Of a DNA stretch of 52,460 nt, positions 1-52,460 are shown one piece after another. Position 1 is the stretch's first letter, and each line of letters opens with the position of its first letter. The notes under the pieces are model-generated. The model was given only the letters and a program-made list of their open reading frames with translations, had not been told where the DNA came from and searched no databases. Source of the DNA: Acidobacteriaceae bacterium (lineage in GTDB: Bacteria; Acidobacteriota; Terriglobia; Bryobacterales; Bryobacteraceae); the NCBI GenBank assembly GCA_019244055.1, contig JAFATG010000266.1, positions 1 through 52,460 on the forward strand, in the 5' to 3' direction. A program made the position numbers and the translations under genes.

Positions 1-1107
1 CGCCGCGCCCACAGCCACTACTTCGTCCGGATTCACGCTCTTGTTCGGCTCTTTCCCGAAGAGGTCGCGCACCATCTGCTGCACCTTGGGAATACGAGTC
101 GAACCGCCGACCAGAACTACTTCATCAATGTCGTTCGGCGTTACGCTCGCGTCCTGCATGGCTTGCTTGCACGGTCCCACCGACCGCTGCAGAATGTCAT
201 CTACCATCTGCTCAAACCGGGCACGCGTGAGTTTAATGCTCAGGTGCTTCGGGCCGCTCGCGTCCGCGGTTAAGAACGGCAGATTCACTTCTGTCTCGAG
301 CAGGGTCGAAAGCTCGATCTTCGCCTTCTCAGCCGCTTCTTTTAGCCGCTGCAGAGCCATCTGATCTTTTGAAACATCGACACCCTGATCTTTCTTGAAC
401 TCCTGAATGAGCCAATCGATAATTCGCTGGTCGATGTTGTCGCCGCCCAGGTGCGTGTCGCCATTAGTGGATTTCACTTCCACTACGCCGTCGCCGACTT
501 CGAGAATCGAAATGTCGAACGTACCGCCGCCAAAGTCGTAGACTGCGATCGTCTCATCTTTCTTTTTATCCAGTCCGTAAGCGAGCGCGGCCGCTGTCGG
601 CTCGTTGATGATTCGCATTACTTCCAGACCGGCGATCTGGCCCGCATCCTTGGTAGCTTGCCGCTGGGCATCATTGAAGTAGGCGGGTACCGTGATCACG
701 GCCTTCGTGACCTTCTCGCCCAGATACGCTTCGGCTGCTTCCTTCAGCTTGGTAAGGATCATCGCCGAAATCTCAGGTGGAGAATACTTCTTTCCCTGTA
801 TCTCGACGCGCGCATCCCCATGCTCGCCCATAACCACTTTGTACGGGACCAGCTTCATCTCCTCGCTGACTTCGTTGTAGCGGCGTCCCATAAACCGCTT
901 AATCGAATAAACAGTGTTTTCCGGGTTCGTTACCGCCTGGCGCTTGGCCACTTGGCCTACCAGTCGCTCCCCGCTCTTCGTGAATCCCACCACTGAAGGC
1001 GTTGTCCGCCCACCTTCCTGGTTGGGAATTACGGTGGGCTGGCCAGCTTCCATTACGGCCACCACGGAGTTGGTCGTCCCTAGATCAATTCCGATAATCT
1101 TACTCAT
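1..1107 (-). CDS. dnaK: Molecular chaperone DnaK (Hsp70), 3' end outside window
   Basis: This is the ATP-dependent Hsp70 chaperone, which folds and protects client proteins in the cytoplasm with DnaJ and GrpE. The frame is open from the ATG at 1107 to the window edge, giving 369 residues, a little over half of the usual ~640. The visible part is the actin-like nucleotide-binding domain. It carries the N-terminal phosphate loop [10 protein letters not shown] (about residues 5-14), the second phosphate motif DFGGGTFD (about 191-198) and VGGSTRIP (about 333-340). The substrate-binding domain is not in the window. A GGAGGA Shine-Dalgarno lies about 8 nt before the ATG, and a strong promoter lies 54 nt further up (1161-1189). 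No dnaJ or grpE is visible on this side. Identity is certain from the motifs. Confidence 0.97.
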
Positions 1108-1137
1108 GTCTATAGTCCTCCGCCAACCGCCCAGCGG

Positions 1138-1165
1138 TTGACCTGCCTTAGCACAACTTTAGTAT
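1138..1165 (+). promoter_or_regulatory. Possible modA promoter overlapping the dnaK -10
   Basis: On the plus strand TTGACC (1138-1143) lies 16 nt before TAGTAT (1160-1165), which would serve modA. This -10 covers almost the same bases as the dnaK -10 on the other strand, so the two polymerases would exclude each other. The predicted start point (about 1172) is downstream of the modA ATG at 1164, so either this promoter or that start codon is wrong. Confidence 0.3.
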
Positions 1166-1189
1166 GCAATATGAGTCGATCATTGTCAA
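1161..1189 (-). promoter_or_regulatory. Sigma-70-type promoter for dnaK
   Basis: On the minus strand a perfect -35 TTGACA (1189-1184) is followed by a 17-nt spacer and a -10 CATACT (1166-1161). Transcription would start near 1154, giving a leader of roughly 47 nt that contains the dnaK Shine-Dalgarno. The same -35, spacer length and -10 occur in front of feoA. No CIRCE (HrcA) inverted repeat is present, so the sequence gives no sign of HrcA control. Confidence 0.7.
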
Positions 1190-1913
1190 GTTCTGGCCGG
1201 TTGCTTTCTTGCTCTTTTCTGGTCCGTCCGTATCCCAGACTACGCTTAATGTAGCGGCTGCCTCTGACCTCGTGACCCTCCAACCTGCCCTCGCCAGTTC
1301 GTTTGGCAAGAACGACCGCGCCGTGCGGCTTCGTTTCATAACCGGCGCCAGCGGCATGCTCGCGCAGCAGATCGAGAATAGCGCCCCCTATGACGTTTTC
1401 CTCTCGGCCAATTCCCAATTCGTAGATCACCTGAGTTCGCTCGGCAAATTGTCGCCGGATTCCGTCCGCGTTTACGCCATCGGCCGCGTCGCGGTTCTCT
1501 GGCGAGACAAGAAGCATCATCCTCTCAGCGACTTAGCTCAAAATTGGGTTCGTTTCGTAGCGCTGCCCAACCCCAAATTGGCTCCCTACGGAGCTGCGGC
1601 AGAAGAATCCATCCGGCACGCCGGATTTTGGGATCAGGTCCGGCCTAAGATCGTCTACGGCGAAAACGTGCGTCAGGCGCTCCAGCTTTTCGAGAGCGGC
1701 AACGCCGACGTCGTGATCACCGCGAATTCACTTCTCGCCGGCAGAGATCCTCAAATAATCCCGGACGATTGGCACGCACCGATCGAGCAAAAGGCAGGAA
1801 TCGTCACCGGGACGACGCACAGGCAAACGGCCGAACAATTCCTGGAATTCCTGACCAGCCCGGAAGCTCAGGCGATCTTCGGGAAATTCGGATTTTCCAG
1901 TCCTAAGCCTTAG
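1164..1913 (+). CDS. modA: Molybdate ABC transporter periplasmic substrate-binding protein
   Basis: This is a periplasmic binding protein of the ModA family that captures molybdate or tungstate for an ABC importer. The 249 residues begin with a hydrophobic export signal (about residues 10-25). The mature part opens with LNVAAASDL, the typical ModA start, then has GASGMLAQQIENSAPYDVF, which forms part of the oxyanion pocket, and GNADVVITA later on. The family is usually about 250 residues, so it is full length. No modB or modC permease/ATPase genes are adjacent, so the transporter is incomplete here. The ATG at 1164 sits inside the divergent dnaK promoter; no later in-frame ATG exists before the mature part, so the exact start is uncertain. 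The 3' end overlaps convergent xerC by 11 nt. Confidence 0.88.
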   Translation: MQYESIIVKFWPVAFLLFSGPSVSQTTLNVAAASDLVTLQPALASSFGKNDRAVRLRFITGASGMLAQQIENSAPYDVFLSANSQFVDHLSSLGKLSPDSVRVYAIGRVAVLWRDKKHHPLSDLAQNWVRFVALPNPKLAPYGAAAEESIRHAGFWDQVRPKIVYGENVRQALQLFESGNADVVITANSLLAGRDPQIIPDDWHAPIEQKAGIVTGTTHRQTAEQFLEFLTSPEAQAIFGKFGFSSPKP

Positions 1914-2802
1914 GATGCGCTCGGTCGTAAACCGACTGAAGATCTTTGAGCGAAACGTGCGTATATTTCTGAGTCGTCGAGAGGCGCGCATGCCCGAGCA
2001 GCTCTTGAATCGCGCGCAGGTCGGCTCCGTCGGTCAACAGATGCGTGGCATAGGCATGCCGGAAACTGTGCGGATGCACAGTTGAATCGCCGGTTACGAG
2101 TAGCGCGTAGAGCTTCACCAACCGCCGCACCTGGCGATCTCCCAGTCGTGCCCCCCGCGAATTAAGGAACAGAGCCCGCTCGCTCGCGGGAGCGGAACGC
2201 ACGTCCAGATACCGCTCGACCGCGCCTACAGCTCGTTCCCCAATCGGCACCTGGCGCTCCTTATTGCCTTTCCCGCGAACTCGCAGCCAGCCTTCTCGTA
2301 GATCGATGTCTTCGAGATTGATCCCGACTAACTCGCTCACCCGGATTCCGCAGCCGTAAAGTAACTCTAGAAAGGCCATGTCGCGTTCTTTCGAAGGAAG
2401 CTCCACAATGCTGCCGGATTCGACGCTATCGAGCAAAAGATTGGTTTTCTCTTCGCTCATTACTTCCGGGAGCCGCTGTTTCGCCTTTGGCGTGCGCAGC
2501 CGAGTGGCTTCATTCTGCCGGATTGCTCCCTCTTCCTTAAGGAACTTGAACATGGCCCGGACAGCCGCCAATTTGCGCCTTATGCTCACACTCGAAAGGC
2601 CACGATCATAGAGGTCCGCAAGCCACTCGCGCAGGAGTGCCAGATCGAGTTGATCGATAGTAGGCGCTGTTTGGCCGGGCGGCTCAAAGTACTCAGCAAA
2701 CTGATCCAGATCGGACCCGTAATTCTTTATCGTGTGCTGGGACGCTCCCCGGCGCGCGAGCTCAGCCAGAAATTTCGCAATACTCGAGCGCAGGGCGGCC
2801 AT
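1903..2802 (-). CDS. xerC: Tyrosine recombinase XerC
   Basis: This is a site-specific tyrosine recombinase that resolves chromosome dimers at dif, normally with XerD and FtsK. It has 299 residues, the normal length. An N-terminal SAM-like core-binding domain (about 1-95) precedes the catalytic domain. The catalytic set is visible: Arg in CGIRVSEL, Lys in GKGNKER, His-x-x-Arg in HSFRHAYATHLL, His in LLGHARLSTTQ and the nucleophile Tyr in KYTHVS. The gene is last in a seven-gene run and its start lies 41 nt inside the end of trmFO. A xerC-trmFO pairing is common in several phyla. XerD cannot be excluded on sequence alone, but single Xer proteins next to trmFO are usually called XerC. Confidence 0.9.
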   Translation of the reverse strand: MAALRSSIAKFLAELARRGASQHTIKNYGSDLDQFAEYFEPPGQTAPTIDQLDLALLREWLADLYDRGLSSVSIRRKLAAVRAMFKFLKEEGAIRQNEATRLRTPKAKQRLPEVMSEEKTNLLLDSVESGSIVELPSKERDMAFLELLYGCGIRVSELVGINLEDIDLREGWLRVRGKGNKERQVPIGERAVGAVERYLDVRSAPASERALFLNSRGARLGDRQVRRLVKLYALLVTGDSTVHPHSFRHAYATHLLTDGADLRAIQELLGHARLSTTQKYTHVSLKDLQSVYDRAHPKA

Positions 2803-4123
2803 GCAGAAATCCTTCGAAAGCGGTCATCGCGCGGCGGCAGATCTCTCCGTGCCGCGCTTTCTTATCGTGGCGAAATTTGTGTTTTGTCGCGTCGTCGAGC
2901 GCCGGCAGTAGATCGAATGTGATGTTTGCCGGCTGGAAATGGTTCGGATCCGCATTCGTGATGTAGTGGCACAAACTGCCGAGCGCCGTCTCGCGCGGAA
3001 ATCGAACCGGCTCGGCGCCATGCATCAGCGCCGCTGCATTACGCCCGGCGATTAGGCCGGTTGCGATCGATTCCGCGTAGCCTTCGACCCCAGAAATCTG
3101 CCCGGCGAAAAAGATGTGCGGCTTGCCGCGAACCTGCAACGTCGGGCGAAGCAGCGCAGGCGAGTTGATGTACGTGTTTCGGTGCATCTGGCCGAGGCGC
3201 AGAAACTCCGCGTTTTCTAAACCGGGAATCAGCCGGAAGACTCGGGCCTGATCTCCGAACCGCATATGATTCTGGAATCCGACCAGGTTGTAGCTGTCCG
3301 CCCGCTGATTCTCCTGCCGGAGCTGCACGGCGGCATACGGCCAACGCCCGGTGCGCGGGTCTATCAGTCCTGCCGGCTTCATCGGACCGAATCGGAGGGT
3401 ATCGCGCCCGCGACGGGCAATCTCCTCAATCGGAAGACAGCCTTCAAAATACGGCGTTTCGTCGTCCGGGATGTGCGCTTCGTAGCACTCGGCCGCGAGC
3501 AGCGCATCAAGAAACGCTTCGTACTGCTCCCGGTTCAGAGGGCAGTTAATGTAGTCCTCACTGCCATCAAGCGATTTTCCATATCGCGATGCCCGAAATG
3601 CGACCGACATATCGACCGACTCCGCCACAACGATCGGGCTAATGCTGTCGTAAAAAGATAGACGGTCCGAACCTGTGATCCGGCTGATCTCTTCGGCTAA
3701 GGCATCACTGGTCAAGGGACCTGTCGCGATGATCGTGATGCCGCCGTCAGGAACCGTCTTCGCCTCTTCGCGGCGGATCTCGATGGCCGGATACGATTCG
3801 ATGGCTCGCGTGATTTCATCTGAAAAGATTTCGCGATCCACTGTGAGCGCGTGTCCGCCCGGGACTCGTGCCGCTTCCGCCGCCCGCATTAGGAGAGAGC
3901 CAAGCTGCCGCATTTCCCGTTTGAGCAGCCAGGGAGCGGAATTCGTTTGCTCGCTTTTCAGTGAATTGCTGCAAACAAGTTCGGCGAACGCATTGGTCTT
4001 GTGCGCTGCTGTGCGGTGGTGTGGACGCATCTCATAGAGAACGACACGCGCTCCCGCCTCCGCGGCCTGCCACGCAGCTTCGCATCCGGCCAGCCCGGCG
4101 CCGAGGATGTGTATTGAGTCCAA
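2762..4123 (-). CDS. trmFO: tRNA (uracil-54-C5)-methyltransferase, folate/FAD-dependent (TrmFO)
   Basis: TrmFO makes 5-methyluridine at position 54 in the tRNA T-loop, using methylenetetrahydrofolate as carbon donor and FADH2 as reductant. The 453-residue length fits the family. The N-terminal Rossmann motif ILGAGLAGCEAAWQAA (residues 5-20) binds FAD. ELVCSNSLKS (about 48-57) carries a conserved family cysteine, and GVEGYAESIATGLIAGRNAA near residue 345 is the C-terminal FAD contact. The reading frame begins with TTG (4123), 8 nt after the mutase stop codon, with no convincing Shine-Dalgarno, so translation is probably coupled. It belongs to the feoA-to-xerC run. Identification is firm. Confidence 0.95.
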   Translation of the reverse strand: MDSIHILGAGLAGCEAAWQAAEAGARVVLYEMRPHHRTAAHKTNAFAELVCSNSLKSEQTNSAPWLLKREMRQLGSLLMRAAEAARVPGGHALTVDREIFSDEITRAIESYPAIEIRREEAKTVPDGGITIIATGPLTSDALAEEISRITGSDRLSFYDSISPIVVAESVDMSVAFRASRYGKSLDGSEDYINCPLNREQYEAFLDALLAAECYEAHIPDDETPYFEGCLPIEEIARRGRDTLRFGPMKPAGLIDPRTGRWPYAAVQLRQENQRADSYNLVGFQNHMRFGDQARVFRLIPGLENAEFLRLGQMHRNTYINSPALLRPTLQVRGKPHIFFAGQISGVEGYAESIATGLIAGRNAAALMHGAEPVRFPRETALGSLCHYITNADPNHFQPANITFDLLPALDDATKHKFRHDKKARHGEICRRAMTAFEGFLHGRPALEYCEISG

Positions 4124-4131
4124 GACTTATT

Positions 4132-5658
4132 CTAGAAAGCCTCGCGATACTCGCCGAACACTCTCCGCAATGCGTCTGAAATCTCGCCAACCGTCACAAA
4201 CGCGCGGCAGCACTCGAGAATGCGCGGCATTAGGTTGTCACTCCCGCGGGCGGCGCTTTCAAGCCGGCTCAACGCCATAACCGCCTGGTCCTGTGAGCGT
4301 GAGGCACGGACCTGCCGTACCCGCTCAATCTGCTGCTTCTCTAATTCTGGATCAATGCGGAACGGCTGCACCGCCGCCGCTTCTTCCGTTTGAAACTTAT
4401 TGAGGCCAACAACAATCTGGCGGTTCTCTTCCACGGCCTTCTGGTACTGATACGCCGAGTTCTGGATCTCACTCTGAATGTAGCCGCGCTCGATCGCCGT
4501 TAGCGTTCCCCCGAGTGCATCGATTTGTGCAATATATTTGCGAACACCCTCCTCAATCTGATCCGTGAGCTGCTCGATGTACTCGCTTCCACCCAGAGGA
4601 TCTGGAATCGCCGTCACGCCGCTTTCATAGGCGATCACTTGCTGCGTGCGCAGCGCCACTCGCGCCGAGCGTTCGGTCGGCAGGGAAAGCGCCTCATCCT
4701 GCCCATTCGTATGCAGGGACTGCGTTCCGCCCAATACTGCAGCCACAGCCTGCAGCGCGACACGCACCACGTTTACTTCCGGTTGCTGCGCAGTGAGGGT
4801 CGATCCGCCGGTTTGGGAATGGAAGCGCAGCATGCACGAGCGGTCCAGCTTCGCGCAGAAACGATCGCGCATAATGTACGCATAAAGCCGGCGCGCCGCG
4901 CGAAATTTTGCGATCTCCTCCAGAAAATTATTATGCGCGTTGAAAAAGAAGCTCAGTCGTGGAGCAAACGAATCCACCGCCAGCCCGGCCGCAATCGCCG
5001 CTTCAATATACGCGATTGCATTAGCTAGTGTGAAGGCGACTTCTTGAACGGCTGTTGAACCGGCCTCGCGAATATGATACCCGCTGATCGAGATGGTGTT
5101 CCACTCGGGGACTTCCTCACCCGCCCAGGCAAACAGATCGGTGATGATGCGCATCGCAGATCTGGGCGGATAAATGTAAGTGCCCCGCGCGATGTACTCC
5201 TTCAGGATGTCATTCTGCACCGTTCCAGAGAGCTTCTTCCGGTCCGCGCCGTGGCCTTCAGCCACCAGGACATACAGGCACAGCAAAATCGCAGCCGTTG
5301 AATTGATCGTCATGGACGTGCTGACCTGCTCGAGGCTGATTCCTTCGAAAAGGACCTGCATGTCAGCCAGAGAATCGATAGCGACGCCAACGCGCCCTAC
5401 TTCGCCCGCGGCGAGCGGATGATCGGAATCCATCCCCATCTGGGTCGGCAAGTCGAATGCAACCGACAGTCCGGTGATACCTTGCGAAAGAAGAAATTTG
5501 TAGCGCTCATTGCTCTCCTCCGCTGTTCCGAAACCGGCATACTGCCGCATGGTCCAAAGCCTGCGGCGATACATGTCAGGGTAGATTCCGCGCGTGAACG
5601 GGAATTGACCGGGCTGCTCAGATGTGGGCAAGAGAGAACTATTTTCGGGCTGAGACAC
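4132..5658 (-). CDS. Methylmalonyl-CoA mutase large-subunit (catalytic) domain protein
   Basis: This is the catalytic TIM-barrel subunit of an adenosylcobalamin-dependent acyl-CoA mutase, which rearranges the carbon skeleton of methylmalonyl-CoA/succinyl-CoA or a related substrate. It has 508 residues and no cobalamin-binding DxHxxG domain. It is therefore of the split type and needs a separate B12-binding subunit, which is absent from this window. Visible family blocks are [23 protein letters not shown] (about 20-42), [37 protein letters not shown] and [25 protein letters not shown]. The Tyr in RQYAGF and the Arg in [10 protein letters not shown] agree with methylmalonyl-CoA rather than isobutyryl-CoA mutases, as far as memory of the family goes. 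The start is GTG, overlapping the upstream small gene by 20 nt. Confidence 0.85.
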
Positions 5659-5992
5659 GGCCCGATGAGATACGGCGTGCCTTCATGAAGGACAGGAGTC
5701 CAAAGAACAGCATCACGCCGGCGAAGGTCAACGAAAGACCAAGCGTAAACCCGCTCTTCGGGTTACTGCTCAGATCTCGATACGCTTGAAACGCCTTTGA
5801 TAAGGCCGGAATCGCGAGCACGCAAAAAACAGCGCCAATCGCTTGGTTCCAGATCACGCGCGCGGGCCGCACGACCTCGGGCACGACGTGCTGTGCAAAC
5901 CGCTTGGCGTTATCCACCCGGACGAACTTCGCTGCTTTCGCCGCGTCACCCGCCATGAATTTCGCCGCTTTAACGGCGTGGGCGAACTTCAT
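5639..5992 (-). CDS. Small two-helix membrane protein of unknown function
   Basis: The 117-residue product is not recognised. It starts with an Ala/Lys-rich amphipathic stretch that repeats itself imperfectly ([18 protein letters not shown], about residues 7-24). Two hydrophobic segments follow (about 51-67 and 83-104), with a basic C-terminus, so it is probably an inner-membrane protein. A GAGG Shine-Dalgarno sits 6 nt before the ATG. The gene lies 31 nt after trxB and overlaps the mutase start by 20 nt, so it is a member of the feoA-xerC run. No function can be assigned. Confidence 0.7.
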
Positions 5993-6023
5993 TACGTCCT
6001 CATGCTAGCAAGCCCCTTACGTC

Positions 6024-6959
6024 TCAATGACCCTCGGCTTCGAGGAACCGCTCTGCCTCAATCGCAGCCATGCAGCCGGCTCCGGCGGCCGTGATCGCCT
6101 GCCGGTAGCTCCGATCCTGAACATCACCGGCATGGAACACCCCGCCGATATTGGTGCGCGCTCCGCCATGCGAAATGATGTAGCCATCTGTATCCAGATC
6201 CAGTTGTCCGGCAAACGGGCGCGTGTTCGGGATGTGGCCAATCGCGACGAAAAATCCGTGTACCTCACGATCGTAACTTTCGTGAGTTTTCACGTTCCGT
6301 AACTTCACGCCGGTGACTTCCCCTTTGCCGACGTCGTAAATGTCTTCGACGATTGTGTTCGTGATGAATTGAACTTTCGGGTTCGCCCGTGCCCTGTCGA
6401 GCATGATCCTCGATGCCCGAAAATTCTCACTCCGATGGACGACCGCGACTTCACTGCCGAAGCGGCTCAAGAAATTCGCTTCTTCCATAGCGGAATCGCC
6501 GCCGCCGATAACCATGACTTTTCTATTCCGAAAGAAGAAGCCGTCGCAAGTCGCGCAGGAACTCACGCCATGCCCAATCAGCTTCTGTTCGTTCGGTAAA
6601 CCGAGCCAGCGCGCCGACGCACCCGTCGCCACAATCAGTGTTCGTGTTTGAATCTTATCGCCATTGTCCACCTCCAGAGTGAACGGCCGTTTAGACAGGT
6701 CGGCGTGCAGAATGCGCCCGTCGCTGTAGCTCGCGCCGAACCGCTGGGCCTGCTGCTTCATGTTTTCGATCAGTTGCGGGCCTTGAATCCCCTCGGGAAA
6801 CCCGGGAAAGTTTTCCACGTCGGTGGTAATCGAAAGCTGCCCGCCCGGCTCCTGGCCTTCGATAAGGAGCGGCTGTAGATTCGCCCGGGCAGTATAGATG
6901 GCGGCGGTGTTCCCGGCACACCCCGAACCGAGAATCACTACATTTAATAAATCACTCAT
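6024..6959 (-). CDS. trxB: Thioredoxin-disulfide reductase
   Basis: TrxB is a cytoplasmic flavoenzyme that passes electrons from NADPH through FAD to thioredoxin. The 311-residue length is typical. The FAD-binding motif GSGCAGNTAAIY is near residue 11. The redox-active pair is in SSCATCDGFFF (about 132-142). The NADPH-binding motif GGGDSAMEEANFLSRFG (about 152-168) and the C-terminal FAD motif GVFHAGDVQD follow. The ATG directly abuts the feoB stop codon (TAG at 6962-6960, ATG from 6959), so the genes are co-transcribed and probably translationally coupled. Placement right behind ferrous-iron import suggests a link between Fe(II) entry and thiol redox control, which is an inference. No thioredoxin gene is in the window. 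Confidence 0.96.
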   Translation of the reverse strand: MSDLLNVVILGSGCAGNTAAIYTARANLQPLLIEGQEPGGQLSITTDVENFPGFPEGIQGPQLIENMKQQAQRFGASYSDGRILHADLSKRPFTLEVDNGDKIQTRTLIVATGASARWLGLPNEQKLIGHGVSSCATCDGFFFRNRKVMVIGGGDSAMEEANFLSRFGSEVAVVHRSENFRASRIMLDRARANPKVQFITNTIVEDIYDVGKGEVTGVKLRNVKTHESYDREVHGFFVAIGHIPNTRPFAGQLDLDTDGYIISHGGARTNIGGVFHAGDVQDRSYRQAITAAGAGCMAAIEAERFLEAEGH

Positions 6960-8885
6960 CTAATGGAGAAAATAGTTCGCCAGGTGAAAGGCTAACCACG
7001 AACCAGAGTACGCCAGTGCCAGCATATACGAGAACTGGAATACCGGCCACCTCCAGCCGCCAGTCTCGCGCTTCACAACCGCTAAGGTCGAAAAGCACTG
7101 CATAGCGAACGCAAAAAAGATTAACAGCGCCACTGCACCGGCCGTGCTTAGATCCTGGTGCACGGCTGCTTGTAAACCCGTCGAGGGCTCCTTGCCTTCG
7201 ATGCCATAGATCGTCCCCAAGGTGCCGACGATTACTTCGCGTGCGGCAAGGGAAGTGATAAGACCGATGCCGATTTTCCAGTTAAATCCCAGGGGTTTGA
7301 TAGCAGGCTCGATGGCTTTTCCTACCGTCCCGGCAAAGCTGTGTTCAATCGGCGGCGTCTGACCGTGCTCTAGCGGCAGATGCGCGAGTACCCAGAGCAC
7401 GATTGCGACCAGCAGAATCACTGTTCCGGCGCGATGCAGGAATACCTTTGCGCGATCGATGAGCCGTAAACTCAGCGACCGCAAAGTAGGCCACCGGTAC
7501 GGCGGCATTTCCAACACGAACGAAGAACTCTTGCTCTTGAGAATCGTAGATTTCAACAAGCGTGCAATCAGGATGGCCGTGACAAATCCAAGCACGTACA
7601 AGCTGAGCATCGTGGCCGCGGGCAGCGAAAGGAACCCGCCAAGAATCGGCAGATTCGGAACGAATGCCGCGATCAGCAGCGTGTATACAGGCAGCCGCGC
7701 CGAGCACGTCATCAGAGGCGCGATCATGATCGTTGCGATACGGTCGCGCTTGTTCTCGATTACGCGCGTCGCCATAACGGCCGGAACGGCACACGCGTAC
7801 GCCGACAGCAGCGGAATAAACGATTTCCCTTGCAGACCGAATCGCGCCATTGTGCGATCAGCAATTAGAGCGGCTCGGGCGAGATAGCCGGAATCTTCCA
7901 AAATCCCGATGAACAAAAAAAGCAGTAGTATCTGCGGCAAAAAGACGACCACTGAGCCCACTCCGCTCCAGACGCCATCGATCAGCAGCGAACGCCAAGG
8001 TGAATCGGGCAAAACGTGACTCATCCAAACGCCCGACGTCGATACCAGATCCTGCATTCCATCCATCAGCGGCTTGGCCCAGGAAAAGATGCTCTGGAAA
8101 ACAGCGATGACGACGGCGGCAAAAATCAGCGGGCCTGCAACAGGGTGCAGGAACACAGCGTCGAGGCGGCGCGTCCAGAGCGGGGGCGCAGGGGCCTTGT
8201 ACGAGGCGCGTACGCCCAGCTTGTGCGCCCATTGGCGGCACTTAGGTACGTCTTGAAGAACCGGAAGCTCGATTTTTGGAGGTGGAGCATTCAGGCGGGC
8301 TGCCGTTCCCTCTAGGAATTGCTGAATACTGTCGATCCCCATGCCCTTCGATGCGCTGATGAGAGCTACCGGACAGTTCAGCTCATTCGATAGCGCCGCG
8401 ACATCCACCTTGCCGCCGCGAACCGCCAGGTCGTCGGCCATGTTCAGCAGGATCAACGTCGGCATACCGAGGCTCAGAACCGGCGCCGCCAGGACCAGAT
8501 TGCGTCCGAGATTCGTGGCATCCAAGATCAAAATGACCGAATCCGGCTTGGGAAAGTCGCCCCGCTCACCCTTCAGAACGTCATGCGTGACTTGCTCGTC
8601 TTCCGCTCTTGGGTGCAGACTATAGATTCCCGGCAGGTCGACCAGGAAAACCTCATGGTGGCTCTTGAGTTTAGCCTTGCCCATCCGGTGCTCGACGGTC
8701 ACGCCGGGAAAGTTCGCCACCTTCTGCCGCAAGCCGGTCAATCGATTGAAAAGAGTTGACTTGCCCGAATTCGGCGGACCCACGATCGCCACGATAATGG
8801 GGCGGTCGTTTACCGGTCGAGGCGGCAGGATAGAAGGGTTCGGGAGTAGCCCTGTTTTCGGGCCCGGGCTATGGCAGCCATTCAT
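6960..8885 (-). CDS. feoB: Ferrous iron transport protein B
   Basis: FeoB is the inner-membrane Fe(II) permease with an N-terminal GTPase. The 641 residues lie toward the short end of the family. The first ~28 residues are a Pro-rich lead. The G domain then shows G1 GPPNSGKST (about 36-44), a G2 region with NFPGVTVEHR, G3 DLPG, G4 NMAD and G5 SASKG. The C-terminal ~400 residues are membrane-spanning, with the Gate motifs of the family, including SAYACAVPAVMATR and TCSARLPVYTLLIAAFVP. The start overlaps the end of feoA by 4 nt, and trxB follows with no gap. No feoC gene is seen. Identification is certain. Confidence 0.97.
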   Translation of the reverse strand: MNGCHSPGPKTGLLPNPSILPPRPVNDRPIIVAIVGPPNSGKSTLFNRLTGLRQKVANFPGVTVEHRMGKAKLKSHHEVFLVDLPGIYSLHPRAEDEQVTHDVLKGERGDFPKPDSVILILDATNLGRNLVLAAPVLSLGMPTLILLNMADDLAVRGGKVDVAALSNELNCPVALISASKGMGIDSIQQFLEGTAARLNAPPPKIELPVLQDVPKCRQWAHKLGVRASYKAPAPPLWTRRLDAVFLHPVAGPLIFAAVVIAVFQSIFSWAKPLMDGMQDLVSTSGVWMSHVLPDSPWRSLLIDGVWSGVGSVVVFLPQILLLFLFIGILEDSGYLARAALIADRTMARFGLQGKSFIPLLSAYACAVPAVMATRVIENKRDRIATIMIAPLMTCSARLPVYTLLIAAFVPNLPILGGFLSLPAATMLSLYVLGFVTAILIARLLKSTILKSKSSSFVLEMPPYRWPTLRSLSLRLIDRAKVFLHRAGTVILLVAIVLWVLAHLPLEHGQTPPIEHSFAGTVGKAIEPAIKPLGFNWKIGIGLITSLAAREVIVGTLGTIYGIEGKEPSTGLQAAVHQDLSTAGAVALLIFFAFAMQCFSTLAVVKRETGGWRWPVFQFSYMLALAYSGSWLAFHLANYFLH

Positions 8886-9181
8886 GAAAGCACGACCAAG
8901 TCCGATTCCGGATCCCGCCGAATATAGAGCCGAGAGGCCGTCTCACGGCGCAGGGCCACCTCGGAACCGTCCACCCGGAACACACGTGGACCACCGCCCG
9001 GCGCCCTTCTGCCCGGAACGATCTCATTGCCCGGAAGGAATCCCAATTCCATAAGCCTTCTGGCTGTGTCTTCCGGCAAGTCCAACCGATCCAAAATGCA
9101 GCGCTGGCCCGTAGGCAAATCCGCAAGCGTCAGGGGAGTTGGATGAGAGGCACCCTTTGAGGTCCTCTTGCGAGAGGCCAT
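8882..9181 (-). CDS. feoA: Ferrous iron transport protein A
   Basis: FeoA is a small SH3-like cytoplasmic protein that supports FeoB. I place the start at the ATG at 9181, giving 99 residues. A longer in-frame reading that begins at 9226 uses the TTG of the -35 box itself and cannot be on the transcript. The core LTLADLPTGQRCILDRL and ARRLMELGFLPGNEIVPGRR is the classic FeoA pattern, with the conserved MELGFLPG. The N-terminal ~15 residues are basic and unlike the domain. The gene opens the feoA-feoB-trxB-...-xerC run. The leader is very short (about 10 nt), so little room exists for a Shine-Dalgarno. Confidence 0.93.
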   Translation of the reverse strand: MASRKRTSKGASHPTPLTLADLPTGQRCILDRLDLPEDTARRLMELGFLPGNEIVPGRRAPGGGPRVFRVDGSEVALRRETASRLYIRRDPESDLVVLS

Positions 9182-9197
9182 GATATCGGACCTTTTT

Positions 9198-9226
9198 AGT
9201 ATGAGATACCTGTTCCGGAGTGTCAA
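9198..9226 (-). promoter_or_regulatory. Sigma-70-type promoter for feoA and the downstream run
   Basis: On the minus strand TTGACA (9226-9221), a 17-nt spacer and CATACT (9203-9198) match the dnaK promoter in both boxes and spacing. Transcription should start near 9191, about 10 nt before the feoA ATG. No Fur-box-like palindrome is evident here, so iron control, if any, is not shown by the sequence. This single promoter could serve seven genes, since no terminator-like hairpin with a T-run is seen before xerC ends. Confidence 0.72.
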
Positions 9227-9283
9227 GTTATTGCTTTACAAGAGGATAGTCGCAGATTGAACGGTTCTGGCAACCCATCAAAC

Positions 9284-9294
9284 GTCAAATTGAC
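9284..9294. promoter_or_regulatory. Small perfect palindrome between feoA and the MerR-TPR gene
   Basis: GTCAA-A-TTGAC is an 11-bp perfect inverted repeat, 21 nt before the start of the MerR-type gene and 58 nt upstream of the feoA -35 box. It could be an operator for the neighbouring regulator or for another factor. This is only a suggestion, because the arms are short. Confidence 0.25.
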
Positions 9295-9314
9295 ATTGAT
9301 GTTATGATTCTCCT

Positions 9315-10304
9315 GTGCTGCGAGACCGCTCGCACCATCCTTCACCCTCATCGGTGCGCGAAGCGGGTGCTGCTTACACCCGCAAGGAAGTTTGTCGGCT
9401 GCTTAAGATCGACAATCGGCAATTGAAGGCGTGGGAGCATCAACAACTTATCCCGGAACGGGAGCAGTTCTCTTTCGCGGATCTCCTCTCCCTGAAGCGG
9501 ATCGCACGGCTCCGGAGCGAAAAAGCACCTCCGCGTCAAATCAAGAAGGCTTTCGACCGGGTTCGAGCTTTGGTGAAAGACTCCCCGAGCCTTGCCGAAG
9601 ACATACACGTTTACAAAGACGGCCGCAGCGTTCGCGTGCGGATCGGCAAACAGAAGCTGGACCCTTCCGGCCAACTTCTGTTTGACTTCGATGAGGACGA
9701 AATCAAGAAGCTGCTGCAGCTCCCGGCGACTCCCAAGAACCACACCAACATCGCCGAAAAGCTCCGCAACAAGCTGGAAGCGGACCGCTGGTTTGAGCAC
9801 GGGCTCGAACTGGAGCAGAGGGGCGCGCCCGCTGAGCAGATTATTACGGCCTATGAGAAGGCGGCGGAGCTTGATCCGCGCTCGGCCGGAGCACAGGTCA
9901 ACCTCGGAACTGTGTTCTTTAACGGCCACGCCTGGGCCGAGGCGGAAAAGCATTACAAAAAAGCCCTCGAAGTGGATCCAGAATACGCGTTAGCGCACTT
10001 CAATCTAGGGAATCTCTACGACGAGCAGGGTGACTCCACGCTCGCGATGCATCATTACAGTGAAGCAATCCGGCTGCAGCCGAACTATGCGGATGCGCAC
10101 TACAATCTGGCGCTCTTGCATCAGGCTCAACGGGACGTCATGGGCGCCGTGCGGCACTGGCGGCTGTATCTGAAGTTGGACCAAACGAGTACCTGGGCGC
10201 AAATCGCCAAGCGTGAGCTAAACAAGCTCGAAGCCATGACGGTGGTGCCAGGAAGCCGCCCGTCTTCATCGAAACTGCACTTGCTAAAGAGTGAAAAGGC
10301 TTGA
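9315..10304 (+). CDS. MerR-type DNA-binding domain fused to TPR repeats
   Basis: The 329-residue protein combines an N-terminal MerR-like winged helix-turn-helix (about residues 20-85; it contains AYTRKEVCRLLKIDNRQLKAW, and a helix RQIKKAF) with tetratricopeptide repeats in the C-terminal half (about 165-290). The TPR consensus is clear in AQVNLGTVFFNGHAWAEAEK, AHFNLGNLYDEQGDSTLAMH and AHYNLALLHQAQRD. A middle segment (about 95-160) is charged and unassigned. Classic MerR proteins carry a dimerising coiled coil and a ligand domain there, so this is a non-standard regulator that probably senses a protein partner. The start is GTG. It is divergent from feoA with 133 nt between the starts, so control of the feo run is possible but unproven. 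Confidence 0.8.
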   Translation: MLRDRSHHPSPSSVREAGAAYTRKEVCRLLKIDNRQLKAWEHQQLIPEREQFSFADLLSLKRIARLRSEKAPPRQIKKAFDRVRALVKDSPSLAEDIHVYKDGRSVRVRIGKQKLDPSGQLLFDFDEDEIKKLLQLPATPKNHTNIAEKLRNKLEADRWFEHGLELEQRGAPAEQIITAYEKAAELDPRSAGAQVNLGTVFFNGHAWAEAEKHYKKALEVDPEYALAHFNLGNLYDEQGDSTLAMHHYSEAIRLQPNYADAHYNLALLHQAQRDVMGAVRHWRLYLKLDQTSTWAQIAKRELNKLEAMTVVPGSRPSSSKLHLLKSEKA

Positions 10305-10323
10305 TCCCGCGATTAGGCCGCTG

Positions 10324-11097
10324 TTACTTCTTAACTGGGGGTGGGGGCGGCGGAGTCTGCGGCTCACCGAATGTCACGGTGGATTCTGCTCCGAACTTCC
10401 TGTAATCCGAGTAGCGAATGATCACACGAACTCGTTGCGGCCAATCCCGAAAGAATAGCGTATCGTCGGCATACGTTTCCGTTGGGAAGAACCACTTATT
10501 GTCGACTAGTTGCCGGATGGTAGTGAAGTGTGGCGTCAGGTTCTGCGACTTAGTGGTTTCAATCTGAGGAACGGACTGGCCCTCGCTACGAACTACTGAG
10601 AAGTCCGACTCTCTCACCCAGAGCATCCCCTCGAAAAAGCGCTGACCGGCAAGGATCTGGCGCGGGCGGATGTATTCAAGAAAGCACTTATAACCATCCA
10701 TTACCTGTTCGCCCTTATACTGCCCCTCATACAGGGAGACTTGCGCAGTCGTTAGCAGGAGCGGATTGATGTTTCGTATGTCGGTGAAATCTTCGGGTGT
10801 GAGTTTAAGACGTGTAAGCGTGTTGACGGGCTCGCCTATTTGCTGCTCGTAGCGGCCGCGGGTTGGTGAAAACGTGACATCCGTAAGGGTGTGATACTCG
10901 CCGGTGACTTTCCCCAAATCGTTGATTTCCTGCAAAGTAACAGATTGGCGGTAGGTGTAGTCTGCACGCGCAAGCGCGTTCTGGTTTTCCCGCTCGGCGA
11001 CCTTATGGAGCAAACCGGGTGGCGGCTCATCGGCAAATACAGCGCGCGGGCCTAGCAGGAAAGCCGATGCTAGGATTAGGGCGATGCTTCGAGCCAT
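10324..11097 (-). CDS. Secreted protein of unknown function
   Basis: I place the start at the ATG at 11097, which gives 257 residues beginning with a clean signal peptide (MARSIALILASAFLLGPRAVFA cleaved near residue 22); an upstream ATG at 11127 would add ten residues before it. The mature part is mostly beta-type, with the Tyr/Arg-rich pattern of secreted acidobacterial proteins that recall LolA/outer-membrane lipoprotein-sorting folds, for example GMLWVRESDFSVVRSEG. It ends in six consecutive prolines and VKK. No catalytic motif is seen. It converges with the MerR-TPR gene (19 nt apart) and its start is back to back with the CPBP protease gene. Confidence 0.6.
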   Translation of the reverse strand: MARSIALILASAFLLGPRAVFADEPPPGLLHKVAERENQNALARADYTYRQSVTLQEINDLGKVTGEYHTLTDVTFSPTRGRYEQQIGEPVNTLTRLKLTPEDFTDIRNINPLLLTTAQVSLYEGQYKGEQVMDGYKCFLEYIRPRQILAGQRFFEGMLWVRESDFSVVRSEGQSVPQIETTKSQNLTPHFTTIRQLVDNKWFFPTETYADDTLFFRDWPQRVRVIIRYSDYRKFGAESTVTFGEPQTPPPPPPVKK

Positions 11098-12070
11098 GCG
11101 CCCATTTTTTATAGCGTTAGTGTGCACGTGGATAGCAATACTCGGGGCTGCGATCTTCTATTTTCGCCAAATGGCCCACTCACATTGGGTGATGACGGCG
11201 GCGCTTCCAGCGTTTCTGATCGAAGCGTTCTTCTATCTAGGGTCTGTGTTCAAGGAGCCACGTGACTGGATCGGCCGGGTCGGTCCCCCGCGATTGCGGG
11301 CAGCCCTCCTCTGGGTGAGTGCAGTTATTCCTTACTGTGTATTTGCGCTGACCGCCGACACCTTTCAGAGAAACGCGTTTTACCTGCTTGCCGCGCTATC
11401 CGCCATTCTTGCGTTTTGGTACGTGCTCCTGCCCAGGCGTCCCGCCTACGACTTCGGGTTTCTGGTCATCGCCGCTGCGCCGATCATCGCGCGGGTCTTT
11501 CCCCGCATCTACGTCTCCCCCGACCCGCATCTTCGTGTTGATGTGCTCGGACACTTGATGTGGATCCGGCTCGCAATCGCGGCGCTTTTCACATTCCGGC
11601 ACTGGAACCCCGGAGAATTCGGATTTTGGCCCCGTTATCGCGAATGGCGAACCGGTCTGCTATGGTACGCGGTCTCAGCGATTCCTATCATCGCTATGGC
11701 ACTAGCCATACATGATGTTCATTTCGAGCCATTGCACGGCCCATGGTGGCGAGTGGCTGCGATAGTCATCGGAACGTTTTTCGGCGTGCTTTGGATTGTG
11801 GCGCTCAGCGAAGAATTGTTTTTTCGCGGGGTGATCGAACGCGGGCTGCTCGATTCGTGGAAATCACCGGCAGTGGCGATTGTGATCTCCTCATTGCTGT
11901 TCGGCGTCGTACATCTCTGGTTCCACGACTATCCCGATTGGCGAAGGGCCGTGACAGCGAGTCTGCTAGGCGCTGCCTGTGGATTCGCCTACTGGCAGAG
12001 CGGGAGCGTGCGGAGTCCCATGGTGACGCACGCATTCGTGGTGGCAACCTGGCGCATGTTCTTCAAATAG
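11084..12070 (+). CDS. CPBP-family intramembrane metalloprotease (CAAX/Abi type)
   Basis: This is a polytopic inner-membrane protein with about eight hydrophobic segments and the CPBP (Abi) signature in the C-terminal third. Motif 1 is EELFFRGVIERGLL (about residues 242-255), with the paired Glu and the Arg. Motif 2 is the His in FGVVHLWFHD (about 272-281). Motif 3 is the His in VTHAFVVATWRMFF near the end. Members cleave prenylated or other membrane substrates, or act in bacteriocin immunity; the substrate here is unknown. Two starts are possible, ATG at 11084 and ATG at 11096; the latter shares the tetranucleotide CATG with the divergent gene start. Total length is 328 or 324 residues. Confidence 0.8.
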   Translation: MLRAMRPFFIALVCTWIAILGAAIFYFRQMAHSHWVMTAALPAFLIEAFFYLGSVFKEPRDWIGRVGPPRLRAALLWVSAVIPYCVFALTADTFQRNAFYLLAALSAILAFWYVLLPRRPAYDFGFLVIAAAPIIARVFPRIYVSPDPHLRVDVLGHLMWIRLAIAALFTFRHWNPGEFGFWPRYREWRTGLLWYAVSAIPIIAMALAIHDVHFEPLHGPWWRVAAIVIGTFFGVLWIVALSEELFFRGVIERGLLDSWKSPAVAIVISSLLFGVVHLWFHDYPDWRRAVTASLLGAACGFAYWQSGSVRSPMVTHAFVVATWRMFFK

Positions 12071-12156
12071 CCGGCCGGCTACTCGTTTGTTGTAATCTTT
12101 CCTGTCAGAAATTCAGCCCGGCAACCGTTTATCTCATGTAAGGTGCAGAGAGGCGA

Positions 12157-12741
12157 GTGGAGGCGACGCGAGGTTTGACCCAACCCGTTATCGGCACAGC
12201 CAGCTCCTATCAAGCCGGTGATGCCGATTCCGAGTTCGAAGCCATTTTCCTGGAACATTACAAGCGCGTCCTGGCGATATTGGTTCACTTGGTTGGCGAT
12301 CGCGCGCAAGCGGAGGAGCTGGCGAACGAGGTTTTTTGGAAGCTGTCCCGCCAGTCCGCTCGGTGGCTGCTGACGAACAATGTCGGAGGCTGGCTCTATC
12401 GGGCGGCGACTCGCGCCGGGATCGATGCCTTACGCTCGGCGGCTCACCGCAAACGATATGAGCATGCGGCGGCATTGCACAACCAGGAGGGAGCGCTCGA
12501 GACCGGGCCACTTGACGACGTGCTCCGCAGAGAAGAAGCGGCGCGAGTGCGGGCGGTACTCCAATCCATGAAGCCCGCCCAAGCACAACTGCTGCTTATG
12601 CGCGGGAGCGGCGCCTCTTATAGGGAACTCGCGGACGCGCTGGAGGTCGCGATCGGAAGTGTAGGAACGCTGCTAAACCGCGCCGAGCTGGAATTTCGCA
12701 AGCGCTATTCGAAATTGGCGGAAAGAAAGGAAAAGCTATGA
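12157..12741 (+). CDS. RNA polymerase ECF-type sigma factor
   Basis: The 194-residue protein has the two-domain plan of extracytoplasmic-function sigma factors. Region 2 (about 25-95) includes FLEHYKRVLAILVHLVGDRA and GWLYRAATRAGIDALRS. Region 4 (about 130-185) includes MKPAQAQLLLMRGSGASYRELADAL, a helix-turn-helix that reads the -35 element. It is followed with a 4-nt overlap by its anti-sigma factor, then by an ABC transporter, so it probably controls envelope or export functions and its own operon. The start is GTG. A GGCAACC at about 12119 could be part of an ECF -35 element, but no matching -10 was convincing. Confidence 0.9.
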   Translation: MEATRGLTQPVIGTASSYQAGDADSEFEAIFLEHYKRVLAILVHLVGDRAQAEELANEVFWKLSRQSARWLLTNNVGGWLYRAATRAGIDALRSAAHRKRYEHAAALHNQEGALETGPLDDVLRREEAARVRAVLQSMKPAQAQLLLMRGSGASYRELADALEVAIGSVGTLLNRAELEFRKRYSKLAERKEKL

Positions 12742-13934
12742 GCTGCTTGACAGACGATTTGCTGCACACGCGTATGGACGGCGAGCTTGGGGCTGCCGAC
12801 TCGCACGAGGTCGACCAGCATTTACGCTGTTGTGCGGATTGCCACGCGAGATGGAGCAAACTTGCCGAGCAAACCGCGCAAGTCCGCGCCAGTCTGGATC
12901 AACTGGCTCCCCAAGGGGAAGCGGCGGCGATTGACCCGGCTCTTGCCTACAGCCGCTATCGCCAAGAATATGGTGGACGATTGCAGGCTTACCCGCAGTG
13001 GCTAAACCGCATCGCCGCCTGGAAACGCCCTCTCTGGAGCGGGGTCGCCGTGGCGTGCGCGATAGTGCTGGTGTTGAGTTTTGCGCCCGGCCGGAGTTGG
13101 GCTCAGAAGATCCTCGCCATGCTGCGCGTGCAGAAAGTAGCTGTGGTCCCGGTGGATGTATCTGCCTTAACCGCCGGCAGCCGGGGCAATGCACGCGAGA
13201 ATCTAATCGCGCAATTTATTTCGGACAACGTGGTTGTCACCTTGGATCCCGGTAAGCCCAGTCCTGCACCGGACGCAGCGGCAGCGAGCGCAATGGCTGG
13301 ATTCCCTGTCAGAACGCTCGATGAATTGGGATCACCCCAACGAATCCTCGTTTCCGGCGAAGGAGCATTTCATATGACCCTCGACCGGGACCGGATGCAG
13401 GCTGTTCTCGATCAGACTGGACGTTCCGATATTCAGATTCCTGCGGCGGTGGACGGCAGCACGGTTGCAGTCCACATCCCAAAGCTGGTGCGCTCCATGT
13501 ATGGTAGCTGCCCCGAAAAGGGCGATCAGCCGCCAACGCGCGAGTCGGGCGGCGCGGTTCCTGGTCTGCCCGCTGGAAACTGCATCGATTTTATTCAGGT
13601 CCCGAGCCCCATCGTCAGTGTTCCGCCTTCGCTCAACCTCTCCGCCTTGGCGGAAGCCGGTCTTCAGGTTGCCGGCATGAGCGCCGCGGAAGCGCAGGCG
13701 TTTTGTCGAACCGTGGACTGGTCCTCAACACTCGTGATCCCGATTCCTGAAAGAGATAGTTCGCACCGAACTGTAAATGTTGAGGGCGTGAACGGCACGT
13801 TGATTGAAGCGAGTCCGCATGGCAACTTCTCAGGCCTATACACGCTGATCTGGGTGAAGAATGGCATTATTTACTCGCTCGGAGGAAACGGCAGCGCCAG
13901 CCGGGCTCTCGCCGCCGTACAATCACTAAATTGA
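12738..13934 (+). CDS. Zinc-finger anti-sigma factor with large extracytoplasmic domain
   Basis: The N-terminus has the anti-sigma zinc-binding (zf-HC2) motif His-x3-Cys-x2-Cys at His28, Cys32 and Cys35, with an extra Cys31. It should bind the sigma factor encoded just upstream (ATGA overlap). One transmembrane helix lies at about 98-115. About 280 residues would then be outside the cytoplasm, which is long for this family. The C-terminal part (about 345-398) resembles DUF4367-type domains by pattern: a short strand, WVKNGIIYSLGGN and a final helix. The outside domain is the likely stress-sensing part. Whether regulated proteolysis (for example by RseP, encoded at 20330) releases the sigma factor is an inference. 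Confidence 0.85.
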   Translation: MSCLTDDLLHTRMDGELGAADSHEVDQHLRCCADCHARWSKLAEQTAQVRASLDQLAPQGEAAAIDPALAYSRYRQEYGGRLQAYPQWLNRIAAWKRPLWSGVAVACAIVLVLSFAPGRSWAQKILAMLRVQKVAVVPVDVSALTAGSRGNARENLIAQFISDNVVVTLDPGKPSPAPDAAAASAMAGFPVRTLDELGSPQRILVSGEGAFHMTLDRDRMQAVLDQTGRSDIQIPAAVDGSTVAVHIPKLVRSMYGSCPEKGDQPPTRESGGAVPGLPAGNCIDFIQVPSPIVSVPPSLNLSALAEAGLQVAGMSAAEAQAFCRTVDWSSTLVIPIPERDSSHRTVNVEGVNGTLIEASPHGNFSGLYTLIWVKNGIIYSLGGNGSASRALAAVQSLN

Positions 13935-13937
13935 TTT

Positions 13938-14930
13938 GTGGGCGTTGTAAGCTCAAGCATTCGCGATCAGGAAGCGGAAACCTTACAACCGGAGCCATTG
14001 CCGACCGTGCCTCGCACCGAGCTGGCGATCTCGGCGCGTCGGCTGCGGAAAGTCTTCGAGGATAAGATCGCTGTTCGAGGCCTCACTCTGGACGTTCGCA
14101 GGGGGGAGGTCTTCGGCTTCTTGGGCCCTAATGGCGCCGGAAAGAGCACCTCGGTGAAGATGCTGCTGGATCTGGTAAAACCAAGTTCCGGCGATGCGGA
14201 GGTCCTTGGACGCCCAATCGGAGATCTGCAGGCCAAAGCCAGAATAGGCTTCCTCCCGGAGCATTTCCGCTTTTATGATTGGCTGACCGCAACCGAGCTC
14301 TTGCGTTTGCATGGCCGGCTCTATGACATTCCGCCCGAAGCGTTGCGGCATCGTGTACCGACTATGCTCGAAACCGTCGGGCTATCCCCGCACAGCAAAA
14401 AGCAACTGCGGCACTTCTCGAAAGGGATGCTGCAGCGAATCGGATTAGCCCAGTCGTTGATCAACGAACCCGACCTGCTGTTTCTGGACGAACCGACATC
14501 GGGGCTTGATCCAGTCGGCCGGAGGCTTGTTCGCGACATCATTAAATCCGAGCGGGAACGCGGTGCGACTGTCTTCCTCAACTCGCACCTGCTGAGCGAG
14601 GTTGAAGTCACTTGCGACCGCGTCGCATTCATCAAAGCGGGAGAAGTAATCGAGATCCGCGATATGAACAGCTTTGCCGAAGGCCGAAACGGCATTCGCG
14701 CGCGAGTGACCGGGATATCCGAGGACGTGTTGCTTGGGCTCCATGCGTTCGCCTCTTCTGTCCTTTGCGATAGCGAGCTATTGACCATGAACCTCAACGG
14801 CCCCGAGCTAGCGCCGCGCGTTTTGCGGTACTTGGTCGAACACGGCGTAGAAGTGTTCGAATTTACTCCCGTTCGGTTATCTCTCGAAGATCGCTTTCTT
14901 GAAATCCTGGGAGCCGATCACGGTCTATGA
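13938..14930 (+). CDS. ABC transporter ATP-binding protein
   Basis: This is the ATPase subunit of an ABC-2-type exporter. The 330 residues include about 35 extra N-terminal residues, Walker A GPNGAGKST (about 63-71), Q-loop region FLPEHFRFYD (about 105), signature FSKGMLQRIGLAQ (about 157) and Walker B LLFLDEPTSGLDP (about 178). The LPEH in the Q-loop region, in place of the usual Pro-Gln, and the signature SKGM are typical of the CcmA/NatA-like exporter branch. The gene starts with GTG 3 nt after the anti-sigma factor stop and overlaps the permease gene by 4 nt. The exported substrate is unknown. Confidence 0.93.
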   Translation: MGVVSSSIRDQEAETLQPEPLPTVPRTELAISARRLRKVFEDKIAVRGLTLDVRRGEVFGFLGPNGAGKSTSVKMLLDLVKPSSGDAEVLGRPIGDLQAKARIGFLPEHFRFYDWLTATELLRLHGRLYDIPPEALRHRVPTMLETVGLSPHSKKQLRHFSKGMLQRIGLAQSLINEPDLLFLDEPTSGLDPVGRRLVRDIIKSERERGATVFLNSHLLSEVEVTCDRVAFIKAGEVIEIRDMNSFAEGRNGIRARVTGISEDVLLGLHAFASSVLCDSELLTMNLNGPELAPRVLRYLVEHGVEVFEFTPVRLSLEDRFLEILGADHGL

Positions 14931-15760
14931 CACACGCCTGGATCATGGCCGGCGTAACGTTTCGCGAAGCGGCGCGGAAGAAGATTCTCTGGATGGCTCT
15001 GGCCGCGGGTGTGGCGTTTCTTCTGCTCTTCTCTTTGGGACTTCACTTCCAGATGGAATCGTTTGAGGACAATCATGTCCGTGGCTTCGTTCGCAGGCAG
15101 GCCGTCAGCGGCATCCTGATGATGGGGTTCTACGCTATCGACTCGCTTGTTGTCGTCATGACAGTGTTGGCGTCGGTTGATACGTTGTCCGGCGAGATCG
15201 CCTCCGGCGCGATTCAGGCGATCGCAACCAAACCGGTAAGCCGGTGGGAAGTGCTGGCCGGTAAGTGGCTGGGGTTTTCCTTCATGTTGTCGCTGTATAT
15301 CGCGCTCATGGTCATCGGGATCGACACGCTGGCGCACTTCATAACCGGCGTTGCAGCACGTCACATCCTCCGCGGGTTTGGCTTGATTTGGATGGAAAGC
15401 ATGCTGCTCTTGTCAGTGACATTTTTCTTCGGCACCTGGTTTTCCACTCTCACCAACGGCGTGCTTACGCTTGGGCTTCACGGCCTGGCCTTTCTGGGAG
15501 GCTGGCTGGAACAGGCAGGAGCCTTGACGCACACGCCGAAGGCCGTAGATGTCGGAATTGTCGCGAGCATTCTGATGCCGAGCGAATCCCTTTGGCGCAG
15601 GGCCGTGTTCGAAATGCAGTCGCCGCTGACGACAGCTTTGAACTTCTCGCCCTTCAGCGGAGCGTCGGTGCCGAGCCCCCTCATGATCGGCTACGCGGCC
15701 CTTTATCTTGTGCTGTTTTTCTTCCTGGCAATTCAACGCCTTGAAAAACGCGATCTCTAA
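14927..15760 (+). CDS. ABC-2 type transporter permease
   Basis: The 277-residue protein has about six hydrophobic segments and an N-terminal MTHAWIMAGVTFREAARKK, which is typical of ABC-2/NosY-like permeases. The phrase VDTLSGEIASGAIQAIATKP (about 85-104) is the conserved cytoplasmic block that couples to the ATPase. It overlaps the ATPase gene by 4 nt and forms the exporter with it. It is the last gene of the sigma/anti-sigma/ABC operon. A 7-bp hairpin (TCCATTC/GAATGGA at 15858-15876) follows about 100 nt later but has no T-run, so it is not a convincing terminator. Confidence 0.88.
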   Translation: MTHAWIMAGVTFREAARKKILWMALAAGVAFLLLFSLGLHFQMESFEDNHVRGFVRRQAVSGILMMGFYAIDSLVVVMTVLASVDTLSGEIASGAIQAIATKPVSRWEVLAGKWLGFSFMLSLYIALMVIGIDTLAHFITGVAARHILRGFGLIWMESMLLLSVTFFFGTWFSTLTNGVLTLGLHGLAFLGGWLEQAGALTHTPKAVDVGIVASILMPSESLWRRAVFEMQSPLTTALNFSPFSGASVPSPLMIGYAALYLVLFFFLAIQRLEKRDL

Positions 15761-15889
15761 ACCGGTGATGTCCCAATCCGCGCGCAAATTTCGGGCCTTT
15801 CTTGGGCGTGTTACCCGTTCTATATCATTTGGGCCGACCGATAGATCTCGGTTGGGTTCCATTCTTGTGGAATGGATCATGATAAAGGC

Positions 15890-15907
15890 TTGACTTTTTA
15901 CCGTCAA
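15890..15907 (+). promoter_or_regulatory. Inverted repeat with possible -35 box upstream of the 15958 gene
   Basis: TTGAC (15890-15894) and GTCAA (15903-15907) form a short inverted repeat, and TTGACT also fits a -35 box. The best -10 (TCTATT, 15916-15921) is 20 nt away, which is too far for a good promoter. It is listed because the stretch 15761-15957 holds no gene and must contain the control region for the next gene. Confidence 0.25.
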
Positions 15908-15957
15908 GGCGTGCGTCTATTGAAAACGCTTAGCTCTAAGTAGAACGGGAGGTCACC

Positions 15958-16485
15958 GTGATTCGTTCTCTGCTCTCCCTGGTCACGCTTTCGGCGATGA
16001 TGTTGGCCGCCCAAAGCACGACTTCAGACGAGCCCTTCACTCCAGAAACCGCAATCTCGCTCAGCCACGATCTGATGCGGGACGTGCGGCTGGGCAACGT
16101 TCAGCGCGCGATTATCAGCGACATTCAGCTCGAGATCGTGTTTATGGGCCTCAGCAGAATGGCCGAACTGAGCGCCAGCAGCGGCTCTGCTGCCGAGGCG
16201 CAGTCCACTGCCCAGCTCAGCGACTTACGCAACAAATTCACCCAGACAACGAAGGCCAAATCGGCTGGAAGACTTCCGAATGACCCGGCAGCCACAGCAC
16301 CGCTTCTACCGCTCGCCGCGGACGTAGAGCTGGCGGCGCAAATCGGCGATCTCAAGAGCGCGAACGAGGCCGTTGGAAGATTCAGAGCCGCTGTCTTTAA
16401 GGTAGCCGAAGATCAATTCCAAAAGCGACGGGATGCCGATCGCGAGAGGCTCTCAGGACCGGCGCGCGACTACTCTGACCTTTAG
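15958..16485 (+). CDS. Secreted protein of unknown function
   Basis: The 175-residue product starts with a signal peptide (cleavage probably after MLAAQ, about residue 20). The rest is predicted helical, with an Ala/Ser-rich middle and a charged C-terminus. No domain is recognised. The GTG start has a strong GGGAGG Shine-Dalgarno 5 nt upstream. An upstream inverted repeat TTGAC-N8-GTCAA (15890-15907) may be a promoter or operator element. It is followed 7 nt later by a small TPR-like gene. Confidence 0.6.
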   Translation: MIRSLLSLVTLSAMMLAAQSTTSDEPFTPETAISLSHDLMRDVRLGNVQRAIISDIQLEIVFMGLSRMAELSASSGSAAEAQSTAQLSDLRNKFTQTTKAKSAGRLPNDPAATAPLLPLAADVELAAQIGDLKSANEAVGRFRAAVFKVAEDQFQKRRDADRERLSGPARDYSDL

Positions 16486-16492
16486 AAATGAA

Positions 16493-16903
16493 ATGAGGCG
16501 AGCCCTTACAGCCGGCGATGTGCAGACGGCTGAAGCGCTCGCCCCGAAGGTGCTCCAGCAGATCGAAGCAGGTATACTTCAGCGGCAGTTCCTTGGAGCC
16601 GACATTTACAACGCCTACGACGCGCTCGGGCGTGGCGCATTTCAAAGGGGAGATTATGAGGGCGCGGCTAGATTTCTACTGGAGGCAGCTAGCAAGACCA
16701 CAGGTGGGCCGAATCTGAACATCAGCGGTACCAATCTCACCCTCGCAAGATGGCTGCTCGACAAGGGCTATGGGAATGCCGTGATCCAGTTCCTGACAAC
16801 CTGCAAATCTTTCTGGAAATCGCCGGTTGTCGACCAGTGGATCGCTGAGATCAGAGGCGGACAAAAGCCTAGTTTCCTCCCCAACGTACGCTACCCCTCC
16901 TGA
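16493..16903 (+). CDS. Small helical (TPR-like) protein of unknown function
   Basis: From the ATG at 16493 the product is 136 residues; an earlier in-frame start at 16433 would overlap the preceding gene and looks less likely. The sequence has helix pairs reminiscent of tetratricopeptide repeats, for example IYNAYDALGRGAFQRGDYE and LTLARWLLDKGYGNAVIQF. No signal peptide is seen, so it may be cytoplasmic or be a C-terminal piece of a once longer protein encoded with the preceding gene. It is followed by a gene-free stretch with signs of decay. Confidence 0.5.
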   Translation: MRRALTAGDVQTAEALAPKVLQQIEAGILQRQFLGADIYNAYDALGRGAFQRGDYEGAARFLLEAASKTTGGPNLNISGTNLTLARWLLDKGYGNAVIQFLTTCKSFWKSPVVDQWIAEIRGGQKPSFLPNVRYPS

Positions 16904-17439
16904 CCGACCCACTTCTGAAATCGAAGCATAAGAGAGCCCGGTTCGCGCACCTATCGTTAATCGCACTGGCCTTCCGGTAATCGCATGTGCCCAGAACTGC
17001 TCGACGGACCCCCCTACCTGGAGCAACTGCTGCACTGTTCAATGCGGCTCGGCATACACAACCAAGCAGCAAGAAAACCCCGCAAAATACGACACCTGAG
17101 ATATCTCTCGGCCTGGTGCTCCGCGACATCAACCTAGCTGCAGCGAACGACGTCGGTCGCTATTAGATCCACTACAGCCTGGGAGCCCACACACCCGATG
17201 GGAAGGCAGGCCCGACGATGGACGTACAAGTTCGAACATGATGCGCTCCTCGTCTCCGCGTAATTGAGCATGGTACTTTGAATGGAACTAAACTAAGTCC
17301 ACAATGAAAACTCATCGGCCGAGGCTTACTTGCACGTGTAAACCGTAGCCTGCATCCCGAGCAAGAGCCGTACGGAAGAGCACCGGACTGCGCGGAATTG
17401 ACAGGCCTCAGGCGTCTGGTCGGTATTACCAACCTATCT
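16904..17439 (+). pseudogene. Gene-free stretch with possible decayed coding remnant
   Basis: No intact gene is visible in these 536 bases. On the plus strand, stretches that read like real protein appear in different frames, broken by stops. One frame from about 16934 gives APIVNRTGLPVIACAQNCS. A second from about 16980 to 17230 gives PEISLGLVLRDINLAAANDV, a stop, then IHYSLGAHTPDGKAGPTMDV. This pattern suggests a gene inactivated by frameshifts and stops. No family could be named. No terminator was seen for either flanking gene. Confidence 0.3.
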
Positions 17440-18714
17440 CTAAACCTGCTCTAACGCGTGTTCGAAATCGTTCAGGAGATCTCGCCAATCTTCGATTCCG
17501 AACGAGACCCGCACGAGGCCTTCCCCGATTCCCGCTTCGTCCAGGTCTTTTGCGCTCCAGGCGGAGTGAGTCGTACTGCGCGGATGACACGCGAGAGTCT
17601 CCACTCCCCCGAGCGATACTGCGTTGCGTGCCAATGAAAGATTACGGAGAAAATCGAAAGCAGCCCGCTTTCCACCCTTCAGATCGATTGAAGCCAGGCC
17701 TCCTGGAAAATCGCACTGCTCTTGGAAAATTCGGCTCTGCTCCTTGTCACCGAAGAGCGTCGGGTAATAGACCTTGCGAATTTTCGGATGCCGTGCCAGC
17801 TTTTCGGCGATGCGCTGCGCGTTCTTGCTCTGCCTGTTCATGCGAAGCGTTACCGTAGGCAGACGCGTGTCGAGGATCCAGCACTCGTCGGGCTGCAGGA
17901 TATTGCCGAACAGACTGCGCTTACTGCGGATCTTCGTCATTAATCCCGTGTCTTTGGTCAGCGCAACACCGCCGATGATGTCGCTGTAACCCCCGAGGTA
18001 CTTGGTCGCCGAGTAGATGGAGACGTCCGCGCCAAGTGCCAATGGATGTTGGAAGGCCGGACCCAGAAATGTGTTGTCGATCATCACAATCGGGCGTTCG
18101 TGAGAGGCGCTACCGTTGGTTCCCGGGGGTTCGAGTTTCGCTACCGTTTCGCAGGCCCGCCGGATGTCTGTCATCACGATCGTCGGATTCGCCGGAGTCT
18201 CTATCAAAACTACCTTCAGGTTCTTCGCTGTCCGAATCGCCTGATCGATCGCTTCGCTTTCGCCGGCAGTGACCGGAATGCCGCGAATTCCAAACGGCTG
18301 GAGGAAGCCTTGGATAAGGGTTTGGGTTCCGCCATAAATCGGAACTGTATACAGGATTGTGTCCCCGGGATTCAGGACCGCAAGCAGAGCTGTCATAATT
18401 GCCGCCATTCCGGAGTTGAACACGGCGGCGGCGGAAGCTCCAGGCTCGAGTGGGACGATCTGGTCTTCCAGAATCTGAGCGTTCGGATGATTAAACCGCG
18501 AATAGACCAAATCGACGTTTTCGCCGGGCGAGCGCTGTCCTCGGCCGCCCATCAGGTCGAAAGCGCGTTCTGCCGCTTCCGGACTCGAGAAAACATAGGT
18601 GGAACTACGGAACACCGCAGGACGGGCTGAGCCGACGGACAAACTGGGATCGAAACCGCGCGTCAACACGTCGGTGTCAGGACGGAGTTGGGCTAGTTGC
18701 TTGCTTTCTGCCAA
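17440..18714 (-). CDS. Cys/Met metabolism PLP-dependent enzyme (methionine gamma-lyase / cystathionine gamma-synthase family)
   Basis: This fold-type I PLP enzyme acts in sulfur amino acid metabolism by gamma-elimination or gamma-replacement on homoserine derivatives, cystathionine or methionine. The 424 residues show the family signature around the PLP lysine (SATKYLGGYSDIIGG, about residue 237). Other landmarks are VYSRFNHPNAQILEDQI, FNSGMAAIMTALLA, IETPANPT and the C-terminal LGGVETLACHPRSTTHS. Which reaction it catalyses cannot be decided by eye. The start is TTG (18714), supported by a GGAGG Shine-Dalgarno 9 nt upstream. It sits behind a 220-nt structured leader (18825-18928), which suggests control by a metabolite such as SAM or methionine. 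Confidence 0.88.
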   Translation of the reverse strand: MAESKQLAQLRPDTDVLTRGFDPSLSVGSARPAVFRSSTYVFSSPEAAERAFDLMGGRGQRSPGENVDLVYSRFNHPNAQILEDQIVPLEPGASAAAVFNSGMAAIMTALLAVLNPGDTILYTVPIYGGTQTLIQGFLQPFGIRGIPVTAGESEAIDQAIRTAKNLKVVLIETPANPTIVMTDIRRACETVAKLEPPGTNGSASHERPIVMIDNTFLGPAFQHPLALGADVSIYSATKYLGGYSDIIGGVALTKDTGLMTKIRSKRSLFGNILQPDECWILDTRLPTVTLRMNRQSKNAQRIAEKLARHPKIRKVYYPTLFGDKEQSRIFQEQCDFPGGLASIDLKGGKRAAFDFLRNLSLARNAVSLGGVETLACHPRSTTHSAWSAKDLDEAGIGEGLVRVSFGIEDWRDLLNDFEHALEQV

Positions 18715-18723
18715 GAGAGCAGA

Positions 18724-18761
18724 CCTCCGCCTAGAGTGTAGCTCCAGACGAGCCTTGCTCG
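18724..18761 (-). promoter_or_regulatory. Shine-Dalgarno region and two hairpins before the PLP gene
   Basis: On the minus strand the ribosome-binding site GGAGG (18728-18724) is directly preceded by a hairpin with arms CTGGAG/CTCTAG (18747-18731, one G-U pair). Before that comes CGAGC/GCTCG with a 3-nt loop (18761-18749). These lie in the transcript between the large structured element and the start codon. The CCUCC in the upstream element (18864-18860) is fully complementary to the GGAGG, so it could mask it. This is an inference from base pairing only. Confidence 0.4.
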
Positions 18762-18824
18762 CTTACTATGAAGAAGCGAACCGAGAGACCTTCGGAACCT
18801 TAGCTTTGAGTTTGTTGTTTTTTT

Positions 18825-18928
18825 CTGAAGCTGCGAGACAGGGCCCTTTCGGGCGCCAGGGAGGTGTTGCTTCAGGGGTCTTTCTATGAGGTTAGTCTCG
18901 CTTTGGTGGGAGTTGCCTCCCTGGCTTA
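18825..18928 (-). promoter_or_regulatory. Candidate structured leader RNA (riboswitch-like, pseudoknot-capable)
   Basis: Read on the minus strand, this leader holds three perfect complementary pairs in interleaved order. D is CCAGGGAGG (18924-18916) with CCTCCCTGG (18864-18856). B is GCGAGAC (18901-18895) with GTCTCGC (18839-18833). A is CTGAAGC (18875-18869) with GCTTCAG (18831-18825). The order is D-B-A-D'-B'-A', so B and A alone make an H-type pseudoknot, with D crossing both. Two local hairpins close with GNRA tetraloops in this orientation only: GGGAG-GCAA-CTCCC (18921-18908) and GCCC-GAAA-GGGC (18854-18843). An A7 run follows. This supports transcription from the minus strand, toward the Cys/Met PLP gene. 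I do not recognise it as SAM-I, SAM-II, SAH, cobalamin, 6S or tmRNA. Confidence 0.55.
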
Positions 18929-18934
18929 CTTCCA

Positions 18935-18963
18935 ATACTAGAATATGATTTTACGGAATGCAA
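18935..18963 (-). promoter_or_regulatory. Probable promoter of the structured leader and PLP gene
   Basis: On the minus strand TTGCAT (18963-18958), a 17-nt spacer and TAGTAT (18940-18935) form a moderate sigma-70 promoter. The predicted start (about 18928) falls just ahead of the first arm of the structured element, so the RNA would begin with it. That agreement makes both calls more credible. Confidence 0.45.
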
Positions 18964-19034
18964 GCGTTTTCTATACGTTTTTCAAAAGATTCTCTCGTAT
19001 GCTGGTACGCCTAGCGCCCATCAGGAATTGAGAG

Positions 19035-20243
19035 ATGAAGCTAACCATATTGGGATCAACGGGATCCATCGGTGTTAGCACGCTAGATGTGATCCGACAG
19101 AACTCGGATAAGTTCCAGGTACACGGGCTCGTAGCAGGGCGAAACGTGGAGCGTTTGTGCTCCCAAATTTTGGAATTCCGTCCACCCATTGCCGTTGTCG
19201 CCAATGAAGCGTCATTGGTCGCACTGAACGGTCATCTCGCAGAATCTGGTCTGCCACGCAATAAGTGGCCCCAGCTGATGTCCGGCGATAAAGCTCGTGT
19301 GTTGGCGGCAACCACGCCCGAAGTCAACTTCGTTATGTCGGCTATTGTTGGCGTTTCCGGGATCGAGGCCACTTACGCCGCCATCCGCGCCAAGAAGCGA
19401 ATCGGGCTCGCAAATAAGGAGGTTCTGGTCGCTAGCGGACGCTTGGTTATGGAGGCCCTGCGCGAAACCGGAGCAGAGCTGATTCCGGTCGATAGTGAAC
19501 ACAACGGTGCCCATCAGTGCTTTCGCGCCGGGTCGAGGCAAGCGGTGACGCGCCTTTTATTGACAGCGTCGGGTGGTCCATTCCGCAACACTCCCGTGGA
19601 GGCACTCTGGAATGTCACGCCTGAGGAAGCCTTAAACCATCCGACCTGGAAAATGGGTCGTCGGATTACGATCGATTCGGCCACTCTCATGAACAAGGGG
19701 TTCGAAGTGATCGAAGCCTGCTGGCTCTTTGATCTAGCGCCTTCCAGCGTGGAGGTGATCGTTCACCCTCAATCGTCTATTCACGCCATGCTGGAGTATA
19801 ACGACGGGAGCGTAATCGCGCAAATATCCGCGACGGACATGCGGATGCCAATTCAATACGCTTTGACCTACCCTGAACGTCACCGTGCGCCCGTTCCGCG
19901 GCTAGATTGGACACAACCACGCACCTGGAATTTTTCGGCCCCAGATCTTGAAAAGTTCAGGTTATTGAAACTCGCCTATCAGGCGCAGGAGCGCGGCGGG
20001 TCGGCCACCTGCACCCTGAACGCCGCCGATGAGATCGCAGTCGAAGCATTTCTCGATGGGCGAATTCCCTTCCCGGCAATTGCACTTGTCGTGGAAGAGA
20101 CATTGTCCCGGCAACCCGTCAGGGAACCAAAAACCATCCCGGACGTAATCTCTATAGACCAGGAGTCGCGGGAGGTGGCACGCAGAGTGGTTGCTGAGTC
20201 GCCCTGGGCCAGTTATCAAGGGGCCCACGCGGCCAAAAGCTAA
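19035..20243 (+). CDS. dxr: 1-deoxy-D-xylulose 5-phosphate reductoisomerase
   Basis: Dxr (IspC) is the NADPH-dependent second enzyme of the MEP isoprenoid pathway, converting DXP to 2-C-methyl-erythritol 4-phosphate. The 402 residues start with the NADPH-binding motif GSTGSIGVSTLDV (8-20). The metal and substrate site appears in VDSEHNGAHQC (about 154-164), TASGGPFR and HPTWKMGRRITIDSATLMNK. SIHAMLEYNDGSVIAQ is a further family block. The product feeds hopanoid synthesis among other isoprenoids. It is divergent from the structured leader, with about 70 nt between the leader promoter and the dxr ATG. No strong promoter was recognised for dxr; TATGCT at 18998-19003 is a weak -10. rseP follows on the same strand. 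Confidence 0.97.
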   Translation: MKLTILGSTGSIGVSTLDVIRQNSDKFQVHGLVAGRNVERLCSQILEFRPPIAVVANEASLVALNGHLAESGLPRNKWPQLMSGDKARVLAATTPEVNFVMSAIVGVSGIEATYAAIRAKKRIGLANKEVLVASGRLVMEALRETGAELIPVDSEHNGAHQCFRAGSRQAVTRLLLTASGGPFRNTPVEALWNVTPEEALNHPTWKMGRRITIDSATLMNKGFEVIEACWLFDLAPSSVEVIVHPQSSIHAMLEYNDGSVIAQISATDMRMPIQYALTYPERHRAPVPRLDWTQPRTWNFSAPDLEKFRLLKLAYQAQERGGSATCTLNAADEIAVEAFLDGRIPFPAIALVVEETLSRQPVREPKTIPDVISIDQESREVARRVVAESPWASYQGAHAAKS

Positions 20244-20268
20244 ATGAGTCGTGGAGTTAGCTCGCGCG

Positions 20269-20302
20269 TCGAATGTAGTGGACTGTCGAATATAGTGGGG
20301 AC
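20269..20302 (+). repeat. Imperfect 17-bp tandem duplication between dxr and rseP
   Basis: Two adjacent 17-bp units, 20269-20285 and 20286-20302, begin TCGAATGTAGTGG and TCGAATATAGTGG and diverge at the end. The copies differ at only a few positions. It is probably a local slippage duplication in the 86-nt spacer. No function is evident. Confidence 0.5.
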
Positions 20303-20329
20303 TAAAGACCAGGAAGGTTAATGTAGGGC

Positions 20330-21685
20330 GTGGGGTTTCTTCAACCTGTATTTTGGGTCGTGATTCTGCTCGGAGTCATGATCATTATTCATGAGCTGGG
20401 GCATTTTTGGGCCGCCCTGGCGGTGGGCGTTAAGGTCGATACATTTAGCATCGGTTTTGGTCCGCGGCTGTTTGGGTTCCGGCGGGGGGAAACAGACTTC
20501 CGCGTCTCGGCTGTTCCCTTTGGCGGCTACGTCAAGATGGCCGGCGACCAATCCGAGTACGGGACGTATGTCCGCACCTCCGACCAAGCCGAAGACGAGC
20601 AGCCAGCCGAACTCGATCCCAGATCTCTCCAAGCGAAACCGCGCTGGCAACGCGCGATCGTGATCGTCGCCGGTCCGCTCATGAACGTCATTCTGGCGAT
20701 TGCCATTGTGGCGGGCTTGTATATGTACGCGTATCCGAAGGAGCTAGACAGCACGAACCCGGTGATTACCTCTATCGCTCCTGGATCTCCCGCTGCAGCA
20801 GCCGGCTTAAAGGCGGGCGACCGGATCGTCGAGCTAGACAAGAAAAAGAACCCAAACTGGGATTTCGTGATGATGCAGGAAGCTCTCAACGCGAACCATC
20901 CCATTAGCGGAGTAGTGGAGCGGCAGGGCCAGCGCGTGCCTTTCACTGTTACGCCACGGATGGACCCGAAGGCTGGGATTGGCTCGGTGGGCTGGGGCGG
21001 CGAACAGAACATTCAGATCGGACAAGTTAGCCACGGCTCCCCGGCGGCCCAAGCAGGTCTGAAGCCCGGTGACCTATTCGTTAGCGTGAACGGAAAAGCA
21101 GTAGTATCGCCGGTAACGGTTCAACAAGCCGTATTCCACTCTCACGGTAAGCCGGTCGATTTTCAGGTGATGCGCGACGGCCATATTGTCTCGATGACCG
21201 TTACGCCGAGAGCCACCAGTAATTCGAGTAAGCCGTTTCTGATTGGAATCGGTTTCCAGATGCCGGTCCAGTTCGTAAAGCTTGGATTTGGACCTGCCCT
21301 CGCGCAGTCTCTGCGATTTAATCGTGAGAACGCGCTGATGGTGTTCCAAGTCTTGGAAGGAATCATTGAGCGGCGTGTTTCTCCCCGCTCCTTATCAGGT
21401 CCCATCGGGATCGCTCAGATGTCTAGCGAAGCGGCGCAAGCCGGCGCTTGGAATTATCTCTTCCTCATGGCTTTCCTCAGCCTGCAACTGGCTATTTTCA
21501 ATCTTCTTCCGATTCCTATCCTGGACGGCGGCACCTTATTGATGCTGATTATCGAAATGCTCCTCCAGCGCGAGGTGAGCCTCCACGTCAAAGAGACAAT
21601 CTTTAAAGTCGGATTCGTATTCTTGATGATGGTTGTGGTGTTCGTGATTTACAACGACATCAGCCGCATTCTCACGCAGAGCTGA
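20330..21685 (+). CDS. rseP: RIP metalloprotease RseP (site-2 protease)
   Basis: RseP is an inner-membrane zinc protease that performs the second intramembrane cut of anti-sigma factors and also removes signal-peptide remnants. The 451 residues start with a membrane helix carrying the zinc motif HELGH (about 22-26), followed by FGFGP-like and PFGGYVKMAG blocks. Two PDZ domains follow (about 140-200 and 225-290). The C-terminal helix region contains NLLPIPILDGG, which provides the third zinc ligand Asp. The start is GTG. The dxr-rseP order is widespread in bacteria. The zinc-finger anti-sigma factor encoded at 12738 is a possible substrate, as an inference. Confidence 0.95.
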   Translation: MGFLQPVFWVVILLGVMIIIHELGHFWAALAVGVKVDTFSIGFGPRLFGFRRGETDFRVSAVPFGGYVKMAGDQSEYGTYVRTSDQAEDEQPAELDPRSLQAKPRWQRAIVIVAGPLMNVILAIAIVAGLYMYAYPKELDSTNPVITSIAPGSPAAAAGLKAGDRIVELDKKKNPNWDFVMMQEALNANHPISGVVERQGQRVPFTVTPRMDPKAGIGSVGWGGEQNIQIGQVSHGSPAAQAGLKPGDLFVSVNGKAVVSPVTVQQAVFHSHGKPVDFQVMRDGHIVSMTVTPRATSNSSKPFLIGIGFQMPVQFVKLGFGPALAQSLRFNRENALMVFQVLEGIIERRVSPRSLSGPIGIAQMSSEAAQAGAWNYLFLMAFLSLQLAIFNLLPIPILDGGTLLMLIIEMLLQREVSLHVKETIFKVGFVFLMMVVVFVIYNDISRILTQS

Positions 21686-21694
21686 TTGCGAAGA

Positions 21695-22195
21695 TTAGCC
21701 CGAGGATGACTGGCCACTGCCACCGCCGAAAATGCGGTGGAAGAACGCCTTCCAGTGCCATTGCGGCTCCTGGCATTCCGGAGCGGGCGCGTACATGATA
21801 GTGTTTGATCCGCGCTGAACGGCCAACGACTGCAGCTCCGCTCCATTGGCCTTTACATTGACGGTCACGAAGCTCTTGCATCCATCCACGTTGGCTACGG
21901 TCCAGAGAGAGGTCGCCTTCGCCTCCGGACCCCAATCCCGCAGAAAACGCTCATAGTCGTAGTTTGTGCAAGGCTTCGCGACAGTGCAGCCCCAATCGCT
22001 ATACGCAGCCGGATAATTATGTGCGTTCACTTGAGCTAGAAACTGCTTTACCGATTGCGTTTCCGAGTAGTTGTGAAACACCAGATAGAAAATCCAACAA
22101 ACGATAGCGAGACCCAGGCATCCGAGAATAATCCACTTGATGACGCGATTACGTCGCTCCTCGCTCACGCCATATTGCTGAAGGTAATCGCCCAT
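21695..22195 (-). CDS. Single-pass membrane protein of unknown function
   Basis: The 166-residue protein has a short charged N-terminus, one membrane helix (about 20-42) and an extracytoplasmic domain of about 120 residues. The region from 45 to 75 (VKQFLAQVNAHNYPAAYSDW and nearby) recalls DUF4878/NTF2-like lipid-anchored domains by pattern: a helix, then YxxAY and W. Three or four cysteines (for example GCTVAKPC) may form disulfides. It lies 11 nt downstream of the OmpH/Skp gene on the same strand, so the two are probably co-transcribed. The C-terminus is Gly/Ser-rich. Confidence 0.6.
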   Translation of the reverse strand: MGDYLQQYGVSEERRNRVIKWIILGCLGLAIVCWIFYLVFHNYSETQSVKQFLAQVNAHNYPAAYSDWGCTVAKPCTNYDYERFLRDWGPEAKATSLWTVANVDGCKSFVTVNVKANGAELQSLAVQRGSNTIMYAPAPECQEPQWHWKAFFHRIFGGGSGQSSSG

Positions 22196-22206
22196 CCGCT
22201 CGTGTC

Positions 22207-22734
22207 CTACTTCGGCGGGTACGCTTTATCGTAAGCTGCCGTGGCTTCCGCGGTGAGGTCCAGCGCCGGCTTGAAATAAAGGGTCGTGCTGACGTCGACC
22301 ACAACATCCAGCCCGCGGGCTTCCGCGATCTTTCTTATCACGTCACTCATTTCTCGGCCGACACGACCGAGAATATCCTGCCGGTCGGCGTTCACGTCAC
22401 TCTGTAGATCGTCGGTTAGCCGTTGCAGTTGCTTCTGTTTTTCCGTCCCGGTTTGCCTCAGCTCCGCCTCCTTCTCAGGCGCAAGGCTGGGCGCCCTCAA
22501 TTGCTGATCGATGTCCTGAAGTACGCGCTGAAGGTTCTCAACCGCTTGCTGCCGCGGTTGATACTTGGCCTGCAAAGCAGCCTGCGCCTTCTTGATTTCA
22601 GCCGTATCGGAAACCGCTTTTTGCAAATTGACGATCCCGACGTGTGCCGGAGGAATGGCCGGGGTTGTTGACTGGGCGCTCGCAAGGGCGGCCATGATAG
22701 CCAGGAGCGACACGCTCCGCAAACTCAAAAACAT
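22207..22734 (-). CDS. OmpH/Skp family periplasmic chaperone
   Basis: Skp-like proteins hold unfolded outer-membrane proteins in the periplasm. With the start at the ATG at 22734 the product is 175 residues with a signal peptide ending near LASAQ. A longer reading frame from 22845 has no signal-like start and an unlikely N-terminus. The mature protein begins VGIVNLQKAVSDTAEIKKAQ, the Skp opening strand and helix. A long charged coiled coil (about 50-130) follows, then RKIAEARGLDVVVDVSTTLYF, typical for the family end. An AGGAG lies 11 nt before the ATG. It precedes the membrane protein gene at 22195. Outer-membrane assembly is also implied by nearby rseP. Confidence 0.85.
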   Translation of the reverse strand: MFLSLRSVSLLAIMAALASAQSTTPAIPPAHVGIVNLQKAVSDTAEIKKAQAALQAKYQPRQQAVENLQRVLQDIDQQLRAPSLAPEKEAELRQTGTEKQKQLQRLTDDLQSDVNADRQDILGRVGREMSDVIRKIAEARGLDVVVDVSTTLYFKPALDLTAEATAAYDKAYPPK

Positions 22735-22884
22735 TACTTTCTGAACTCCTGTGGTGTGATCAATGGACGTTCGCCTCGCATATACGCCGGACGTCCGTCT
22801 CAAAGCTCGGTAGAGATTCTGGGCAAAGATAACGGTAACATTCACAGCTTACACTTTTCGATCGGAGCCATAGCCGAATCGAGA

Positions 22885-24009
22885 TCATACGGACGGCTGT
22901 ATGCGTCCTGTTCGGTCGATGAACAATCTCCGGCCCCGCCAGCGAACTCCCCTTCCGGCATAGGACGCCATCCAAATCGCGAACGAGTACAGATCCCATA
23001 CCGGAGCCAGCCAGAAGAACCGTGCCACGATATAACTGCGGAGCACTAGCGCACCTGCGAGAATTGCGGTTGTCCAGCGCAACAGGATCAGCAAGAGAGC
23101 CGGAACATACGCTCCAGTGATCAGGCCCAGGAGAATCCAGAGACCCGTTTGGGCAATGGGCAGACCCGCATACGCTTTCCCTTTTGAGACCCGAATGGTT
23201 CGGGCCCACCGGATCTGATGCCACCATACGCCCGCCCACGTTGAATCGCCGAGGGAGGTTTCGACCGTGTAGGTGGAAAGCACCGCGCGCTTCCCCAGAG
23301 CCGTGATTCGTTTCGCAAGCTGGTAATCATCTGCGAGATAGTCCGCGATCGCTGCGAATCCGCCGGCGCGCTTCAAATCGTCCGCGCGGAAGACCAAAGT
23401 CGAGCCCAGTCCAAACTCGCGCACTCCCAAGAGCGGAGCAACAAATGTGCTCGGCATGAATTCCGTCGCGATACCGAGCGCCTCCCAGCCCGCCGCAAGA
23501 GTGTGGGCCTCGGCCCGATAGGGACAAGTTACTAGTCCGGCTTCTGGGTCAGCTAGCGGAGCGATAATTTCGCGGAGATAATTCGAATCTACTCTGATAT
23601 CGCTATCGTTCACAACCCATACCGGGTTCCGCGCATGTTTTGAAAGCTCGATCAGAACGCCGACTTTGCCGTTTCGAGCAGGAGTGGCGCCGGCAATCAG
23701 TCGGATGGATGAATCCGGGAATTCACGCTGAAGCCGCCGCACTTCATCGGCTGCCGGATCCGAGGAATCGCTTACGCCAAACAGAATTTCAAACTCCGAG
23801 TAATCCTGCTGAATCTGCGACACGAACGCGTCGTGCGTATTGGGATCAAGGCCGCACAGCGGTTTCAGAACTGATACGGCCGGCTGGAAGGCGCCCTCCC
23901 GCGGCGATTTACTATTTGCTCTGCGCTTCGCCGCATGTTGGCCGCTCGCGAAGATAGCCAGGATCTGGTAGGCGAGCGGCGGCAGGAAGATAAGCCAGAA
24001 TAGGTGCAA
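22885..24009 (-). CDS. hpnI: Hopanoid biosynthesis glycosyltransferase HpnI
   Basis: HpnI is a GT2 membrane glycosyltransferase of the ceramide glucosyltransferase type. In known hopanoid producers it adds N-acetylglucosamine to bacteriohopanetetrol, and HpnK then deacetylates the product. The 374 residues have an N-terminal membrane anchor, VSVLKPLCGLDPN (about 44-56), the acidic motif NDSDIRV, the catalytic DDYQLAKR and QIRWART, matching (Q/R)xxRW. Two or three C-terminal membrane helices follow. The gene is last of an operon with hpnJ and two small EamA-type transporters, 6 nt after the second one. No hpnK, hpnG, hpnH or squalene-hopene cyclase is in the window. The family call is firm from the motifs and the HpnJ neighbour. 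Confidence 0.85.
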   Translation of the reverse strand: MHLFWLIFLPPLAYQILAIFASGQHAAKRRANSKSPREGAFQPAVSVLKPLCGLDPNTHDAFVSQIQQDYSEFEILFGVSDSSDPAADEVRRLQREFPDSSIRLIAGATPARNGKVGVLIELSKHARNPVWVVNDSDIRVDSNYLREIIAPLADPEAGLVTCPYRAEAHTLAAGWEALGIATEFMPSTFVAPLLGVREFGLGSTLVFRADDLKRAGGFAAIADYLADDYQLAKRITALGKRAVLSTYTVETSLGDSTWAGVWWHQIRWARTIRVSKGKAYAGLPIAQTGLWILLGLITGAYVPALLLILLRWTTAILAGALVLRSYIVARFFWLAPVWDLYSFAIWMASYAGRGVRWRGRRLFIDRTGRIQPSV

Positions 24010-24015
24010 CGCGGC

Positions 24016-24375
24016 TTAACGAGCCAGCATAAGCACGCCACCGAGAATAAGCAGCGCGCCCGCGGTGCGGCGCTTGCCGACCGCTTCGTGCAAAACCAGT
24101 TTTGCGAGAGCTGTCTCGAGCGCGATCGTTGCCGCCGAAGCAGGCACGGCAAAGCTGAGCGGAGCCGTTTGCACAAGAGCCATAAACGCGAAAAACGAGA
24201 TGGCCATGCAAACGATTGAGAGCAGGAGATAGCGCCGAACGGCGATCATGCCTAGCAATCGTGCCAGCCCGCGAGCATCCACGCGCTGCTCCCCGCTGCG
24301 CTTCATCTCATAACTCTGCAGCAGGTCAGCCATCACTGTGCAGGACACAATGATCCCGAGCAACAGCCACTTCAT
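24016..24375 (-). CDS. Small EamA/SMR-type membrane transporter, second of a pair
   Basis: The 119-residue protein has four predicted membrane helices, the size of an SMR or ArnE/ArnF half-transporter. The C-terminal SFAVPASAATIALETALAKLVLHEAVGKRR and GALLILGGVLML follow the EamA/SMR pattern of helix 3, an acidic residue before helix 4 and a final small-residue helix. It overlaps the previous EamA gene by 4 nt and is 6 nt before hpnI. The arrangement of two unequal halves resembles ArnE-ArnF, which flips an amino-sugar lipid. A role in moving hopanoid-sugar or its precursor across the membrane is a reasonable inference from context. Confidence 0.75.
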   Translation of the reverse strand: MKWLLLGIIVSCTVMADLLQSYEMKRSGEQRVDARGLARLLGMIAVRRYLLLSIVCMAISFFAFMALVQTAPLSFAVPASAATIALETALAKLVLHEAVGKRRTAGALLILGGVLMLAR

Positions 24376-24842
24376 TTGCCGCTCTCTCGCATGTCCGTCT
24401 GACGCGCAGTCGTTCCCACGATCGCGACGCCGGTGAAGATCAGTAGAGTACCGATCCAGTGCTTTGAGCTGACGGATTCATCCAGGAACACTTTTCCAAA
24501 AACCGCCGCGAGCACGTAGCCGACACCGGTAAGCGGAAGAGCAAAGCTCAGATCGGCCCAGCTCATGAGTGCCATACGAGTTAGCAGCCAGAGAATCAAT
24601 AGAACAATTCCCGCAGCCACGAATGGGCTCATAATGGCGCGAACGTAAGCGAACGGATTTAGTCCTACTGCCTCGCTCGAATGTTTCATTCCCCACGCAA
24701 GAAACAGGTTACCCACCGCATTAAAAATGACAACAGCCAAAGTGAGAAGGAAGGTCTGGAGCTTCGATCGGCTCAGCCTCAGCGCCGGCACCTGAATGGC
24801 GACAGTAGACACCTGCAGTGAAATGTCTTCGTTCGTCATCAA
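24372..24842 (-). CDS. Small EamA/SMR-type membrane transporter, first of a pair
   Basis: The 156-residue protein has a polar N-terminal extension of about 30 residues and four membrane helices. Family features are NAVGNLFLAWGMKHSS (about 42-57), the DLSFALPLTGVGYVLAAVFG helix and FLDESVSSKHWIGTLLIFTG, the standard EamA block with the acidic residue before the last helix. It overlaps the end of hpnJ by 4 nt and the second EamA gene by 4 nt, which points to a heteromeric transporter made with its partner. The substrate is not shown by sequence. Confidence 0.78.
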   Translation of the reverse strand: MMTNEDISLQVSTVAIQVPALRLSRSKLQTFLLTLAVVIFNAVGNLFLAWGMKHSSEAVGLNPFAYVRAIMSPFVAAGIVLLILWLLTRMALMSWADLSFALPLTGVGYVLAAVFGKVFLDESVSSKHWIGTLLIFTGVAIVGTTARQTDMRESGK

Positions 24843-26308
24843 TCGCCAGCGCTCGCTACGGCTGCACGCTCTTTCTGCTGATTGTGCTCTTTAACAAACT
24901 GCTTGCGCTTCGAACGCAACGCAAGGTATTCACGAGCTTCTTTGTAGAGCCGCCGCCGCTCCGCGCCGTCGAAGATTGCCTTTCCGATAAGACGAAGCGC
25001 TACTCTTGGCCGGAAATAAAACTCTCCGTAGAACCGTTCCACCCAGTCCACGAGCTCCGCGCGGTCGAGCCCCGGATATTGATAATTCGGAAGCTGGTGG
25101 CCTGCTTCGTCGGTCATGACCTCATCAATCGTGATGAGCCCGTTCTTCTTGATGTGGTCGTAGTATTCCGTACCCGGAAAGGCGTGGCCGATCGAGACCT
25201 GGATGGTTTCGACGTCAAGCTCTTTGGCAAAGTCGATACTCTTCCGGATAGTCTCGCGCGTTTCACCCGGCAAGCCGACGATAAAGTCACCGTGAATCGT
25301 CAAGCCCAACTTCTTGCAGTTTGCAGTGAATCGGCGCGCCATGTCGATCGTCGCGCCTTTCTTGATGTTCTTCAGAATCTGCTGATCGCCCGATTCGTAG
25401 CCGACGATCAGAAGGCGGCATCCGGCATCCTTCATGGCCTTCAGCGTGTCGTAATCGGTTGTCACGCGCGACGTGCAGCTCCAGGTGAAATTCAGCTTCT
25501 TTAGCTTGGAGCAAAGCTCGATGGTGCGCGCCTTTTGGTAGTTGAAAGTATCGTCGTCGAAGAAAATCTCCTTGAGGCCCGGGAAGTTTTCAAGAGTCCA
25601 GCGGCACTCGTTCACGATATCGTCGGAGGAACGCAACCGCCACCGGTGTCCCGAATGCGTTTGCGGCCACAGACAGAACGTACACTGTGCCGGACAGCCA
25701 CGGGTCGTATAGAACGAAATGTAGGGATTCAGGAGAAAAGGAACGTTATAGCGCCGGAAATCCAGGTCGCGTTTGTAAACCTTCGTGACCCAGGGCAGCG
25801 CGTCCAAGTCCTCGATCACCGGAGCTTCCGGATTGTGTTGAAATCCCCCGTTCTTGCGAAAAACTACACTCGGGATCTCTTCGAGCGGCTTGCCCATCGC
25901 GAAGTCGCGGATCGGATAGTCAAACTCACGCTTCACCACGAAGTCAATCGCCTTCGAAGCTCGTAGCGATTTCTCCGGCTCTATCGTAACCGGCGGCCCA
26001 ACGAAGGCAACCTTCAACTTTGGGTTGACATCTTTCATCATCTCCGCGATCTTCACATCTACCGTGAAGCCCGGCGTCGATGTGAAAAGCACCAACAGCT
26101 CAAAATCCGAGGCCATTACCACGGTTTGGTCAATGGAAACCTTATGAGGGGGAGCGTCAAGAACCTTGCTGTCCGGAATAAGTCCGGCCGGATAGCAGAT
26201 CCACACGGGGTACCAGTAAGACTCGATCTCGCGAGCGGCAGGCCAGCGGGATCCCGCGCCCCCATCGAACCCCTCAAATGAGGGTGGGTTTAGAAAAAGC
26301 GTTCTCAT
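24839..26308 (-). CDS. hpnJ: Hopanoid-associated B12-binding radical SAM protein HpnJ
   Basis: HpnJ is a radical S-adenosylmethionine enzyme with a cobalamin-binding domain. In studied organisms it converts bacteriohopanetetrol glucosamine to the cyclitol ether. The 489 residues start with the family-specific RTLFLNPPSFEGFDGGAGSR. The N-terminal ~190 residues are the B12-binding-like domain. The [4Fe-4S] motif is TTRGCPAQCTFCLW, with cysteines near 205, 209 and 212. The SAM-binding part continues with EIFFDDDTFNYQ and GDFIVGLPGETRETI. A good AGGAG precedes the ATG by 5 nt. It heads the operon hpnJ-eamA-eamA-hpnI. The call is strong because the N-terminal block is characteristic. Confidence 0.92.
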   Translation of the reverse strand: MRTLFLNPPSFEGFDGGAGSRWPAAREIESYWYPVWICYPAGLIPDSKVLDAPPHKVSIDQTVVMASDFELLVLFTSTPGFTVDVKIAEMMKDVNPKLKVAFVGPPVTIEPEKSLRASKAIDFVVKREFDYPIRDFAMGKPLEEIPSVVFRKNGGFQHNPEAPVIEDLDALPWVTKVYKRDLDFRRYNVPFLLNPYISFYTTRGCPAQCTFCLWPQTHSGHRWRLRSSDDIVNECRWTLENFPGLKEIFFDDDTFNYQKARTIELCSKLKKLNFTWSCTSRVTTDYDTLKAMKDAGCRLLIVGYESGDQQILKNIKKGATIDMARRFTANCKKLGLTIHGDFIVGLPGETRETIRKSIDFAKELDVETIQVSIGHAFPGTEYYDHIKKNGLITIDEVMTDEAGHQLPNYQYPGLDRAELVDWVERFYGEFYFRPRVALRLIGKAIFDGAERRRLYKEAREYLALRSKRKQFVKEHNQQKERAAVASAGD

Positions 26309-26432
26309 GGACTCCTGTTGAGCGTTACCCTTTATGGTAGTTTGTTTTAGCTCTTATCCTCAACGATACATCGTCCGCCGGGTGCTACCCCCCGGTCCAA
26401 AGGTGGATAGATGCATCGGGTGGGGATGATAC

Positions 26433-27194
26433 CTAATTGGCCAACGCCAGCTTGCCCGAACCAGGCGCACCAGCTTCATCCCTTTCGACGGAGCCAGACT
26501 TGGAATAGTTGACGTTGAGTTCGACCCGTCCGACGATCCGAGTGTCGATGGTACTTCTCATGTGATCGGGAACAGGAGTTCCGTCGCAAACCGAGTACGC
26601 CTGCTCGAACTCCACTTTCTTGAAGAAGATACTGGGATTTTTCACCAGCCGGCCCTTTTCGTAGACCGGTAGATGCTTTTCGGCTCCCAGCCAAAGCTCA
26701 CCCTTGAACAGTCCTGCTCGCTTCTGTCGCGGCGAGACCTGAAAGACATCGACGCGTGCTCCATCGTCAGTCTCACGCTCGCCTTTGAATTTGAACTTGT
26801 AATTAGCCGGAACCAAGGCCAGCTTCGGATCGTTCTGAACCTGCTTCTCCGCTTCGAGATAGCGGGCAATCACCTGATTCTTGACGGCATCATCTCCCTG
26901 AAATCCGAGCACCCGAAACGTGACCTGGCCCACTCTGGATATGCTACGCAGCACGTGAAGCCGGCCCTGTTTTCGCAGCTTGGGAATTGAAGCGCTGATT
27001 TCAAGCTCCATCGACCCTTGCTGCTTGTTCGCTGCCTGAGCGGACCAAGCCGCGAGATAGTCATTCAGAATGGCTCCAGCACTGCTACCCAACTCACTGT
27101 CCAGCTCGGTTGCGGCAAGAGGCGCGAGGCCAAACGACAGCGCCAATAAGACGACCGACAGCGCCAAGCGTCTATTTATCAATTCGGTATTCAC
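26433..27194 (-). CDS. Secreted protein of unknown function (LolA/lipoprotein-sorting-like)
   Basis: The 253-residue product carries a signal peptide (about residues 9-29) after a short basic start. The mature part is beta-rich with SISRVGQVTFRVLGFQGDDA and the block VDVFQVSPRQKRAGLFKGELWLGAEKHLPVYEKGRLV. That pattern, a decorated half-barrel with Trp-Leu and VYEKGR, is seen in secreted acidobacterial proteins related to outer-membrane lipoprotein-sorting folds. No active-site motif is seen. The start is GTG at 27194. It lies 124 nt before hpnJ on the same strand with a GC hairpin (26378-26395) in the spacer, so co-transcription with the hopanoid operon is uncertain. Confidence 0.6.
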   Translation of the reverse strand: MNTELINRRLALSVVLLALSFGLAPLAATELDSELGSSAGAILNDYLAAWSAQAANKQQGSMELEISASIPKLRKQGRLHVLRSISRVGQVTFRVLGFQGDDAVKNQVIARYLEAEKQVQNDPKLALVPANYKFKFKGERETDDGARVDVFQVSPRQKRAGLFKGELWLGAEKHLPVYEKGRLVKNPSIFFKKVEFEQAYSVCDGTPVPDHMRSTIDTRIVGRVELNVNYSKSGSVERDEAGAPGSGKLALAN

Positions 27195-27455
27195 ACGTTC
27201 GTCGGGAAGATCTCAGAGCAGGGACGCACCACGGATGAGGCAATTCCTGCCAATTTACCAGATCGGCTGAAATCCGTCCCGGCTTCTTTTATGTACAGCG
27301 CTTAGATGACGCTGGCCGCTTTCCAGGTTGCATTCATGCGATCCGTGGAACGGAAAGGACGCTCCTTACCAATGCTGGCGAAAATTCCCGGATAGTGCCG
27401 GACTAGTAATGTAGAAGGATTGACTCGGACCCACTCCTGAGTGTGAACCCTACCC

Positions 27456-28166
27456 ATGCGCCGCGATTATCACAATTGGTACAGTCATCGACTTGGCCGG
27501 AATATGGAGCTCTTGGCCTATGGCCATGCCGGACAGCCGATCCTGGTGTTCCCCACCTCGCGGGGCAGGTTCTTCGAATACGAAAACGCAGGCATGATTC
27601 ACGCGGTTTGGCAGAAGATCGAAGCGGGGCAGCTTCAGTTCTTCTGCGTCGACAGTTTCGACGGAGAAAGCTGGTACAACCGTGGCGTCCATCCGCATGA
27701 TCGGGTGATGCGGCACAACGCGTACGAGACCTACATCCTGTTTGAGGTTGTCCCGCTGATCAAAGGAGTGAATGGGGCGCAGCAGATTTGTGTAACCGGT
27801 TGTAGCTTGGGCGCTTATCATGCCTTCAACTTCGCCATGCGACATCCGGATGTGGCTTCGTGCTGCGTCTCGATGAGCGGCTGCTTCGAGATGAAATCGT
27901 TCATGGACGGTTACTATGACAACGATTTCTATTTCAATAATCCGGTCGATTACCTGCCCAATATGAGTGATGGTTGGTTTCTAGACCACTACCGGCAAAT
28001 GAGGATCGTATTGGCAGCAGGAGACCACGATATCTGTCTGGGCGAGAACTTCCGTGTGGCGGATATATTAGGGCGAAAACGCATCCCGCACTGGCTCGAT
28101 GTATGGACGGGAGGCGAGCGCCACGACTGGCCGCTGTGGCAACGCATGGCGGTAAAATTCTTCTAA
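27456..28166 (+). CDS. Putative esterase (alpha/beta hydrolase, esterase-D-like)
   Basis: The 236-residue protein is an alpha/beta hydrolase of the putative-esterase family. The nucleophile elbow is GCSLGAYHAFNFAMRHPD, with Ser near residue 116. The oxyanion region ILVFPTSRGRFFEYEN is at about 29-44. The catalytic His is probably in GGERHDWPLWQ near 225, with an Asp around GDHD. It has no signal peptide, so it is cytoplasmic. It opens the run of five genes with two ATP-grasp-type proteins, a GCS2 ligase and a metallo-enzyme, so it may hydrolyse an ester or thioester intermediate of that pathway. No good Shine-Dalgarno or promoter was recognised in the 261-nt spacer upstream. Confidence 0.8.
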   Translation: MRRDYHNWYSHRLGRNMELLAYGHAGQPILVFPTSRGRFFEYENAGMIHAVWQKIEAGQLQFFCVDSFDGESWYNRGVHPHDRVMRHNAYETYILFEVVPLIKGVNGAQQICVTGCSLGAYHAFNFAMRHPDVASCCVSMSGCFEMKSFMDGYYDNDFYFNNPVDYLPNMSDGWFLDHYRQMRIVLAAGDHDICLGENFRVADILGRKRIPHWLDVWTGGERHDWPLWQRMAVKFF

Positions 28167-28195
28167 CCTAGGTACAAAGAAAGTACGAGGAAGCA

Positions 28196-29155
28196 ATGCG
28201 GAAGATCGGAATCATCTACGGCATGGAAAGTTCTTTCCCGCCGGCTCTCGTGGACCGCATTAACAGCAAAGCTGTTCCCGGAGTCATTGCGGAGCACATC
28301 CGGATCGGCGGAGTAAAGATGGCCGAGCCATCTGGCTATCGCCTGATTATCGACCGCATTTCTCACGATATCGAGTTCTATCGCGCCTACCTGAAGAATG
28401 CTGTTCTGACCGGCACGATCGTCATCAACAACCCGTTTTGGTGGAGCGCCGACGACAAGTTTTTTAATTACGCTTTGGCCAGCCAGCTTGGCGTGGCCAT
28501 ACCACACACGGTGGTTCTTCCGCACAAAGAGCATCCCTCCGGAACCACGGCCCAATCGATGCGAAATCTCGCCTTCCCGTTAAATTGGGACGAAATCTTC
28601 GAGTACATCGGCTTCCCGGCATTTCTCAAACCATTTAGCGGGGGTGGCTGGAAGCATGTATACAAGGTCAATTCCCGCCAGGAGTTCTTCGCCGCTTACG
28701 ACCAAACCGGCTCCTTATGCATGACGTTGCAATCCGCAGTGGATTTCGACGAATACTTCCGTTGCTACGTTATTGGGCAGGAGAAGGTCCGGGTGATGAA
28801 GTACGATCCGAGACAGCCGCATCATCTCCGCTACGTGAAGGACAGTCGAGCCAGTTCGCAGGAACTGCATGAACGCGTCGTCAGGGATTGCCTGACCTTG
28901 TGCCGCGCTCTCGGCTACGACTTCAACACCGTCGAATTCGCGGTTCAAAAGGGCGTGCCCTATGCTATCGATTTCCTAAACCCGGCTCCCGATGCAGACC
29001 TTTACTCGGTCGGTGAAGAAAATTTCCACTGGGTAGTGGACAGTGTGGCCCAGCTAGCGCTCGATAAGGCTCTCAGCGACCAGGAGATGAACACGCACTT
29101 CCACTGGAGCCACTATTTGGGCCACGCATCGAAGCACGCGGCGGCGCTTTCCTAG
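28196..29155 (+). CDS. ATP-grasp domain protein (probable peptide/amide ligase)
   Basis: ATP-grasp enzymes join a carboxylate to an amine or thiol through an acyl-phosphate. The 319 residues show the fold in order: a Rossmann-like N-domain (about 1-110), the ATP-binding FPAFLKPFSGGGWKHVYKV (about 139-157) with its Lys and Gly-rich loop, then EYFRCYVIGQEKVRVMKYDP, and the metal-binding end FAVQKGVPYAIDFLNPAPDAD (about 247-267). It has no export signal. A GAGG Shine-Dalgarno precedes the ATG, 29 nt after the esterase gene. A second ATP-grasp-like gene is three genes downstream. Substrates are not predictable from sequence; the neighbouring GCS2 ligase suggests an amino acid or small peptide. 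Confidence 0.82.
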   Translation: MRKIGIIYGMESSFPPALVDRINSKAVPGVIAEHIRIGGVKMAEPSGYRLIIDRISHDIEFYRAYLKNAVLTGTIVINNPFWWSADDKFFNYALASQLGVAIPHTVVLPHKEHPSGTTAQSMRNLAFPLNWDEIFEYIGFPAFLKPFSGGGWKHVYKVNSRQEFFAAYDQTGSLCMTLQSAVDFDEYFRCYVIGQEKVRVMKYDPRQPHHLRYVKDSRASSQELHERVVRDCLTLCRALGYDFNTVEFAVQKGVPYAIDFLNPAPDADLYSVGEENFHWVVDSVAQLALDKALSDQEMNTHFHWSHYLGHASKHAAALS

Positions 29156-29186
29156 CTCGCGTTCAGTTTCAATAAATAGAGAAGCG

Positions 29187-30320
29187 ATGAGACCGAGTTT
29201 CACCTTAGGCATCGAAGAAGAGTATCAGACTATCGATCCCGAGACCCGCGATCTTCGGTCGCACATTGACGCGGAGATCATCTCTAAAGGCAAGACCCTT
29301 CTGAAAGAAGCCGTAAAGGCTGAAATGCATCAGTCGGTCGTCGAGGTGGGAACTGGTATTTGCAAGGACATCAAGGAAGCCTCGGTCGAGCTTAAAGCGC
29401 TTCGTTGTCAGATCTGCGATCTGGCGAAGGCAAACGGCCTCCGATTAGCATCCGCCGGAACGCATCCCTTCGCCGATTGGCGAAAACAGGATATCTACCC
29501 GGACGAGAGATACGAAATCATTGTGCAGGATCTGAAGATGGTCGCCCGCGCGAATCTCATCTTCGGCTTGCACGTCCACGTCGGAGTCGAAGACCGCGAA
29601 ACATCCATGCATTTGATGAATGCGGCCCGCTATTTCCTGCCGCATATTCTTGCTCTCTCCACGAATTCGCCTTTCTGGCTGAGCATGGATACCGGCTTGA
29701 AATCGTATCGCTGCAAAGTGTTCGATAAGTTCCCGCGCACCAACATCCCGGATTATTTCGCAAGCTGGGGCGAGTACGAAAGTTTCGTCAATCTGCTGGT
29801 AAGAACGAATTGCATCGACAACGCGAAAAAGATCTGGTGGGATATTCGCCCTCATCCGCATTTCCCTACCCTCGAATTTCGTATCTGCGACGTGCCGATG
29901 CGCGCGGACGAAACCATCGCGATCGCGGCGCTAATTCAGGCAACCATCGCAAAATTGTACAAGTTACATGCCGCCAATCAAGGCTTTCGGCTGTATCGCC
30001 GGGCCCTAATTATGGAGAACAAGTGGCGCGCGGCTCGTTACGGGCTCGACGGCAAGCTGATTGACTTCGGCAAACAGATCGAAGTACCGGTCCGGGATCT
30101 TATTTACGAATATCTTGACTTCGTGGACGACGTCGTGGATGAGCTCGGTTCGCGCGACGAAATCAACTACATTCACCGTATCCTGGAGAATGGAACAGGA
30201 GCCGACCGGCAACTACGTATTTTTCAGGAAACAGGGGATTTCACCAAAGTTGTGGACTATATCGTCTATGAAACCGAGGCTGGCCTTAAAGAAGTCATCG
30301 GCGCCGGCGCGACAAAATGA
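29187..30320 (+). CDS. GCS2-family carboxylate-amine ligase (glutamate-cysteine ligase-like)
   Basis: This is a member of the glutamate-cysteine ligase family 2 (YbdK/EgtA-like), which forms gamma-glutamyl or similar amide bonds with ATP. The 377 residues begin with the hallmark GIEEEYQ metal-binding motif (8-14). Further landmarks are HQSVVEVGTGIC (about 48-59), FGLHVHVGVED, WWDIRPHPHFPTLEFRICD and MENKWRAARYGLDG. Length is normal for COG2170. It lies 31 nt after the ATP-grasp gene and overlaps the next gene by 4 nt, so they are in one transcript. Since the host probably uses bacillithiol (bshC at 44347), glutathione synthesis is not the expected role. Confidence 0.88.
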   Translation: MRPSFTLGIEEEYQTIDPETRDLRSHIDAEIISKGKTLLKEAVKAEMHQSVVEVGTGICKDIKEASVELKALRCQICDLAKANGLRLASAGTHPFADWRKQDIYPDERYEIIVQDLKMVARANLIFGLHVHVGVEDRETSMHLMNAARYFLPHILALSTNSPFWLSMDTGLKSYRCKVFDKFPRTNIPDYFASWGEYESFVNLLVRTNCIDNAKKIWWDIRPHPHFPTLEFRICDVPMRADETIAIAALIQATIAKLYKLHAANQGFRLYRRALIMENKWRAARYGLDGKLIDFGKQIEVPVRDLIYEYLDFVDDVVDELGSRDEINYIHRILENGTGADRQLRIFQETGDFTKVVDYIVYETEAGLKEVIGAGATK

Positions 30321-31333
30321 CAGATTTAAATAACAGGTCGTTCGATCCAGAGCTGAGACCGGGAGCGCACAACGCCGTTTTTGTGTGCCTGAAGGTGCAG
30401 CCGTCTGAAAAGGTGACGCTGATCACTGACCATGCGTGCGAAGAGATCGCCGCTAGCATTATCTCGGAGCTGAACGGGTCCGGTTGCACTTACAAGAGCC
30501 TCGTGTTGGAGGATCTGGCGGCGCGGCCTCTGGTTGATATGCCGCGCGAAATTCTGGCTGACATGGAAACGAGCCAGGTTAGTATCTTCGCGGTTCAGGC
30601 ACAGGAAAACGAGCTGCGCACGCGCATGCAGATGTGCGAGGTAGTCAACCGCAAGAAGCTGCGTCATGCCCACATGGTCAACATTGAGAAGAAGATCATG
30701 CTCGAAGGCATGCGGGCCGACTTCAACAGGGTGGATGACCTCACTCTTCGCGTGATGAACATCGTCAATAAGGCTCAGACGATCCGCGCGACTACTTCCG
30801 CTGGAACTGAGATTCGAGCGAGCCTGACCTCCGCGTACAAATGGATCAAAACTAGCGGAATCATCAGCCCCGAGAAGTGGGGGAACCTACCGGGTGGCGA
30901 AACCTTCACTTCTCCGCTAGAAGTGAACGGCACTTTCGTTGTGGATGGCGTAGTGGGCGATTACCTGTGTGCCAAGTTCGGCGATTTGAAAAAGACACCG
31001 CTGACTCTCCAGGTGGCCGCCAATCGGCTCATCGAGGCGCATTCCGAAAACAAAGAGCTGGAAAGGGAGTTCTGGGACTACACGCATCGCGACCAGAATA
31101 GTGATCGTGTCGGCGAATTCGCCATCGGCACAAATCTGGCCTGCACGCACGTGGTCGGGAACATCCTTCAGGATGAAAAGATCCCCGGTGTCCACATGGC
31201 CTTCGGCGATCCCTATGGCGCCCACACTGGAGCGCAGTGGACGTCAACTACTCACATTGATGTTGTCGGCCGCAATTTCAATATCTGGGCAGATGATCAA
31301 CAGATCATGAGCGCGGGCCAGTTCCTGATATAG
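30317..31333 (+). CDS. M29-like metalloaminopeptidase or NicX-type metallo-enzyme
   Basis: The 338-residue protein belongs to the M29 thermophilic aminopeptidase-like fold. The C-terminal metal-ligand blocks are visible: GEFAIGTNLACTHVVGN (Glu, about residue 265), IPGVHMAFGDPYG (His) and STTHIDVVGRNFNIW (His and Asp, near 312-314). True M29 peptidases are usually about 410 residues, and the shorter form is closer to the 2,5-dihydroxypyridine dioxygenase (NicX) branch, so both readings remain open. It overlaps the GCS2 gene by 4 nt and is followed 12 nt later by a second ATP-grasp-like gene. In this setting, trimming or releasing a small peptide is the likelier role, as an inference. Confidence 0.75.
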   Translation: MTDLNNRSFDPELRPGAHNAVFVCLKVQPSEKVTLITDHACEEIAASIISELNGSGCTYKSLVLEDLAARPLVDMPREILADMETSQVSIFAVQAQENELRTRMQMCEVVNRKKLRHAHMVNIEKKIMLEGMRADFNRVDDLTLRVMNIVNKAQTIRATTSAGTEIRASLTSAYKWIKTSGIISPEKWGNLPGGETFTSPLEVNGTFVVDGVVGDYLCAKFGDLKKTPLTLQVAANRLIEAHSENKELEREFWDYTHRDQNSDRVGEFAIGTNLACTHVVGNILQDEKIPGVHMAFGDPYGAHTGAQWTSTTHIDVVGRNFNIWADDQQIMSAGQFLI

Positions 31334-31345
31334 TCACACGTCAGC

Positions 31346-32536
31346 GTGATACCCGAGTTACGGAAGCGATTCAACGAGCGCTGGAATCCGCAACTGTATT
31401 CCGAGCTTTTGCGGCGTTTAGAGCAGGATTCCGGTACTCACATCAGCTTCCGCTGCAGCGAAACGCCCATTTTTCTTCCGGACGCGCTGTTGAGCAAGAT
31501 GGCGCGCTACGGGCAGGAACTATATCAACAACTCGAAGAAAATTCGGGATACATCCAAGCGTCCGACGCGGCCATCCCTCCGCGCTTTCGAGTTCCGAAT
31601 GAAACCGCGCATCCTCTCTTCTTGCAAGCGGATTTCGGCCTCGTCCGCGCGCCCGATGGAATTCTAGAGCCCAAGCTGGTCGAGATCCAAGGCTTCCCCT
31701 CCATTTACGGGTTCCAGGCCCTGCTCGCGAGCACATATCATCACGTGTATCGATTAACCGATCTCGATAGCCGGATGACGCCTTTTTTGGATGGGCTCGA
31801 CGAGACGAGCTATTGGGAGTTATTGCGGCGCGTCATCTTGAACGGCCATGCACCGGAACAAGTGGTGCTGCTCGAAATCGAACCCTACGAACAAAAGACT
31901 CTTCCGGATTTCCTGTTTACGCAAAAGCGCCTTGGGATCCCGATTGCCTGTATCACGCAAGTAGAAAGGCGCGGTCGAAAGCTGTACTTCAACGGCGTCG
32001 AGATCAAGCGGATTTACAACCGTGTGATTGTGGACGAGCTGATTCGCAAGAACATCCGGCCTTCGTTTCAGCTCACGGAAGATCTCGACCTCGAATGGGC
32101 GGGCCATCCCAACTGGTTCTTCCGCATCAGCAAATTTTCGTTGCCCTGGTTCCGGCATCCATGCGTGCCGGAGACCTGGTTTCTCGATCGTCTTGATAAG
32201 CTCCCTGATGATCTCGGCAATTACGTGTTGAAGCCGCTTTACTCATTCGCCGGCCTCGGCGTCAGCATCGGTCCCACCAAAGAAGAGATCGAAGCCATTC
32301 CCGAGAACCGGCGCCCCGATTTCATCCTGCAGCGAAAGATGAACTTCGTCCCGACTATCGAGACCCCGAGCGGTCCAACGAAAATCGAGGTTCGGGTCAT
32401 GTACGTTTGGGACGGAACGCTAAAGCCGGTAACGACGGTGCTGCGTAGTGGCAGAGGCAAGATGATGGGAGTAGACTTCAACAAGAATCTGGATTGGGTC
32501 GGCGCCTCGGCTGGATTTTGCATCCCCCAGCAGTAA
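31346..32536 (+). CDS. ATP-grasp-like protein of unknown function
   Basis: The 396-residue protein looks like a divergent ATP-grasp enzyme. The N-terminal half has [20 protein letters not shown] followed by [14 protein letters not shown] (about 97-125), reminiscent of the substrate-binding part of glutathionylspermidine-synthase-like ligases. The C-terminal half has [18 protein letters not shown] (about 293-310), DFILQRKM and [12 protein letters not shown], which fit the ATP-lysine, the adenine-binding hinge and the metal-binding Glu/Arg region. It has no signal peptide. The start is GTG, 12 nt after the metallo-enzyme gene. It is probably the third amide-forming enzyme of the cluster. The family is not one I can name precisely. 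Confidence 0.65.
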
Positions 32537-32586
32537 CGGGCCGCCTGCCAGGGCATCACACAGCAGTAGCAAATAGGAGAACCGGC

Positions 32587-34245
32587 ATGGCTACGGATCC
32601 GCGCGCGGGTAAACCCGCCGATCCTTCAATGCTCGTGAATCTACCGCGATTGATCGCGAGTTACTACACCATTAAGGCCGATCCTGCAGAGAAGACGCAA
32701 CGTGTGGCTTTCGGAACGTCCGGCCATCGAGGTTCTTCCTTTAGCGCTGGATTTAACGAGAACCAGATTCTTGCCATTACGCAGGCCATCTGCCGTTATC
32801 GCCAGGAGCAAGGCGCGACCGGGCCCCTGTTTCTGGGCATGGATACGCACGCGCTTTCAGAGCCCGCCTTCATGTCCGCCCTGGAGGTGCTGGCTGCGAA
32901 CGGCATCGATGTAATGATCGACGATGCGGGCGGCTACACGCCGACTCCATCACTCTCACACGCAATTCTTACCCATAATCGTGATCGCAAAGACAAGCTC
33001 GCGGACGGCATTGTCATCACGCCTTCGCATAATCCGCCTGAAGATGGCGGCTTCAAGTACAATCCTCCATCCGGCGGTCCAGCCGATACCACCGCAACCA
33101 AATGGATTGAGGACCATGCGAATGAACTCATGGCCGCTGGTTTGAACGGCGTGGCCCGAATGCCCTTCGAGCGCGCACTGCGCGCCTCGACCACTTATCG
33201 CTATGACTACGTAGCGAATTACGTCAACAACCTTGGCGCTGTTATAGATTTCAACGCAATCACCAGCGCGCGACTGAATCTCGCGGTGGACCCGCTGGGC
33301 GGCGCCGGAGTCGCCTATTGGCCGCGAATCGCCGAGCGGTATCGCCTCGATCTTGCGGTGCTCAATACCAACGTCGATCCGACTTTCCGATTTATGACCC
33401 TCGATTGGGACGGAAAGATTCGCATGGACTGCTCTTCACCATACGCAATGGCCAGCCTGATCGGATTGAAGGACAAATACGATGTTGCTTTCGCTTGCGA
33501 TACCGATCACGATAGGCATGGCATCGTCACTCGGAGCGCGGGCTTACTGAATCCCAATCACTATCTGGCGGTTGCCATTGACTATCTTTTCCGCAACCGT
33601 CCCGAGTGGAGACATGATGCCGGTGTTGGCAAGACCCTCGTCAGCAGCAGCATTATCGATCGCGTAGCCGCCGATCTCAAACGACGCCTCTATGAGGTCC
33701 CCGTCGGATTTAAGTGGTTTGTGGATGGTCTGCTCGATGGCTCGCTCGGCTTCGGTGGCGAAGAGAGCGCAGGCGCGTCCTTCCTCAGACGCGATGGCGG
33801 TGCTTGGAGCACGGACAAGGACGGTTTGATTCTGGCTCTGCTCTCGGCCGAGATCACCGCAAAAACCGGCAAGGATCCCGGCGAGAAATATCGTGACCTC
33901 ACGAGCCGGTTTGGCGACCCCGTATATGAGCGGATCGACGCGCCCGCATCACCGGAAGAAAAAGCGGTTCTCGCGAAGCTGTCGCCGGAACAAGTTTCTG
34001 CGAAGGAACTCGCAGGAGAGCCGATCAAAGCTATGTTGACGAGCGCGCCCGGCAATGGAGGGCCGCTCGGCGGATTGAAAGTTATGACTGAAAACGGCTG
34101 GTTTGCCGCGCGGCCTTCCGGTACAGAGAATGTATATAAAATCTATGCAGAAAGTTTCCTTGGCAAAGAGCATTTGCACCGCCTTCAGAAGGAAGCGCGA
34201 GCTCTAATTTCGCGCACTTTCCAAACCGTTGCAGCGGCCAGCTGA
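32587..34245 (+). CDS. pgm: Phosphoglucomutase (alpha-D-glucose-1,6-bisphosphate type)
   Basis: Pgm interconverts glucose 1-phosphate and glucose 6-phosphate. With the start at the ATG at 32587, supported by AGGAG 7 nt upstream, the product is 552 residues, close to the E. coli-type enzyme (about 546). A longer reading from 32494 would overlap the previous gene and lacks support. Landmarks are [12 protein letters not shown] near residue 39, the phosphoserine loop [21 protein letters not shown] (Ser near 147, shown in part), the metal loop [11 protein letters not shown], the substrate loop [11 protein letters not shown] and the phosphate-binding [15 protein letters not shown]. It lies 50 nt after the ATP-grasp-like gene, so it may or may not belong to that transcript. 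Confidence 0.96.
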
Positions 34246-34281
34246 TCCGGTTTCGGAAGCCACTCTTTCTCGCCCTTCGGT

Positions 34282-34290
34282 TGCTACACT
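34282..34290 (+). promoter_or_regulatory. Extended -10 promoter element for the first CRTAC1 gene
   Basis: TGC-TACACT (34282-34290) is an extended -10 with no clear -35. Transcription would begin at about 34297, the first base of the TTG start codon of the next gene, so the mRNA would be leaderless. No Shine-Dalgarno is present, which agrees. Confidence 0.4.
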
Positions 34291-34296
34291 TCTGGA

Positions 34297-36072
34297 TTGA
34301 AGCGCAGCATTCTCACCAGACGGACCCTTCTCGGTCTTCTCGGAGTTCCCGTCGTACACGCCTTCGGGCAGGGTGTTTCTACCCGCGCCGTCAAACCTCA
34401 GCCGCGTGGAAAATTTTCCGGCCTTCCTTTCCATGCCTGCTTCACTGATATCGGCGCTCAGGCGGGATTGCATGCGCCGCTGATCTACGGACCCGAAGAC
34501 CACAAGACCTACATCATTGAAACGGTCGGGTGCGGATGCGCGTTCATCGACTACGATAACGACGGCTGGTTGGATGTGTTCTTGCTCAGCGGCACCCGCG
34601 AGGATGGCCCGCCCCCGGGCGCAACGAACCGGCTTTACAAGAATAATCGCGACGGTACCTTCACCGATGTGACCGAAAAATCCGGCTTAGCGCATACCGG
34701 ATGGGCTTCCGCCGTAGCAATCGGCGACTATAACAACGACGGTTTTGAAGACTTGTTTGTCACCTACTACGGCCAGAATATTTTCTACCGCAATAACGGT
34801 GACGGCACCTTCACCGATGTCACCAAAGATGCCGGCTTGCTGCACGAAGGCACCAAGTGGGGCGCCGGCTGCACATTTGTCGATTATGATCGCGACGGCA
34901 AACTCGACCTCTTCGTATCAAACTACTGTGTCTTCGATAAGAATCGAGTTCCTAAACCCGGAGAAAGCAGTTTCTGTAATTGGAAGGGAATTCCGGTAAA
35001 CTGCGGGCCGCGCGGCCTGCCGCCAGGCGATCTGGTGTTGTATCACAACAACGGCGACGGCACATTCACCAACGTGACCGAGAAATCGGGGGTTGGCAAA
35101 TCAAAAGGTAGCTACTGCATGACTTCAGTTGCCGCCGATTTCGACAATGACGGCTGGCCCGACATCTACGTGGCCTGCGATTCCACCCCGAGCTTTCTGC
35201 TCAAGAACAATCACGACGGCACCTTCACCGATATCGGCCTGGAGAGTGGCGTGGCGCTTAACGAAGACGGCATGGAACAGGCCGGGATGGGGTTAGGTAT
35301 CGGCGACTACAACCTCGACGGCAGTCTTGACATCCTGAAGACTCATTTCGCTGATGACACCGCCGTGCTTTACCGCAATGACGGCAAAGGCAATTTCGAA
35401 GATGTAACAAACTCCGCGGGGTTAGGAGTGGAGACTCGTTTTATCAGTTGGGGAGCGGGAATGTTCGATCTCGACAATGACGGCTACCCGGACCTCTTCT
35501 GGGTCACAGGCAGCGTCTACCCGGAGATCGAGAAGGCCCTGCCGAACTATCCGTTCAAGAGCCCGCGCATCGTTTTCAGAAATCTGAGAAACGGAAAATT
35601 TGAAGAATTACTGGACCAGGCAGGTCCAGGGATCGCTGCCCCACACGCGAGCCGCGGCGCCGCCTTCGGCGATTTCGATAATGATGGGGATATCGACATT
35701 CTGGTGATGAACCTTAACGAGCCGCCATCGCTTTTACGAAATGACATGAGCGGCAGTGATCATTGGCTGAAAGTGAAACTCGTCGGCACGAAATCGAACC
35801 GTAGCGGCATCGGCGCTCGCGTCACCGCCCGTTACGGCGGAAAACTCCAAGTGCAGGAAGTGCTCAGTCAGGCCAGTTTCTACTCAGCGAACGATTTGCG
35901 ACTCCACTTCGGCCTTGGCGCTGTGGATAAACTCGATCTTGATGTGCGTTGGCCGAATGGTGGCGTTGAACATTTCAAAGAAGTCGCCGCTGATCATTTG
36001 GTCACCATCCGCGAGGGAGGTGGCATTATCAAGACAGAAGCGTTCCGGAAACATTCCAAAGCAGGCGCCTAG
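34297..36072 (+). CDS. CRTAC1-family protein with FG-GAP/VCBS repeats and ASPIC/UnbV domain, Tat-exported
   Basis: The 591-residue protein starts with a twin-arginine signal (LTRRTLLGLLG, about 6-16), so it is exported folded. A beta-propeller of FG-GAP/VCBS repeats follows. At least seven calcium-loop motifs of the form DxDxDG or DxNxDG are visible: DYDNDGWLD, DYNNDGFED, DYDRDGKLD, DFDNDGWPD, DYNLDGSLD, DLDNDGYPD and DFDNDGDID. The C-terminal ASPIC/UnbV domain (about 490-560) has GIGARVTARYGGKLQVQEV and DLRLHFGLGAVDKLDLDVRW. The role in bacteria is not established; adhesion or polysaccharide binding is often assumed. A paralogue with the same plan lies at 49491. The TTG start has no Shine-Dalgarno. 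Confidence 0.88.
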   Translation: MKRSILTRRTLLGLLGVPVVHAFGQGVSTRAVKPQPRGKFSGLPFHACFTDIGAQAGLHAPLIYGPEDHKTYIIETVGCGCAFIDYDNDGWLDVFLLSGTREDGPPPGATNRLYKNNRDGTFTDVTEKSGLAHTGWASAVAIGDYNNDGFEDLFVTYYGQNIFYRNNGDGTFTDVTKDAGLLHEGTKWGAGCTFVDYDRDGKLDLFVSNYCVFDKNRVPKPGESSFCNWKGIPVNCGPRGLPPGDLVLYHNNGDGTFTNVTEKSGVGKSKGSYCMTSVAADFDNDGWPDIYVACDSTPSFLLKNNHDGTFTDIGLESGVALNEDGMEQAGMGLGIGDYNLDGSLDILKTHFADDTAVLYRNDGKGNFEDVTNSAGLGVETRFISWGAGMFDLDNDGYPDLFWVTGSVYPEIEKALPNYPFKSPRIVFRNLRNGKFEELLDQAGPGIAAPHASRGAAFGDFDNDGDIDILVMNLNEPPSLLRNDMSGSDHWLKVKLVGTKSNRSGIGARVTARYGGKLQVQEVLSQASFYSANDLRLHFGLGAVDKLDLDVRWPNGGVEHFKEVAADHLVTIREGGGIIKTEAFRKHSKAGA

Positions 36073-36106
36073 CTAGAGACTTACCACCTTAGCCGCTCCA
36101 ATCCCA

Positions 36107-37303
36107 TCACCTCGGCCGCACCGCCTCCAATGCTTGCGCGAGACGTTCCAGATCCGTCTCGTCGTTGTAGACGTGAGGGGAAACGCGCAACATGCTGCCT
36201 CGAAGTGATACGTGAATGTGGCGGTCAGCGAGTTGTGCAAGGCACGACTCGATATCAAAGTTGGGAGGCGCCTTCAGACCAAACAGATTCGCCGCCCGCT
36301 CGCTCTCATCGGCTACCTCGAATCCCATCTCGCGAACGCGGACGACAAAACCCCGTTCGATACTGAACAAATATCTGCGGATGCGCTCGGGACGCCATTG
36401 CAACAGCAGCGCAGCCGCTGCCTCCAGCATTCGAATCAACACCGGGTTTGCTCGCAGGCTCGCGTCGAAGCGCCGCATTCCTTCCACATAGCGATCCTCG
36501 TACTCCACCAGGCCGCTGAATTTCTCGCTTCCCTGCCGCATCAACCAGCTCTGTTCCAGCGGACAGCCCGACGCGAAACGCTCGCCCAGAACCATGAAAC
36601 CCAACCCGTAGTTGCACAACATCGCCTTGTAGCTGTGCACCACAAGGGCATCAGGCCGGATCTGCTCCAAGTCGAGTGGCATGGCGCCGACCGTCTGCGT
36701 GCCATCGATGACGAAGGCTGCGCCCACTTTTCGACAGGTCTCGCCAATATGCGCCAAATCGAAGAGGGTCCCGTCGGTCCAGTGCGCCTGCTCTACGCTC
36801 ACCAAAGCGGTACCGCAGTCAATAGCTTGAATTACGGCCTCGTTCCACCGTGCCGCTCGGCTTTCTCCCGGACGCGCCGATGACCAGGGTGCGTCCGGCG
36901 CATCGACAGTACGTATTTGTACCCCCCGCGCGCGCCATTCGCGCCAGGGATACACGTTGCTCGGAAACTGATCGCCGAGCAAAACCACATTTTGCCCGCG
37001 GCGCACACTCAAATTCTTGGCAATGCTCGCCATACCATAGGACACAGAAGTTACAAATGCCACACTCTCGGCCTTTGCGTTAACGAGTTGCGCGCATAGC
37101 TTGCGTGCACGCTCGGCAGGCTCAAAGAAATCCACCGGCGTAATGTTGCCGGGAAAACTGCGATCTACAAGCGCTTCCACGCCAGCTTGCTGCACCCGCA
37201 CGGGCAGAGGTCCCATATAAGCACTGTTCAGGTAGCAGTGGCCATCCGGAAGAGAAAACATGGCTCGCTGACAAGTTAGGGGTGCATCGCTACCGCAGTC
37301 CAT
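36107..37303 (-). CDS. Aminotransferase class V-fold PLP enzyme
   Basis: This fold-type I PLP enzyme is of the class V group (cysteine desulfurase/kynureninase/isopenicillin epimerase-like). The 398 residues show LNSAYMGPLPVRVQQAG (about 25-41), VTSVSYGMASIAKNL, the cofactor-binding VSVEQAHWTDGTLFDL and VIDGTQTVGAMPLDL, and the PLP lysine in VVHSYKAMLCNYGLGFM (about residue 229). Substrate cannot be told by eye; no conserved desulfurase cysteine loop was recognised. Two starts are possible, ATG at 37303 and ATG at 37261; the second removes an uninformative 14-residue lead. It is divergent from the FecR-domain gene with 16 nt between the outer starts. Confidence 0.82.
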   Translation of the reverse strand: MDCGSDAPLTCQRAMFSLPDGHCYLNSAYMGPLPVRVQQAGVEALVDRSFPGNITPVDFFEPAERARKLCAQLVNAKAESVAFVTSVSYGMASIAKNLSVRRGQNVVLLGDQFPSNVYPWREWRARGVQIRTVDAPDAPWSSARPGESRAARWNEAVIQAIDCGTALVSVEQAHWTDGTLFDLAHIGETCRKVGAAFVIDGTQTVGAMPLDLEQIRPDALVVHSYKAMLCNYGLGFMVLGERFASGCPLEQSWLMRQGSEKFSGLVEYEDRYVEGMRRFDASLRANPVLIRMLEAAAALLLQWRPERIRRYLFSIERGFVVRVREMGFEVADESERAANLFGLKAPPNFDIESCLAQLADRHIHVSLRGSMLRVSPHVYNDETDLERLAQALEAVRPR

Positions 37304-37319
37304 CTCTCCATGATCCCGT

Positions 37320-38090
37320 GTGGTGGCGACCCGTGTGAAAAAATGGGAGGGCTTGGAAACTTGCGTGCGCCCGCCCGCCTTTCTGTGTCTTCTGCTGATC
37401 GCAAGCTCAGCGGAATGCCATCAGAGCCCGGTCGATTTCGGTGTGATGCAGCCGTATGAGGCTCATGTGGTCGAAGCCACCGGCCAGGTTTCCCGCTTCC
37501 GGGATGCTCAGGCTTGGGCGTTGAGCACCGGCGAACAGGTCAGAGTTCAGCAGCTCATCACAACCGGCGCCGATGGTTACGCCAAGTTTGTCGTTGCCGG
37601 CGGGAGCACCTTCGAAATTTTCGCCAATTCGCGTTTAGTTTTTCGTCAGAACACGGCCGCTGTGGGCGATCTGCTGGATGTAATCGGCGGCCGAGTTCGA
37701 GTCCATTTGCAAGCAGCTATCGGCCAGCCCCAGCGCGTCTTTACGCCGAGCGCCATCGTAACCGCTCGTCAACCCTCGACCATCGCCCTCGCAATCGATG
37801 AAGATAACGCGGTCCGTATCGACGTCCTCGAAGGCGAAATTGCGGTCCAACATGCTCTCTTACCGAACAACACACCCACAGTTGTAAAAGCGATCGATGC
37901 CATCCTTATACAGCCCGACCAGGCGATCTCACGGCGCGTCGATCGCGGCTCGCTTTATCGATACACGATGAAGCCACTGCACGATCTCTGGTCTTCCGTC
38001 ACTCACACGGGCGGCAAGAATACGAAAGAAGTGACCGGCAACCAGAAACTGCTCGCAGCGAACTCCTCTCGAGTTTGCGAGTGGTTTTGA
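37320..38090 (+). CDS. FecR-domain secreted protein
   Basis: The product contains a FecR-like beta-rich domain (about residues 50-190). The typical pattern reads EATGQVSRFRDAQAW, then GEQVRVQQLITTGADGYAKF, VAGGSTFEIFANSRLVF and VDVLEGEIAVQH-like strands. In classic systems FecR couples a receptor to an ECF sigma factor, but stand-alone secreted versions are common and no sigma factor is adjacent. The longest frame starts with GTG at 37320 (256 residues). A GTG at 37365 gives a cleaner signal peptide (MRPPAFLCLLLIASSAEC) and has GGGAGGG upstream, so it is the likelier start. The next gene follows after 23 nt. Confidence 0.75.
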   Translation: MVATRVKKWEGLETCVRPPAFLCLLLIASSAECHQSPVDFGVMQPYEAHVVEATGQVSRFRDAQAWALSTGEQVRVQQLITTGADGYAKFVVAGGSTFEIFANSRLVFRQNTAAVGDLLDVIGGRVRVHLQAAIGQPQRVFTPSAIVTARQPSTIALAIDEDNAVRIDVLEGEIAVQHALLPNNTPTVVKAIDAILIQPDQAISRRVDRGSLYRYTMKPLHDLWSSVTHTGGKNTKEVTGNQKLLAANSSRVCEWF

Positions 38091-38113
38091 TTGCCCCGCT
38101 AGAATGAAGGCGG

Positions 38114-38725
38114 ATGTTCCCGCTGATCGCTTTCATCCTGCTATTCGCTCGCGCGCAGCCGCAGCTTGCCCCGGCGCCGCAGCAAGCGCCTCCGAACATG
38201 AAGGCGCAACAAGCACAGGCAGAAAGCGGCCTCGAGAATCCTTGGGACGTGCGCAATATCATCGACACGATCCAGAAAGAGACGGACGGTCTGCGCCCCA
38301 TCCTGGCCGAGTTGAACCCACAGCAGTGGTATGACCAGAAAGGCGCCCCTTCTACTTACATTTCCGAGTGGCACACCGCGCAGAAGCAGCTAGATGACAT
38401 CGCTCTCTCTACCCGGCTGCTATCTCAAAAGACCGATAGCCTTTCTCTTGCGCTCGACGAATACTTTCGATTGGAAGCGCTTGATGTCACCAGCCGCACC
38501 CTCCAGGAAGGCGCCCGCAAATATGCCGTGCGCGCCGTGGCGGACCGGTTGGATCAATTCGTTGCCCGCAATTTCAATAATCGCGAACGCCTCCGGGATT
38601 ATCTAAGGGATCTGGCCGCCAATCAAGAGCAGGATTTCAAAATTGCGGATCAAGAAGCGCAGCGCTGCCGCGGTATGATCAGTCAGGAACCCGCTTCGAA
38701 TCTAAAGAAACCGCGAAAGCACTAA
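38114..38725 (+). CDS. Secreted helical protein of unknown function
   Basis: The 203-residue product has a short signal peptide (MFPLIAFILLFARA) and a Pro/Gln/Ala-rich linker (about 15-35). The rest is a largely helical domain with LENPWDVRNIIDTIQKETDG, then HTAQKQLDDIALSTRLLSQK, suggesting a coiled coil. No family is recognised. A -10-like TAGAAT (38100-38105) lies 8 nt before the ATG, so it may have its own leaderless transcript, though it also follows the FecR gene by 23 nt. Its stop codon directly abuts the ATG of the small Cys-rich gene. Confidence 0.6.
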   Translation: MFPLIAFILLFARAQPQLAPAPQQAPPNMKAQQAQAESGLENPWDVRNIIDTIQKETDGLRPILAELNPQQWYDQKGAPSTYISEWHTAQKQLDDIALSTRLLSQKTDSLSLALDEYFRLEALDVTSRTLQEGARKYAVRAVADRLDQFVARNFNNRERLRDYLRDLAANQEQDFKIADQEAQRCRGMISQEPASNLKKPRKH

Positions 38726-38956
38726 ATGGAAGTCTCGACGTTCACCTGTTCGATTTGCGGCGAAATTTCACAGCGGATTTGTATCTACTGCACCAAGGAT
38801 GCTTGTAGCAACCATCTGTGCGAGCGCTGTCACCGCTGCAGCGATTGCTGTGAGTGCGATACCCTGTTTGAATCCCAAAATCATATCGAAGCTGTGAACG
38901 GCACCTCGAATCCGGCCAGCGGGCCACCGGAGACTTTGATTCTCTCTGACGATTAG
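38726..38956 (+). CDS. Small cysteine-rich, probable zinc-binding protein
   Basis: The 76-residue product has 11 cysteines in its first 44 residues (8, 11, 19, 22, 27, 32, 35, 38, 41, 42, 44) plus His30 and His36. Four CxxC pairs are visible: CSIC, CIYC, CERC and CSDC. The spacing suggests two or three zinc sites in a B-box/RING-like or knuckle arrangement. The C-terminal 30 residues are polar and probably unstructured. There is no signal peptide. The ATG begins on the base after the stop codon of the preceding gene (TAA-ATG), so translation is coupled, yet the partner appears secreted while this protein looks cytoplasmic. No family is recognised. Confidence 0.65.
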   Translation: MEVSTFTCSICGEISQRICIYCTKDACSNHLCERCHRCSDCCECDTLFESQNHIEAVNGTSNPASGPPETLILSDD

Positions 38957-38961
38957 CTTTT

Positions 38962-40032
38962 CTACTGCTCGTCGCTAGTTTTGGCTCGGCGATGCAGCAC
39001 TGAAAATCCCGAGTGGTTCCCGTTTGAATTCAGTGCCTTCTTAAGCACGTCCTCGCGATCTTCGCTCAACCATGCGGCCTGAATCTGTTTCTCATCGAGC
39101 CCGGCTATTCTTCCGGCCAAAATGAATGCCGGCAGAGCGTGATCTAGATCATGCCACCGAGCCATTTCGACAACGGACGGCAGGGCGCGTTGCCGTATCA
39201 AATCCAGCGTTTCAGGATTCCGGTCCTGAGTAAGCTCAACCAGTTCCAGACTGGCGTTTCGCCGGTCCGACCAGACCACCGAATTCAGCAGCTCCACATA
39301 CCAAGTCGGCTCAATGCGGATTTGCTGTTCCGGATGAAGCTTGGCGCCGACCGCAATCGCCTTCAGCGCGCGCATCGCGTTCTCTCGAACAGTATCGTCC
39401 TGATCGCGCAACGCCCATTGCAAAGCGTCCACGATTTCTTTGGAGCTTCGAGGGCCACGAGGACCGTATTGCAGAAGGTAAGCGGCGGCCGCGCGCTGAT
39501 CTGGATCAGCGGATTCGCGTAACACATGATCTACCAGTGCAAGATTCTGTTCGAGGAGCGGAATAAACGATTTTTGGATTTCCCGGCAATCCTCGTCCGC
39601 CATCAATGAATATCCATTCGTCAGGTCCTCATCGTTGTTGCGGCCGCGAATGCTCTCTGGAATGGTGTTGAGCAAGGCACGGTACTGCTCATCCAGCGCA
39701 AGAGGAAGCGCAACGGCACCGGTGGGCGCTGGATGATACTCGACGTGCGGAGAATCCCGCTCTTGGATTCCGATATAAAGAATCGTTCCGTGGGATTCGC
39801 AGCATGCCGCTTCTATGCGGGCCGCCACAACCCCAGAGAGCTTGTCAATCCGCTCCTCGGCAGCCTCACGCGAAGGAAGCAAATCGCCGGGGTTGGCACC
39901 GAGCGCAATCTTTATCTTCTGTATTGAAACCTTGCGGGCTCCATAGACTTCAACCGACCCCACGCGCGGGGTAATATCTTCGGCTCTCGCGAGAAGGCAC
40001 ACGAGACCCACGGCACAACAGAACTTCACCAC
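38962..40032 (-). CDS. Exported protein with POTRA-like start and HEAT-like repeats
   Basis: The 356-residue product has a short signal peptide (ends near LLARA). VGSVEVYGARKVSIQKIKIA and LGANPGDLLPSREAAEERID follow (about 24-64), the pattern of a POTRA domain as in BamA/ShlB-type proteins. The C-terminal part (about 165-330) is helical with HEAT-like units, for example RAAAAYLLQYGP, DALQWALRDQDDTVRENAMRAL and NASLELVELTQD. No beta-barrel follows, so it is not an outer-membrane assembly porin. The combination may serve protein-protein contacts in the periplasm. Start is GTG (40032), and a GATACT -10-like box lies 3 nt upstream, too close to be certain. Confidence 0.55.
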   Translation of the reverse strand: MVKFCCAVGLVCLLARAEDITPRVGSVEVYGARKVSIQKIKIALGANPGDLLPSREAAEERIDKLSGVVAARIEAACCESHGTILYIGIQERDSPHVEYHPAPTGAVALPLALDEQYRALLNTIPESIRGRNNDEDLTNGYSLMADEDCREIQKSFIPLLEQNLALVDHVLRESADPDQRAAAAYLLQYGPRGPRSSKEIVDALQWALRDQDDTVRENAMRALKAIAVGAKLHPEQQIRIEPTWYVELLNSVVWSDRRNASLELVELTQDRNPETLDLIRQRALPSVVEMARWHDLDHALPAFILAGRIAGLDEKQIQAAWLSEDREDVLKKALNSNGNHSGFSVLHRRAKTSDEQ

Positions 40033-40073
40033 TCTAGTATCCGACGTACCGCCTTAGATTTCGTTGGATCGGT

Positions 40074-40565
40074 TTAAGCCTGCTTCTCCGCCAAATCGCC
40101 GACCAACGGCAGCTTCACCTTCTTGTTGTTATAGGTCGAAAACATCATGTATAACCACACAACGAAGACCAGCAGGTCCCAGAGGCGGTGAAGCAGGAAA
40201 CCAGTCCAAAATCCGCCGCTGCTAAGAAACACTGCACCCATGATGATGCTGATGAGGATCGAAATGACAATCACCCCGATACTGAAAAAGATCGATTGGA
40301 AGGCGTGGAATCGAATGAGCTTGTTCTGGTTGTATGGCGCAATCACCAGGAAAATAATTCCAGTGATAAACCCAAACAGATAACACAGCGCGCCTGCCAC
40401 ATTTTCCGCCATCCCCGGCGCGGATAACGGTCTTGAGGGCGGAACGTAGCCGGTCCCAGCCCCTGCTCCAGCACCAGCAGGTGCCGTGCCTCCTGCCACT
40501 GCAGTTCCGCAATTAGGACAGAAGCTGCCCGTAACCTGGGCTCCGCAGTTTGAACAGAATGCCAT
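40074..40565 (-). CDS. Zinc-ribbon membrane protein (DUF4870-like)
   Basis: The 163-residue protein starts with a zinc ribbon of two CxxC pairs, FCSNCGAQ and FCPNCGTAV (residues 3-24). A Gly/Ala/Pro linker follows. Three hydrophobic segments span about 55-75, 88-112 and 125-145. The phrase IRFHAFQSIFF (about 85-95) is typical of DUF4870/TIC20-like small membrane proteins. Function is unknown. It lies 57 nt after the MFS gene and 41 nt before the HEAT-type gene on the same strand. Start ATG at 40565. Confidence 0.75.
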   Translation of the reverse strand: MAFCSNCGAQVTGSFCPNCGTAVAGGTAPAGAGAGAGTGYVPPSRPLSAPGMAENVAGALCYLFGFITGIIFLVIAPYNQNKLIRFHAFQSIFFSIGVIVISILISIIMGAVFLSSGGFWTGFLLHRLWDLLVFVVWLYMMFSTYNNKKVKLPLVGDLAEKQA

Positions 40566-40622
40566 TGATTTCTCCTGAATCAGAAGTATTTCTACGAGTC
40601 TATTGCAAACTGATCAGGAACG

Positions 40623-41756
40623 CTATACCGTTGCAACTGCCACCGGGTGACGCAGTACGGGCCGTAGAACCAGGTTTACTATGACCATCAGTACTGAGAA
40701 AGCCGGGATCAGCAGCAGCCCCCGTTGATAGTTGCCGCCTCCGGCTAATGCGCCGATGATCTTTGAACTGACCGCCAGGCCGATCCAGCCGCAAGTGATC
40801 ACGATGCCCATGGCCGTCGCTGTCCCGCGATGAAAAGTGTCTCCCGTTATAGCCAAGGTCGTTGGAAACACCGGGGCCATGCTCAGCCCGGCGCAGAAAA
40901 CTGCCGCCGTAATCGCGTTCGGGGAGTGCAATTCCAGCATCACGAACGTCGTGATTGCCATGCAAATTGCCGCAAACAGCGTAACCGTCAAAGCGGGCAC
41001 TTTGATCAAAACGCGTGAGATCACCACGCGTCCCAGCAGGATCCCGAAAGCGAAGCCGTAGCTCACCACATGCCCCGCCCTGGTGGGATCGAAGCCCGCC
41101 GTCTGCAGGTACCGGTTCAGCCAGTTCCACACGCCTACCTCGCATGCGACATAGAGGAACAGGAAGAACGACAACATAATCAGTGCCGGCGTGGACAGTA
41201 AACTCGGCACTTGGTTCAGTTGGAAACTGGCGCGGCCGGCTGCCGGCGGCATTTTTGCCAACGCGTTCATCACGAACGCCAGGGCGGTCAGCGCCGCAAT
41301 ACCGTAACACACAGTCGCCGGATTCACTCTCTCACTCGCGACATACGTAGTAACGATGCCGCCCAGCCCGAAGAACAAATTCAGGAAATTCAAAGCCGAT
41401 CCCCGCCGCTCGGGTTCCACCGCTCCAACCAGAGCATTCGCGCCAGTGACCACAATCCCGCCGCCCAGGCCGAGAATAAAGTAGATTGCAACCAGACCGC
41501 CGTAGCCGCCCGCGTTCGGCGCCGAAACCAGTGCTGCGATCACCAGTCCCAATCCAGCGAGAAGCGCCAACTTATTGCCTTTGATATCGATAAACGGCCC
41601 GGCGGCCAGCGACGCGATTACCAACCCGAGCGCCTGAACACTGGCGATTATGCCTTCCTGAGCAGGTTGCAGGTGATATGTAGGCAGCAGCGCGCCGAGA
41701 ATTGGCGCGATCAAGCCATAAACAAAAATGGCTAGGACGGAAGCAACAAGGAGCAC
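40623..41756 (-). CDS. Major facilitator superfamily transporter
   Basis: The 377-residue protein has 11-12 predicted membrane helices in two halves. The N-terminal half contains LGLVIASLAAGPFIDIKGNK (about 43-62), an MFS loop 2-3 variant of Gx3DxxG/R/K. The second half has the matching repeat with FGILLGRVVISRVLIKVP. The pattern is closest to sugar or carboxylate MFS members of the FucP/YjjL sort, but the substrate is unknown. The frame begins at a GTG (41756), and the first helix starts at once, so a slightly truncated N-terminus is possible. It is 27 nt after the threonine aldolase gene. Confidence 0.82.
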   Translation of the reverse strand: MLLVASVLAIFVYGLIAPILGALLPTYHLQPAQEGIIASVQALGLVIASLAAGPFIDIKGNKLALLAGLGLVIAALVSAPNAGGYGGLVAIYFILGLGGGIVVTGANALVGAVEPERRGSALNFLNLFFGLGGIVTTYVASERVNPATVCYGIAALTALAFVMNALAKMPPAAGRASFQLNQVPSLLSTPALIMLSFFLFLYVACEVGVWNWLNRYLQTAGFDPTRAGHVVSYGFAFGILLGRVVISRVLIKVPALTVTLFAAICMAITTFVMLELHSPNAITAAVFCAGLSMAPVFPTTLAITGDTFHRGTATAMGIVITCGWIGLAVSSKIIGALAGGGNYQRGLLLIPAFSVLMVIVNLVLRPVLRHPVAVATV

Positions 41757-41783
41757 CGAGAAATAGTATCAAACCTCAGCGCT

Positions 41784-42851
41784 TCAATGCGATAGTTCGG
41801 TCACGATCTCCGTTGCTATCTCGCTCGAAAGTGCCGCCGCCCGCTCACAATCCTCGCGCAAAACATCCATATGCGTGACCATCCGCATACGCGTCGAGCT
41901 AATCCCGTTTGCCAGCACACCACCCGACTTTAATTGCCGGCTAAACTCTGCCGTCGTGATTCCCAGGCCCGATATGTCGAAAATGACAATATTGGTCTGA
42001 ACGGTGCCCGAATCAATACGAACTCCCGACAATTGCGAAAGGCGCATGGCGAGCAACTGCGCATTGCGGTGATCTTCTTGGAGACGCTTCGGCGATTCCT
42101 CCAAAGCAAGTATCCCCGCGGCTGCCAGGATTCCGGCCTGCCGCATCCCGCCCCCCAACCGCTTGCGATATAAGCGTCCGCGCTCGATCGCATCTGCCGT
42201 GCCCACCAGCATGGAACCGACCGGCGCGCCGAGACCCTTCGACAAGCAGAACATCACCGTATCCACGTCGCGGACAATGCGCGAAACAGCAGTCGCGGAA
42301 GCTGTTGCGGCATTGAACACACGAGCGCCATCCATGTGAACCTTCAACCCGCACTCGTGCGCTTCCAAACAGATCTCATCGATAACATCCTGCGGGTACA
42401 CAGTGCCCCCGAACATGTTATGGGTATTCTCCAACGTAACGAGTGTCGTCGGCGCATTGTGCGGACCTTTCCGCCGTCTCACCCCCTCAATCTCTTTCCA
42501 GGTGAGAAGGCCATGCTCCGTCTGAATCGGCCGCGCGAGGCAACCCGAAAACCAGGCCATCATCGAAAGTTCCCAGTCGAGGACATGCGAACGCGAGTCG
42601 CAAATTACTTCCTCGCCGTGGTTGGTATGGACCTTGATTCCGATGGTGTTGCCCATGGTCCCCGTTGGAACGAACAGCGCCGCTTCTTTCCCGCAAATCT
42701 CCGCTGCCAGCTGCTCCAACCGGTTCACCGTCGGGTCTTCGCCGTAAACATCATCGCCAACTTCCGCCTCGGCCATTGCCGCCCGCATCGCGGCACTCGG
42801 TTTGGTAACCGTATCGCTACGTAAATCGATGTAATGCATCTGTTTAGGCAT
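41784..42851 (-). CDS. Low-specificity L-threonine aldolase
   Basis: This PLP enzyme splits L-threonine (or allo-threonine) to glycine and acetaldehyde. With the ATG at 42851 the product is 355 residues, starting [19 protein letters not shown]; the ATG at 42839 (MHYIDL) is equally possible. A longer frame up to 42923 runs deep into hemW and is not credible. Family landmarks are [61 protein letters not shown] and the PLP lysine in [14 protein letters not shown] (about 200). It overlaps the hemW end by 8 nt (or follows it by 4 nt) and precedes the MFS gene by 27 nt. Confidence 0.92.
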
Positions 42852-43929
42852 CCAGGAATTCCCGAAAAATTTCGTTCGAAAGCAGGACAGCCCCCGGCGC
42901 GAGCGCAAGCCGCCCGCCCTCACGTTCCAGCATCCCGAGGCCTATCCACTTTTCAATCGGCTCGCGAAACCGGGTCCACTCTTCCGCTGTCGGCTGGATT
43001 CCGCTCATCAATCGCAGTCCGACGAAGAAATGCTCTTCGCCCGCATTCGTTCTCGTTCGCTGCCCGGGTTTTCTGCCGAGATCTAGGTACTCTCGCAAAT
43101 CGTCCGGATCGCTCCACCGCTCGCGCCCATTGAAGGAATGCGCATCCAGACCGAAACCGACGTACGGTTCCAGCTTCCAGTACTTCAAATTGTGCAGCGA
43201 CTCGAACCCTGGTCGAGCAAAATTCGAGATCTCATACCGGTCAATGCCGAATTGCGAGAGCCGGGCCACTGCGGTCTCATACAGCTCCCCCGTTAGGTCG
43301 TCGCTCGGAACCCGAGTTGCGCCGTAACGAACGCCGTTGAAGAGAATCTCCCTCCCCAGCCGGCTATCTTCATCCACCTCGAAAATGTACACGGATACAT
43401 GCGGCGGATCCAAGCGTGCGATCCACTGCAGCGACTCGTTCCAGGAGGCCGCCGTCTGCCCCGGAAGTCCCGCGATCAAATCAATGTTGATATTTCTAAT
43501 GCCCGCCTCGCGCAGAATCGCTATCTCGTTTCGAACAGTTTCGGCTGTGTGACGGCGTCCCACCTTCTGCAATTCTTCCGTAACGAACGACTGCACACCC
43601 AAACTCACGCGATTAACCCCGCAAGTCTTCCATCCTTCAATCGATTCCCCCGTTAGGCTCCCGGGAGCGCATTCGAGTGTGACTTCCCGCAAATCCCTCC
43701 CCGGAATTGCGCTTATCAGCTCCCGAAGCAACTCAACACGCATTAGGCTAGGCGTACCGCCGCCGAAGTAGACGGTTTCGGGAGGCCAATCCCACGAATG
43801 CGAGCGGACCTCATCGAGCAGCGCCTTCTCGTATTGCTTCTGCAACTCGGAAGAATACACGTCCGACGCAAAATTGCAAAAGGTGCACTTTTGCGCGCAG
43901 AAGGGATAAGAAATGTAAACTCCGGGCAC
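42844..43929 (-). CDS. hemW: Radical SAM protein HemW (haem chaperone, HemN-like)
   Basis: HemW is a radical SAM protein related to oxygen-independent coproporphyrinogen oxidase but thought to act as a haem chaperone. The 361 residues start [18 protein letters not shown], with the CxxxCxxC cluster at about 11, 15 and 18. The fourth position is Phe (CNF) where HemN has Cys, which is the HemW mark. [11 protein letters not shown] (about 53-63), the ECAPGSLT block, [24 protein letters not shown] and [10 protein letters not shown] follow. The start is GTG. It comes 4 nt after the frataxin gene, so iron-sulfur cluster supply and haem use are encoded together. Confidence 0.93.
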
Positions 43930-43933
43930 GCGA

Positions 43934-44260
43934 TTACAGACTGACTTCTTCGCCTAATTGGCGGCTGATTGCCCCGGCGATCAGATGATCCAGCGATTCA
44001 CCGGTTTCAGGCAGCACAAACGCCTGCTGCCCCGAGTTCCAGTCCAGCTTGAAACTCTTCGAATGGGCAGAAACCCAAACTTGGCGAACGGGAGCATTCG
44101 GGCTAACCACGAACCGACCTTTCGGTTCCTCGAACTCGATCGAGAGGGCGCCTGAATTGAAATCGGGCTCGAACCCGTAACGATCCGAGGCAGCCGTCAG
44201 CTTACGGTAAAGCGCCTCTAACGCCGATGCGGATCGGTTCTTAAATTCCTGTTCGTCCAT
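43934..44260 (-). CDS. cyaY: Frataxin-like iron-sulfur cluster assembly protein CyaY
   Basis: CyaY/frataxin binds iron and modulates the IscS-IscU cluster assembly machine. The 108-residue length equals that of E. coli CyaY. The fold pattern is clear: an acidic first helix (MDEQEFKNRSASALEALYRK), then the beta-sheet with GALSIEFEEPKGRFVVSPN, VRQVWVSAHSKSFKLDW, FVLPETGESLDHLIAGAI and the final GEEVSL, close to the E. coli ending. Trp in QVWV and the DW strand are conserved. It is the first gene of the cyaY-hemW-aldolase run and divergent from bshC with 86 nt between starts. Presence outside Proteobacteria is uncommon. The call rests on pattern and length. Confidence 0.82.
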   Translation of the reverse strand: MDEQEFKNRSASALEALYRKLTAASDRYGFEPDFNSGALSIEFEEPKGRFVVSPNAPVRQVWVSAHSKSFKLDWNSGQQAFVLPETGESLDHLIAGAISRQLGEEVSL

Positions 44261-44346
44261 AACGTTTACCTATATTCTCCAACTCCAAACGGCGAATTTG
44301 GTAACTTTGGCCGAGTAGCGGTCATCTGCTAACTGCGACCCTCGCT

Positions 44347-45924
44347 ATGGAGCCTTCGTGTGTCCGCCACAACCTGATTCCCGGAACAAGCAGGCTCTTT
44401 GAGGATTTCCTCTACGATTTCGATCGGGTCGCCCCGTTTTACTCCCACCCCTTCTCGAACTTCGAAGAATTTATAGCCGAGGCGAAAGCTCTCAATTATC
44501 CCGCCGACCGCCGCACCAGACTCGTTTCAGCGTTGCGGGAGCAAGACGGCCAATCCGCCGGGCTGTCCAAATTGGCCGAACCTGCCACAGTGGCGGTCGT
44601 TACTGGCCAGCAGGTGGGGCTCTTTTCGGGTCCAGCTTACACAATTTTCAAGGCACTCACGGCCGTGAAGCTAGCTGCCGAATTGGAGCAACACGGTGTG
44701 CCCGCCGTCCCGGTCTTCTGGCTTGCGACCCAGGACCACGACATCGCCGAAGTGGACCATGCCTGGGTTTTTAACGAGCAATTAACCCCGACACGAATCT
44801 CTGTGGCCAACACCGTCGCTGGCGGTGGTCCGGTCGGGGAAGTTGAGTTGCGCGATCTGCCTTTGGAGGAGCTGCGGCGCGCGCTCGGGGAACTGCCCTT
44901 CGCCGATGAAGTCACCCAGCGACTCACCTGCGCTTACCAATCGAGAGCATCGTTTGGCTCCGCTTTCCGCGTGTTCCTCAAGGATCTACTCGGCCGCTTT
45001 GGCCTTCTCTTCGTTGATCCGCTCAAACCGGCTATGCGTGAGCTCTCCGCGCCATTTCTCGCCGGTGTCGTCCCGCGCGTGGCTGAGCTCGTTTCCCGTT
45101 TGCAGAACCGAAATAAGGAGCTGACGGACGCCGGATACCACAACCAGGTTCATGTCGAGGATGAGACGTCGCTCCTCTTCCTGCTCTCGGAAGGGAAACG
45201 GACAGCTCTCCGCTTCAAAGATGGGAAATTCGCCTGGAAGGATCGCCAACTCGACGCGTGCGAGCTAAAAGCGATGGCGACGGATCTATCCCCCAATGCT
45301 CTCCTGCGGCCCGTGATGCAGGATTATCTGTTACCGACTGTCAGCTATGTTGGAGGGCCTGCCGAGATCGCCTACCTCGCCCAGAGTCAGGTGCTTTATC
45401 AGGAACTGTTGGGCCGGATGCCCGTGATTTTCCCCCGCAACAGTTTCACTCTCCTGGATGCCCGAGCCACCAAGCTGATGAATCGCTACGGTCTCCATCT
45501 CACGGATCTCCTGGATTTCCAGGAACACGTCAAAGGGCGTATTGCAGCAAGGCTCGTTCCCGCCGGTTTAGTGGAGCACTTGGAAGAATTGGAGCGCTCG
45601 ACTTCTGCTGCCCTCGAAGACGCTCAAGACTCGCTCGCCAAGTTTGATCCGACCTTGCAATCGGCCGCCAAGAAGAGCTCGGCAAAAATCCTGTACCAGA
45701 TTCATCGCCTCTCTGAAAAAACTGCGCGCGAAACACTCCGGCGTGATGAGCGCGCGGCACAAGGAGCCGAGTACCTGATCAATCTGATTTACCCCCACCG
45801 GCGGCTCCAGGAGCGCTTCTACTCCATCGTCCCTTTTCTGGCAAAATATGGGCTTGACTTGCCGGACCGGCTCCTGGCGATGACCCAAACTCAATGCCCG
45901 GACCACACAGTCCGCACGATTTAG
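44347..45924 (+). CDS. bshC: Bacillithiol biosynthesis cysteine-adding enzyme BshC
   Basis: BshC is thought to add cysteine to glucosaminyl-malate, the last step in making bacillithiol, the main low-molecular-weight thiol in Firmicutes and several other phyla. The 525 residues match family length (about 540). Landmarks are AVVTGQQVGLFSGPAYTIFK (about 80-99), VPVFWLATQDHDIAEVDHAW (about 120-139), SYVGGPAEIAYLAQ (about 335) and FPRNSFTLLD. A coiled-coil segment lies near 415-440, then the C-terminal ERFYSIVPFLAKYG. bshA and bshB are not in the window. A GH3 glycosidase starts 5 nt after the stop codon, an unexpected partner. Confidence 0.94.
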   Translation: MEPSCVRHNLIPGTSRLFEDFLYDFDRVAPFYSHPFSNFEEFIAEAKALNYPADRRTRLVSALREQDGQSAGLSKLAEPATVAVVTGQQVGLFSGPAYTIFKALTAVKLAAELEQHGVPAVPVFWLATQDHDIAEVDHAWVFNEQLTPTRISVANTVAGGGPVGEVELRDLPLEELRRALGELPFADEVTQRLTCAYQSRASFGSAFRVFLKDLLGRFGLLFVDPLKPAMRELSAPFLAGVVPRVAELVSRLQNRNKELTDAGYHNQVHVEDETSLLFLLSEGKRTALRFKDGKFAWKDRQLDACELKAMATDLSPNALLRPVMQDYLLPTVSYVGGPAEIAYLAQSQVLYQELLGRMPVIFPRNSFTLLDARATKLMNRYGLHLTDLLDFQEHVKGRIAARLVPAGLVEHLEELERSTSAALEDAQDSLAKFDPTLQSAAKKSSAKILYQIHRLSEKTARETLRRDERAAQGAEYLINLIYPHRRLQERFYSIVPFLAKYGLDLPDRLLAMTQTQCPDHTVRTI

Positions 45925-45929
45925 CCCGC

Positions 45930-48155
45930 ATGCGAACAAGTAGACCCGGCCGGTCGCGGCTCCCTGTTGCCGCGGCCGTAATCCTGAGCGCTACCCTTTT
46001 TCCCGCCGTTGCTCAACATCGATTGCACAATCAAGCAGAGGATCAGACCCAAACTCGTCCCTGGATGAATACCAAACTATCTCCTGACAAGCGCGCCGAG
46101 ATGGTGCTCAAGGAGATGACCCTCGACGAGAAAATCAGCCTCCTGCACGGCAACGGCATGCCCGGCTGGGGCAAACCGAGGCCGAACGCTTACCTGGGGA
46201 ACGGCGGGGCCGGTTTCGTCCTAGGCATCCCGAGGCTCGGCATTCCCATGATCCAGATGAGCGATGCAGCCTACGGCGTTCGCAGCAGCGCCGAAAACGG
46301 CCGCTACTCGACCGCGCTGCCGTCCAATGTTGCGTCGGCCGCAAGCTGGGATACTCAGGCAGCCTGCGAATATGGGGCGCTGATTGGGCGCGAGCTGCGC
46401 GCGCAAGGCTACAACATGACTCTCGGCGGAGGCGTAAATATCACGCGCGAGCCCCGCAACGGCAGAACCTTTGAATACCTGGGCGAGGATCCCATTCTCG
46501 CCGGCACGCTGGTCGGAAATCGCATCAAATGCGAGCAGGGTCAACACGTCATCGGGGATATTAAGCATTACGCGGTCAACGATCAGGAGAGTGGCCGTAA
46601 CGAGGTGGATTCCATAATCGGTAAGCGTGCCATGCGCGAGAGTGACCTGCTTGCTTTCGAGATCGGCCTCGAAACCGGAAATCCCGGAGCCGTAATGTGC
46701 TCCTACAACGCCACTAATGGCGACTTCGCTTGTGAGAACAAGTATCTGCTCACTGACGTGCTTAAGACGGATTGGAATTTCAAAGGCTTCGTGTTGTCCG
46801 ATTGGGGTGGAACCCACAGCACCGTGAAGGCCTCCGCTGCTGGATTGGATCATGAAGAGCCGCTCGATGATTTCTTTGGCGACAAGCTCAAAGAAGCTGC
46901 TCAGGCAGGCAAAGTCCCCATGGCTGAGATCGATGATCATGCACGCCGTATGCTCCGATCAGAGTTTCTAAGCGGAATCGTCGACCACCCGGCCCAAAAA
47001 AGCGTGGTGGACGTAGAAGGCGGCTTCAATACCTCGCGCCGGATCGCCGAGCAGAGCATCGTTTTACTGAAGAACGAGAATAATGTGCTACCGCTCGATC
47101 CCCGCAAGGTGCGCTCCATCGCGATCATTGGTCCGCATGCGGACGAAGGCATGATCTCCGGAGGGGGATCCGCGCAGGTGGACCCTCCGGGCCGGCCTCC
47201 TGCCGGATGGCAGGCTCATGTATGGTTTCCTACCTCGCCCTTAAAGGCTGTCAGCGCAAGGACTCCGGGCGCGAATGTCCCGTTCGATTCGGGCGCCAAG
47301 CCCGAATCTGCCGCGGCTTTGGCGAAACAGTGTGATATCGCAATCGTGTTTGCCTATCAATGGACAAGCGAGGGCATGGATCTGCCCAACCTCTCGCTTC
47401 CTGAGAGGCAGGATGCGTTGATCGAGCAGGTCGCAGCGGCCAATCCTCGAACAATCGTAGTGCTCGAGACGGGCACTGCAGTTACGATGCCGTGGATTGA
47501 CAAAGTGAGCGGCGTCGTAGAGGCTTGGTACGCAGGCAGCAAGGGCGCCGATGCGGTCGCGAACATTCTGTTCGGTAGCGTGAACCCGAGCGCTAAGCTG
47601 CCGATGACGTTCCCGCGCAGCGAAGCGGATCTTCCGCATCCGCAATTGGTAGCCCCGCCGCCTAAGGCGCATGGCGCTGCTCCGGTCGCGCCACGAGGCG
47701 AGGCGAAGCCCACCTTCAGCGTTCATTACGATGAAGGCCTGAAGGTCGGCTACAAGTGGTACGACGCGGAAGACAAGCCGGTCCTCTTTCCGTTTGGATT
47801 CGGGTTGTCCTACACCACTTACAGCTACTCCGATCTCAAGATCAAGCCCGGCCGGGAACCGGCTGTACATTTCACCGTTAAGAACACCGGCAGCCGCGCT
47901 GGGGCTGAAATTGCCGAAGTCTATGCGGCCCTTCCGCCGACAGCGGGTGAGCCGCCGAAACGATTGGTGGGCTGGAGCAAGGTGCCTTTGAACGCCGGCG
48001 AAAGCAAGGAAGTGAGCGTGACGATCCCGCCCAAGTATCTGTCGATCTACGACGAGGCTCAGGACCAGTGGAAGCTGGTTCCGGGGACCTATACCTTCAT
48101 GGTCGGCGGATCATCAAAGGATCTTCCACTGAAGCAGCCGGTTGACCTCCAGTAG
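45930..48155 (+). CDS. Glycoside hydrolase family 3 (beta-glucosidase-like), exported
   Basis: The enzyme should remove terminal beta-linked sugars in the periplasm or outside. With ATG at 45930 the product is 741 residues with a signal peptide (cleaved near AVAQ, about residue 29). The N-terminal barrel has DEKISLLHGNG, GGGVNITREPRNGRTFEYLGE, the KH motif DIKHYAVNDQESGRNEV and the nucleophile Asp in GFVLSDWGGTHS (about residue 290). The second domain has SIVLLKNENNVLPLD and AYQWTSEGMDLPNLSLPERQ. The C-terminus is fibronectin-III-like (FPFGFGLSYTTYSYSDLKI onward). It follows bshC by 5 nt, but a functional link is not obvious. A longer reading from 45894 overlaps bshC and is less likely. Confidence 0.92.
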   Translation: MRTSRPGRSRLPVAAAVILSATLFPAVAQHRLHNQAEDQTQTRPWMNTKLSPDKRAEMVLKEMTLDEKISLLHGNGMPGWGKPRPNAYLGNGGAGFVLGIPRLGIPMIQMSDAAYGVRSSAENGRYSTALPSNVASAASWDTQAACEYGALIGRELRAQGYNMTLGGGVNITREPRNGRTFEYLGEDPILAGTLVGNRIKCEQGQHVIGDIKHYAVNDQESGRNEVDSIIGKRAMRESDLLAFEIGLETGNPGAVMCSYNATNGDFACENKYLLTDVLKTDWNFKGFVLSDWGGTHSTVKASAAGLDHEEPLDDFFGDKLKEAAQAGKVPMAEIDDHARRMLRSEFLSGIVDHPAQKSVVDVEGGFNTSRRIAEQSIVLLKNENNVLPLDPRKVRSIAIIGPHADEGMISGGGSAQVDPPGRPPAGWQAHVWFPTSPLKAVSARTPGANVPFDSGAKPESAAALAKQCDIAIVFAYQWTSEGMDLPNLSLPERQDALIEQVAAANPRTIVVLETGTAVTMPWIDKVSGVVEAWYAGSKGADAVANILFGSVNPSAKLPMTFPRSEADLPHPQLVAPPPKAHGAAPVAPRGEAKPTFSVHYDEGLKVGYKWYDAEDKPVLFPFGFGLSYTTYSYSDLKIKPGREPAVHFTVKNTGSRAGAEIAEVYAALPPTAGEPPKRLVGWSKVPLNAGESKEVSVTIPPKYLSIYDEAQDQWKLVPGTYTFMVGGSSKDLPLKQPVDLQ

Positions 48156-48173
48156 TCTCGCGTTTTTTATAAT
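48142..48173 (+). promoter_or_regulatory. Possible promoter before the TPR gene
   Basis: A perfect TATAAT -10 (48168-48173) follows a T6 tract. TTGACC (48142-48147) is the best -35, but the 20-nt spacer is too long, so the -10 may act with little -35 help. Transcription would start near 48180, 3 nt before the TTG start of the TPR gene, giving an almost leaderless mRNA. Confidence 0.4.
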
Positions 48174-48182
48174 GTCGGAAGC

Positions 48183-49463
48183 TTGAGGTTTGCCTGCTTC
48201 TGTATCGCCGCATGCTTATTCTGCGCGGCTACACGAGGCGATACTCCAGGCGAGTGGGCCGACCGCGCCGAACAACTTATCCGCCAAGGCGATAAACAAG
48301 GCGCGCTCGACGCTCTTCACAATGCTGCTCAGGCCACGCCCGCATCCGCCGAATCGGAAGATCGCGTCGGCTTCCTGCTGGCCGTCTTGCAGCAGCCAGA
48401 TGCACTGGACCACTTCCGGAACGCAATCGCTCTTGATCCCAACTTCGCGCCCGCGCACTATCACTTAGGCGTCGCGCTCTGGAACGGTGACGATAAGCAG
48501 AACAGCCTCGCGGAACTCCAGCAAGCCGCCAAACTCGCGCCCGCGACTTTCGATTATCGATACCGGCTCGGCGCCGCATATCTTCGGTTAGGCCAATTCG
48601 ACGATGCCATTGCCGAGTTGAAGCAGGCCAGTGCCATGGACGCCTCCAAAGTGACTGCCTGGACCGACCTCGCGACAGCGCTGCAAAGCAAAGGCGATCT
48701 GGCCTCCGCAGTAGACGCACTCCAACAGGCCATCACCCTTGATCCCTCCAATGATGCACTTCATGACAGCTTCGCCTATCTGCTGATCGAGACCCGCCAG
48801 GCCAATCGCGCGATCGACGAAGAGCACAAGGTCTTAGACCACAACGCGAGTGACATTTCAGCCCTTCTCAACATCGGTTATGCCTACATGAAGCTGGGCG
48901 AATTCGATCTCGCCGAAAAAGCGTACCGCCAGCTCCTCGCCATTAGCCCCAATTCAGCCGCCGGGCACTATGATCTCGGACTCTCACTCAAAATGAGAGA
49001 TCAGATAGAGAATGCGCAAGCAGAATTCAAAGAGGCCATCCGGCTTGATCCGACGCTCGCTCAGCCTCATTACTCACTCGGCATCGCGGAGTGGCAGTTG
49101 GGAGATATCGATGGTCTCGCCGAGCAGATGCGCGCTGCCTTGGCCATCAATCCGAACTACGCTGAGGCGCACTACATGCTTGGTATCGCTCTCAAGCAGA
49201 AAGGGGACCTCGACGCCGCGATTCCGGAACTGAAAGAAGCCATTCGCCTCGATCCGAATACCCCTGGGCCTTACAATACGTTAGGCCAGATGCTGCGGAT
49301 CAAAGGAGACAAACAGGGCAGTGAGGAGATGTTCGCAACCGGAGCCAAATTGAAGCGTGACACCGAAGCGCAGCTAGCCGGTACTCTCGAACAGGGCATG
49401 CGCGGCGGTGAAGTGGTCCGCCCCATTGCCCAATCGCAGAGCTTACCGGCAATCCCACGGTAG
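48183..49463 (+). CDS. Exported tetratricopeptide-repeat protein
   Basis: The 426-residue product starts with a short signal peptide (MRFACFCIAACLFCAATRG, cleaved near residue 19). It then consists almost entirely of TPR units of 34 residues, about ten in number, from about 25 to 400. Examples are APAHYHLGVALWNGDDKQNS, FDYRYRLGAAYLRLGQFDDA, AEAHYMLGIALKQKGDLDAA and PGPYNTLGQMLRIKGDKQGS. Such solenoids bind partner proteins. The start is TTG with no Shine-Dalgarno. The Tat-exported CRTAC1 protein follows 27 nt later and is probably co-transcribed, so the two may act together outside the cytoplasm. Confidence 0.88.
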   Translation: MRFACFCIAACLFCAATRGDTPGEWADRAEQLIRQGDKQGALDALHNAAQATPASAESEDRVGFLLAVLQQPDALDHFRNAIALDPNFAPAHYHLGVALWNGDDKQNSLAELQQAAKLAPATFDYRYRLGAAYLRLGQFDDAIAELKQASAMDASKVTAWTDLATALQSKGDLASAVDALQQAITLDPSNDALHDSFAYLLIETRQANRAIDEEHKVLDHNASDISALLNIGYAYMKLGEFDLAEKAYRQLLAISPNSAAGHYDLGLSLKMRDQIENAQAEFKEAIRLDPTLAQPHYSLGIAEWQLGDIDGLAEQMRAALAINPNYAEAHYMLGIALKQKGDLDAAIPELKEAIRLDPNTPGPYNTLGQMLRIKGDKQGSEEMFATGAKLKRDTEAQLAGTLEQGMRGGEVVRPIAQSQSLPAIPR

Positions 49464-49490
49464 ACTCAAATCTTTAGGGTCATTGCTGGT

Positions 49491-51203
49491 TTGCCGCTTT
49501 CCCGCAGGTCTTTCATCAAATCTTTGTGCGCTACCGTACCGGTGTTTTCCCTTGATCAATTGCTCGCCGGCACGCCTCTCGGTGTCCAGTTCATCAACGT
49601 CGCGCAACAGGCCGGCTTGAATCAGAAAACCGTCTTTGGCGCCGAGAGCCGCAACAAATATCTTCTCGAGACCACCGGCTGCGGTGTCGCGTTTATCGAC
49701 TACGATAACGACGGGTGGCTCGATCTCTTCTTCGTCAACGGCACTCGCTTTGAGACCACGTTTCCCAAAGGACAGGAGCCCGTCAGCCGCCTTTACAAGA
49801 ACAATCGCGATGGAACATTTACCGACGTCACGCTTCAGGCCGGCGTAGCGCGCACCGGTTGGGGCCAGGGCGTTTGTGCTGGCGACTACAACAACGATGG
49901 GCACGAAGACCTCTTCGTCACCTATTGGGGCGATTGCGCGTTGTGGCGAAATAACGGGAACCGCACCTTCACCGATGTCGCGGCGCAAGCCGGTGTCACC
50001 ACGCGAACCACGACTGGCCTCAAGCGCTGGAACACCGGCTGTGCCTTCCTCGATTACGACCGCGACGGCCATCTCGATCTTTTCGTCGCGAACTACATCG
50101 ACTTCGATCCTAAAACTGCACCCTTGCCAGAAAGCGGTCCGTGCCTGTATGAGGGCCTACTGGTTGCCTGCGGACCTCCCGGCCTGCAAGGCGCGAAAGA
50201 CATTCTGTTCCACAACAACGGCGATGGGACGTTCACAGACGTTTCGGAGAAGGCCGGCATTCTGAAAAAACAGGGGACGTACGGGCTGGGCGTTCTGGTC
50301 GCCGACTTCGATAACGACGGCTGGCCCGATATCTACGTCGCTGACGACTCCGCGCCTTCCGCTTTGTTCAAGAATAATCATAATGGAACGTTTACCGATA
50401 TCGGCCTCGAAGCAGGCGTAGCCTTCGGTGCGGACGGCAAAACCCAGGCCGGAATGGGCGTTTCGGCTGCCGATGTCTATGGAAACGGGAAGCTGGACAT
50501 CGTAAAGACAAACTTCGCGGGCGACACTTCGAGCTTCTATCGCAACCTGGGCAATGACAATTTTGAGGACGTCACCTTCCAATCGGGTTTCGGGCGGAAT
50601 ACCCGCTTTCTTGGATGGGGTGCGTGCTTTTTCGACTTCGATAATGACGGCTGGCCCGACATCCTTACCTGCAACGGTCATGTCTATCCGGAGGTGAAGG
50701 AGAAAGAGAGCGAGTCGGGATATCGCGAGCGAAAAGTGCTCTATCACAATCTCGGCAATGGGAAGTTTCAGGATGTCTCGATGGATGCCGGTCCTGGGAT
50801 TCTGGAACCTGTAGCTGGCCGCGGGTGCGCCCTCGGCGATTTCGACAACGATGGCGATTTAGATATCGCAGTGAACTGCGTGAACGATGTTCCACAACTC
50901 CTCCGTTGCGACAGCACGCTCAAACGAAACTGGCTCAAGGTGAAGCTGGTCGGCGTAAAATCGAACCGGTCCGGCATCGGAGCGCGCGTGTTCTGCAAAC
51001 CCGAAGGCGAACACCAGCAGATGGACGAGGTCCGCAGCGGCGGAAGCTATTACTCGCAAAGCGATCTGCGCCTCCATTTCGGCCTGAACCAAGCCGCGAA
51101 AGCCGACCTGGAGGTTCATTGGCCGAGTGGTCACGTTGACAAAGTTCCGTCCGTGCGCGCGAACCAGATCGTAACGGTTGTTGAGGGAAAGAGCTTGCCT
51201 TAA
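49491..51203 (+). CDS. Second CRTAC1-family protein with FG-GAP repeats and ASPIC/UnbV domain, Tat-exported
   Basis: The 570-residue protein begins with a classical twin-arginine signal, LSRRSFIKSLCAT (residues 3-15). It then has the same plan as the protein at 34297. Calcium-loop motifs are DYDNDGWLD, DYNNDGHED, DYDRDGHLD, DFDNDGWPD, a degraded DVYGNGKLD, DFDNDGWPD and DFDNDGDLD. The ASPIC/UnbV end has SNRSGIGARVFCKPEGEH and DLRLHFGLNQAAKADLEVHW. Shared order and wording show that the two are paralogues. This copy pairs with a TPR gene upstream and a multihaem cytochrome gene downstream. The TTG start has a weak AGG region upstream only. Confidence 0.88.
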   Translation: MPLSRRSFIKSLCATVPVFSLDQLLAGTPLGVQFINVAQQAGLNQKTVFGAESRNKYLLETTGCGVAFIDYDNDGWLDLFFVNGTRFETTFPKGQEPVSRLYKNNRDGTFTDVTLQAGVARTGWGQGVCAGDYNNDGHEDLFVTYWGDCALWRNNGNRTFTDVAAQAGVTTRTTTGLKRWNTGCAFLDYDRDGHLDLFVANYIDFDPKTAPLPESGPCLYEGLLVACGPPGLQGAKDILFHNNGDGTFTDVSEKAGILKKQGTYGLGVLVADFDNDGWPDIYVADDSAPSALFKNNHNGTFTDIGLEAGVAFGADGKTQAGMGVSAADVYGNGKLDIVKTNFAGDTSSFYRNLGNDNFEDVTFQSGFGRNTRFLGWGACFFDFDNDGWPDILTCNGHVYPEVKEKESESGYRERKVLYHNLGNGKFQDVSMDAGPGILEPVAGRGCALGDFDNDGDLDIAVNCVNDVPQLLRCDSTLKRNWLKVKLVGVKSNRSGIGARVFCKPEGEHQQMDEVRSGGSYYSQSDLRLHFGLNQAAKADLEVHWPSGHVDKVPSVRANQIVTVVEGKSLP

Positions 51204-51227
51204 GGATATGCGGATTGCCCGTGGCGG

Positions 51228-51404
51228 CTACTCTCTGGTTTCCGCTCCTCCCTCGCAACGCATAATGATATCCGTAAGCGCATTGAGCTTGCTTTGAAAG
51301 TGGTGCATCCAGTCCTGATGGTCCGCGATGAATCGGGCGTGTTCCTTGATCCGCCGCCCGGCGGCGGCTTCAAGGTGCGCCATCACGAGCATCGCGTATT
51401 CCAT
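51228..51404 (-). CDS. Small coiled-coil-like protein, possibly frame-damaged at the 5' end
   Basis: From the ATG at 51404 the product is 58 residues. It is helical and charged, with AMLVMAHLEAAAGRRIKEHA and DWMHHFQSKLNALTDIIM. The same frame continues upstream without a stop to 51488 and reads as a good helix start (KYGRFERRNGGDLERRVSLL, EQARKE), but has no ATG, GTG or TTG and meets TAA at 51489-51491. The ATG codons just upstream (ATGGCAAGTATGG near 51490) are in a different frame that ends after 22 codons. Either the real start is internal at 51404, or a one-base frameshift has broken a gene of about 86 codons. It is convergent with the CRTAC1 gene. Confidence 0.45.
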   Translation of the reverse strand: MEYAMLVMAHLEAAAGRRIKEHARFIADHQDWMHHFQSKLNALTDIIMRCEGGAETRE

Positions 51405-51529
51405 CTCCTTCCGCGCTTGCTCTAACAGGGATACCCTCCGCTCGAGGTCTCCGCCGTTGCGCCGTTCGAATCGGCCATACTTGCCATCTTAGCCGTCGCT
51501 ACAATAGCCTTTCAGCTTCGCGGGCCGTA

Positions 51530-52460
51530 ATGAAGTCTGTTGGTCTCTTTCTTTCTCTGTGTGCCTCGTGTTTTGCTACCGATACTGGCTACCTGGGCCG
51601 CGAGGTATGCGCTGGGTGTCACAAGAACATCGCGGCGACACAGGTCGAGACAAGAATGGCGCGAACTTGGCAGGGCACGGCAGGCCGGCAGTTCCCCGCC
51701 ACTAAGCAGGAAGAGAGCCATCTGGAAGGGCCCGATCCGGCGATCGAATACCTGATCCGAAGGGCCGGCAGCGCTTTCGAGTTTCAGGTGCGGATGCCCG
51801 GGCACGACAGAGTCAACTATCCCATCGAAGTAGTGATGGGCGGCACGCGCCATGGCCTCAGTTTTCTAGCACGAGTACACGACCTCGGAGGTTTGCCGCT
51901 CGAGCGCGCGCCTCTCGTCGAAACGCGCTATCTCCACTACGCTCCGGAAAATCGGCTGGAGCTCTCTCCTGGCTTTCCAACTGAGAAACCCGTGAACTAC
52001 GAAACCGCGCTCGGCCGGGTGCTCGCCCCCGGTTTCGAAAAGAAGTGCCTGTCGTGTCACGGCGAGCCCCGCAGCATTGGAACGCACAGCGATGCGGGTG
52101 TTACGTGCGAAAGCTGCCATGGCCCGGGTCAGGCGCATTTGGTAGCGCTTGGGAAAAAAACAGCCGACAAGGCCATCCTGAATCCCAGCAGACTGCCTGT
52201 GGCCGAGAAGATGCGGCCGTGCTCTCAGTGCCACGCTGGCTTCAGCCTCGTACAAGATCCGCTGCCAGACGACCTGCTGATTTCCGACCAAGTCAGCGCC
52301 TTGAGTAACAGCGAATGCTGGCGGCAAAGCGCCGGCCAGATTACCTGTGTGAATTGTCATAACCCGCACCAGGACGCGCGGCGCGCGGTTATAGATACGC
52401 GCTCGGAAATGACCTGTTTGACCTGCCACAGCGCGGCCGTAAAACAGCACGCGGGGCTCT
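51530..52460 (+). CDS. Multihaem cytochrome c, 3' end outside window
   Basis: The frame is open from the ATG at 51530 to the window edge (310 residues). It begins with a signal peptide (MKSVGLFLSLCASCFA). Six CxxCH haem-binding motifs are visible: CAGCH (27-31), CLSCH, CESCH, CSQCH, CVNCH and CLTCH. The first sits right after the signal peptide, and the others lie in the second half, a spacing like that of cytochrome c-554 or doubled CXXCH proteins. Function is periplasmic electron transfer, substrate unknown. It lies downstream of the TPR-CRTAC1 pair, with the small minus-strand ORF between. Confidence 0.88.
   Translation, partial: MKSVGLFLSLCASCFATDTGYLGREVCAGCHKNIAATQVETRMARTWQGTAGRQFPATKQEESHLEGPDPAIEYLIRRAGSAFEFQVRMPGHDRVNYPIEVVMGGTRHGLSFLARVHDLGGLPLERAPLVETRYLHYAPENRLELSPGFPTEKPVNYETALGRVLAPGFEKKCLSCHGEPRSIGTHSDAGVTCESCHGPGQAHLVALGKKTADKAILNPSRLPVAEKMRPCSQCHAGFSLVQDPLPDDLLISDQVSALSNSECWRQSAGQITCVNCHNPHQDARRAVIDTRSEMTCLTCHSAAVKQHAGL

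Follow-up and report, generated by a model that had tools for sequence, protein, structure and literature searches.

A candidate stand-alone RNA gene of the Bryobacterales with a covarying stem and a near-invariant loop

What is the structured element that lies between a Cys/Met metabolism gene and dxr on the minus strand of the window (the whole 52,460-nt stretch of DNA analysed), and does it belong to either gene? A preliminary description, made from this one genome, read it as an interleaved, pseudoknot-capable leader RNA of the Cys/Met gene, possibly a new riboswitch. The parts that it named (three interleaved segment pairs D/D', B/B' and A/A', two hairpins, an A7 run and a TTGCAT-17-TAGTAT promoter) are all present on the minus strand at the positions given there. 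The RNA element itself spans approximately 18928-18843 and its promoter 18963-18935, with the following features:

18958-18963, minus: -35 box TTGCAT; TTGC is conserved at the same distance from P1
18935-18940, minus: -10 box TAGTAT; TANNAT is conserved among homologues
18926-18930, minus: putative transcription start, a few bases ahead of P1, placed by its distance from the -10 box
18925-18916, minus: 5' strand of helix P1, GCCAGGGAGG, which is D (CCAGGGAGG) extended by one pair; covaries with 18855-18864
18908-18921, minus: alternative 5' hairpin GGGAG-GCAA-CUCCC, mutually exclusive with P1
18865-18915, minus: conserved single-stranded loop, comprising CUCCCACCAAAGCGAGACUAACCUC, a variable linker and GACCCCUGAAGCA; defined by block conservation in homologues
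18901-18895 and 18839-18833, minus: B (GCGAGAC) and B' (GTCTCGC), a 7-bp pair in the window
18875-18869 and 18831-18825, minus: A (CTGAAGC) and A' (GCTTCAG), a 7-bp pair in the window
18855-18864, minus: 3' strand of P1, CCUCCCUGGC, equal to D' CCTCCCTGG(C); covaries with 18916-18925
18843-18854, minus: hairpin P2, GCCC-GAAA-GGGC, paired in the alignment; conservation stops just 3' of it
18825-18839, minus: 3' tail carrying B' (GUCUCGC), complementary to 18895-18901, and A' (GCUUCAG), complementary to 18869-18875
18824-18818, minus: A7 run, read in the window sequence
17440-18714, minus: Cys/Met metabolism PLP-dependent enzyme gene (PF01053), downstream neighbour, outside the RNA unit
19035-20243, plus: dxr (1-deoxy-D-xylulose 5-phosphate reductoisomerase), divergent neighbour, outside the RNA unit

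Folding and covariation of the helices

The region folds better than shuffled sequence, in line with the earlier reading of a structured, pseudoknot-capable RNA on this strand. For 18700-18980 the z-score was -3.09, with none of 200 dinucleotide shuffles as good, and for the core (18843-18928) it was -3.74, again with none of 200 shuffles as good; the stretch that includes the tail (18825-18928) folds less markedly (z -2.17; 10 of 200 shuffles as good).

Comparison with homologues upheld one of the three pairs as a conserved helix, namely D/D'. Together with one further pair it forms the 10-bp helix P1, whose consensus is GCC[AG]GGGAGG with CCUCCC[UC]GGC, and which is paired in 99.6% of cells in the first alignment and in 98.8% in a second alignment, which is broader and has 43 distinct rows. 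In the latter, five P1 pairs are double-changed, with 22 such cells, values that none of 500 shuffles reaches, while the count of pair types is not above shuffles (453 of 500). Sliding the partners against each other lowers pairing to 49.6-65.3%, and RNAalifold recovers the helix unprompted. Judged by these alignments, P1 is conserved as a helix through compensatory changes. P2 is weaker than P1, with 88.9% of cells paired and double changes in two of its four pairs.

The alternative hairpin, which the preliminary description had listed as its GCAA hairpin, pairs the 5' strand of P1 with the adjacent CUCCC. In alignment A4 it is paired in 95.3% of cells and has eight double-change cells, above all 500 shuffles; covarying pairs number one of five, come from one lineage, and are not above chance in their count (476 of 500), such that the covariation of this hairpin is suggestive and rests on that lineage. 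The position that falls in all three strands reads A-U-U in 31 of 44 rows and G-C-C in 8 of 44. Computed energies favour P1, with a mean of -18.6 kcal/mol for P1 alone versus -11.7 kcal/mol for the best fold that leaves the 3' strand free.

Promoter, distribution and gene neighbourhood

The claim that the element has its own promoter gained support from its relatives: a -35/-10 pair stands ahead of all 105 aligned homologues, with a spacer of 17 nt in 99 of them and of 16 to 19 nt in all. The commonest -10 variants among the 105 are TATTAT (29), TAATAT (26), TAAGAT (15) and TAGTAT (12). A general promoter scan with a stricter cut-off reported none in the window. As would be expected of a trans-acting sRNA, the promoter, recognized by its sequence conservation, is independent of the adjoining genes. 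At the other end, the conservation profile drops off directly after P2, and the A7 run is absent from the relatives aligned with the window element. In four sponge-associated relatives (L066, L067, L068, L081) a strong long hairpin followed by T-runs lies 3' of the element, with a cytochrome c gene downstream. Terminator-like sites overall, in a scan that misses bulged stems, were not above chance (14 of 122, versus a 9% null).

Homologues occur across the order. In a first search, with a permissive limit (E up to 1) that lets in chance matches, 55 of 60 genomes matched, many of them at E below 1e-20. In a separate scan of named genomes, the matches listed (80 of at least 120 stretches) came mostly from Bryobacterales, Bryobacteraceae or unresolved Acidobacteria. 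Of 299 genomes of the class, 76 were matched by a covariance model built from 29 sequences (R1); 73 of them belong to the order, and the other three matches (L077, L078, L079; 20.9-29.1 bits) are weak and were set aside as chance, L077 and L079 lying inside long reading frames. A second, broader covariance model (R2), run on 257 genomes of the order, found the element in 233, among them 154 of the 163 good ones, and in 79 of 84 genera, and in a sample of the phylum the three matches among 396 all came from the window's own family. An exact-pattern search of viral contigs gave no homologue.

Most genomes carry one copy, and the element region is single-copy in the window's genome; two or three matches were found in 16 of the 233 genomes, some at contig ends. 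Tandem copies, two or three to a locus (L080:2576-3648, L084:2903-3613, L151:2111-2505), each have their own -35/-10 pair and a different tail. As a separate observation, contigs of metagenome-assembled genomes break inside the element (G002 C110 and C164, G011 C33), and two contigs share one and the same stretch; sequences that are nearly identical between species of one sample may be what breaks the assembly.

The genes beside the element vary. Over 72 placements, dxr follows on the element's own strand in 38, in two families, and stands divergently in 11; it was not seen in 21, some of which are short stretches or cut by a contig end (two cut; L006 has a cut divergent dxr), and the remaining two are extra tandem copies. 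The Cys/Met PLP gene is directly downstream in ten placements, all from the window's genus, and in L031 it lies divergently on the opposite side of the element. Convergent genes stand 20-82 nt away in four loci, where Pfam verified an Rce1-type protease (L005, L007), a 2-hydroxyacid dehydrogenase (L073) and an FGE-sulfatase domain (L065), and farther away in two others, likewise Pfam-verified, as a 3-hydroxyisobutyrate-dehydrogenase-type gene (L011) and a DUF2007 protein (L018). The usual upstream neighbour, typed in one locus (L015), is 3-hydroxyisobutyrate-dehydrogenase-like. Given such varied neighbours, a stand-alone gene is favoured.

These placements bear directly on the reading with which the locus was introduced, namely that the element controls the Cys/Met PLP gene as a new riboswitch sensing SAM, SAH or a related metabolite. 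On the one hand, the window has that gene on the same strand, 111-150 nt beyond the element, and it recurs downstream in ten of 72 placements (its product scores 416.1 bits against NCBIfam PRK07049, under the cut-off of 504). On the other hand, those ten are confined to one genus, the loop of the element is just as invariant where no such gene follows, and Rfam returned no riboswitch match. The RNA is order-wide, its neighbours are varied and in part convergent, and it does not form the 5' leader of a set of related genes as a riboswitch would; both the assignment to the leader of the Cys/Met gene and the metabolite riboswitch built upon it were therefore abandoned, the latter as very improbable. 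More generally, the reading of a single genome can tie a well-observed element to the wrong adjoining gene.

A better founded alternative is a cis-acting leader or riboswitch that originally belonged to dxr and used P2 and the tail as its expression platform, the gene having later gone from beside it in some lineages. The frequent adjacency of dxr, downstream on the same strand in more than half of the placements and in two families, is the best argument for it, and P1, the invariant loop and the alternative hairpin together look like an aptamer whose helix can switch. Yet dxr is divergent in 11 of the 72 placements and was not seen in 21 (contig ends cut two of these), the genes 3' of the element are convergent in L005, L007, L065 and L073, L080 carries three tandem copies with their own promoters, and sequence 3' of P2 is not conserved. 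We regard a dxr leader as unlikely.

Loop, tail and candidate functions

The loop of the element is nearly invariant in sequence. Block CUCCCACCAAAGCGAGACUAACCUC is letter-perfect in 106 of 123 homologues and block GACCCCUGAAGCA in 109 of 123, and approximately 40 loop bases are invariant while P1 varies. The 123 were counted from 126 sequences that remained of 162 model or alignment rows after removal of duplicates; left out were L075, a good homologue, and the doubtful L078 and L079, while the doubtful L077 was kept in. In this placement helix positions were picked by best pairing, and its pairing scores are for that reason not independent evidence. The loop is about 50 nt long; in 121 of the 123 its length falls between about 46 and 59 nt, the two extremes being one doubtful match and one misplaced helix. 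A second family of the order has a variant loop (CCCCACCAACGC..., GACCCCUGA).

Could so constrained a sequence encode a small protein, starting from a TTG near 18935? An 80-aa frame does span 18693-18935. However, the linker between the two loop blocks varies from 3 to 13 nt among relatives and not in steps of three, which breaks the frame and argues that the loop is not coding, and the changes in P1 are compensatory rather than synonymous, so that a protein gene here is scarcely credible.

The 3' tail behaves quite differently from the loop. The preliminary description held B/B' and A/A' to be specific pairs on a par with D/D'; within the window's genus most of the aligned members retain them, though some do not, and beyond the genus they are not fixed pairs, such that, of the three, D/D' alone survived the covariation check in that form. 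What does recur is complementarity as such. A Watson-Crick complement of at least 7 nt between the tail and its own loop was found in 45 of 109 homologues, as compared with 5.6% for dinucleotide shuffles, 3.7% for reversed tails and 4.6% for the 35 nt that follow the tail. Weighted by genus, over the 57 sequences from 33 genera whose genus label is known, the match amounts to 14.8 of 33 genera, versus 1.07 for mononucleotide shuffles (none of 200 reaches it) and 1.00 for reversed tails. This weighting took the place of a clustering of tails by shared 9-mers, in which one cluster chained 89 of the 109 tails and matches of at least 7 nt occurred in 3 of 19 clusters (shuffles 0.7, reversed tails also 3). 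The partner of the tail within the loop varies (GCGAGAC, GAAGCA, AAGACCC, CCUCUAAA and others). As far as these sequence patterns reach, B/B' and A/A' represent the local form of a tail-loop complementarity whose register moves between genera, and we read the pattern as selection for covering of the loop, with turnover of the register, which would be unusual.

The strand specificity of this complementarity also bears on whether the hairpin might act as DNA, in a recombination or replication site. Covariation alone would be the same for DNA and RNA hairpins, and the element occurs mostly once per genome; against this, all 105 aligned homologues have the promoter at a constant distance and in one orientation, and the match of loop and tail holds for one strand only, and we consider a DNA-level site highly improbable.

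The best explanation is that the element is probably a stand-alone gene for a small, non-coding regulatory RNA of the Bryobacterales with the loop as its working surface; its transcription and action in trans are what we infer from the comparisons above. A sigma-70-type promoter would start the transcript a few bases before P1, which would join the RNA ends and display the near-invariant loop of about 50 nt, with P2 next. The loop could then either use its C-rich stretches (CUCCC, ACCUC, GACCCC) to pair with mRNAs or bind a conserved protein, and the short 3' tail would fold back over it as a lid whose register is free to change. Tentatively, and with somewhat less than even confidence, we propose an undescribed, order-wide RNA class in which a covarying stem shows some 40 invariant loop bases and is capped by its own tail, the lid being selected for pairing anywhere in the loop and not for a single fixed pseudoknot.

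Several searches for partners of the loop were made. Loop complements at 314 gene starts (61 of 101 stretches, after removal of duplicates) numbered 8, versus 8.9 with shuffled loops, a weak test that covers, the window excepted, DNA near the element. Three 12-nt loop complements match nowhere outside the element in genome G000, and in 17 genomes of the genus the three patterns have 3, 4 and 9 off-element matches, none in G000. Pairing with rRNA was rejected: the longest Watson-Crick match to the 23S stretch of a relative (G162, L258) is 8 nt, and shuffled loops give 7 to 13 nt; a search for 16S in genome G162 found nothing. The sole resemblance in the same sense is that of the loop block AAAGACCCC (window 18870-18890), which coincides over 9 nt with the 23S rRNA of G162 and may be chance. 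Because the gene-start, 12-mer and 23S tests came out at chance or empty, the loop fits short-seed pairing with mRNA and protein binding about equally well. Within the stand-alone reading, mRNA pairing is close to, but short of, an even chance, protein binding is a good possibility below that, and some other role is a minor one.

Taken as an explanation in its own right, an RNA with a housekeeping or protein-binding role, whether 6S-like or some other binder of RNA polymerase or a chaperone, with the loop as protein site, overlaps the stand-alone reading. It would suit an RNA that is near-universal in the order and mostly single-copy, that keeps about 40 loop bases fixed while P1 changes, and for which no target enrichment was found at the 314 gene starts. 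The partner protein is, however, hypothetical, and 6S RNA itself was rejected, since the genome has a separate 6S-like candidate on contig C356. We regard this explanation as possible, at roughly one chance in three. Whichever way the loop works, an RNA found in 233 of 257 genomes with a near-frozen loop points to a central regulator or an RNA-protein particle, in widespread, hard-to-culture soil bacteria whose RNA biology is little known.

Comparison with known RNAs

The earlier statement that the element matches no known fold held when all Rfam families were searched: the whole window gave no match, and the minus-strand region 18650-19034, taken to E up to 10, gave noise at E 4.6-9. Two divergent homologues (L066, L063) likewise had no Rfam match, and a known Rfam family was rejected on these results. 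Literature on small, non-coding or structured RNA in Acidobacteria, Solibacter, Bryobacter and Bryobacterales yielded nothing naming this RNA. Acido-1 and Acido-Lenti-1 (RF01686, RF01687) are, like it, acidobacterial candidate non-coding RNAs, but the Rfam search gave no match to them. The Solibacter-1 motif, outside Rfam, is a candidate RNA in a Bryobacterales genome (Weinberg 2010, PMC2864571, Table 1). The present RNA is new by comparison with Rfam, and Solibacter-1, which we know by its description, may be the same RNA.

SAM and SAH riboswitches are similar insofar as, in one genus, a pseudoknot-capable RNA precedes a sulfur amino acid gene, but the present RNA has no Rfam match, and its link to such genes does not hold in the order at large. 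With 6S RNA (RF00013) it shares being a small, single-copy RNA gene that is near-universal in its lineage, but it lacks the bulged long hairpin. RF00013 has no match in the window, and its sole match in the genome is the C356 candidate (L062, G000:C356:4708-4879, minus strand), which at 40.7 bits is below the cut-off of 46.4 and folds as a long hairpin.

Trans-acting sRNAs with C-rich loops include GsrN in Caulobacter, AbcR in rhizobia and the Rsa sRNAs of Staphylococcus. These have no sequence match to the present RNA, which itself gave no target signal. They are alike in having a stand-alone promoter, small size and C-rich, unpaired stretches resembling an anti-Shine-Dalgarno sequence, and an Hfq gene is present in the genome here. 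The present RNA differs from them in that approximately 40 bases are invariant, as opposed to one short seed, and in that a long P1 closes the whole loop.
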